From NCBI GenBank assembly GCA_017553625.1, contig JAFZKP010000004.1, positions 1 to 34,272 on the forward strand: a stretch of DNA of 34,272 bases, written 5' to 3'. Within the stretch, counting starts at the first letter, position 1. Each line of letters starts with the position of its first letter. The position numbers and the translations under genes are program-made. Source of the stretch: Bacteroidales bacterium. GTDB taxonomy: Bacteria; Bacteroidota; Bacteroidia; Bacteroidales; F082. Shown in pieces: positions 1 to 34,272 of this stretch. The notes under the pieces are model-generated. The model did not search any database, was not told where the DNA came from, and saw only the letters and a list, made by a program, of their open reading frames with translations.

Positions 1-3000
1 AAAGGCTTCTTCTTCGGTCCGCGCCGCGAGATGATAACACCTTGGAGCACCAACGCCGTCGAAATTACTCAAAACATGGGCATTCGCGGCGTTTCTCGTA
101 TCGAGGAATTCCATCCCGTCGAGGAAAACGACAACAGCTTCGACCCGATGCTGCAAAACAAATACCACGACCTCGACCAGAACGTGTTTTTCATCGACCG
201 CAAGCCTGAGCCGCTGAAATATATCACCGACATCGACGCCTACAACAACGAGGAAGGCCTCGCGCTCAGCCAGGAAGAGATTGATTATCTGAAAGGTATA
301 AGCAAGAAAATCGGCCGCGCCCTCACCGACTCGGAGGTCTACGGCTTCGCACAGGTCAACTCGGAGCACTGCCGCCACAAAATCTTCAACGGCACCTTTA
401 TTATTAATGGCAAGGAGATGCCCGACACTCTCTTTGCGCTCATCAAGAAGACCTCGAAGACCAACACCAACCGCCTCGTTTCGGCATATAAAGACAACGT
501 CGCCTTCATCCTCGGACCGAAGGTCGAACAATTCGCACCGGCAACACAGCATAAAGCCGACTTCTTCAAAATCAAAGATATAGACACTGTTATTTCTGTT
601 AAAGCAGAAACACATAACTTCCCGACAACCGTCGAGCCGTTCAACGGAGCAGCAACCGGAACTGGTGGTGAGATCCGTGACCGTCTCGCTGGCGGTAGAG
701 GCTCTATCCCGTTGGCAGGAACAGCCGTCTACATGACTTGCTACCCTCGTAACGACGAGAACCGCGAGTGGGAAGACAATTTCAAGGCACGTCCGTGGCT
801 CTATCAGACCCCTGAAGAGCTGCTCATCAAGGCATCGAACGGCGCTTCGGACTTCGGAAACAAGTTCGGACAGCCGCTCATCAACGGATCACTTCTTACC
901 TTTGAACACAGCGAAAACGACAATAAAACCAACGACTACGGCTACGACAAGGTCATCATGCTCGCAGGCGGCATCGGATTTGCTCCAGCCGACGACAGCA
1001 TGAAGGAAGACCCTGAGCCGGGCGACCTTATCATTGTTTTGGGCGGCGACAACTACCGCATCGGAATGGGCGGCGCCGCGGTCTCGAGCGTGGGAACAGG
1101 CCAGTATTCCAACGCCATCGAGCTCAACGCCGTGCAGCGTGCCAACCCAGAGATGCAGAAACGCGTGGCAAACGTCATCCGCGCCATGGTGGAAAACGAC
1201 AGCAACCCTGTGCGTTCGATCCACGACCACGGCGCCGGCGGTCACCTCAACTGCCTCAGCGAGCTCATCGACAAGAGCGGCGGCACAGTCTACGTCGATA
1301 ACCTCCCTGTCGGCGACCCTACCCTTTCCGACAAGGAGATAATCGGAAACGAGTCGCAGGAACGTATGGGACTCCTTGTAAATAAACAAGATACGGAAAT
1401 CATCCGCCAGACCGCCGAACGCGAGCGCGCACCCTATTATATGGTTGGCGAGTCGACCGACGACCAGCGTTTAAGATTTGTCCGCAAAAACGGCGTAAAT
1501 CCTATCGATCTGAGTCTCTCCGACTTCTTCGGAAGCGCTCCAAAGACCGTTTTGACCGACAACGACGTCGATTATAAATTCAAGAAAGTCGAATATCAGA
1601 ATAATAAATTCGAAGATTACCTCAAGAAGGTGCTTCAACTCGAAGGCGTGGCTTGCAAAGACTGGCTCACCAACAAGGTTGACCGCTCCGTTACGGGCCG
1701 CGTCGCCTTGCAGCAGTGCGCTGGCGAAGTTCAATTACCGCTCACCGACCTCGGCATCATGGCACTTGATTATCAAGGTATTAGAGGCATTGGAACAGCA
1801 CTCGGACATGCTCCTGCGGCAGCTTTGATAAGTCCTGAAGCAGGCTCGAGACTGTCTGTTGCCGAGTCACTTACCAACTTGGTTTGGGCTCCAATCGAAG
1901 AGAACCTCAAAGGCGTTTCGTTGAGCGCCAACTGGATGTGGCCAGCCAAGAATCCAGGCGAGAACGCACGACTCTACCGCGCCGTTAAAGCTTTGAGTGA
2001 CTTCGTGTTAGCACTCGGCATCAACGTCCCGACAGGTAAAGACTCATTGTCGATGACTCAGAAATACAAAAACGGTCAGAAGGTCCTCGCTCCTGGCACT
2101 GTCATCGTGACGGCAGCAGGCGAAGTCACCGACATCCGTAAAGCCGTTAAGCCAGTGGTTGTCAACGACAAAGACAGCGAGATTCTGTACATCGACTTCT
2201 CGAAAGACGCCTTCAAACTCGGAGGCAGCAGCTTTGCGCAAATCATCAACAGAGTTGGCGAAAATACTCCTAATATCGTTGATACTGAATACTTTAAGAA
2301 GTGCTTCAACACCTTGCAGAAGCTCCTTGAGCAGAAACTCGTCATGGCAGGTCACGACGTGTCGGCAGGCGGTTTGATCACCACCTTGCTTGAGATGACA
2401 TTCGCCAACAATGAAGGCGGCATGGACATCGACCTCAGCGCATTCGCGGGCAACGACCTCATCAGCGTGGCATTCAGTGAGCAACCAGCTGTCGTTATCC
2501 AAGTTAAAGATAAGAAAGTCAAAGAGTTACTCGACAAAGAAGGCATTAAATATACCGTCATCGGCAAACCAAACAGCAAGCGCAGCATTTCGTTGAAGAA
2601 AGATAATGAAGCTTACGAATTGGATATCAACGCTTTACGCGACCTCTGGTATAAGAGCTCATATCTCCTCGACAGAAAACAGAGTGGCGAAGCGAAAGCT
2701 AAAGAACGTTTCGCAAACTATAAGAATCAAGCACTGAAGTTCGATTTCGGCAATTTCACAGGCAAGGCTAAAGATTTGGGCATCGACATGCATCGTCGCA
2801 CACCTTCGGGCATAAAAGCCGCCATCATCCGTGAAAAAGGCTGCCAATGTGACCGCGAAATGGCTTACGCGCTCTACACCGCCGGATTCGATGTCAAGGA
2901 TGTGCACATGACCGACCTCGTAAGCGGCCGCGAAGACCTCAACGACGTGAATATGATAGTGTTTGTTGGCGGTTTCAGCAACTCCGACGTTCTCGGTTCG

Positions 3001-3564
3001 GCAAAAGGCTGGGCTGGAGCATTCCTTTACAACGAGAAGGCGCGCAAAGCTCTCGAGAACTTCTACAAACGTCCGGATACCATGAGTCTCGGTGTGTGCA
3101 ACGGCTGCCAGCTCATGACCGAGCTCAACCTCATCTACCCTGACCACAACAAGCATCCGCGCATGATTCACAACGACTCGCACAAGTTCGAGTCAGGATT
3201 TGTGAACGTAAACATCGCCGACAGCAACAGCATCATGCTTTCAAGCCTCAAAGGCCGTCGTCTCGGTGTGTGGATTGCTCACGGCGAGGGCAAGTTCAAC
3301 TTCCCATACGGCAAGGAAAAATACAACATCGCGTTGACCTACAGCTACGACGGATACCCGGCAAATCCTAACGGTTCGCCATGGTCAGTAGCCGGCATCT
3401 GCTCCGCCGACGGCCGTCACCTCGCGATGATGCCGCACCTCGAACGCGCCTTCCTCCCATGGCAGTGGCCATACTATCCACAGAACCGCAAAGACGATGA
3501 AGTGGCACCATGGATCGAGGCGTTTGTGAATGCATTAAATTGGATTAAAAAGAATCGTGAATAA
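1..3564 (+). CDS. purL: Phosphoribosylformylglycinamidine synthase, 5'-truncated by the window edge
   Basis: Large single-chain FGAM synthase of purine biosynthesis: it converts FGAR, ATP and glutamine to FGAM in the cytoplasm. The frame is open from base 1 and reads [20 protein letters not shown], a typical internal PurL stretch, so the ATG at 31 is probably not the start and I estimate that about 50 N-terminal residues lie outside the window. Counting from the codon at 31, the ATP/substrate-binding synthetase part includes [20 protein letters not shown] near residues 190-210. The C-terminal class I glutaminase domain carries the nucleophile Cys in [10 protein letters not shown] (Cys1023) and the His/Glu pair in PHLERAF (His1136, Glu1138). 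The catalytic parts look intact and the gene ends with a clean TAA. There is no tightly linked partner downstream; the next plus-strand element is a candidate small RNA. Confidence 0.97.
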
Positions 3565-3614
3565 CAAAAAAGAAAAAATTTTCTCAAACAGCTGCATATA
3601 TAAAAATAAAGTTG

Positions 3615-3622
3615 TAATTTTG
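3615..3622 (+). promoter_or_regulatory. Bacteroidota-type -7 promoter box (TAATTTTG)
   Basis: TAATTTTG matches the TAnnTTTG consensus and lies 50 bp after the purL stop. I see no convincing TTG at the -33 position. The only thing downstream on this strand before a terminator is the candidate small RNA, so this box would make it an independent transcript rather than a purL tail. Confidence 0.5.
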
Positions 3623-3628
3623 CAGTCA

Positions 3629-3757
3629 GAAAAGTCGTGATAGGACGATGTCAATGAGTAGTGCGAAGCCCCCGCCCGCATAGCATCACACAAAAGTGTA
3701 ACCCTCCATCACGCATTAAGGGGCGAGACTTAAGGCATCTAAATAGATGCCTTTTTC
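3629..3757 (+). ncRNA. Candidate standalone small RNA, unclassified
   Basis: About 130 nt lie between a -7 box and an intrinsic terminator, with no credible reading frame. Several pairings can be drawn: CGTGAT-A-GG near 3636 with CCATCACG near 3707; a TGCG/CGCA hairpin around the CCCCCGCCC tract; an ACAC/GTGT hairpin near 3690; and TTAAG/CTTAA around GGGCGAGA. GGGCG at about 3721 could also pair with CGCCC at about 3673 as a pseudoknot. The flanking genes point away from it as a target: purL ends upstream and the next gene is on the other strand, so a trans-acting or housekeeping RNA is likelier than a riboswitch. I could not match it to SRP RNA, tmRNA, RNase P or any riboswitch I know. Confidence 0.45.
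3733..3756 (+). terminator. Intrinsic terminator
   Basis: AGGCATCT (3733-3740), a 4-nt AAAT loop and AGATGCCT (3745-3752) form a perfect 8-bp stem followed directly by a T-run. It ends the candidate small RNA. The T-run is on the plus-strand side only, so it is a poorer terminator for the minus-strand gene ending at 3759. Confidence 0.75.
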
Positions 3758-3758
3758 A

Positions 3759-4178
3759 TTATTCATTCCTAATAGCTGTTATACAATACTGAACTTTCTC
3801 ATGTGTCCTTCGGCGTATGCCAACAGTCATTTTGACTTTACCGATACATATTATCTCATATTCCATAATCATGATTCTTTCAAAAGGTTTTTGGTTTTTA
3901 CTATCAGATTTGGTCTTTTGAATAGAGACTTTCTTCGCTCCGGCAAGAATAGAATCTAGTTGCATGACAGCTAAAGTCGAAAGATAGTTTTTGGCCGCAT
4001 GTTCACTGGTTTCAATAATCGAAACCATACGTATATTTATATAATCTTTCAATGAGATATTATATTTCCTCTGTAATGGATTTTTCTCTTTCCATTCACG
4101 ATAAAAATCTCGAATTATTCCTTCACGTACTTTGATACTATCTAAGGAATCATCTTTTGGTATTTGTGTTATATTCAT
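3759..4178 (-). CDS. Hypothetical protein, partner of the DUF1016-domain gene
   Basis: A 139-residue protein with no signal peptide or membrane segment. I do not recognise the family. The N-terminal two thirds are predicted helical and charged (IKVREGIIRDFYREWKEKNP). The C-terminal end is more strand-like, basic and conserved-looking (KVKMTVGIRRRTHEKVQYCI). It starts 12 nt after the stop of the upstream DUF1016-domain gene, on the same strand and with no promoter of its own, so the two are probably co-transcribed and may act together. A two-gene cassette with an inverted repeat in its leader recalls toxin-antitoxin or defence pairs, but nothing in this protein shows a catalytic motif. Confidence 0.7.
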   Translation of the reverse strand: MNITQIPKDDSLDSIKVREGIIRDFYREWKEKNPLQRKYNISLKDYINIRMVSIIETSEHAAKNYLSTLAVMQLDSILAGAKKVSIQKTKSDSKNQKPFERIMIMEYEIICIGKVKMTVGIRRRTHEKVQYCITAIRNE

Positions 4179-4190
4179 ATTAAATTTGTG

Positions 4191-4730
4191 TTAGTTCTTT
4201 TCATTGAGATGATACTGTGTTGTTAAATAACTCCAAAACTCTGTTGCACATCTTCTGATATAAAACATACGCTCTTCCAATGTTTTTGTTTTTGATAAAA
4301 TCAAACTATGATTTGTAAAACCGACATGCAGGAAGGCTTCCATTTCTTCTTCTGTAAAATCGCCAGTTGTCAACTGGCGAATTTCCAACTCACTGATATT
4401 CAATGTATAAAAATCGTCAATTGGCAACTGACGATTTTCGAATACATCTTTCCAACCTTCATAAAAAGTTCTCATCATCTTAATATTTGACTCCGAATAC
4501 CCTCTCAATCCTGGCATTTCTTTCTGCAATAGTTCGAAGATTATTTTTATTGCATTGCTGCCCCATTTCGCCGAACGGCTGTTGATGGAAATAAACCGCC
4601 CGATTGCGTAGTTAAGGTATAAAACTTCCTTGTTTACATGTTGAATCGCGCGATAACGGCTTTGCGTTATGGCATCTTTCAAGGCTTTCACCGCCTGTAA
4701 ATAATCTTGTGTAATCATTAAAGATTCCAT
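4191..4730 (-). CDS. DUF1016 (YhcG-like) N-terminal domain protein, short form
   Basis: 179 residues. The sequence resembles the N-terminal DNA-binding-like domain of the DUF1016/YhcG family: an N-terminal helix (AVKALKDAITQSRYRAIQHV), then LNYAIGRFIS, then a conserved block (ELLQKEMPGLRGYSESNIKMMRTFYEGW). Full-length members continue with a PDDEXK-type nuclease domain; this one stops at about residue 179, so no nuclease domain is present here. Two palindromic stretches sit inside the reading frame (see the repeat entry) and encode the near-repeats NRQLPIDDFY and EIRQLTTGDF. The gene is first in a two-gene minus-strand unit, with a promoter and an inverted repeat upstream. The family is variously linked to defence and restriction loci; the role of this short form is unknown. 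Confidence 0.75.
   Translation of the reverse strand: MESLMITQDYLQAVKALKDAITQSRYRAIQHVNKEVLYLNYAIGRFISINSRSAKWGSNAIKIIFELLQKEMPGLRGYSESNIKMMRTFYEGWKDVFENRQLPIDDFYTLNISELEIRQLTTGDFTEEEMEAFLHVGFTNHSLILSKTKTLEERMFYIRRCATEFWSYLTTQYHLNEKN
4360..4438. repeat. Two palindromes inside the DUF1016-domain reading frame
   Basis: 4360-4380 is a 10-bp stem with a single-base loop (TCGCCAGTTG / CAACTGGCGA). 4410-4438 has 10-bp arms (AAAATCGTCA / TGACGATTTT) plus an inner TTG/CAA. The cores are related (GTCAACTGGCG versus GTCAATTGGCAACTGACG). Both are in frame and encode similar peptides with the pattern RQL-x-x-(D/G)DF, as expected if a short palindromic element had inserted or duplicated within the gene. 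Confidence 0.7.
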
Positions 4731-4760
4731 AAATTTTTAATTTAATTGTTAAACAAATAT

Positions 4761-4805
4761 AACGACAATATCAACTTGTCGTTTGAGTTTCATGTTGCAA
4801 AAATA
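4761..4805 (-). promoter_or_regulatory. Promoter and operator-like inverted repeat of the DUF1016 operon
   Basis: On the minus strand a TATTTTTG box (4805-4798) has a TTG about 20 bp upstream. Between it and the gene, AACGACAA (4761-4768) and TTGTCGTT (4776-4783) form 8-bp inverted arms with a 7-bp spacer. The repeat would be transcribed, so it could be an operator or an RNA hairpin. A 14-codon ORF starting at 4794 overlaps it and is probably chance. Confidence 0.5.
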
Positions 4806-4932
4806 TAAAAATTATTTCAAAAAAGCAACTTTTACAAAAGATTTTTTCATCAAAGATGATATATTCTATTGATATATAATGATTTTACAACCATTTCACC
4901 AACTATTTTTGGCAGTATTACAAAAACAATAA

Positions 4933-4969
4933 TCCCCGAACCCATTTGATTTTTCAATAAGCTCGGGGA
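4933..4969 (-). terminator. Probable terminator of the caspase-lipoprotein operon
   Basis: TCCCCGA (4933-4939) and TCGGGGA (4963-4969) form a 7-bp stem with a 23-nt loop. It lies just after the last gene of the minus-strand operon and is followed on that strand by a T-rich stretch. The long loop makes it weaker than the other terminators in the window. The rest of 4731-4991 is AT-rich and holds only the DUF1016 promoter. Confidence 0.5.
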
Positions 4970-4991
4970 CTTTTATTTGAAGATTGTAAGA

Positions 4992-6533
4992 TTACTTCAA
5001 CCTCATATTTCGCCAGCTGTTAACTGCATTTTCACTGACGTTGGTGGTCGGAGTCTGAACTTTCTCATTGGTGAGGAATGACTCACGTTTCACGTTGTCT
5101 TTGATGTATTTATCAAGGTCTCCGTAGCTGACATCGCCTTTGGTTTCCTGAAGTTTTTTCAAAAGGTAATATGTGAACAAGCCGTGACCTTGTTCTTTAT
5201 ATGTCATTGCTGTTTCTGCCCCAGATGCTGCGGAAAACACAACTGTATTACCTTTAAGAGTTTCTTTTTTGGCTTCGCGGGCCACACCGCGAGCGGCAAC
5301 AAGCATTGAACCTTCCTTGTTTGCTCCGCTAAAGCATGCATCCATGAAATAAGTTATACTGGTGGCGTTTGAAGCTGCAAGTGTTGTATATAGTTTGTTA
5401 AGACTGTAACAAGTGGCAGTGTTTGTGCCTTTACCATCAGTAGGGACGATATAAGCATCACCTGTATGTTCATCCGAAATGCCATGACCACAATAATAAA
5501 CGATAGCTTTTGAGTTGTCAAATAAACTCATTGCCTGAACCATCTTGTCGACACCGCCAGAAATGATGCCTGCTGTAGCATCTTGATAAAACCAGACTTG
5601 TCTTTCAGGCACACCTAATGTTTTGATGCAGTATTCCTTGAACACTTCTCCATCGTGAACTGCGAAATCTACATTATCTACAAATGCATAATGTTCATTT
5701 GCAATAATAAGGACAAAGGTGTCACTTGCTTTGCGTTCGGTTTTAGGGATGTTTACGTCAACATCAGCTGATATTGCGTTTGCCAAAGTAGGCTGTGTAT
5801 ATGTTACAGGTTGGACGGCAGTCTGCTGAACCGATTGTAGTTGTTGAACTGGTTGTACTTGTTGAATTGGCTGCATTTGTTGCTGCACTATTACAGGTTG
5901 CTCAATAGGTTCTATTTTAGTTGGCTTATATTTTGGCGTTGTCAAATACAACTGTTCTGTGATAGATTCTGCATCACGCTCAATATCTGCACGGAAATCT
6001 GTCATCGCTTTTTTTGTGGCATCTACCACAACGACCAATGCATCTCTTCCATAATAAAACCCTATAGAAGATTCATCAGACACATCATAAGAATAAGTTT
6101 TTATAACATTATTGTTATCATAGATGTTAACTTTTAATCTTATGTTACATGAAAACTTATTGGTGGGACATCCTAAAATATTTGCAGTCAATAATGTGAA
6201 ACCAGATACAAGAGGATAAAGGATGTTGAGCTTGGGGGCATAATTCTCGCATATAACCTCAATTCTGCCATAATATGCTGAATCATCTTTGTCAAAGATG
6301 TTTTCTTGAATCTCATCCATTACCACTGGTTTTATGTAAGTGTTTACAACTGATTGCAGATTCTTTTTTAAATTTGGAGATACACTAAAATCCACCTTCA
6401 TTTTTGGTAATTGTTGGGGTATTGATGGATTGTTTGTTTTAAGCATAGCTGCTTGATATGTATTACACCCAGACAATGTTAGTAGTATTGCTGAAGTTAT
6501 CAACAATAATCTGAATATTTGTATTTTTTTCAT
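4992..6533 (-). CDS. Lipoprotein with C-terminal caspase-like (peptidase C14) domain, copy 1
   Basis: 513 residues. It begins with a lipoprotein signal (lipobox LSGC about 20 residues in), so it should be anchored to a membrane, facing the periplasm or cell surface. Residues about 40-205 form an envelope-lipoprotein-like domain I cannot name. A Gln-rich linker (QQQMQPIQQVQPVQQLQ) at about 215-245 precedes the caspase-fold peptidase at 257-513. The catalytic dyad is visible: His350 in YYCGHGIS and Cys400 in MDACFSG. Bacterial C14 proteases often cleave after basic residues, but specificity cannot be read here. It is last in a four-gene operon, 11 nt after its paralogue. The caspase domains of the two copies are about 96% identical (10 differences in 257 residues by my count), while the N-terminal halves differ strongly. 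Confidence 0.9.
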   Translation of the reverse strand: MKKIQIFRLLLITSAILLTLSGCNTYQAAMLKTNNPSIPQQLPKMKVDFSVSPNLKKNLQSVVNTYIKPVVMDEIQENIFDKDDSAYYGRIEVICENYAPKLNILYPLVSGFTLLTANILGCPTNKFSCNIRLKVNIYDNNNVIKTYSYDVSDESSIGFYYGRDALVVVVDATKKAMTDFRADIERDAESITEQLYLTTPKYKPTKIEPIEQPVIVQQQMQPIQQVQPVQQLQSVQQTAVQPVTYTQPTLANAISADVDVNIPKTERKASDTFVLIIANEHYAFVDNVDFAVHDGEVFKEYCIKTLGVPERQVWFYQDATAGIISGGVDKMVQAMSLFDNSKAIVYYCGHGISDEHTGDAYIVPTDGKGTNTATCYSLNKLYTTLAASNATSITYFMDACFSGANKEGSMLVAARGVAREAKKETLKGNTVVFSAASGAETAMTYKEQGHGLFTYYLLKKLQETKGDVSYGDLDKYIKDNVKRESFLTNEKVQTPTTNVSENAVNSWRNMRLK

Positions 6534-6544
6534 AATACTTAGGT

Positions 6545-8050
6545 TTATTTCAAATTCATTTCTCTCCAGCTGTCAACTGCGTTTTCACTCACGTTCGTTG
6601 TCGGTGTTTGAACCTTCTCGTTAGTGAGGAATGACTCACGTTTCACGTTGTCTTTGATGTATTTGTCGAGGTCTCCGTAGCTGACATCGCCTTTGGTTTC
6701 CTGAAGTTTTTTCAAAAGGTAATATGTGAACAAGCCATGGCCTTTTTCCTTGTATGTCATTGCTGTTTCTGCCCCAGATGCTGCAGAAAATACTACTGTA
6801 TTGCCTTTAAGAGTCTCTTTTTTGGCTTCACGGGCCACACCGCGAGCGGCAACAAGCATTGAGCCTTCTTTGTTAGCTCCACTGAAGCATGCATCCATGA
6901 AATAAGTGATACTGGTGGCGTTTGAAGCTGCAAGTGTCGTATATAGTTTGTTAAGACTGTAACAAGTGGCTGTATTTGTGCCTTTGCCATCAGTAGGGAC
7001 GATATAAGCGTCACCAGTGTGTTCATCCGGAATGCCATGACCACAATAATAAACGATAGCCTTTGAGTTGTCAAATAAACTCATTGCCTGAACCATCTTA
7101 TCGACACCTCCTGATATAATACCAGCTGAAGCGTCTTTATAGAACCATACTTGTCTTTCTGGCACGCCCAAAGTGTTTATGCAGTATTCCTTAAAAATCT
7201 CTCCATCGTGAACTGCGAAATCTACATTATCTACAAATGCATAATGTTCATTTGCAATAATTAGGACAAAGGTGTCACTTGCTTTTCGCCCTGTTTTAGG
7301 AATGTTGACATCAACATCTGATTGGATTGATTTTTCTGTAACTGTTTGTGCCGGCTGATTCACAACTTGTTGTTGAACTGGTTGGATTTGTTGTTGGGCG
7401 ATAGCAGGTTGCTGATAGTAATTGTTATTAGGATACTTTGGCACGGCTGATTCATTTATCTTTTGCGTAATCATATCGGCATCACGCTCAATGTCTTTTC
7501 TGAAATCTGCCAGCACTTTTTTAGTGACATCAACCAAAACCACACCATTACCTCTTCCATAATAAAATCCTAAAAGAGATTTATCAGTTGCACGATATTT
7601 ATATTTTTTTATGATTTCATTATTATTATCATAAATATTAAATTGCATTTTTATATCCCATTTTGTAACATCAATAGGGAAACCTAAAAAATTGGCAGTG
7701 AATAATGTACAGGCTGAGAGCATAAGCCATGTCTGGTTATTAGCCTCGTCTAACCTCTCACATACCGCCTCAATTCTACCATTCGAGTTTGATGGTGCTC
7801 CATATGATATGATATTATGTTTTAATTCTTCAGTTATTGTTTTTTCAACAATTTCGAAATCTATATCAGCACTTGCACCTAAAAAAGAATTGTTGCTTTT
7901 TTTAAAAGTCACCTGCATGCATGGCAGTTTTTGTTTAATTGGGGGATTTGTAGTACTAACCAAAGATTCGTTGTATATTGAACAACTTGACAAGGCAAGA
8001 GTTACAGCCAACGTGGCAAATACTAATTTAATAATGTGTACCTTTTTCAT
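6545..8050 (-). CDS. Lipoprotein with C-terminal caspase-like (peptidase C14) domain, copy 2
   Basis: 501 residues with the same plan as the copy downstream: lipoprotein signal (lipobox LSSC), an envelope-type domain at about 40-205 with a shared YDNNN...GFYYGR core, a Gln/Pro linker (IAQQQIQPVQQQVVNQPAQ) and a caspase-like domain at 245-501. The dyad is His338 in YYCGHGIP and Cys388 in MDACFSG. It starts 18 nt after the DUF4384 gene. Because the N-terminal domains have diverged while the peptidase domains are nearly identical, the pair looks like an old duplication with recent gene conversion of the 3' half, or a recent domain swap. The N-terminal halves may bind different partners while delivering the same protease. 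Confidence 0.9.
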   Translation of the reverse strand: MKKVHIIKLVFATLAVTLALSSCSIYNESLVSTTNPPIKQKLPCMQVTFKKSNNSFLGASADIDFEIVEKTITEELKHNIISYGAPSNSNGRIEAVCERLDEANNQTWLMLSACTLFTANFLGFPIDVTKWDIKMQFNIYDNNNEIIKKYKYRATDKSLLGFYYGRGNGVVLVDVTKKVLADFRKDIERDADMITQKINESAVPKYPNNNYYQQPAIAQQQIQPVQQQVVNQPAQTVTEKSIQSDVDVNIPKTGRKASDTFVLIIANEHYAFVDNVDFAVHDGEIFKEYCINTLGVPERQVWFYKDASAGIISGGVDKMVQAMSLFDNSKAIVYYCGHGIPDEHTGDAYIVPTDGKGTNTATCYSLNKLYTTLAASNATSITYFMDACFSGANKEGSMLVAARGVAREAKKETLKGNTVVFSAASGAETAMTYKEKGHGLFTYYLLKKLQETKGDVSYGDLDKYIKDNVKRESFLTNEKVQTPTTNVSENAVDSWREMNLK

Positions 8051-8068
8051 ATTGATAAATTTTTAGTT

Positions 8069-8914
8069 TTACTTTTTTCTTATTTCAACTGTTTTTTCAA
8101 TCACCTGCATTGTCTCATCGTTGATGCGGTTTTTGCGTAACCATTTCATGAACTTGTCGGCTGGAATTTCGGGAACATATTCGCCATCTTCCGATATTGG
8201 GAGCGAGAACTGGTTTTTAGAGAAAACAACAAGTATAGTATTGAATTCAACTGTTTTGTCAGTGACCAGAATGGTCTCTTCTCGGAAAGGATAAATAGGG
8301 TCTTTCGTTGAAAGAAAATTGTACTTTGTTCCGCTTTTCACTGCACGAACTTCTCCGTTCTCGTTTTCGTATGGTAACATGCAGTATATAGGGTCAAGAT
8401 TCTCGTCGCGAAGGAAAATCGCTACATAGCCTTTTGATGCCGATTTGAAATCAATAGAAAACTTGTCATTGTTTTTGAAACGTTCGTTTTCCATTCCGTT
8501 GCAAAGTATTTTTATATCCATTTCAGTTTCGGCATTTTTGATTTCCCTTGCCTTACCCCAAACTTTGGCTATTATGACCATTACGTCGTTTTCATAGAAG
8601 GTCTTGACTTCCGGTTCCTTGGTGTCGTCAATCCATAAACCTTTAGATTCTGTGCCGCCCATGGAAATGAACCCTGTTTCCACTTTGCCATCAACAACTT
8701 TTGTAGTAGTGGTATTGGTTTGCGACACCACCGTGCCGAATTCCTTTGCCATGGCCTCGTTGCGTGCGCGTTCAATGGCAATATTTAGGGCTTCGGTTCT
8801 TGAAACGTTATCAGGAACAACGTAACGGTATTCACCACTCACATTGACAGCTTTCTGGGCGTTGCCCACAAAAGCCAAAGCCAGCAAAATGATTGAAAAA
8901 ACTAATCTTTTCAT
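8069..8914 (-). CDS. Secreted DUF4384-domain protein
   Basis: 281 residues with a cleavable signal peptide (MKRLVFSIILLALAFVGNAQ, no lipobox), so periplasmic or exported. The N-terminal part (about 25-125) starts with an Ala-rich helix (EALNIAIERARNEAMAKEFG) followed by strands, resembling LPP20/FlgT-N type envelope domains. Residues about 140-245 look like DUF4384 (NNDKFSIDFKSASKGYVAIF, then IYCMLPYENENGEVRAVKSG). DUF4384 domains are commonly found fused to or beside caspase-like peptidases, in line with the two C14 genes directly downstream. It begins 3 nt after the stop of the LPP20-like gene, which implies tight co-expression. It has no catalytic motif, so a sensing or adaptor role is my inference. 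Confidence 0.8.
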   Translation of the reverse strand: MKRLVFSIILLALAFVGNAQKAVNVSGEYRYVVPDNVSRTEALNIAIERARNEAMAKEFGTVVSQTNTTTTKVVDGKVETGFISMGGTESKGLWIDDTKEPEVKTFYENDVMVIIAKVWGKAREIKNAETEMDIKILCNGMENERFKNNDKFSIDFKSASKGYVAIFLRDENLDPIYCMLPYENENGEVRAVKSGTKYNFLSTKDPIYPFREETILVTDKTVEFNTILVVFSKNQFSLPISEDGEYVPEIPADKFMKWLRKNRINDETMQVIEKTVEIRKK

Positions 8915-8917
8915 GGT

Positions 8918-9607
8918 TTAGAAGCCTAAAATCTCATCAAGTTGTTCGGCAAGCTTATCCGATTTCTTGTTCATCTCCTCGCGAATGGCGTCTTTTGCCG
9001 CCGCCTTTGCCATATCGCTGTTGTACATAATCACAACTCTAACCTCTTTATTCTTGTTTTTAAGGTCGCGATAAAGCTCCAAGGCAATTATGGTTCTGCC
9101 AATTTTTTGTTGAATAAGACTTTTCGCCGCCATCACCGATTCAGTGGCGGAAACAGCTTCTTCTGAATTAAGTTGATTGTTTTCAACACGGCTGTCGATG
9201 AGAGCGCCCACTTCGGTTGAGATATTGCCTGCCAACTCTATTTTTGCGAGATTCACTGCCTGCATCTTGGCTGCGTCATAGTTTCCGCCTACTGACATGG
9301 CTTCACCTTTTATAAATTTAGGGAAACCTGTATTTAAATCTATTTCATACTGCATCTCGTAAAGGTGGTCGAGTTGTTTTTCCATAGGCAGTGAACCTGG
9401 AGCCACTTTCCAGCCATCTTTTTGCAGCTGTTTCGCCGCTTTACGTGCGTCTTTTGAAGCTTTTTCCTTGGCTTGGTCTTTGGTGAATTTCTGCATTTCC
9501 TTGCGTTCCTTCATGAACTCTTTGTAATCTTTTTCTTGTGCGTTACAGAACGCTGTGAATGCGAACAGCATAACGGCTGTCATTAATAAATGTAAGGTTT
9601 TTTTCAT
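8918..9607 (-). CDS. Secreted LPP20-like protein, first gene of the caspase operon
   Basis: 229 residues with a signal peptide ending around AFCNAQ. A strongly charged helical stretch (about 25-65, DYKEFMKERKEMQKFTKDQA onward) is probably a coiled coil. Residues about 95-200 have the LPP20-like pattern of an Ala-rich helix and a strand (AAKMQAVNLAKIELAGNIST, then ALELYRDLKNKNKEVRVVIM), and a second charged helix closes the protein. Unusually for Bacteroidota it has a near-perfect Shine-Dalgarno (GGAGGA at 9620-9615, 7 nt before the ATG). It heads the operon behind a long structured leader. Function is unknown; an envelope scaffold or sensor for the caspase lipoproteins is inference from context. 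Confidence 0.75.
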   Translation of the reverse strand: MKKTLHLLMTAVMLFAFTAFCNAQEKDYKEFMKERKEMQKFTKDQAKEKASKDARKAAKQLQKDGWKVAPGSLPMEKQLDHLYEMQYEIDLNTGFPKFIKGEAMSVGGNYDAAKMQAVNLAKIELAGNISTEVGALIDSRVENNQLNSEEAVSATESVMAAKSLIQQKIGRTIIALELYRDLKNKNKEVRVVIMYNSDMAKAAAKDAIREEMNKKSDKLAEQLDEILGF

Positions 9608-9881
9608 TAGTTAATCCTCCATCCGTGTCAGCTCCACCACAGAAAATAACCAGTTAATTAATAAAGGAAGCGTGGAACTGTATGCCAATCTCTGAATGAA
9701 GGTCGTAGGAAAAACCTAAAGTTGAAGAATGGGGATAGCCCACGCTATAATAGCGCGAACCATTATACTATTCTTGCAACTTTTAATGAAAATTTCCTAC
9801 GTTTTCATTCACAAGACGAGCATAACGCTTCGTTAATTTCAATAAATAGTGGTTTAATTGCTTAAACCAAGTGCAAATATA
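9608..9881 (-). promoter_or_regulatory. Promoter and long structured 5' leader of the caspase-lipoprotein operon
   Basis: A TATATTTG box at 9881-9874 (minus strand) would start transcription near 9867, leaving a leader of about 260 nt. At the start site is an 8-bp inverted repeat, TGGTTTAA (9850-9857) with TTAAACCA (9862-9869). Further along, CGCTAT-A-ATAGCG (9743-9755) forms a hairpin. The overlapping CCACGCT (9740-9746) can instead pair with AGCGTGG (9669-9675), enclosing about 64 nt, so the two helices exclude each other. The leader ends in a strong Shine-Dalgarno. No known riboswitch motif is recognisable. A dispersed non-coding repeat is an alternative reading of 9665-9780. Confidence 0.45.
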
Positions 9882-9921
9882 CAAATTTTTAAATAATCTT
9901 AGAAAATTTTTGAAAAATTTA

Positions 9922-10120
9922 GCGTGCCGGAGGCACGCCACCTCATTTACCCCGCACAAGCGCAGCACAGTGTGGGGGTCTCGCAGAGCCTAATAGTCCA
10001 AAATATCAAGTTGGCGGCGCGCCGTTCCGGCGCGCCTCATAATTTTAATTATATAATATCCCATCACAAATCGCCCCAGGCGTTGCCTGGGGCTAATAAG
10101 ATGGCGTGCCTCTGGCACGC
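9922..10120. repeat. Cluster of five short intergenic hairpins
   Basis: The units are: GCGTGCC-GGA-GGCACGC (9922-9938); CCCC-G-CACA paired with TGTGGGGG (9950-9978); GGCGCGCC-GTTCC-GGCGCGCC (10016-10036); GCCCCAGGC-GTT-GCCTGGGGC (10073-10093); and GCGTGCC-TCT-GGCACGC (10104-10120). The first and last share identical arms with different loops. They are GC-rich islands in AT-rich DNA, which is how REP-like or small mobile palindromes look. An apparent plus-strand frame through them from 9924 is not credible as a gene. The rest of the 646-bp gap holds the leader to the left and the Fic promoter to the right. Confidence 0.75.
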
Positions 10121-10157
10121 TTATCGGACACCAACACATAACCCAATTTTGCCCTTT

Positions 10158-10243
10158 CGGCTCAAAATTATCATAAAAAAACCATTTTACGGCTCATTTT
10201 TTGTCTTTTGTATTAAAATAAACAGTAATTTTGAGCCGTAAAA
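10158..10243 (+). promoter_or_regulatory. Fic-gene promoter embedded in an operator-like repeat array
   Basis: The -7 box TAATTTTG (10226-10233) merges with TGAGCCG. TAATTTTGAGCCG (10226-10238) is perfectly complementary to CGGCTCAAAATTA (10158-10170), and TGAGCCGTAAAA (10232-10243) to TTTTACGGCTCA (10185-10196). Three copies of the same CGGCTCA half-site thus surround the promoter. Transcription would start about 14 nt before the ATG at 10254. The Fic protein has an N-terminal winged-helix-like segment, so autoregulation is plausible but inferred. Confidence 0.65.
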
Positions 10244-10253
10244 AAACATTGTC

Positions 10254-11288
10254 ATGAAAAAAGAGTCGGAAATACTTCAATTTTTGCACTTTCATCCTGA
10301 GAGCTCAAGGAATGATATAGAAATAGGTTTGAATCTTACTGAAAGTCCCGCCACGCTTAAGAGGATGCTGGCTTCGCTTGTCGAAAAAGGCGATGTTAAT
10401 GTTGTCGGACAAGGTCGTGCCACACGCTATAGCATATCCGCCAAGGCTCAAGTGACGATGATAATTGATATTGAAACATATTTCAAAAAAGAGACCGACG
10501 AACGTGTTGTCCAGAGTGGTTTTAATTTCTCTTTGATAAATGATATATTACCGAAAGTTGCGATTTTTACATCAGAGGAGATGGAACGGCTTAATGCTCT
10601 ACAAAACCAGTTTAAACAGAATTTACAAGGCATTTCAGACACCGAATACCGTAAGGAAATGGAACGTCTCGGCATCGATTTGAGTTGGAAATCGTCGCAA
10701 ATCGAAGGAAACACCTATTCACTGCTTGAGACAGAGAAGCTTTTGAAAGAAAAACAAACGGCATCGGGTAAGACGAAAGAAGAGGCGGTGATGCTTTTGA
10801 ATCACAAGGATGCGTTGGATTTTATTCTTGATAATCCCGATTATTTTAAACAACTGAATATCAGAAGAATAGAAGATATTCACAGTCTGCTCGTCAAGGA
10901 ACTGGATGTGGACAAAGGCATCCGCAAGCGTCGTGTCGGCATCACCGGCACCAATTACCGACCGCTTGACAACGAGTTTCAAATTCGCGAGGCGTTAGAG
11001 GACTCATGTAAGCTTATCAATGCAAAAGAGAATGTTTTCGAGAAGGCCATTCTCGCATTGGTTTTGCTTTCTTATATCCAAGCGTTTGCCGATGGCAACA
11101 AGCGTACTGCACGCATTACGAGCAACGCTATCCTGATTGCCAACGGTTATTGTCCAATTTCGTTCCGCACTGTTGATTCCATCGACTACAAAAAGGCAAT
11201 GCTAGTTTTTTACGAGCAGAACAACATTTCTGCGTTCAAGCAAATTTTCATCGAGCAATTTGCATTCGCTGTAGAACAGTATTTTTAA
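10254..11288 (+). CDS. Fic-family protein with winged-helix N terminus and His-to-Gln Fic motif
   Basis: 344 residues. Residues 1-65 look like a winged helix-turn-helix (SRNDIEIGLNLTESPATLKR, then a basic wing). The Fic core follows. An inhibitory helix of the (S/T)xxxE(G/N) type is present as S147-SQI-E151-G152, ahead of the core (class II arrangement). The active-site loop reads YIQAFADGNKRTARI: canonical Fic has HxFx(D/E)GN(G/K)R, but here the catalytic base position is Gln276 (codon CAA at 11079). The phosphate-binding DGNKR part is intact. Classical Fic proteins AMPylate hydroxyl side chains; without the His, AMP transfer should be impaired or the reaction may differ. The gene is a lone unit with its own operator-flanked promoter and a convergent neighbour only 1 nt away. 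Confidence 0.88.
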   Translation: MKKESEILQFLHFHPESSRNDIEIGLNLTESPATLKRMLASLVEKGDVNVVGQGRATRYSISAKAQVTMIIDIETYFKKETDERVVQSGFNFSLINDILPKVAIFTSEEMERLNALQNQFKQNLQGISDTEYRKEMERLGIDLSWKSSQIEGNTYSLLETEKLLKEKQTASGKTKEEAVMLLNHKDALDFILDNPDYFKQLNIRRIEDIHSLLVKELDVDKGIRKRRVGITGTNYRPLDNEFQIREALEDSCKLINAKENVFEKAILALVLLSYIQAFADGNKRTARITSNAILIANGYCPISFRTVDSIDYKKAMLVFYEQNNISAFKQIFIEQFAFAVEQYF

Positions 11289-11289
11289 G

Positions 11290-12288
11290 CTATTTCATCA
11301 GCTTGTAAATCATCTCCCGATATAAATCTTTTTGCTCTACATCGCCGACGTTGTAACCTTTTGATTTCAAGTCGAATTCACGAAGAACAGCGATGCATTG
11401 CACGCATTTGCGAATGTCGTAGCGACGAGCGGCCTCGAAGTAGTCGTCGACAAAGAACGGACTGACACCTATGACTGAAGCGATACTATTTTTCGATTTA
11501 TCAGTGGCGTAATGCAGTTTAAGGAGCTTACAGTAATAGGCGTAAAGAATCGCTATCGTGGCAATGATATTGTTTTCCTTGGTGTTATCGCCGAAATAAT
11601 TGATGATTTGCACCGCCTTCGGGAAATCGCCGTAGCTAATAGCTTTCTGAAGCTCAAAAATATTGAAATCCTTGGAGATTCCGATGTTGTACTCCACATC
11701 GAAATCATCGATTTCCTTTTTCAGCGGTAATGCAACCATCAGCTTTTCAAGCTCATTGCGCACTTTCAAAAGGTCAGTGCCGAGGTAGTCGGCGAGCATC
11801 TGACAGGCTTTATGCTGAATCTTATAATTGCGCCCGCTGAGATAATTGACAATCCACTTCGGGATGTCGCGGTCGTAAAGCTTCTTCGACTCGAACAAAA
11901 CATAGTCTTTGTCCAGTGTTTTCGCGAACTTCAGACGTTTGTCGAGCTTTTTGTATTTGTAGTTTAAAACCAAAATCGTGGTCTCAGGAATCATCTCCAA
12001 AAACGGCTCCATCGACTCGATATTTTTCACGTCTTGAGCTTCTTTCACAATGATTACCAAGTAGTTACCCATCATCGGGAAGTTACGCGCCTGTGTCACG
12101 ATGTCGTGCACGTTGACGTCTTTTCCGTAAAGGATAATCTGGTTGAAAGCCTTATCCGCCTCATCCAGCACGGTGCTCTCGATGGCGTCGCTGATCGAGT
12201 CGATAAAATACGGCTCCTCGCCCATCAGGAAATATACTGGATGGTAAATCTTGTTTTTGATGTCCGAAAGAATCTGCTCGTAGGTCAT
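11290..12288 (-). CDS. holA: DNA polymerase III subunit delta
   Basis: 332 residues of the HolA family, the clamp-loader subunit that opens the sliding clamp. The N terminus reads YHPVYFLMGEEPYFIDSISD, the usual entry to the AAA+-like fold. FPMMGNYLVIIVKEAQDVKN resembles the RFP...R-LVIV-EA block, and the C-terminal part (from about 210, FNIFELQKAISYGDFPKAVQ) matches the helical collar domain. Length is normal. Its start overlaps the stop of the upstream AMP nucleosidase gene in a TGATG arrangement (one shared base), so translation is probably coupled. Confidence 0.93.
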   Translation of the reverse strand: MTYEQILSDIKNKIYHPVYFLMGEEPYFIDSISDAIESTVLDEADKAFNQIILYGKDVNVHDIVTQARNFPMMGNYLVIIVKEAQDVKNIESMEPFLEMIPETTILVLNYKYKKLDKRLKFAKTLDKDYVLFESKKLYDRDIPKWIVNYLSGRNYKIQHKACQMLADYLGTDLLKVRNELEKLMVALPLKKEIDDFDVEYNIGISKDFNIFELQKAISYGDFPKAVQIINYFGDNTKENNIIATIAILYAYYCKLLKLHYATDKSKNSIASVIGVSPFFVDDYFEAARRYDIRKCVQCIAVLREFDLKSKGYNVGDVEQKDLYREMIYKLMK

Positions 12289-13058
12289 CAGAACTGCAAG
12301 TGTTTGACTGTCAGTTTGTTTTCTATTATCTGATGCAACGCGTCGATGCCTATTTTGATGTGCTCGTCGACGAACATCGAACTCACTTTCTTGTCGCTCG
12401 CCTCGGTCTTCACTCCTTCAGGAATCATCGGCTGGTCGGAAACGAGAAGCAACGCACCTGTCGGAATCTCATTGGCGAAGCCTGCCGCAAAAATCGTCGC
12501 AGTCTCCATATCGACTGCCATGCAGCGTGTCTTATGCAGATATTCCTTGAACTCCTCGTCGTATTCCCAAACACGTCTATTTGTTGTATAAACTGTTCCT
12601 GTCCAGTAGTCGTGACCGTGCTCGCGGATAGTCGTAGAGATGGCTTTCTGCATCGAGAACGCCGGCAGAGCCGGCACTTCAGGCAAGAGATAATTGTTCG
12701 ACGTACCTTCGCCACGGATGGCGGCGATAGGAAGGATGAGGTCACCGACCTGGTTTTTCTTCTTCACTCCACCGCATTTGCCCAGGAAAAGCACAGCTTT
12801 CGGATGAATGGCGCTCAGCAGGTCCATGATGGTGGCGGCGTTGGCGCTTCCCATTCCGAAGTTAATCATCGTGATGTCGCCTGCCGTGGCGCAAGGCATC
12901 GAGCGGTCGCGGCTCACTATCGAAACGCCATTCCAAAACGCAAATTTCTCCAGATAATGCGAAAAATTAGTCAAAAGAATGTATTCGCCAAACTTGTCAA
13001 GTGATTGTCCAGTGTAGCGTGGCAGCCAGTTTTCCGTGATTTCCTGTTTCGTCTTCAT
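12288..13058 (-). CDS. amn: AMP nucleosidase, short Bacteroidota type
   Basis: 256 residues of the PNP/UDP phosphorylase superfamily. AMP nucleosidase splits AMP into adenine and ribose 5-phosphate and so regulates the AMP pool. Visible motifs: ITMINFGMGSANAATIMDLL, VLFLGKCGGVKKKNQVGDLI, and the purine/ribose-binding end MAVDMETATIFAAGFANEIP followed by ALLLVSDQP. It lacks the N-terminal regulatory domain of the enterobacterial enzyme, as is usual in this phylum. A related nucleoside phosphorylase is the main alternative. It is the first gene of a two-gene unit with holA and has a divergent promoter shared with the radical SAM gene. Confidence 0.85.
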   Translation of the reverse strand: MKTKQEITENWLPRYTGQSLDKFGEYILLTNFSHYLEKFAFWNGVSIVSRDRSMPCATAGDITMINFGMGSANAATIMDLLSAIHPKAVLFLGKCGGVKKKNQVGDLILPIAAIRGEGTSNNYLLPEVPALPAFSMQKAISTTIREHGHDYWTGTVYTTNRRVWEYDEEFKEYLHKTRCMAVDMETATIFAAGFANEIPTGALLLVSDQPMIPEGVKTEASDKKVSSMFVDEHIKIGIDALHQIIENKLTVKHLQF

Positions 13059-13071
13059 AACGTATAATTTT

Positions 13072-13107
13072 TTGCAAAGATAGGTTAAATTTTCTGTATT
13101 TTTGCAA
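13072..13107. promoter_or_regulatory. Overlapping divergent promoters for the AMP nucleosidase and radical SAM genes
   Basis: The minus-strand -7 box is TATCTTTG (13082-13075) and the plus-strand box is TATTTTTG (13097-13104). Each promoter has a TTG 22 bp upstream of its own box (plus: 13072-13074; minus: 13107-13105), lying immediately next to the other promoter's -7 box. Initiation in one direction should therefore hinder the other. Confidence 0.6.
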
Positions 13108-13119
13108 AAATTTTTGAAA

Positions 13120-13896
13120 ATGGCAATATTATTTGAAAATCTGGTTTTCGGTCCGATTCACAGTCGCAGGTTAGGTAACTCTCTGGGTGTCAATTTGATG
13201 CCTGTGATTGGAAAGATTTGCACCTTCAACTGCGTTTATTGCGAATGCGGCTGGAATCCGGAGAAAAGAAATGAGCACCCGCATCTGGCGACACCGCAGG
13301 AATATGAGCAAACATTAGAGAATGCGCTGAAAGAACTCGTCGGGACGCCGAAAGAACCCGACAGCATCACCTTTTCGGGCAACGGCGAGCCTACGCTGCA
13401 TCCTAACTTCCCGGAAATCATTGATATTACAATAAAATTACGCGACAGATACGTCCCGAAAGCCGTCATCAGCGTGCTGACAAACGGCACGAGGATTCAC
13501 GACGAGAAAATCTTCAAGGCACTGCAAAAAGTCGACAACAACATCTGCAAACTCGACGGCGGCACCCTTGACACTATTAATAAGGTGAATCTTCCAAATG
13601 TAAAAATCAATCTCGAGCAATACATCGAGGATCTGCAACGCTTTGACGGTCAAGTGGTTATACAGACATTATTCCTCCGCGGCACGCACAACGGCAAGAA
13701 AATCGACAACACGACAGATGAGGAAATCAACCTCTGGCTCGACCATCTTAAAAAGATAAAACCAAGAAAAACAATGATTTACGTCATCGACAGGGAGACT
13801 CCTGAAAAAAACCTCGAGAAGCTTTCAAAAGAAGAGATGGGCAGCATCGCCGAAAGAGTTAAATCATTGGGTTTCAACGTGGAATATTATTCATAA
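13120..13896 (+). CDS. Radical SAM protein
   Basis: 258 residues from the ATG at 13120. A TTG codon at 13102 in the same frame lies within the -7 box, so it cannot be the start. Cys34, Cys38 and Cys41 form the CxxxCxxC [4Fe-4S] motif (CTFNCVYCECGW), followed by SGNGEPTLHPNF, which resembles the GGEP SAM-contact element, then the partial TIM barrel (SVLTNGTRI, CKLDGG). Cys43 adds a further cysteine. There is no SPASM domain or other extension, so the substrate cannot be inferred; similar small proteins are usually annotated only as radical SAM. It stands alone after a divergent promoter, and its product should be cytoplasmic. Confidence 0.9.
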   Translation: MAILFENLVFGPIHSRRLGNSLGVNLMPVIGKICTFNCVYCECGWNPEKRNEHPHLATPQEYEQTLENALKELVGTPKEPDSITFSGNGEPTLHPNFPEIIDITIKLRDRYVPKAVISVLTNGTRIHDEKIFKALQKVDNNICKLDGGTLDTINKVNLPNVKINLEQYIEDLQRFDGQVVIQTLFLRGTHNGKKIDNTTDEEINLWLDHLKKIKPRKTMIYVIDRETPEKNLEKLSKEEMGSIAERVKSLGFNVEYYS

Positions 13897-13935
13897 AATA
13901 TTTTTAAAAATTTTCGTTCTTATTAAAAAAATTGC

Positions 13936-13943
13936 TAAATTTG
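13936..13943 (+). promoter_or_regulatory. Bacteroidota-type -7 promoter box (TAAATTTG)
   Basis: TAAATTTG lies 34 bp upstream of the ATG at 13977 and matches TAnnTTTG. It would drive the three-gene unit: membrane-anchored unknown, DUF3822, rsmD. Confidence 0.6.
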
Positions 13944-13976
13944 CAACGCAAAAAATGTAAATAAAAGTTAATCATC

Positions 13977-14585
13977 ATGAATAATAAGAAACTGACTATC
14001 ATCAACATCGCATTGGCACTCGTCTCATGCGTGTTAGTCTATTTGATTTACAAAAGCATCAGCGAGCCTGTAGTTTTTGAAAACACACGTAAAGAAAGAG
14101 AAGTCAAAGTTGTGCAGAGCCTTAAGGACATCAGAAGCACACAAACACTGTTCAAACAGACTTACAACAGATACACCGCCGACTTCGACTCTCTCATCAA
14201 CTATATCCAGACTGGCGAGCTTCCAGTCGTAAATATCGTCGCTGACCCTAACGATACAACTTACACGAAGACCATCAACGACACAGTGGGTTACATTTCA
14301 GTTTATGACTCATTGTTCAAGAAGAGAGACAACTTCGACATCAACAGCATCAAAGTTGTCCCTTATTCACAAAACCAGATCTTCGAACTCCAGGCAGGTT
14401 ACATCACCCGCGGCGGTTTGAAAGTTGCAGTGTTCGAGGCAAAGACACCTTACAACACTTATCTTTGGGATCTCGACCAACAGAGAGTCAACAACCTGAG
14501 AGCCGAGCAGGAAGACCTTGAAAAATACGCAGGTCTGAAGGTAGGTTCGATGGACGAGGCCTCATTAAACGGTAACTGGGAATAA
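13977..14585 (+). CDS. Conserved hypothetical membrane-anchored protein
   Basis: 202 residues. One N-terminal transmembrane helix (IINIALALVSCVLVYLIYKS, about residues 8-27) without a cleavage motif suggests an inner-membrane anchor with the rest in the periplasm. A charged helical segment follows (KEREVKVVQSLKDIRSTQTL), then a predicted strand-rich region with FELQAGYITRGGLKVAVFEA and a motif-like end, TPYNTYLWDLDQQRVNNL. I recognise it only as a type often found in Bacteroidota next to DUF3822 and rsmD. It is first in the unit, and DUF3822 starts 1 nt after its stop. Function is unknown. Confidence 0.8.
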   Translation: MNNKKLTIINIALALVSCVLVYLIYKSISEPVVFENTRKEREVKVVQSLKDIRSTQTLFKQTYNRYTADFDSLINYIQTGELPVVNIVADPNDTTYTKTINDTVGYISVYDSLFKKRDNFDINSIKVVPYSQNQIFELQAGYITRGGLKVAVFEAKTPYNTYLWDLDQQRVNNLRAEQEDLEKYAGLKVGSMDEASLNGNWE

Positions 14586-14586
14586 T

Positions 14587-15141
14587 ATGTTTCCGGAGAC
14601 CGCAAACGCTAACAAACAAGAAACAACCATCCAGCATCAGTTGGATGGTTTTTCGTATGTTTTGGTGCCTGCCGCCCTTTATCAGGAAGAATTAAAAGAG
14701 AAGTATCTTGACTTTCTCGGAATCATGAAAGACGGCTGCGTCGTCTGCACCGACTACATCGAGACGGCAGAGGCGTACAACGTTTACTGCGCTCCTGAAA
14801 ACAACACGTCCAAGCATCCCACAAGCGTGCTTCTGGAGAATCTGATTAAGGAAAACAAAGAGCGCACCGACGACGCGCGTATCTATCTGAACGTCAAAGA
14901 CCAGCATTACGAGATGTTTGTTTTGAAAGGAACAAAACTGCTGTTTTACAACACTTTCCGTTTCAAGACGAAAGAAGATTTCCTTTATTTCCTTCTTTTC
15001 TCGATAGAACAGCTGCATCTCGAAGCCGAGTCGGTGCCGGTATATTTCCTCGGCATGATTGAGGAAGACTCGAAGCTTGTGGAATTCACCTCGCGTTATG
15101 TGCGCGACATCCGTTTCAAAAAAGAGATAAAATGCGAATAA
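14587..15141 (+). CDS. DUF3822 family protein
   Basis: 184 residues with no signal peptide. It matches the DUF3822 family by its sequence pattern (VLVPAALYQEELKEKYLDFL, then ARIYLNVKDQHYEMFVLKGT and LLFYNTFRFKTKEDFLYFLL) and by its characteristic place directly before rsmD in Bacteroidota. Structurally it should resemble an actin/ASKHA-like or PilM-like fold, but it has no readable catalytic residues. Its last 10 bp overlap the start of rsmD in another frame, so the two are translationally coupled. Function is unknown. Confidence 0.85.
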   Translation: MFPETANANKQETTIQHQLDGFSYVLVPAALYQEELKEKYLDFLGIMKDGCVVCTDYIETAEAYNVYCAPENNTSKHPTSVLLENLIKENKERTDDARIYLNVKDQHYEMFVLKGTKLLFYNTFRFKTKEDFLYFLLFSIEQLHLEAESVPVYFLGMIEEDSKLVEFTSRYVRDIRFKKEIKCE

Positions 15142-15683
15142 TAAGAGGAAAACACCAGAGACGACAGATTGTGGCGCCCGACAACCTGCCAACACGCCCC
15201 ACCACCGACATGGCGAAGGAGAGTCTGTTTAACATCCTTGAGAATCAAATAGATTTGGAAGAGACAACGGCTCTCGACTTGTTCGCAGGCACGGGAAACA
15301 TCTCTTACGAACTCGTTTCGCGAGGCTGCCCGCACGTGACTGCCGTCGACGAGAACAGCAACTGCGTCAGATTCATCAGAGAGACCGCCAGCAAGCTGAA
15401 TATGAACGAGTTGTCGGTTGTGAAATCGGACGTCTTCAGGTTTCTGCCGATGCACAAGGCGAAATACGACTTGATTTTCGCCGACCCGCCATACGACTGC
15501 AAGCATTATGACCTGCTTGTCGATTTGGTTTTCCAGAATGAGCTTCTTAAAGAAGACGGCATCTTCGTTGTGGAGCACGACAGGACCATTGATTTCTCGG
15601 GGCATCCGAATTATTACGACCATAGAAAATACGGAAAAGTGAACTTTACGTTTTTTTCAAAAAATGTGATAGCCTGCGGCTAA
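15132..15683 (+). CDS. rsmD: 16S rRNA (guanine(966)-N(2))-methyltransferase
   Basis: 183 residues of the RsmD family, which N2-methylates G966 of 16S rRNA using SAM. The N terminus MRIIRGKHQRRQIVAPDNLP followed by RPTTDMAKESLFNIL is the family signature. Motif I is ALDLFAGTGNISYEL, and the catalytic motif IV is DPPY (Asp118 to Tyr121). Length is normal and the protein complete. It overlaps the DUF3822 gene by 10 bp. A compact set of hairpins follows its stop codon. Confidence 0.95.
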   Translation: MRIIRGKHQRRQIVAPDNLPTRPTTDMAKESLFNILENQIDLEETTALDLFAGTGNISYELVSRGCPHVTAVDENSNCVRFIRETASKLNMNELSVVKSDVFRFLPMHKAKYDLIFADPPYDCKHYDLLVDLVFQNELLKEDGIFVVEHDRTIDFSGHPNYYDHRKYGKVNFTFFSKNVIACG

Positions 15684-15767
15684 TGTGCAGCCTTACAGCT
15701 GAATGAGGCGAAGCCTCCACATTTTGCGAAGCAACACATTTTAACAAATTTTGCGAAGCAACAAATT
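15682..15767. repeat. Intergenic composite of a three-way-junction fold and GCGAAGC mini-hairpins
   Basis: AATGTG (15682-15687) and CACATT (15718-15723) enclose two hairpins: CAGC-CTTACA-GCTG (15688-15701) and GAGGC-GAA-GCCTC (15705-15717). This is a perfect three-way junction with only AAT unpaired between arms. Two copies of TTGC-GAA-GCAA follow, inside an imperfect direct repeat of about 22 bp (from 15721 and from 15746). All three GAA loops sit in the heptamer GCGAAGC, known as an exceptionally stable DNA mini-hairpin. It ends just before the C69 dipeptidase gene. Confidence 0.65.
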
Positions 15768-15780
15768 ATAAAAAAATATT

Positions 15781-17373
15781 ATGAAAAATACCATTAAAAC
15801 TTTAATCACTTTAGTGATAATCGCGATGACAATGAGCATTAACGCTCAGGTCAATGTTGACGAATACGAATTTGAAGGCGCGAACTGCACCAGCATCATG
15901 GTGGGCAAGGACGCCTCCACCGACGGCTCTGTGATGACATCGCACACCTGTGACAGCCGTTACCGCACCTGGATGCGCTGGGAGAAAGCCACCAACAACG
16001 AGAAAGGCGCGACGATGAAGGTCTACAAGGGCACCATGCACACCGCCGACCCATACGACAGCCGCGGGGTGAAGGAAGCAGGCGAGATTCCGCAGGCAGC
16101 GCACACCTTCGCCTACCTCAACACAGCTTATCCTTGCTTCAACGAGAAACAGCTTGCCATCGGTGAGACCACGTTCTCAGGTCCAGACACTCTCGTGAAC
16201 AATAACGGAATGTTCATGATTGAGGAACTCGAGCGCGTGGCTCTGCAGCGTTGTGACAACGCCCGCGAAGCCATAAGACTCATCGGCGAGCTCATCAAGG
16301 AATACGGATACGGCGACGGCGGCGAGGCAATAACCATCGCTGACACCAAAGAGGTGTGGCTGATGGAAATCATGGGCGAGGGCCCGAAGAAAATCGGCGG
16401 CATCTGGGCGGCGCAGAGAGTGCCTGACGGCGAAGTCAGCGTCTCTGCCAACATCCCGAGAATAAAATACTTGGACAGAGACAACAAAGACTATTTCATG
16501 TGCTCCGACAACGTCGAGAAGGTGGCGAAGAAATACGGCCTCTGGGACGGCAAGGAAGAGTTTATATGGTACAAGGCTTTTGCAAGCAGCTACTCCAACG
16601 GCAAGAACTTCCGCGAGCGTGAGTGGTTCATCTTCAACGAGCTGGCTCCGTCGTTGAACCTCGACAGAGACGCACAGGACATCCCGTTCTCAGTGAAGCC
16701 GGAAAACAAAGTCGACGTGCGCGACGTGATGAGGCTCCTCCGCAGCTACTACGAAGGCACCGACATGGACCTCACGCGCAACCTCAAAATCGTTGACCGT
16801 AACGGCGACACCATCATCTCCCCTACCGCCAACCCGTGGATGGGCGGCAACGAGCAGAAGGTTTACAATATGCTGAAACCCGGAACTATTGAATTCAAAC
16901 GCGGCGTGGCGATGTCGTGGTGTTCATATTCTTTCGTGGCGCAGCTCCGCGGCTGGATGCCTGACGAAATCGGCGGAATATGCTGGATGAGCGTAGAGAA
17001 CCCGGGACAAAGCCCGAGAATCCCTGTGTACAGCGGCAGCACCAAGATGCCTTCATGCTTCGACAGATGCGGTCACGACCATTTCGACGAGAGCACCGTC
17101 TTGTGGCGCTACAGAAAAGCCAACAAACTCGCACAAGTAAACTGGGGATTGTGCAAAGACTTGATGTACAGCAACATACAGCGTTATGAAGACAAGGCGA
17201 TGATTGAGATGCCAGAACTCGAGAAAAGAGTCGAAAGTCTTCTCAAAGAAGGCAAAAACGACGAGGCGGCGCAAGAACTGAACCGCTACACCGCCGACTT
17301 TGAGGCTGCAGCGGCAGAAACGTGGAAAGAGATGGAACACAAATTCTGGGAGAGATTCTGGACAGGATTCTAA
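15781..17373 (+). CDS. Secreted C69-family dipeptidase
   Basis: 530 residues with a signal peptide ending near INAQ. It belongs to the C69 (PepD) Ntn-hydrolase peptidases, which release dipeptides. The presumed nucleophile Cys36 lies in GANCTSIMVGKDASTDGSVM; in this family the N-terminal Cys is exposed by processing, here after a short propeptide. Other family blocks: FSGPDTLVNNNGMFMIEELE, ALQRCDNAREAIRLIGELI, GDGGEAITIADTKEVWLMEI and VSVSANIPRIKYLDRD. Length fits the usual 500-550. It is preceded by the hairpin composite and closed by a strong bidirectional terminator. It probably acts in the periplasm or outside the cell in peptide scavenging. Confidence 0.93.
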   Translation: MKNTIKTLITLVIIAMTMSINAQVNVDEYEFEGANCTSIMVGKDASTDGSVMTSHTCDSRYRTWMRWEKATNNEKGATMKVYKGTMHTADPYDSRGVKEAGEIPQAAHTFAYLNTAYPCFNEKQLAIGETTFSGPDTLVNNNGMFMIEELERVALQRCDNAREAIRLIGELIKEYGYGDGGEAITIADTKEVWLMEIMGEGPKKIGGIWAAQRVPDGEVSVSANIPRIKYLDRDNKDYFMCSDNVEKVAKKYGLWDGKEEFIWYKAFASSYSNGKNFREREWFIFNELAPSLNLDRDAQDIPFSVKPENKVDVRDVMRLLRSYYEGTDMDLTRNLKIVDRNGDTIISPTANPWMGGNEQKVYNMLKPGTIEFKRGVAMSWCSYSFVAQLRGWMPDEIGGICWMSVENPGQSPRIPVYSGSTKMPSCFDRCGHDHFDESTVLWRYRKANKLAQVNWGLCKDLMYSNIQRYEDKAMIEMPELEKRVESLLKEGKNDEAAQELNRYTADFEAAAAETWKEMEHKFWERFWTGF

Positions 17374-17386
17374 AGAAACCACATCA

Positions 17387-17427
17387 AAAAAAGAAAGGCT
17401 TTGATAAACTCAAAGCCTTTCTTTTTT
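17387..17427. terminator. Strong bidirectional intrinsic terminator
   Basis: Arms 17387-17403 and 17411-17427 form a perfect 17-bp stem with a 7-nt loop; the core is GAAAGGCTTTG / CAAAGCCTTTC, with A-run and T-run flanks on both strands. It serves the convergent dipeptidase gene and the minus-strand unknown gene, whose stop codon lies inside the right arm. Confidence 0.9.
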
Positions 17428-18697
17428 ATGGCAAAAACTTTTTCACCTGGTATATCAGGTCGGACACTTTCTTGAACAGCGAGAAGCCTTGCCTTGATTT
17501 CTCCTTCACGACATCAACGGCACCCTTCGCCTTGTCAATCATCGACGGCGACTGGTCCTCAAAAGCCTCATCGAGGTTATGCTCCCCGATTTTCCCTTCC
17601 ACATTATTCAAAAACTCCTCCAAATCCCAAGGCTTTGCCGCCGAAGTCTTTTTCGGTTTCATACCTTTCGAGATTCTCTCCATATATTCCTCGCCGTAAC
17701 GCGCATCGTAGTATTCTTTCAAGATATAGAAAGGCTTGTCCTGATCTGGGTTTTCCTCCCTCTTCGCATTTTGAATCTCCGTCCTTTTGCTAATGAAACT
17801 TTGCGGAAGCGGGTTGAAAGGCTTGCAGACAGGATAGACTTCCAACAGAAGATGCCCCACAATCTCCTGCGAATGAACCATCGTATACGCCTTTATCTCA
17901 TGAATGAACGACTGGTCGTGGATGATGTCCTTCAGCTTCAATCCGAAATAGTGAAGAAGCAGTTTCTCGTATTCCCAGATGACGCCTGGCATGATGTTTT
18001 TGTCCCTCTCGATAGCCTGTTTCCTCTTGTCGACATCGAAAATCATAGCCCACGGCTCCACGTTCATCGCGAAAGGACAATGTGCCATCTCCCACAAGTC
18101 CAGGTCGTCGAGGATGTTTTTGAAAATATGGTAAATCTGGTCGCGTTTCTTTATCTCGGGCGCATATTTCCATTCGATTTTCTTCTCCACGAACTCCCAC
18201 ACGTGCGCGTCGACTTTCCCGAACTTGTTCATCGAAGCCAGTTTGTCGTAAGCCTCGAGTTTCTCTTCAAGAACTTTTATTTCCAAGTCCTGGCTGATGG
18301 TGCATCTGTAGCATTCGAGTTGTGTCTCAATAACTTTTCTGGTTATTGAGCTCGCGTTGAAGTCGTCGAGTCCGCGCTCTATTTGCAGACGCAGGAAGTT
18401 GGGATATGTCATCCCCGGCTCTTCCGACAGCGCTATCAGTTCTTCGACGCCTTTTATCAGCTCCTCTGGATTGTTGTCGACCATGATTCTCTTGCGGTCC
18501 GCCTCGGAAGCCTCTGTCAAGAGTTTCTCAAAGCCATCGCGCATCGCCTTCACGCTGTCGTGCAAAGTCTTGACATACATCTTCATGAGAGTGTCGTCGT
18601 CATAAATGGCGCCGCCATTGTTGGCGTTTTCAGCTATTTCGGTAAGCGCGCGCGTATATGCGTCGGAGATTCTCACCGCGATGTTCTCGTCGTTCAT
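17426..18697 (-). CDS. Hypothetical cytoplasmic protein (main frame of a frameshifted gene)
   Basis: 423 residues from the ATG at 18697, but the natural reading frame extends upstream: residues before that ATG read LYNRLLELIETSPDANTLYA without a start, and the true start appears to be at 18870 in another frame (next entry). The protein is almost all helix, acidic, and has no signal or membrane segment. It has no recognisable catalytic motif. The most conserved-looking stretches are AHCPFAMNVEPWAMIFDVDK and IKAYTMVHSQEIVGHLLLEV, and the C terminus is an amphipathic basic tail. It forms a unit with the upstream 229-residue unknown gene. I do not recognise the family. Confidence 0.7.
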   Translation of the reverse strand: MNDENIAVRISDAYTRALTEIAENANNGGAIYDDDTLMKMYVKTLHDSVKAMRDGFEKLLTEASEADRKRIMVDNNPEELIKGVEELIALSEEPGMTYPNFLRLQIERGLDDFNASSITRKVIETQLECYRCTISQDLEIKVLEEKLEAYDKLASMNKFGKVDAHVWEFVEKKIEWKYAPEIKKRDQIYHIFKNILDDLDLWEMAHCPFAMNVEPWAMIFDVDKRKQAIERDKNIMPGVIWEYEKLLLHYFGLKLKDIIHDQSFIHEIKAYTMVHSQEIVGHLLLEVYPVCKPFNPLPQSFISKRTEIQNAKREENPDQDKPFYILKEYYDARYGEEYMERISKGMKPKKTSAAKPWDLEEFLNNVEGKIGEHNLDEAFEDQSPSMIDKAKGAVDVVKEKSRQGFSLFKKVSDLIYQVKKFLP

Positions 18698-18870
18698 CTT
18701 CGCATAGAGCGTATTGGCATCGGGCGATGTCTCGATAAGCTCCAGAAGCCTGTTGTATAATATTTCTCCGCCTCATCGTAATATTTTCCGGTGATATTAC
18801 GGTTTTTCATGTCATCAAGGATATTCTTATAGCCTTGCTTGATTGATTCGGCAATTTGTTTTTCCACCAT
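18694..18870 (-). pseudogene. 5' part of the same hypothetical gene, separated by a frameshift
   Basis: An ATG at 18870 with a strong Shine-Dalgarno (GGAGG at 18882-18878) opens a frame that begins convincingly (MVEKQIAESIKQGYKNILDD, then YYDEAEKYY) but turns into an Arg-rich unlikely tail and stops at 18694. From about 18760 the neighbouring frame continues the pattern (YNRLLELIETSPDA) and runs into the main frame. One missing base near 18760 would join them into one protein of about 480 residues. The break may be a real mutation, programmed frameshifting or an assembly error. Confidence 0.6.
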
Positions 18871-18884
18871 AGCTGTTCCTCCTT

Positions 18885-19574
18885 TTATCCTTTGATGTTG
18901 ATGATTTCCTTGTATTTTTTCAGCTGCTTCTCAATGTCCTCGTCGCTGTAAGGCATGAGGCGGCGGTATCTGTTTTCCTTTGCCAGATTAGGGTCGATGC
19001 GTCTTCCTTTTGACCAGGCCTTGAGATATTTCTCGTTTTTTTCGTTGCGTTCCTGCATCTCCTTTTTGATGTCGGAGACGAATTTCTGCATGTAGTACTT
19101 GTATTTTCCAGGCACCGCGGCGTTGGTGTAGACATCGATTTCGTCGAGATGTTTCCATTCGTCGAGAAGAGCCTTTCCGCTTGCCTCGTCGTAATAAATC
19201 TCGTTGTTGCTCTGGTTTGTCACCTCGGTAATCTTAGACCCCATATCGATGACCGACGAGTTTGAGAGTCCTGTTTTAGGATATTTTTCGATCTCGGCGA
19301 GAATCTTATCGGCACATTTCTTGCGCACCGGGTCCTCGACCTCTTTATAGTATTCGCTTTCCATCTCGTACTGGTCTTGCCAGGCAGCGAAGGCACAGTC
19401 GATGTTGAGCGAGCCCAGGTTGTCCTTGATTTCCTCGAAAGTGTCGTATTTGTACATCAGATCCCTGAGATTCGATTCAGCCTCGAACGAATGCTTCTTC
19501 TTGGGATTGTTGGCGTATCGTTCAACCCTTGCGTCGTAATACGCACGATACTCTTCCATTCTTTTGTCAGCCAT
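18885..19574 (-). CDS. Hypothetical cytoplasmic protein, partner of the frameshifted gene
   Basis: 229 residues, highly charged, helical, Tyr- and Lys-rich, with no signal peptide or transmembrane helix. Features: MEEYRAYYDARVERYANNPK at the N terminus, CAFAAWQDQYEMESEYYKEV in the middle, a less charged segment (GLSNSSVIDMGSKITEVTNQ) and a basic helical C terminus. No catalytic motif and no family that I recognise. It is first of a two-gene minus-strand unit, with 14 nt to the next start, and has a TATATTTG box at 19611-19604. The two proteins probably work together, but nothing here tells in what process. Confidence 0.75.
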   Translation of the reverse strand: MADKRMEEYRAYYDARVERYANNPKKKHSFEAESNLRDLMYKYDTFEEIKDNLGSLNIDCAFAAWQDQYEMESEYYKEVEDPVRKKCADKILAEIEKYPKTGLSNSSVIDMGSKITEVTNQSNNEIYYDEASGKALLDEWKHLDEIDVYTNAAVPGKYKYYMQKFVSDIKKEMQERNEKNEKYLKAWSKGRRIDPNLAKENRYRRLMPYSDEDIEKQLKKYKEIINIKG

Positions 19575-19603
19575 AATTACAGATTTAGTTGTTTGAATGA
19601 CTG

Positions 19604-19611
19604 CAAATATA
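19604..19611 (-). promoter_or_regulatory. Bacteroidota-type -7 promoter box (TATATTTG)
   Basis: TATATTTG on the minus strand, 29 bp upstream of the ATG at 19574. It matches TAnnTTTG and would drive the two unknown genes to its left. Confidence 0.6.
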
Positions 19612-19666
19612 CGATTTTTTTCACAGACATGAAAAAACCACAGGATTTTTATAAAACGTGAAGTCG

Positions 19667-19757
19667 TCAGACCTTTGCGATAATCACCATGATGTTATTG
19701 ACAAACATGTTGACGATGACGTAGTCGGAGCGAAGAAAGCGAAGTTGATCATTTTCT
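19667..19757 (-). pseudogene. Possible C-terminal gene remnant
   Basis: A short minus-strand open stretch reads LRSDYVIVNMFVNNIMVIIA then KV and a TGA at 19667. Codon choice (ATC, GTC, AAC) is like that of real genes here, and the peptide looks like a hydrophobic C-terminal helix. It has no start codon and is cut off at its upstream end by the tandem repeat array. I cannot name a source; LRxDYxIVN recalls an internal part of MarC proteins, one of which is encoded at 24398, but the match is too short to claim. The rest of 19575-19757 shows nothing but the promoter box at 19604. Confidence 0.25.
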
Positions 19758-19880
19758 TCAGTTAGTCAGTTGTTCAGTTAATCAGTTAATCAGTTGTTCA
19801 GTTAATCAGTTGTTCAGTTAATCAGTTGTTCAGTTGTTCAGTTAAACTGATTAACTGGCTAACTGACTAACTGACTAACT
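19758..19880. repeat. Tandem 8-bp repeat array with inverted tail
   Basis: Eleven consecutive units of TCAGTTNN (NN is AG, GT or AA) run from 19758 to 19845. They are followed by reverse-complement units (AACTGATT, AACTGGCT, AACTGACT twice) up to about 19880. The last part can fold back on the first as one long imperfect hairpin. It starts 4 bp from the stop of the CoA-transferase gene and could act as its terminator. Perfect 8-bp repeats are prone to slippage, so copy number may vary between strains. Confidence 0.85.
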
Positions 19881-19883
19881 ATT

Positions 19884-21197
19884 TTACATGTTTCTGCAAA
19901 TGTAATGATAGTGCGGGCCGAAGCGTTTGAATGCGGCTTCATCAAGTTCCTCCTGATATTTCGGGTGGGCTACTGAGATGATGAGCCGTGCGCGTTCCTG
20001 CAGCGAGCGTCCGTAGAGGTTCACTGCGCCGTATTCTGTGATAAACCAATGGATATGGTTGCGTGTGGTGACAGCGCCGGAGCCCAAATCGAGAGCAGGC
20101 ACGATCTTGTTGATACCTTTTTTGGTTGTCGAAGGCATCGCGATGATTGCCTTTCCGCCTTGAGCGCGCGACGAGCCGTAGACGTAGTCGATTTGACCGC
20201 CCACGCCAGAGTAAATCTTGTCGCCAAGCGAATCGGCACACACCTGTCCCGAAAGGTCAATCTGGATTGCCGAGTTGATGGATGTCATCTTAGGCTGCTG
20301 CGCGATGATGAACGGGTCGTTGGTGTATTCCACATCTTTCAGCAAAACCTCGTGGTTGCCGTCGATAAAATCATAAATCTTCTTTGAGCCCATCACGAAA
20401 GTGGAGACTATCTTACCTTTGTCGAGCTTTTTGTTGTCGCCAGTGATGACACCTTTTTTCACCAATGGAAGAATGCCGTCGGAGAACATCTCGGTATGGA
20501 TACCGATGTTTTTATGGTTGTGGAGGCACGACAGGATGGCGTTCGGGATGCTGCCGATACCCATCTGGAGGCAGGCTCCGTCTTCGATGAGCTCAGCGCA
20601 ATAACGCCCGATGGTCTTCTCAACTTGGTTAGGTTCAGGCATCTCAACAGCTAGCAAAGGCGTGTCATCCTCTACAAAGACATTAATGCGACTAATGTGA
20701 ACCAGCGCATCGCCAAAAGTGCGCGGCACGTGTTTGTTGACCACCGCGATGACGAACTCGGCGCTCTCCATCGCCGCCAAGGTCGCGTCGACGGAAGAAC
20801 CTAACGACACATAGCCGAACTTGTCGGGCGGACACACCTGAATCATAGCGACGTTGCATTTGATATATTTCTCGCGATATAGTTTAGAGGTCTCGCCAAG
20901 AAACACCGGGATATAATCTGCCAGACCTTTCTGCACGCTCTCGCGGACGTTGGCGCCGACGAAAAAGGCGTTGTGCTGGAAGATTCCCTCAAACTCCGGG
21001 TTGACGTATGGAGCGGCGCCCTCGGTGTGAAGGTGATGGATATAAACGTTTTTCAACTCTCCCGCCCTGCCGCGGTCGCATAGGGCTTTCACAAGGCATT
21101 GCGGCACACTCGACACCGAGCTGATGTGAACGTGGTCGCCCGATTTTATGACTTTCACGGCATCAGCAGCTGAAACCGCCTGATATTGTTTTCTCAT
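19884..21197 (-). CDS. Acetyl-CoA hydrolase/transferase family protein (CoA-transferase)
   Basis: 437 residues of the class I CoA-transferase group that includes 4-hydroxybutyrate, butyryl- and propionyl/succinyl-CoA:acetate CoA-transferases. The enzyme moves CoA between carboxylic acids through a glutamyl-CoA thioester. The presumed catalytic residue is Glu236 in NIGIHTEMFSDGILP. Other family blocks are LQMGIGSIPNAIL, SGVGGQIDYVYGSSRAQGGK and WFITEYGAVNLYGRSLQERA. The protein is cytoplasmic and complete. The acyl substrate cannot be read from sequence. It starts 13 nt after the T9SS-exported protein gene, with no promoter or clear terminator between them, so it is probably in the cobalamin-riboswitch transcript. 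Confidence 0.9.
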   Translation of the reverse strand: MRKQYQAVSAADAVKVIKSGDHVHISSVSSVPQCLVKALCDRGRAGELKNVYIHHLHTEGAAPYVNPEFEGIFQHNAFFVGANVRESVQKGLADYIPVFLGETSKLYREKYIKCNVAMIQVCPPDKFGYVSLGSSVDATLAAMESAEFVIAVVNKHVPRTFGDALVHISRINVFVEDDTPLLAVEMPEPNQVEKTIGRYCAELIEDGACLQMGIGSIPNAILSCLHNHKNIGIHTEMFSDGILPLVKKGVITGDNKKLDKGKIVSTFVMGSKKIYDFIDGNHEVLLKDVEYTNDPFIIAQQPKMTSINSAIQIDLSGQVCADSLGDKIYSGVGGQIDYVYGSSRAQGGKAIIAMPSTTKKGINKIVPALDLGSGAVTTRNHIHWFITEYGAVNLYGRSLQERARLIISVAHPKYQEELDEAAFKRFGPHYHYICRNM

Positions 21198-21210
21198 GAT
21201 GAATAATCAA

Positions 21211-23880
21211 TTATTTAATGATTAAACGTTCTGTAAAGACGCAAGATTTTGCGTCTCGGACATCACAATTGACGTGAATAATATACAGTCCAGGATTCAA
21301 TTCGCCAACGTTGATTTCCGTTTCGGTTGATGACAGAACCTTGCAACCCGTAACGTCATAGATTTCAATGCGTTGTTGAGACACAAAATTTTGCGTCTCT
21401 ATGGGCAAATGATGATTTGCCCCTACGTAAATAACATCTGTGGCAGGATTCGGATAAACCGAAATTGTCACATCGCCATTTTCTGCAATGCCGTCCGGCA
21501 CGAAATTCATCGTGACATTGATTTCAAAATCAACATGTTGGCCATCACTTATGGCACGCAAAACCAATTCCGCCACCGCCTGCTCATTTGAGACACGTGT
21601 CAAAACCAACGTCTTCTCGTTGATTTCAGCCGTCAACTCCTCTTCATTTGAATTGGAGACGATGCTGTATTCTATCAACTCGTCGTCATCGTCAGGGTCG
21701 GATGCCACGCCGTCGAGGTTGATTTCAATTGTCTGCGGGAACTCATTGAAAACCACGTCTTCCACTGGATTTGCAATGAATGGCGGCTCATCTTGAGGCG
21801 GAGTCGGAGGTGTCGGAGCGGTTCCGTTAAAGTCGTCGATGCAGAAATATGACGGTGTAAGCATGCCGTATGCGTTACTCTTTGTCGATGACAGGCTGAA
21901 CGAAATGGTATGAACGGCACCGAGCGGACTGAGGTCGAACCATTCCCATGTGTCGATGACGTAATCTTCATCGTTGTTGTCAAAACGATAATCCGCGAGA
22001 TAGAAATCGAGTGTTCCAACGACCTGACCGCTTGCGTTCTTGCCTGTAGCGGTAAGCTTGAACCAGTCTGGGTCGTTGCCTGTGGTGCCGCCGAATGGTG
22101 TTGCGGTAGCGTCACCATTGACGACGCTCTGATAAGCCCACAGATTGTTGGTGACATAGCATCCAGTTATGGCATGTGCCTGACCGTCAGAGGCATAGAC
22201 ATCGGTCTGTGCGCCGTATGTATAAGCAACACCGTATTGTGCCGAGCCGTTGTAACCGCTGGCAGTCACCGCGGTGTATTGTGCATCCAGACCCGTCTGT
22301 GTCAAATCGGTGTGGTTTGAAGCGGTGAAGCCTCCCCAGAAATATGAAGAGTAGTAATTTGTGAAAATCCAGCCACCGCTGAACATCTCGTTTTCGCCTT
22401 CCTCGCCAGTCCAATAGCCGTTTGAACCAAGAGTGACATCATCGAAAGAGGCAGTTCCGACAGTCGTTGTACCACCGCCATCGTCAAACTCATCAGCTCC
22501 AGCACATGGTGCTGTTGTTGAACGGTTCTGCTCGTCGATGTCTTTCGGAACGTATGAAAGCGGATGTGAGACCGTCAATCCTGTGGCGCTTGTGACGTGC
22601 AAGTCGTTAGTTCCCACGAAGTTAGGCGTGCAGAGTGCTGAATGTGAGTCGAAACCGGAGGCTGTTGTCCAGTCGCTCAAAGTGGCGCAGTTTGTGGAAG
22701 CGAAATACCCAATATTGCTTCCAGAAAACTGGATGCGGTTGTAGTCGCTCATGCGGCTTTCGACGTTGTTGTTGAAGCGGAAAACATAGCCGTTTGATGA
22801 AGTGTTTACAAGCAAATTGTTGTAAAAATTGAAGTTCGTTCCGTTTTTCTGTACGAAAATGTTTCCATTGTTGCCAGTTCCGCTGCATTTGATGGTGTTA
22901 TGCGCGAAATCGACGTAAGCGCAGTCGTTGTAGTCAATGGAGAAAGCATAACTGTTGCTGCTCGCGTTGGAGTTCAAATTGATGATGTTGTTTCTGATAA
23001 TCACATGATTGTCGGCTGTTCCGACGCAAGGACGAATTGCAAAAACAGTGACATAATTCGAAGCACGCGTCACGTTCATCACGTTTTTCTCAAAAACAGC
23101 GCCGTTGTAGCATTGGAAGACGTCAATAGCCCTGTAATCCGTCTTGAAATCGTTGGCGTTCACGATGGTGTTGCCACGAATGATAATATTATGGTAAAAA
23201 GTAGGGTAAATCGACTTGAACTGCTGGTTTTCAAAGTAGCAGTTTTCGATGAGCAGACCTTCGTTGAACTGGCTCATGTTCTTACCCTGGACGTAAAGCG
23301 CGATGCAGCCGTTGATGAACTGGCATCCGACGAACTGTGTGTCGTGGTTGATGATGCCGTCGCCGTTGTACATGTGGACAAGGTTTTTCTCGTTTGCTGT
23401 TGAGCTTGAATTCACTTCCACGCCTACAAAACGCACGTTATCGAAGCGGTTGTAGTCGCACTGGCTGTTGAATCTCAGCAGCTGTGCATTGCTGCCTGTC
23501 GATGTCGTGGTCAGCGTCATGTTTTCGAAAGTGACGTAGTCGGCGCCGTTGAGTTTTACGGTGGCGTTGTCAGTGTAGCCAGCGCTGCTTGTGATGACGA
23601 CTTGTTGGTTGTCGGCACCCATACCTCTGAAAATCACGCGGTTGGTGGCTGATGCGCCATTGATTTGGTTGATTGTCACATATTCTTCATACGTCCCAGG
23701 GGCGATTTCAAAAATCACCTGTCCCGACACGCCTGCCGACAAGGCCGATGCTGCCGCGCTGAGCGAGGTGTAGCTTGGGTTTTGAGAAGAATTGCTGTTG
23801 ATGGTGTAAGTGCCGGACAATTGGGCATTCACGATTGTCGCAAAGAGAAGCGACAGTGCTAAAAAGAAACACTTTTTCAT
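21211..23880 (-). CDS. T9SS-exported protein with beta-helix, DUF4465 and Ig-like domains, under a cobalamin riboswitch
   Basis: 889 residues. Signal peptide ends near IVNAQ. Residues about 30-440 are a right-handed parallel beta-helix (FENMTLTTTSTGSNAQLLRF, RFDNVRFVGVEV, LIENCYFENQQFKSIYPTFY). Residues about 480-685 match DUF4465 (FDDVTLGSNGYWTGEEGENE, FSGGWIFTNYYSSYFWGGFT, ending YFCIDDFNG). A cadherin/Ig-like domain with DPDDDDELIEYSI follows at about 700-795, then a T9SS type A sorting domain (VYPNPATDVIYV to the terminal TERLIIK). The product should be exported through the outer membrane and attached to or released from the cell surface. The sorting domain contains palindrome-encoded inserts. 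Expression should rise when B12 is scarce. DUF4465 proteins are, to my recollection, recurrently near B12 genes in Bacteroidota, so corrinoid capture is a reasonable but unproven role. Confidence 0.88.
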   Translation of the reverse strand: MKKCFFLALSLLFATIVNAQLSGTYTINSNSSQNPSYTSLSAAASALSAGVSGQVIFEIAPGTYEEYVTINQINGASATNRVIFRGMGADNQQVVITSSAGYTDNATVKLNGADYVTFENMTLTTTSTGSNAQLLRFNSQCDYNRFDNVRFVGVEVNSSSTANEKNLVHMYNGDGIINHDTQFVGCQFINGCIALYVQGKNMSQFNEGLLIENCYFENQQFKSIYPTFYHNIIIRGNTIVNANDFKTDYRAIDVFQCYNGAVFEKNVMNVTRASNYVTVFAIRPCVGTADNHVIIRNNIINLNSNASSNSYAFSIDYNDCAYVDFAHNTIKCSGTGNNGNIFVQKNGTNFNFYNNLLVNTSSNGYVFRFNNNVESRMSDYNRIQFSGSNIGYFASTNCATLSDWTTASGFDSHSALCTPNFVGTNDLHVTSATGLTVSHPLSYVPKDIDEQNRSTTAPCAGADEFDDGGGTTTVGTASFDDVTLGSNGYWTGEEGENEMFSGGWIFTNYYSSYFWGGFTASNHTDLTQTGLDAQYTAVTASGYNGSAQYGVAYTYGAQTDVYASDGQAHAITGCYVTNNLWAYQSVVNGDATATPFGGTTGNDPDWFKLTATGKNASGQVVGTLDFYLADYRFDNNDEDYVIDTWEWFDLSPLGAVHTISFSLSSTKSNAYGMLTPSYFCIDDFNGTAPTPPTPPQDEPPFIANPVEDVVFNEFPQTIEINLDGVASDPDDDDELIEYSIVSNSNEEELTAEINEKTLVLTRVSNEQAVAELVLRAISDGQHVDFEINVTMNFVPDGIAENGDVTISVYPNPATDVIYVGANHHLPIETQNFVSQQRIEIYDVTGCKVLSSTETEINVGELNPGLYIIHVNCDVRDAKSCVFTERLIIK
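21237..21256. repeat. Palindrome inside the T9SS sorting domain, near the C terminus
   Basis: AGACGCAA (21237-21244) and TTGCGTCT (21249-21256) form 8-bp arms. It lies at about residues 875-882 and encodes part of CDVRDAKSCVF, which interrupts the usual sorting-domain ending (...IIHVN, then TERLIIK). Its GAGACGCAAAA-type sequence is the same family as the palindrome at 21378. Confidence 0.7.
21378..21422. repeat. Two adjacent palindromes inside the T9SS sorting domain
   Basis: At 21378-21399, GAGAC and CAAAA arms pair with TTTTG and GTCTC with one mismatch. At 21403-21422, GGGCAAAT-GATG-ATTTGCCC is a perfect 8-bp stem. Together they encode residues about 820-835, roughly GANHHLPIETQNFVSQQ, between YPNPATDVIYV and IEIYDVTG, where most sorting domains have a much shorter loop. 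Confidence 0.7.
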
Positions 23881-23923
23881 TTTAATTTAATTTTAATCCC
23901 GAAATAAATTTAACTATGTTGCT

Positions 23924-24054
23924 TGGCAAGGTCTTCTGACTCGCCCGAGTCTGCCGCCTTCCCATCTTTCGACAGTGGCTTGATTGACAGACCTTTACGC
24001 CGGGCTTACAGCAGCGGGTACTGTTGCCGATTTCCACGGCATTCCCTTTTCCAA
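23924..24054 (-). promoter_or_regulatory. Cobalamin riboswitch
   Basis: Read on the minus strand this stretch has the hallmarks of the AdoCbl/B12 riboswitch class in the right order: GGGAATGCCGTGGAAATCGG, CCGCTGCTGTAAGC, GCCACTGT (23979-23972), GGGAAGGC, and the 3' closing GTCAGAAGACCTTGCC (23939-23924). It starts within a few bases of the predicted transcription start and ends about 44 nt before the ATG of the T9SS/DUF4465 gene at 23880. Such riboswitches normally lower expression when B12 is plentiful. I do not see a clear terminator hairpin, so control of translation is more likely. Confidence 0.93.
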
Positions 24055-24062
24055 AGCGGCTG

Positions 24063-24088
24063 CAAAGGTACAAATATTTTCTCGTCAA
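24063..24088 (-). promoter_or_regulatory. Promoter of the cobalamin riboswitch transcript
   Basis: Minus-strand -7 box TACCTTTG (24070-24063) and TTG (24088-24086) are separated by about 15-18 bp depending on how the box is set. The spacing and both elements fit the Bacteroidota consensus. Transcription would start near 24056, exactly at the riboswitch 5' end. Confidence 0.75.
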
Positions 24089-24149
24089 ATGTCATATTTC
24101 AGATAAATTATTTTAACACTTGACACATACATTTTGGAGATTTTTTTAA

Positions 24150-24335
24150 CAAAAAGTTTCTAATTATTATTACACAATTGCCGATACAGAAAATGAATGG
24201 GAAGCACCTTTGATAGAGTTTGTTGAAAACAAGGCGTGGAAAGAACAAGGTTGGGGATTTGGCAAATACGAAGATCCGAATTGTCGTGATATATTTTACA
24301 AAGTCAAAAAAAGTTTTTTGGTTTTTAGGAAATAA
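24150..24335 (+). pseudogene. C-terminal remnant of an unidentified protein
   Basis: An open frame of 61 codons without ATG, GTG or TTG in a plausible place. From about 24180 it reads like real protein: ADTENEWEAPLIEFVENKAW, KEQGWGFGKYEDPNCRDIFY, KVKKSFLVFRK and TAA at 24333. The charged, Trp-rich, globular character is unlike random AT-rich DNA. I take it as the 3' end of a lost gene. It sits between the riboswitch promoter and the marC-family promoter. I do not recognise the parent family. Confidence 0.45.
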
Positions 24336-24346
24336 TTGTAACTTTG
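24318..24346 (+). promoter_or_regulatory. Promoter of the MarC-family gene
   Basis: TTG (24318-24320), an 18-bp spacer and TAACTTTG (24339-24346) fit the Bacteroidota consensus. The -33 element overlaps the end of the gene remnant, so the promoter survived or arose at that junction. The start codon at 24398 lies about 45 nt after the expected start site. Confidence 0.7.
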
Positions 24347-24397
24347 CACTCATTGTTTGAAGAGAACAACTTTTTCATTAGCATAAATATGTAAACC

Positions 24398-24973
24398 ATG
24401 AATATCAATTTTGTAGAAATTTTCGGTGCCTTCTTCGTGATGGCTGCTATCATCGACATCTTTGGGTCGATACCTATTTTTATAAGCATGCGTGAGCAGA
24501 ACAAAGAAATCAAGGCGGGTCAGGCCTGTCTTGTGGCTCTGGCTTTGTTTTTGACGTTTTTCTTTGCCGGTGACGGTTTGCTGAGGGTATTTGGCATCGA
24601 CGCCGCTTCGTTTGCTGTAGCCGGCTCTTTTGTCCTGTTCGTATTGGCGGTAGAGATGATTCTCGGTCGTGAAATCATCAAAAACGAAGGCAACAACAGC
24701 AGTGCAAGCATTGTTCCCGTTGCTTTCCCACTGATAGCAGGTCCGGGAGCTTTGACTGGTCTGCTGTCTTTGCGTGCCGACTATGCCATCGTCAATATTC
24801 TGATAGGCTTGCTTTTGAATATCGCCCTTGATTACGTCGTAATTCGTTATCTTGATAAAATTCAAAAACTATTAGGACAAAATCTGATTTTCATCCTAAG
24901 AAAATTCTTTGGCGTGATTTTGCTGGCAATTGCCGTCAACATGTTTGTCAACAACATCAAAGTTCTGCTGTAA
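24398..24973 (+). CDS. MarC family integral membrane protein
   Basis: 191 residues with six predicted transmembrane helices, the usual length and topology of the MarC family (UPF0056). Signature features: IFGAFFVMAAIIDIFGSIPI at the N terminus (DxxGxxP type), then FPLIAGPGALTGLLSLRADY, and RKFFGVILLAIAVNMFVNNI at the end. The family was once linked to multiple antibiotic resistance, but that role has not held up and the transported substrate is unknown. The gene is single, with its own promoter, and no operon partner is visible. Confidence 0.93.
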   Translation: MNINFVEIFGAFFVMAAIIDIFGSIPIFISMREQNKEIKAGQACLVALALFLTFFFAGDGLLRVFGIDAASFAVAGSFVLFVLAVEMILGREIIKNEGNNSSASIVPVAFPLIAGPGALTGLLSLRADYAIVNILIGLLLNIALDYVVIRYLDKIQKLLGQNLIFILRKFFGVILLAIAVNMFVNNIKVLL

Positions 24974-24997
24974 ATAAACACTCCGTAAAAAATATCT

Positions 24998-25244
24998 ATG
25001 AAAAAAAAACATACTATTTTTATTGTTCGCTTTACTAATTATCGGTTGCAACCGCCAGCCACAATCGCTTCACAAGTATGGCGAAGCATTCATGCTGCCG
25101 ATAAATACAACAATGAGGAATAGTGACAGAAAAAACTTCTTCATTATTTTTAGTTATTTAAAAGGAATATTTCACTGCAAATACACTGCTTTTTTATTTT
25201 CACAAAAAACAATCAACATGAAAAAATGGTTTTGGACTTGGTGA
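24998..25244 (+). pseudogene. Small lipoprotein gene broken at a 9-A run
   Basis: The ATG at 24998 is followed by nine A residues (25001-25009). In the frame of the ATG the product is senseless and short. With eight A's the frame would read MKKNILFLLFALLIIGCNRQ, a textbook lipoprotein signal with lipobox LIIGC, then PQSLHKYGEAFMLPINTTMR and on to a TGA at 25242. The downstream half is less protein-like. The one-base difference in a homopolymer could be a slippage-based switch, decay, or a sequencing error. Confidence 0.5.
25218..25244 (+). other. Short Trp-rich ORF (MKKWFWTW)
   Basis: Eight codons, three of them Trp, beginning at an ATG preceded by AATCAAC. It is in the same frame as the broken lipoprotein and may simply be its C-terminal end. 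Trp-rich leader peptides are used for attenuation of trp genes in bacteria, but no trp gene and no clear antiterminator/terminator pair follows, so I do not call it a leader peptide. Confidence 0.25.
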
Positions 25245-25274
25245 TAGTGCAAAAGATTTTTACCGCGATAATAA

Positions 25275-25302
25275 TTGTGTATTAAAATTTTTTGTATTTT
25301 TG
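25275..25302 (+). promoter_or_regulatory. Promoter of the FISUMP lipoprotein gene
   Basis: TTG (25275-25277), 17-bp spacer and TATTTTTG (25295-25302). The transcript would have a leader of about 190 nt before the ATG at 25498. That leader contains two overlapping weak ORFs (from 25322, 49 codons, and from 25344, 61 codons) which I do not trust; otherwise I see nothing in it. It completes the account of the 524-bp gap after the MarC-family gene. Confidence 0.65.
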
Positions 25303-25497
25303 CGCCCTCATTTTCAAGGGGATGAAATTAAACAAAAAACAATATGATTGTGACTTCCACACTGTGCCAGCCTTGGCATCATGTGATTCAACAATTACCC
25401 CCCCTCGATATAACTCGTTATTTTTCACTATTTTACAATTTTATTACAACTTGCATCTGCAGGTTGTTTGATCCTATTTATAAAATTCAACTAAAAA

Positions 25498-27348
25498 ATG
25501 AAAAGAATCACAAAGATTAAAGCGATGTTTCTCGCTCTGATGATGTTACCCGGCATAATCGTCCCTGTAACAGCAACAGCCCAACGAAACGACGGCTTCT
25601 TCAAAAATATCAACGACAACTACGAAAACCGTACCGATGGCATCTATTATATCAACGATAACGGCAACATCTCCAACTACGGCATCGGTGAACAAGTCCC
25701 TCTCGGTAGCGGTCTTTTGATTCTTACAGCCATTGGCGCAGGCTACGCAATTTCAAAGCGCAGACGCAATTTTAAACATGGTGCAACATTGTTACTGGTA
25801 TTTGCAATGCTTCTTGGCATGACAAACTGCAAGAAAAATGTCGAAACCATCAATACTGCCGCAACAGAAGGCGTTTTCATCACTCTCGATGTAGATGGCG
25901 GCTCAAAAGTGATTGTTAATCCTACTGGTCACACTAACCCCGATTATGCTACAGTAACCTTTGAAAACGGCGATATTATCTACGTCGGCAACAACGGCAA
26001 ATATTGCGGCTATCTCGAGCACAACGGCACCAATTTCTCCGGCACAATCACCCCAGAGAGCGAAGCCGACTACCTTCACTTTTATTTCATGGGCAACAAA
26101 GGTGCAAAATCCGAGCCTTCAAGCGTGAGCATCACCGACCAGACCAGCGAGTATCCTGTCATTTCCTATGCTCGTTCAAAAACACTCTATAACTCTGAAG
26201 TTAGCACTTACAGCGCAAAGCTTCAGAACTATTGCGCCATCGTGAGATTCACCACCACTAACATAAACGTTCCGATAACTATCGAAGGCATGAACAACAC
26301 CGTCACGGTGGACTTCGGAGCCAACAACGCAGCCACTTCAACCACAGGCGAGCCTTACTCGTTCAGCAAAACCGGTGACGGCCAAATCACGCTTCATGCC
26401 GAATCGAATACCGACCGTTGGGCTATCCTGCTTCCTCAGGGCGCGGTGACAACTGCAATGGCCTACGCTGAGGGCTATATCTCAAGCAGTACGATCTCTG
26501 TCCCAGAGATAAACGCAAACACCTACCACGGCGGCACAGGTGGCTCTGGCATTTCTGTTACAATGACAGAATTGAGTTTCTCCGTAGGAGCAAGCACCAA
26601 GGTGTTCTTTGCACCGGGCAACCTGCAGGCCACTACTTCAAACCTGGGTACAAATTGGACGTGGTCGTTTGCCAGCAACCAATGGGACTTCATTGGCAGA
26701 AACACAGCTAACACCAGCATCAGTGGCAACCGCACGGTTTCCGCCAACGGCACCGTGGATCTCTTCGGATGGATAGGAAACAGCTCAACCAAATATGATT
26801 ACTATGGCATCGCTTATAGTAACGCCGTCCAGTATTACTACGGCGAAACCCTCAAGAACGAGTGGGGTGAGGCGGCCAACGGTCTTGGCGGACACACTGA
26901 CTGGCGCACGCCCACCAAAGACGAATGGTATTATCTGTTCAAAACAAGAACCAACGCAAGCCAGAAATATGGTCATGGTATTGTTAACAGTGTGCATGGT
27001 TTGATAATATTGCCTGACAATTGGACACTTCCTACAGGTCTTACTTTCACATCGGGCAGCACCTCATGGTCCAACTCATACACTGTCCCCGAATGGCGAA
27101 AGATGGAGAAGAACGGTGCGGTGTTCTTGCCTGCCGCAGGCGTCCGTTCTACTAATACGGTCAGCTATTATGATGGTGACCCTGATAAGAATCCCTACGG
27201 GTACTACTGGTCGAGCACTAATTACAATACTAACTACGCGTACTTTATGAGATTCGGCCAAAGCAGTTTGACTTCGGATAGTCATGATGGCAGCAACCAC
27301 TATAAATCGTTTGGACACTCGGTCCGCCTGGTGCGCACAGTAAACTAA
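25498..27348 (+). CDS. FISUMP-domain lipoprotein with a double N-terminal targeting region
   Basis: 616 residues. Residues 1-29 are a signal peptide (ending ATAQ). A short spacer is followed by PLGSGLLILTAIGAGYAISK and RRR (residues 68-90), a Pro-Gly-Ser-Gly, hydrophobic helix and Arg cluster like a C-terminal sorting tail. Immediately after comes a second signal, HGATLLLVFAMLLGMTNC, with a lipobox at Cys111. The mature part has strand-rich, fimbrillin-like repeats (about 120-340) with the motif YATVTFENGDIIYVGNNGKY. The C-terminal FISUMP-type domain (about 350-616) shows VFFAPGNLQ, WDFIGRN, DLFGWIGNSS, WRTPTKDEWYYLF, FLPAAGVR and YYWSST. It is probably surface-exposed. The arrangement looks like two small proteins fused in one frame; function is unknown. 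Confidence 0.8.
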   Translation: MKRITKIKAMFLALMMLPGIIVPVTATAQRNDGFFKNINDNYENRTDGIYYINDNGNISNYGIGEQVPLGSGLLILTAIGAGYAISKRRRNFKHGATLLLVFAMLLGMTNCKKNVETINTAATEGVFITLDVDGGSKVIVNPTGHTNPDYATVTFENGDIIYVGNNGKYCGYLEHNGTNFSGTITPESEADYLHFYFMGNKGAKSEPSSVSITDQTSEYPVISYARSKTLYNSEVSTYSAKLQNYCAIVRFTTTNINVPITIEGMNNTVTVDFGANNAATSTTGEPYSFSKTGDGQITLHAESNTDRWAILLPQGAVTTAMAYAEGYISSSTISVPEINANTYHGGTGGSGISVTMTELSFSVGASTKVFFAPGNLQATTSNLGTNWTWSFASNQWDFIGRNTANTSISGNRTVSANGTVDLFGWIGNSSTKYDYYGIAYSNAVQYYYGETLKNEWGEAANGLGGHTDWRTPTKDEWYYLFKTRTNASQKYGHGIVNSVHGLIILPDNWTLPTGLTFTSGSTSWSNSYTVPEWRKMEKNGAVFLPAAGVRSTNTVSYYDGDPDKNPYGYYWSSTNYNTNYAYFMRFGQSSLTSDSHDGSNHYKSFGHSVRLVRTVN

Positions 27349-27398
27349 TTCGAATAAACACCAACTCTCCGGCAATTTCCGGAAAGTAAAATGCCACG

Positions 27399-27436
27399 AA
27401 AGGCAATCTTCATTTTTTTGATGGTTGCCTTTTTGC
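27399..27436 (+). terminator. Intrinsic terminator after the FISUMP lipoprotein gene
   Basis: AAAGGCAA (27399-27406) and TTGCCTTT (27425-27432) form an 8-bp stem with an 18-nt loop, followed by T's. It lies 50 bp after the stop codon. The remaining 160 bp up to the CDF gene end show no feature. Confidence 0.75.
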
Positions 27437-27600
27437 TTTATTAGCGGCTGCATTAAAGGCTTTAAATCTTTTTTCAAAATCCCGGCTGCAATTCGGGGAA
27501 TTAATTTCAATTTTACAGAAAGTTGAAAAATATAATATGAATAGAGAGCTAATTATCAAAAAACGAAGCCTTTGGGCGTTTGTCTACATCGCCCATTTCT

Positions 27601-28491
27601 TCAGCATTCCCGATCGTGACAATGACACTCTTCCGTTTCAGGCTCTAATGTGGCATGAGCGATGCCATGCTCTTCAAGCTCGTGCTTGAGATGCTCCGAC
27701 ACTTCAGGCCAGCAATTTAAATCGTCAACAACCACATGCGCTGTTAGTGCCGTTTCGGTGGTGCTGATAGCCCACACGTGGATATGATGCACATCCTTGA
27801 CATGCTCTTCGGCTATGAGAATCTGCTCGATTTCCTTTAAATCGACACCGTCAGGTATACCGTCAACAGCCAGTCGCAGACTGTCTGATAAAAGTTCCCA
27901 TGTTGAAACGAGAATAACGACGGCGATGATGAGCGACACTATCGGGTCGATGATAGTCCAACCGGTGTTGGCAATAACGATGCCGCTGATGACCACGCCG
28001 ACTGACACCAAAGTGTCGGCTGCCATGTGAAGGAATGCACCGCGCACGTTGAGGTCGTTTTTCTGTCCACGCATGAGCAGCAAAGCCGTCGCTCCGTTGA
28101 TAAGAATGCCTATTCCGGCCGTCCACGACACAGCTATTCCGTTAACATCAGCCGGCTCGCTGAATTTATGGATGCTTTCAATAACGATAGCACCGACCGC
28201 CACCAGCAAAATCACAGCATTCAGCAGTGAAATAAGTACTGTCGACTTGCGATAGCCGTAGGTGTAATGCTCGTTGCTCTTGACTTTTGCCAAACGGAAT
28301 GCGACAAGCACCAAAACCAAACTGAACACGTCGCTGAGGTTATGCCCAGCATCGCTGAGCAGCGAAAGCGAATCTTGCCAAAGACCCACGCCCGCCTCGA
28401 CAAGTACGAAAACTACGTTTAAGATTATTGACAGGATGAAAATGCCGTTCAGCGACTGCGCCTGTACGTGATTGTGATGATGATGTTCCAT
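27601..28491 (-). CDS. Cation diffusion facilitator metal exporter (CzcD/ZitB-like)
   Basis: 296 residues from the ATG at 28491; an upstream in-frame ATG at 28557 lies before the predicted transcription start and is rejected. It starts MEHHHHNHVQAQSLNGIFIL, a His-rich cytosolic tail, followed by six transmembrane helices. The zinc-type site is visible as SLLSDAGHNLSD in helix 2 and HMAADTLVSVGV in helix 5 (two His and two Asp). The C-terminal cytoplasmic domain has VHHIHVWAISTTETALTAHV and ends in a Cys/His-rich tail (ECHCHDREC). Expected function is H+-coupled export of Zn2+ or a similar divalent metal. It is monocistronic on the minus strand. A truncated ZIP importer lies 1 kb away. Confidence 0.93.
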   Translation of the reverse strand: MEHHHHNHVQAQSLNGIFILSIILNVVFVLVEAGVGLWQDSLSLLSDAGHNLSDVFSLVLVLVAFRLAKVKSNEHYTYGYRKSTVLISLLNAVILLVAVGAIVIESIHKFSEPADVNGIAVSWTAGIGILINGATALLLMRGQKNDLNVRGAFLHMAADTLVSVGVVISGIVIANTGWTIIDPIVSLIIAVVILVSTWELLSDSLRLAVDGIPDGVDLKEIEQILIAEEHVKDVHHIHVWAISTTETALTAHVVVDDLNCWPEVSEHLKHELEEHGIAHATLEPETEECHCHDREC

Positions 28492-28527
28492 AGCAACAAT
28501 TTTTAGCAACAATTTTATTAACAGCTG

Positions 28528-28535
28528 CAAAATTA
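28528..28535 (-). promoter_or_regulatory. -7 promoter box of the CDF gene (TAATTTTG)
   Basis: TAATTTTG on the minus strand, 37 bp upstream of the ATG at 28491. This position decides the start codon of the CDF gene, since the upstream ATG at 28557 would not be in the mRNA. Confidence 0.65.
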
Positions 28536-28604
28536 TAAAGTTTATCTTCATCCGCACATCATTATTTTTGGTGAAAAATATGTAGTAGAGTCATTATTAA
28601 TGAT

Positions 28605-28612
28605 TATTTTTG
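28605..28612 (+). promoter_or_regulatory. -7 promoter box of the flavodoxin gene (TATTTTTG)
   Basis: TATTTTTG, 15 bp before the ATG at 28628. It means the in-frame codon at 28610 cannot be the start. No clear -33 element. Confidence 0.55.
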
Positions 28613-28627
28613 CAAAAAATTCAAATA

Positions 28628-29137
28628 ATGAAAAAGCTATTAATCATCCTTGCAGCGCTATTAGGCTTTAATATGACTGCAAACTCACAAGAAAATAACA
28701 AAAAAGACATGAAAACACTGGTAGTTTATTTCTCAGCGACCGGCACAACCAAAGCCGCAGCACAACGTCTGGCTAAAGAATTCAACGCCGACCTTTACGA
28801 AATTACCCCCGAGGTGCCTTACACTGACGCCGACCTCAACTGGCGCGACAAAAACTCACGCTCAACCCTCGAAATGAAAGACAAATCGTCACGTCCGGCA
28901 ATTAAAGGTCATTGCGACAATATCGCCGACTATGATGTGGTGTGGATAGGATTCCCGGTTTGGTGGTACACCGCCCCAACCATCGTAAATACCTTTATCG
29001 AAGCCCACGACCTCAGCGGTAAAACGCTCAACGTGTTCGCCACCAGCGGCGGCAGCGGAGTGGAAGGCTCAGCTAATGACCTCAAAAAGGCATATCCGCA
29101 GTATAAGTGGGGCGAGAGCAGGTTGATGAACAGGTAA
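28628..29137 (+). CDS. Exported flavodoxin-family protein with damaged C terminus
   Basis: 169 residues. A signal peptide (MKKLLIILAALLGFNMTANS) precedes a flavodoxin domain: the FMN phosphate loop is VVYFSATGTTKAAAQRLA, then ITPEVPYTDADLNWRDKNSR, DVVWIGFPVWWYTAPTIVNT and the NVFATSGGSGVEGSANDLKK loop. The protein ends abruptly at GESRLMNR with TAATGA, where relatives carry a further amphipathic helix. The downstream DNA reads NELAD in one other frame and then WRIHNLLH in another, looking like that lost helix broken by small indels. FMN-binding residues are present, so it may still fold. Start chosen at 28628 because of the promoter box. Confidence 0.85.
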   Translation: MKKLLIILAALLGFNMTANSQENNKKDMKTLVVYFSATGTTKAAAQRLAKEFNADLYEITPEVPYTDADLNWRDKNSRSTLEMKDKSSRPAIKGHCDNIADYDVVWIGFPVWWYTAPTIVNTFIEAHDLSGKTLNVFATSGGSGVEGSANDLKKAYPQYKWGESRLMNR

Positions 29138-29180
29138 TGAACTGGCGGATTCACAATCTTCTCCACATTAAGGTCACGAT

Positions 29181-29399
29181 ATGGAAGGCGATAAATTGGA
29201 ATTTATGAGTATGAATAAAAAACAAAAATGGCAGATAGCATTCGCTGCACTGTTTTTGATTCTTTTCATTGTATGGTTCTTTTACCCTGGATGGGGATTC
29301 GTCAAAATACTTGGTTTACTCGCAAATGCGCTGCTTGCCCTGTCTATGTTATTGTCTTATAAAGAAGAAGAGAAGAGAAAGACAAAAAGCGACAAATGA
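29181..29399 (+). CDS. Small membrane protein
   Basis: Up to 72 residues; the true start may be the ATG at 29205 or 29211 (MNKKQKWQIAFAALFLILFI). Two predicted transmembrane helices (about residues 18-34 and 40-58, VWFFYPGWGFVKILGLLANA between them) are followed by a very charged cytosolic tail (KEEEKRKTKSDK). It has no motif that points to a function. It lies 43 bp after the flavodoxin gene on the same strand, with no separate promoter that I can see. Confidence 0.55.
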   Translation: MEGDKLEFMSMNKKQKWQIAFAALFLILFIVWFFYPGWGFVKILGLLANALLALSMLLSYKEEEKRKTKSDK

Positions 29400-29413
29400 A
29401 GAAATGACACAAA

Positions 29414-29542
29414 TCACCTACAAGAGAATCCAAGCAATGATTTCTGCAATACCGGCGACATTTCCTTTTTCATAAAAAAGACAAACGCCGCACCGAGCAT
29501 GGTTCCTAAAAGAGGTATTATCAATCCGAAAGTGATATTCAT
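29414..29542 (-). pseudogene. Truncated ZIP-family metal transporter, first 42 codons
   Basis: On the minus strand the ATG at 29542 opens MNITFGLIIPLLGTMLGAAF then VFFMKKEMSPVLQKSLLGFS and CR before a TGA at 29414. This is the N-terminal helix and first loop of a ZIP-family zinc/iron permease, whose relatives continue LLGFASGVMIAASVWSLL. Homology stops at the GFS position, so all later helices with the metal site are gone. A promoter box (TAATTTTG, 29572-29565) is still present 23 bp upstream. The break lies right at the end of the small membrane protein gene, as expected for a deletion or insertion endpoint. Confidence 0.75.
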
Positions 29543-29564
29543 ATAAGTGTTGTTATTGACAATG

Positions 29565-29572
29565 CAAAATTA
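29565..29572 (-). promoter_or_regulatory. Surviving -7 box of the truncated ZIP gene (TAATTTTG)
   Basis: TAATTTTG on the minus strand, 22 bp before the ZIP fragment's ATG. If active it would transcribe the remnant and then antisense to the small membrane protein and flavodoxin genes. Confidence 0.5.
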
Positions 29573-29663
29573 TAAATTTTATGTCAACGGAGAAAGCATG
29601 CTGAAGCTAGTTTACGAAAGAAATTTATTTGAGAGGCATAATATATTTGTCTCTCTTTTTTTG

Positions 29664-29671
29664 TATCTTTG
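29664..29671 (+). promoter_or_regulatory. -7 box of the AraC-family gene (TATCTTTG)
   Basis: TATCTTTG ends 8 bp before the ATG at 29680, so the mRNA would have almost no leader. It excludes the upstream in-frame ATG at 29629. Confidence 0.6.
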
Positions 29672-29679
29672 CAGCCACT

Positions 29680-30504
29680 ATGACCAATCATTTGGAAACG
29701 GAAATCGGCTGCAACCTGCTGAACACGCTGAATGACAGGCGTATGCCTTCGGAATTCACCGATGGCTATCATGTGCATATCATGGTGCGAAAAGGCTCGA
29801 TGACCTTCTCCGACGGGAAAAACGATTTCGTTTCCTGCGTGGATGACTTGGTGATTTGGCAGATGACCAACACCATACAGAATGTAAGTTATTCGCAAGA
29901 TTTCGAGGCCGATTTCCTGCTGGCCTCACCCGAGTTTCTGGCAGCGTTCAACCCAGAAATGGTTTGGGCCTCGAAAGGGTTCGTGTTCATCCGCCTCAAT
30001 CCCTCATTTCATCTTGATGAGAAAAGCAAACGGTTGATGGACAATGATTTCGACCTGTTTAAAACCAGACTAGCTCAGCCCGATTCCCCTTTCCGTCGCG
30101 AGATTGTCGGTCGGGTGATGCAGATCTTCCTCTACGACCTTTGGACGGTCTATCGGCACGGCCTTTCGCAGATGAAGGCTGCCGACAACACGGCGCAGGT
30201 CTTCCTTCGCTTCCTCGGCTTGGTTTCGGAGCATGTCGTGCGTGAGCGCGAGGTGGCATTCTATGCTGACAAACTCTGTATCACGGCGAAATACCTTTCG
30301 CAAATCAGCAACCAAATCACAGGGCTTCCCGCCTCGCAATGGATTCAGTTCTATGCCACCTTTGAACTCGTGTCGTTGCTCGACGACACCTCTAAGTCGT
30401 TGACTGACATTGCCGATGCGATGGGCTTCAGTACCATGTCATTCTTCTCGCGCTATGTGAAAAAGGTACTGGGAAAAACGCCGACGGAATACCGCCAAAA
30501 ATAA
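29680..30504 (+). CDS. AraC-family transcriptional regulator
   Basis: 274 residues from the ATG at 29680. The N-terminal part (about 1-150) is a cupin-like sensor domain (FTDGYHVHIMVRKGSMTFSD). The C-terminal AraC helix-turn-helix pair spans about 180-274: VAFYADKLCITAKYLSQISN for the first and DIADAMGFSTMSFFSRYVKK for the second, closing with LGKTPTEYRQK. Such regulators usually act on adjacent genes. It sits directly before, and in line with, an aldo/keto reductase, a flavodoxin, an FMN reductase and an OYE-like enzyme, so I infer control of this redox cluster. The inducer is not evident. Confidence 0.93.
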   Translation: MTNHLETEIGCNLLNTLNDRRMPSEFTDGYHVHIMVRKGSMTFSDGKNDFVSCVDDLVIWQMTNTIQNVSYSQDFEADFLLASPEFLAAFNPEMVWASKGFVFIRLNPSFHLDEKSKRLMDNDFDLFKTRLAQPDSPFRREIVGRVMQIFLYDLWTVYRHGLSQMKAADNTAQVFLRFLGLVSEHVVREREVAFYADKLCITAKYLSQISNQITGLPASQWIQFYATFELVSLLDDTSKSLTDIADAMGFSTMSFFSRYVKKVLGKTPTEYRQK

Positions 30505-30566
30505 TTTTCTTCCATTTGTGACATTTCCTCTGAAATTTGGATAACGGCCACCTTGGCGGAGCGCTG

Positions 30567-30574
30567 TACTTTTG
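30567..30574 (+). promoter_or_regulatory. -7 box of the aldo/keto reductase gene (TACTTTTG)
   Basis: TACTTTTG, 24 bp before the ATG at 30599. No good -33 TTG at the usual distance, consistent with a promoter that needs an activator. An imperfect palindrome (GCCA-CCT-TGGC, about 30547-30557) just upstream could be a binding site for the AraC protein; this is speculative. Confidence 0.5.
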
Positions 30575-30598
30575 CATCGTGAAATTAAACAATGCAAA

Positions 30599-31522
30599 AT
30601 GAAAAAATCAATCTTAATCGTAACATTACTAATTCTCTGCACTATGAAAATCAATGCTCAACAACCTTATCTCACGCTTAACAACGGCGTGAAGATGCCT
30701 CAGTTCGGACTTGGACTTTACATGATTGCCGAAGGTGACGAGGCTTACAACTCAGTGAAAACCGCCCTTGAAAACGGTTATCGCCATTTCGATTGCGCCC
30801 ACGCCTATCAGAACGAACGCAGCCTCGGTCGTGCCATCAAAGACAATGGCGTACCGCGCGACAGTATCTGGATTACCAGCAAACTTTGGCCTAACGAGTA
30901 CGGCGAAGGCAAGACACTCAAGGCTATCGACCGCATGTTGGGCAGACTCGGCTTGGAATACATCGACCTCGTTTATTTCCACCAGCCTATGGGCGACTTC
31001 GTGGGCGGCTGGAAAGAGATGGAACAAGCGCTCGCTATGGGGAAAGTGCGTGCCATCGGCATCTCCAACTTCGATGTCTCCGATGAGATTTTCGACTCGC
31101 TTATCAACTCAGCCAAAGTGAAACCGCAAATCATGCAAATCGAGTGTCACCCTTACGCTCAGCGTAAGCACTGGCAGGAACGCTGTGCCGCCGAAGGAAT
31201 CCAAATCGAGTGCTGGTTCCCCTTGGGTGGTCGCGACTCGAAAGGCGAAATCCTTCGTGACCCTGTCATCAACGAAATTGCACAGGCGCACGGCAAAAGC
31301 GCGGCACAGGTCATCATTCGCTGGCATCTACAGGAAGGCTTTTCGGTGATACCGGGTGCTTCAAATCCAGCCTACATCAAGGAAAACATCGAGGTGTTCG
31401 ACTTCGCGCTTTCAAATGTCGAAATGGCAAAAATCAGGGCTTTGAATAAGGAAAAACGCTATTTCAACATGTCGTACGAAGACCAAGTGAGGTGGTTCAG
31501 CCAATGGAATCCAACGGATTAA
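30599..31522 (+). CDS. Exported aldo/keto reductase
   Basis: 307 residues. It belongs to the AKR superfamily (2,5-diketo-D-gluconate reductase-like group), NAD(P)H-dependent carbonyl reductases. The catalytic tetrad is visible: Asp in HFDCAHAYQNE, Tyr in the same motif, Lys in WITSKLWPNE and His in LVYFHQPMGD. Cofactor-binding blocks are AIGISNFDVSDEIFDSL and SVIPGASNPAYIKENIEVFD. Unusually it begins with a signal peptide (MKKSILIVTLLILCTMKINA), so it should act outside the cytoplasm, where NAD(P)H is scarce. The upstream in-frame codon at 30572 lies inside the -7 box and is rejected as start. It follows the AraC gene and has its own promoter. Confidence 0.92.
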   Translation: MKKSILIVTLLILCTMKINAQQPYLTLNNGVKMPQFGLGLYMIAEGDEAYNSVKTALENGYRHFDCAHAYQNERSLGRAIKDNGVPRDSIWITSKLWPNEYGEGKTLKAIDRMLGRLGLEYIDLVYFHQPMGDFVGGWKEMEQALAMGKVRAIGISNFDVSDEIFDSLINSAKVKPQIMQIECHPYAQRKHWQERCAAEGIQIECWFPLGGRDSKGEILRDPVINEIAQAHGKSAAQVIIRWHLQEGFSVIPGASNPAYIKENIEVFDFALSNVEMAKIRALNKEKRYFNMSYEDQVRWFSQWNPTD

Positions 31523-31527
31523 TTTTG

Positions 31528-31535
31528 TATCTTTG
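31528..31535 (+). promoter_or_regulatory. -7 box of the flavodoxin lipoprotein gene (TATCTTTG)
   Basis: TATCTTTG, 23 bp before the ATG at 31559, with no clear -33 element. It would transcribe the flavodoxin and FMN reductase genes together. Confidence 0.55.
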
Positions 31536-31558
31536 CCAAAAAACAAACAGATAGTAGT

Positions 31559-32197
31559 ATGAAGCAATTAATTATCGCAGCCCTCGCATTTCTGATGGCC
31601 AGTGGCTGCAACGGACAATCAAACAACGTAGAGACGCGTCATGGCACGTCTCTACAAGACAAACAAACATCTAACGATCAAACCAATATGAAAAAACCAA
31701 TCGTAATCTTCTTCTCCCACGCTGGCGACAATTACGCAGTGGGCAACATCGAAGTCGGAAACACCAAAATCGTAGCCGACTACATCAGCGAAATCGCAGG
31801 TGCCGACCAATTTGAAATCGTCACTCACAAATACGACGGCATGGCTTACAATCCACTGATTAAGTTGGCACAAGAAGAGGCCAACCGTGGTGAACTTCCA
31901 CCTTACGAAGGCTCAGCTCCCGACCTCTCGCAGTACGGCACCGTCTTTATCGGTGGTCCCGTTTGGTGGGGAACCTATCCTCAAGTGATGTTTACATTAT
32001 TTAAAGACATCAACCTCGACGGAAAGACCGTCATCCCATTCACAACCCACGAAGGCAGCGGTCTCGCCTCCTGTGTAAAAGATGTCAAGAAAGCTTTCCC
32101 GAAGGCAAATGTAACTGGCGAGTTCAGCATCTACGGCCACGAAGTCCGCACCGGCAGAGCCAAAGTTGAGAAATGGTTGAAAGGGTTAGGGTATTAA
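31559..32197 (+). CDS. Flavodoxin-domain lipoprotein
   Basis: 212 residues. Lipoprotein signal with lipobox ASGC (Cys17), a linker, then a flavodoxin domain from about residue 45 (KKPIVIFFSHAGDNYAVGNI). Other blocks: QFEIVTHKYDGMAYNPLIKL, VFIGGPVWWGTYPQVMFTLF and IPFTTHEGSGLASCVKDVKK. It should bind FMN and be anchored outside the cytoplasm. Residues 24-32 (VETRHGTSL) are encoded by a palindrome that lies within the linker. The FMN reductase gene starts 12 nt after its stop, so the two are probably one operon. The second exported flavodoxin in this window (28628) is a different subfamily. Confidence 0.9.
   Translation: MKQLIIAALAFLMASGCNGQSNNVETRHGTSLQDKQTSNDQTNMKKPIVIFFSHAGDNYAVGNIEVGNTKIVADYISEIAGADQFEIVTHKYDGMAYNPLIKLAQEEANRGELPPYEGSAPDLSQYGTVFIGGPVWWGTYPQVMFTLFKDINLDGKTVIPFTTHEGSGLASCVKDVKKAFPKANVTGEFSIYGHEVRTGRAKVEKWLKGLGY
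31628..31655. repeat. Palindromic element inside the flavodoxin lipoprotein gene
   Basis: GTAGAGACG (31628-31636) and CGTCTCTAC (31647-31655) are perfect 9-bp arms around a 10-nt loop. It is in frame and encodes VETRHGTSL in the flexible linker between the lipid anchor and the flavodoxin fold. The GAGACG / CGTCTC core is shared with the palindromes in the T9SS gene at 21237 and 21378, so these are probably one dispersed family. Confidence 0.8.
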
Positions 32198-32209
32198 AAC
32201 CATAATGTC

Positions 32210-32746
32210 ATGAAAAAAGTAGTCGTAATATCAACCAGCCTTAGAGCTGGCTCAAACAGTCAAGTTTTAGCTGAGAAATTTGCTGAAGGAGCAAAATCAA
32301 CTGGAAATGAAATTGAATTCATCAGTCTTAGAGGTAAAGATATCAAATTTTGTATGGGATGCCTCGCTTGCCAGAAGTTGGGCGCATGTGTTATCAAGGA
32401 CGACGTGCCTTACATCATGGAAAGCGTTCTCAACGCCGATGTGGTGTGCTGGGCAACACCAATCTATTACTACGAGATGAGCGGGCAGATGAAAACCCTC
32501 ATCGACCGCATGAACGCCATGTATCCAAAGGACTACCGCTTCCGCGATGTATATCTGCTGGCAACTGCTACTGAGGATGAAGAAGAAACTCCGCAACGTG
32601 CCGAAACAGGTCTCACCGGCTGGATCGACTGCTATCCCAAGAGCCGCCTCGCCGGCACTCTCTTCTGCGGCGGAGTGACTATGCCACGAGATATTGAGGG
32701 TAATGGAAAGCTGCAGGAGGCATACAAAATGGGGAAAAACGTGTAA
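32210..32746 (+). CDS. NADPH-dependent FMN reductase / iron-sulfur flavoprotein family protein
   Basis: 178 residues, cytoplasmic, flavodoxin-like fold. The FMN loop is VVVISTSLRAGSNSQVLAEK. A compact cysteine motif, FCMGCLACQKLGACVI, has the CxxCxxC spacing plus a fourth Cys, as in the iron-sulfur flavoprotein group. DVVCWATPIYYYEMSGQMKT is the usual second signature. It probably passes electrons from NAD(P)H to FMN and then to an acceptor. It is second in the operon with the flavodoxin lipoprotein and ends before a good terminator. Confidence 0.9.
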   Translation: MKKVVVISTSLRAGSNSQVLAEKFAEGAKSTGNEIEFISLRGKDIKFCMGCLACQKLGACVIKDDVPYIMESVLNADVVCWATPIYYYEMSGQMKTLIDRMNAMYPKDYRFRDVYLLATATEDEEETPQRAETGLTGWIDCYPKSRLAGTLFCGGVTMPRDIEGNGKLQEAYKMGKNV

Positions 32747-32763
32747 AACACAAACAACAATAA

Positions 32764-32802
32764 TCCGCAACTCAGGCGCAGGCTCGAGTTGCGGAATTTT
32801 TT
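32764..32802 (+). terminator. Intrinsic terminator
   Basis: TCCGCAACTC (32764-32773) and GAGTTGCGGA (32786-32795) form a perfect 10-bp stem with a 12-nt loop and a T-run. It closes the flavodoxin/FMN reductase unit. The next -7 box (TACTTTTG, 32804-32811) starts immediately after the T-run. Confidence 0.85.
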
Positions 32803-32803
32803 G

Positions 32804-32811
32804 TACTTTTG
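32804..32811 (+). promoter_or_regulatory. -7 box of the OYE-like oxidoreductase gene (TACTTTTG)
   Basis: TACTTTTG, 24 bp before the ATG at 32836. It lies 2 bp beyond the terminator T-run of the previous unit, so the upstream promoter elements overlap the terminator hairpin. Confidence 0.55.
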
Positions 32812-32835
32812 CCAGCAAATATTCAAAATAGAAAT

Positions 32836-33984
32836 ATGACGCCACAAGAATCCATCTTCGCCCCGACCACTATTGGTGGAGTACATGTGAAAAACCGAGT
32901 CCTTCGTGCGGCGACGGACGAGTCGATGGGCGATGCCAACGGCTTTCCCACGGCACAACTGACTGCGCTTTATGAGCGGCTGGCGAAAGGCGAAGTAGGT
33001 GCTATCATCACCGGTTACATCGCCGTCGCGGAAAAAGGCAAGAGCACCTTTCCGGGCATGTGTACGTTGGAGGCGGACGAAAAGATTCCTGCCTACCGTA
33101 CGCTGACCGATGCCGTGCATCAGTACGACACGCCGATTATCGCGCAGATCGCACATTGCGGCGCACAGGGAGCAACCAAGTACGGCAAGGTGTGCGCACT
33201 AAAAGAGGTCGAGATACACACTATCATCCGTCAGTTCATTGAGGCCGCCAAACGTGCTTCGAAAGCAGGATTTGACGGTGTGGAACTGCACTGTGCGCAC
33301 GGCTATCTGTTGAGCGAGTTCCTGTCGCCAAAGAAGAACAAACGCTGCGACAAATGGGGCGGCTCGGCCGAAAACCGCTTCCTCATAGTAGGTGAGATTA
33401 TCCGAGGAATCAAAGCCGTCCTTCCGCAGTTCCCTGTTTGGGTCAAACTGAACGGCACTGAGAAAAACGGTGTTACCGAGGACTTGGCCGCCGAATATGC
33501 CACGTTGATGGAGCAAGCGGGAGCCGATGCCATCGAGGTGTCGTGCGGCTTGTCGGAGGATGTGTTCATGTTCGCCAGAGGAAGCGTCCCGTTTGACATG
33601 ATCTGTCACGACTATCCCGTTGTGAAGAATGTTCCGAAGCCACTCATGAAACTGATGAAGCCTCTGGTAAACAGACTCTTGGAACCGCCTGCTCCGAAGC
33701 GTTTATACAATGTCTCTGCTGCGGAACGCATCAAAGCGAAAGTGCATGTGCCCGTGATTGTCGTCGGTGGTATTCATGACCTGCCGGAGATTGAATCGGT
33801 CATCAACGAGCACGGCTTGGACGCGGTGTCGCTGTGCCGTCCGCTCATCCTCGAACCGACGCTGGTGCAGAAATACAAGTCCGGCAAGCAGACCGAGGCC
33901 AAGTGCATCGAGTGCAACTACTGCATGATCGGTATCAGCCAACGTCCGCTTCGTTGCTATTACGGCAAACTGCCGAAGGATTAA
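32836..33984 (+). CDS. NADH:flavin oxidoreductase, Old Yellow Enzyme-like
   Basis: 382 residues from the ATG at 32836; the earlier in-frame codon at 32809 lies in the promoter box. It has the FMN-binding TIM barrel: IFAPTTIGGVHVKNRVLRAA at the start, GFDGVELHCAHGYLLSEFLS and a CDKWGGSAENRF block, then PVIVVGGIHDLPEIESVINE and DAVSLCRPLILEP. A cysteine cluster near the C terminus, KCIECNYCMIGISQRPLRCY, resembles the [4Fe-4S]-binding segment of 2,4-dienoyl-CoA reductases, but the second flavin domain of those enzymes is absent. It probably reduces activated alkenes or similar electrophiles. An SDR gene follows after 26 nt. Confidence 0.92.
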   Translation: MTPQESIFAPTTIGGVHVKNRVLRAATDESMGDANGFPTAQLTALYERLAKGEVGAIITGYIAVAEKGKSTFPGMCTLEADEKIPAYRTLTDAVHQYDTPIIAQIAHCGAQGATKYGKVCALKEVEIHTIIRQFIEAAKRASKAGFDGVELHCAHGYLLSEFLSPKKNKRCDKWGGSAENRFLIVGEIIRGIKAVLPQFPVWVKLNGTEKNGVTEDLAAEYATLMEQAGADAIEVSCGLSEDVFMFARGSVPFDMICHDYPVVKNVPKPLMKLMKPLVNRLLEPPAPKRLYNVSAAERIKAKVHVPVIVVGGIHDLPEIESVINEHGLDAVSLCRPLILEPTLVQKYKSGKQTEAKCIECNYCMIGISQRPLRCYYGKLPKD

Positions 33985-34010
33985 ATGATTAACAAATAAA
34001 CAATTATACT

Positions 34011-34272
34011 ATGCAAATAGCCATTATTACAGGAGCATCGTCCGGATTAGGAAAGGTGTTTTTTGAGAAAGTTGTAGAACGCTATCCGCGGCTCGACGAG
34101 TATTGGGTTATCGCCCGAAGCGAGAACAAACTGAAGGAACTGGCAGAGCAGCACCCGCAGCAGAAAGTGCGCGTCGTGCCGTTGGATCTGTCTGACAGAC
34201 GCAGCATGGAAACATTCGAGAAACTGCTGGACGAGCAAAAGCCCGACATACGACTGCTGATTAACAACGCCG
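34011..34272 (+). CDS. Short-chain dehydrogenase/reductase, 3'-truncated by the window edge
   Basis: The first 87 codons of an SDR. The Rossmann dinucleotide motif is at the very start (MQIAIITGASSGLGKVFFEK: TGxxxGxG), the acidic DLSD block is at about residue 63, and the strand-4 motif LLINNA lies at the window edge (NNAG type). The catalytic Tyr/Lys part is outside. It starts 26 nt after the OYE-like gene and is probably in the same transcript. Substrate cannot be inferred. Confidence 0.88.
   Translation, partial: MQIAIITGASSGLGKVFFEKVVERYPRLDEYWVIARSENKLKELAEQHPQQKVRVVPLDLSDRRSMETFEKLLDEQKPDIRLLINNA

Follow-up and report, generated by a model that had tools for sequence, protein, structure and literature searches.

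We found that four minus-strand genes at positions 4992-9607 of the 34,272-nt Bacteroidales sequence analysed (the window) form an operon for exported proteins, two of which are caspase lipoproteins, and that the operon is preceded by a covarying structured leader RNA, new here and without a credible match in Rfam 15. The core caspase set recurs in related gut bacteria, where its distribution is patchy; the caspase domain is constant and the N-terminal module is swapped. The features, in the direction of transcription, are as follows.

9874-9881, minus strand: promoter-like -7 element TATATTTG, read from the sequence
9850-9869, minus strand: small 5' hairpin TGGTTTAA...TTAAACCA, from a single-sequence fold, near the predicted transcript start
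9664-9833, minus strand: main leader-RNA hairpin, about 170 nt, from folding and covariation
8918-9607, minus strand: 'LPP20-like' exported protein, 229 aa; ORF, signal peptidase I type by eye, cut before Q
8069-8914, minus strand: DUF4384-like exported protein, 281 aa; ORF, DUF4384-like in its C-part, the N-part having weak FlgT_N matches in few relatives
6545-8050, minus strand: caspase lipoprotein A, 501 aa; ORF, lipobox LSSC, variable N-part, C14 from about residue 244
4992-6533, minus strand: caspase lipoprotein B, 513 aa; ORF, lipobox LSGC, variable N-part, C14 from about residue 256
4921-4969, minus strand: terminator-like hairpin TCCCCGA...TCGGGGA (4969-4933), then a T-rich tail, read from the sequence

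A preliminary description of this DNA had proposed a four-gene operon with one promoter and one terminator, and the ORF list reproduced the genes, their strand and the intergenic gaps of 3, 18 and 11 nt. Both the promoter-like TATATTTG, which we take to be of the Bacteroidota -7 type, and the terminator-like hairpin were found by reading the sequence; a simple scan returned neither, because it used a sigma-70 promoter model and a hairpin loop limit of 8. The structured leader between the promoter and the first gene was absent from that description.

Caspases A and B matched Pfam C14 with 59.1 and 53.7 bits (cut-off, 21.4), placing both in the C14 p20 family, and the intact dyads attributed to them were borne out by the catalytic His (YYCGHG) and Cys (DACFSG) residues present in each. 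Among 54 operon caspases, 48 of which make up alignment A9, the His was retained in 51, the Cys in 52 and an Asp two positions before the Cys in all 54, with dyad residues missing in three proteins. By sequence, the nearest solved relative was the paracaspase MALT1 (E 7.4e-8), followed by metacaspases; D294 and D398, present in 54/54 operon caspases, align with MALT1 Asp residues that presumably have a role in the Arg pocket. Cleavage after Arg/Lys is the predicted specificity of the constant C-terminal domain. The two window caspases agree in 96% of the C14 domain and in only 40% of the N-part; A and its counterpart in genome G032 share 79% in the N-part and 80% in the domain (169 columns, contig-cut). 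Identifiable N-terminal modules among the 54 proteins included LRR_5 (12), Sel1 (11) and WG (7).

The names given to the other two proteins fared differently. For the first, LPP20 membership is unsupported: Pfam LPP20 (PF02169) did not match the 229-aa protein, which carries no lipobox and is not a lipoprotein, and at E<=0.5 it matched 2 of the 75 members of alignment A7 (74/76 LPP20-like ORFs plus the window; best E 0.0036), so that the LPP20 lipoprotein name was rejected. The unrelated DUF6488 matched 16 of these 75 members (best E 0.00023). For the second, DUF4384 (PF14326) scored 16.5 bits in the window protein, below the 27-bit cut-off, but was found at E<=0.5 in 63 of the 68 members of alignment A8 (67/69 DUF4384-like ORFs plus the window), with a best E of 2.6e-8; DUF4384 is marginal in the window. 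FlgT_N matched 3/68 members (best E 0.0039). Profile searches of the PDB with either family gave nothing useful, and a profile comparison between the two aligned one helix with a probability of 5.6%.

Cytoplasmic caspase defence effectors typically carry no export signal and have an NTPase, pore or sensor partner. The present caspases carry lipobox signal sequences, and an NTPase, pore or sensor partner was not recognised in the operon; these signals and the recurrence of the homologue set fit the proposal of exported proteins instead of a suicide gene acting in the cytoplasm. A narrow regular expression found signal sequences in only 22 of the 54 operon caspases, most of which look signal-bearing by eye. 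The preliminary description had also placed the system in the envelope or on the surface. All four parts do look exported, but surface placement did not hold: an export signal of the CS(D/E)2 type marks surface-exposed lipoproteins in Bacteroides, according to the part of the source used here (PMC6222051), and was absent after the lipid Cys of A and B (C-NTYQ and C-SIYN), ruling out surface exposure through this signal. Since the caspase lipoproteins lack it, the periplasmic face is more likely than the surface, as judged from these residues.

Homologues of the three protein types occur together in other genomes, so the possibility that they would not be found together elsewhere, raised in the preliminary description, did not materialise; the exact order with two tandem caspases, however, is not the unit that is conserved. 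The co-location test covered hand-picked listed caspase places in genomes with an LPP20- or DUF4384-like gene, from an order-level set of 247 genomes, our own included. Among the matches listed, a caspase lay on the same strand within 5 kb of 19 of 25 DUF4384-like genes, where 0.11 would be expected, and 8 places combined all three parts. Caspases are common in this set (90/247 genomes), many of them at a distance from LPP20-like genes; among the matches listed and with kinship ignored, they were present in 23/23 DUF4384-bearing and 21/25 LPP20-bearing genomes versus 90/247 overall, four of the 25 LPP20-bearing genomes having no caspase at E<=1e-12, and only 11 of 27 listed LPP20-like places had a same-strand caspase within 5 kb. 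At the genus level, 3 of 36 genomes (own included) had all three parts, with the caspase of G031 on another contig. In the best 80 of 121 relatives, an LPP20-like ORF was called in 76 loci, and its run contained DUF4384 in 69/76 and a caspase in 48/76, or 37/57 where the run was not cut by a contig edge. The conserved core consists of the LPP20-like protein, the DUF4384-like protein and at least one caspase, with variable accessory genes. These accessory genes include OMP barrels and PEGA proteins, as seen in a scan of 96 of the 138 remaining operon ORFs above 110 aa, and one scanned member of a family present in 27 loci had a sub-threshold transglutaminase-core match (15.8 bits; threshold, 23).

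The leader of the window folds with z = -6.5; among 70 upstream regions that could be scored, 44 gave z < -3 (30 shuffles each). Alignment A13 contains 46 copies, namely seven operon leaders and 39 of 40 further copies, hand-picked mainly from the upper part of the match list. In it, two-sided changes occurred in 38/49 pairs, and paired columns contained 316 G-U versus 19 A-C cells, pointing to a sense-strand RNA, although both counts lean towards structure because A13 was fitted to the model. Sequence-only alignments were made of the seven leaders and of 27 copies, the latter showing two-sided changes in 14/38 pairs. For the small 5' hairpin region, the alignment of seven leaders predicted pairs in a different register. 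No credible known RNA family emerged from Rfam 15: none reached its gathering score, the sole overlap being tsr24 at locus L166, below threshold (27 vs 50 bits). A 15-codon ORF in the window hairpin was rejected as a leader peptide; by eye it is kept in three of seven leaders (the window, L055 and L076), the start codon being lost in four.

Of 396 genomes from the class, 91 carry copies of the leader RNA. In 18 of 80 loci (L074-L153, the best 80 of 121 relatives) a model match sits immediately ahead of the LPP20-like gene; this is not so in Odoribacter lunatus DSM 112344 (L128) and Phocaeicola plebeius DSM 17135 (L087), two cultured carriers of core sets, and the copy in L128 stands before a different gene. 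The usual setting is a promoter upstream and a gene for an exported protein downstream. TAnnTTTG lies within 110 nt upstream of 62 of 69 copies (46 from A13 and 23 more, with antisense matches and duplicate loci excluded), 6.6 being expected from mononucleotide shuffles, and the exported-gene control is 318 of 752 genes at the same loci by a home-made hydrophobicity rule; in other orders, methylase or restriction genes stand behind at least 5 of 18 copies. We lean slightly towards the view that the caspase operon is part of a regulon whose members share a new kind of structured cis leader RNA found across the class. Its targets would be genes for exported and accessory functions: in Bacteroidales those for envelope caspases, lipoproteins and parts of secretion systems, in other orders those for exported proteins and restriction-modification. 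Alternatively, the hairpin could be a small RNA gene in its own right or a mobile hairpin at the DNA level (MITE- or attC-like), which seems unlikely to us. Such an element would fit its multiple copies, many of which lie near contig ends in genome G051, its near-palindromic sequence, which gives weak antisense matches, and the T-rich stretch past the closing stem, where 6-8 of 11 letters are T in 40/46 copies. Against it, 42 A13 copies have TAnnTTTG within 110 nt, and in 35 of these the distance is 39-54 nt. No further TAnnTTTG follows within 120 nt past the RNA in the 46 copies, an ORF of at least 70 aa begins within 160 nt after it in 62/69, and the excess of G-U over A-C, in the model-fitted alignment, argues for a sense-strand RNA. 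The core sites of an integron attC form the pair RYYYAAC / GTTRRRY, which the hairpin ends do not fit, and attC was rejected.

For the proteins, the reading we put forward, at a probability slightly short of even, is a sensor-gated envelope orthocaspase module under this shared leader RNA. A single promoter would drive the leader and the four genes; the LPP20-like and DUF4384-like proteins would be released into the periplasm and may serve as a shared scaffold or regulator, their fold being suggested by weak profile matches, and the two caspases would be lipid-tethered, most likely on the outer membrane's periplasmic side. The swapped N-terminal modules would be sensors or adaptors choosing the timing and target of proteolysis, perhaps in envelope surveillance or conflict, and the leader may act in cis to set expression jointly with the other genes that carry it, perhaps through attenuation involving its closing stem and T-rich tail. 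Co-location, the retained dyads, the MALT1 match, the N-terminal swapping and the leader data speak for this reading. Counting against it are the patchy distribution, the caspases lying apart from LPP20-like genes, the four LPP20-bearing genomes with no caspase at E<=1e-12, the three operon caspases with missing dyad residues, the signal sequences picked up by the regular expression in only 22/54 caspases, and the -33 TTG that accompanies the promoter motif in only 18 of 42 A13 copies. The set could also be a housekeeping protease for constitutive maturation or turnover of exported proteins, in which the N-terminal repeats only position the caspases; the exported look of all four parts and the OMP barrel, PEGA and transglutaminase-like accessory genes (the last a sub-threshold match) are consistent with this, but the patchy distribution, with 8 places of co-location among the matches listed from 247 genomes, and the unusual N-terminal swapping and tandem copies make it fairly unlikely. 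Periplasmic conflict or self-killing, in which the caspases, once switched on by a trigger such as a phage or a competitor's toxin, destroy the envelope of their own cell, appears decidedly unlikely. Its supporting points are the repeat modules and tandem caspases, a seemingly active caspase adjoining a dyad-less one at L133, the leader RNA before restriction-modification genes in other orders, and matches to the PADLOC 'caspase' profile (9.1e-9 and 5.3e-8); however, these matches span just positions 3-158 of 453, and a defence partner gene was not recognised within the operon.

Discussion of caspase homologues in bacteria centres mostly on cytoplasmic effectors of death or defence. If the sensor-gated module is real, an exported set that recurs across genomes and joins exchangeable N-terminal modules to a constant protease would bring regulated proteolysis of the caspase type to the envelope of common gut bacteria. 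The leader RNA, strongly covarying and marking many genes of unknown function, would offer a direct handle on their regulation.

Several known systems resemble parts of this one, as far as the portions of the sources used here describe them. The leader resembles palindromic candidate structured RNAs, mostly from Bacteroidetes, in being structured and palindromic and in its distribution; among these, HMP2_4205, near TPR genes, is 132 bp long and is itself a predicted terminator (PMC8040213), compared with about 170 nt for the present hairpin; the likeness is one of description. FlgP, FlgT and Lpp20 are SHS2-fold proteins, FlgP and FlgT forming outer-membrane rings (PMC12222027, PMC11756786); our proteins share export and, at the profile level only, weak FlgT_N and LPP20 matches in few relatives, whereas a flagellar gene was not recognised among the operon neighbours scanned. 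A survey of prokaryotic caspase homologues describes C14 fused to WD40, TPR and Sel1, multi-caspase operons in four groups including Bacteroidetes, and 16 operons with cell-surface functions, some of the proteins carrying a possible signal peptide in the form of an N-terminal helix (PMC3501461). An LPP20/DUF4384-type export operon in Bacteroidetes and a leader RNA are not named in the portion of that survey used; the C14 domain, Sel1 modules and multi-caspase operons are common to both. Finally, DUF4384 has been described in cyanobacteria and an alphaproteobacterial clade, where it forms part of the caspase homologue (PMC6426788, PMC7475262), whereas here it belongs to a separate exported protein, the association of DUF4384 with a caspase being common to both.

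The operon occupies the minus strand of the window, where the four ORFs and the gaps between them agreed with the preliminary description:

9881-9874, minus: promoter element TATATTTG, upstream of the operon
9607..8918, minus: ORF 1, 'LPP20-like' protein; gap of 3 nt to the next ORF
8914..8069, minus: ORF 2, DUF4384-like protein; gap of 18 nt to the next ORF
8050..6545, minus: ORF 3, caspase A; gap of 11 nt to the next ORF
6533..4992, minus: ORF 4, caspase B, last of the four
4969-4933, minus: terminator-like hairpin, downstream of the operon
10254-11288, plus: Fic-domain gene, divergent from the operon

In a profile search both large proteins scored above the Pfam C14 cut-off, and they were the only two C14 genes at E<=0.01 in the host genome, an incomplete assembly (2.47 Mb, 52 contigs, 86.7% complete). 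Just downstream of the operon lie two ORFs on the minus strand: 4191-4730 encodes 179 aa with a DUF1016 N-terminal domain (75 bits in Pfam), and 3759-4178 is LPD3-like, at 26 bits against a cut-off of 27; a short ORF resembling the former by eye separates two caspase operons of another genome, G032 (L054:6240-6503). Several short GC-rich inverted repeats are present at 9920-10120, between the promoter and the Fic-domain gene.

The preliminary description had made its reading depend on homologues of these genes occurring together elsewhere, and such places were found. Searching named genomes for the LPP20-like family gave 121 relatives, of which the best 80 were retained. The best-scoring loci came from Bacteroidales assemblies of ruminant origin (red deer, water buffalo, yak), a set from which the record of the window itself, or one very close to it, may be missing. 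Within these best 80, the LPP20-like ORF was called in 76 loci; DUF4384 accompanied it within the run in 69 of the 76, and a caspase in 48 (37 of 57 when only runs clear of contig edges are counted). In the 44 loci having 5 kb on both sides, a same-strand caspase lay downstream in 33 and upstream in 7, and an opposite-strand caspase in none. Because the LPP20-like protein had served as the seed here, we also sampled the order evenly: among the 247 genomes taken, the window's own being one of them, LPP20-like proteins occurred in 25, DUF4384-like proteins in 23 and caspase domains in 90. A same-strand caspase was located within 5 kb of at least 19 of 25 DUF4384-like places (0.11 expected) and at least 11 of 27 LPP20-like places, and all three parts were co-located at no fewer than 8 places in 7 genomes, window included. 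Four LPP20-bearing genomes of this sample had no caspase at E<=1e-12 among the matches listed. In the window's own genus, 3 of 36 genomes carried all three parts. In addition, a Bacteroidales-type operon was present in a record titled Staphylococcus sp. (L136), probably a mislabelled assembly.

The units differ in composition, with variable genes interspersed between the core genes and after them. Domain scans of 96 of the 138 variable ORFs longer than 110 aa revealed Sel1 (7), OMP barrels (4), CHASE2 (3), WD40-type propellers (3), PEGA (2) and FGE (2), and a family of about 489 aa, present in 27 loci, gave a below-threshold transglutaminase-core match in the single member scanned. Among the 48 runs with a caspase, three (L094, L109 and L133) have more than one, as do L084 and one operon of G032. 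Within the genus, there are LPP20-like genes without an adjoining caspase; in L057 (region 3462-5494) such a gene follows a sigma-factor-like gene and a gene for a protein with C39-peptidase-like and carboxypeptidase-regulatory matches, and ORFs of similar appearance by eye precede other such genes (L060-L063); this context hints at a second mode of regulation.

We aligned 54 caspases, 52 from the loci and the two of the window. All matched C14; the dyad His was present in 51, the Cys in 52 and an Asp two residues before the Cys in all 54. Ahead of the domain stands a short SDVDxNIP motif, with Asp259 kept in 51/54 and Pro263 in 52/54, and the N-terminal modules vary: LRR_5 in 12, Sel1 in 11, WG repeats in 7 and DUF2846 in 3. 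Between caspases A and B of the window, identity is 96% in the domain and 40% in the N-part; the DNA encoding the domain is 90% identical, and the 247 residues that the two share carry 60 synonymous differences. The N-part of A is 79% identical to that of its G032 counterpart, which is cut by a contig end, and the domain 80% over 169 columns. A constant A/B domain, a diverged N-part and the match of A's N-part to G032 are what would be expected after gene conversion or module swapping.

Of the proposal of a system in the envelope or on the surface, export was supported, all four proteins looking exported by their signal sequences, but surface location was not. Specifically, both small proteins have signal sequences with predicted cleavage before Gln (by eye); a Q-rule of signal cleavage is described for Bacteroidetes (PMC5837995). 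The caspase lipoboxes, LSSC and LSGC, are followed by SIYN and NTYQ, so that CS(D/E)2, the lipoprotein surface signal described in Bacteroides (PMC6222051), is absent after the lipobox in both, making the periplasmic face the better guess for their location.

The stretch between the promoter and the first gene has a predicted folding energy of -83.9 kcal/mol (z -6.5; none of 200 shuffles as good), and the main hairpin of this leader RNA was kept by seven distinct leaders of near relatives. When these were aligned by sequence, two-sided changes appeared in 14 of the 63 pairs predicted for the leader as a whole. Of 60 relatives searched with a covariance model, 38 had copies, frequently more than one each, and the host genome had 7. 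In an alignment of 46 copies fitted to the model, standard pairs filled 95.9% of pair cells (77.6% when shuffled) and two-sided changes affected 38 of 49 pairs (22.4 when shuffled), with slid controls dropping to 37-49% paired; a sequence-only alignment of 27 copies gave 14 of 38 pairs. The excess of G-U over A-C cells (316 versus 19) in the model-fitted alignment points to the sense-strand RNA. A second model detected the RNA more widely in the class, in 91 of the 396 genomes and 53 of the 200 genera covered. No credible Rfam 15 family match was obtained in the stretches searched.

The promoter motif TAnnTTTG was found within 110 nt upstream of 62 of 69 copies (6.6 expected), and 62 of 69 also had an ORF of 70 aa or more beginning within 160 nt. 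Of these 62 ORFs, 52 looked exported; among control genes the figure was 318 of 752. Once the 20 LPP20-first copies were removed, 32 of 42 looked exported. Among the 42 of the 46 aligned copies with the motif within 110 nt, its distance to the hairpin was 39-54 nt in 35, and a -33 TTG accompanied it in 18. In 18 of the 80 loci L074-L153, a model put the RNA immediately upstream of the LPP20-like gene (L109 being weak, E 0.026). The RNA also stands ahead of caspase-bearing runs without an LPP20-like gene (L068, and L102 on the minus strand). Folding with z below -3 was seen in 44 of the 70 upstream regions that could be tested; 26 of these 44 belong to the 52 regions that gave no model match, and 6 of those 52 retained the closing motif. 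Of 20 copies sampled from the class search (2 from the host genome, 18 from other orders), 16 had the promoter motif within 150 nt. Nine of the 18 preceded exported or membrane proteins (by eye) and one had no ORF before the contig end; scanning the remaining eight gave five DNA-methylase or restriction genes (L207, L211, L212, L219, L224), one PLD domain and two ORFs without a domain match; scanning gave no match for the two host-genome copies either. In two genomes, the protein encoded after a copy is exported and has CsgG and Lcl_C matches, the two proteins being similar and one also matching FlgO (L206:968-2245, L175:2573-3784). Another copy precedes a PorV (type IX secretion) gene (L190:694-1893), and an abiF RNA (Rfam RF03085, over gathering score) lies near another (L161:413-449).

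The leader RNA most likely acts in cis, and our guess at the step would be attenuation at its closing stem. We tentatively regard the operon as a sensor-gated envelope orthocaspase module, a reading we put slightly short of an even chance, in which a sensor would gate the caspases, the two small exported proteins may serve as a scaffold and the caspases would act on a substrate. No description of the operon or leader RNA was found in the open-licence papers covered by our searches, where absence is not proof, nor in section 13 of PMC3501461. By sequence, the nearest solved relative of the caspases is MALT1 (E 7.4e-8), with metacaspases next.
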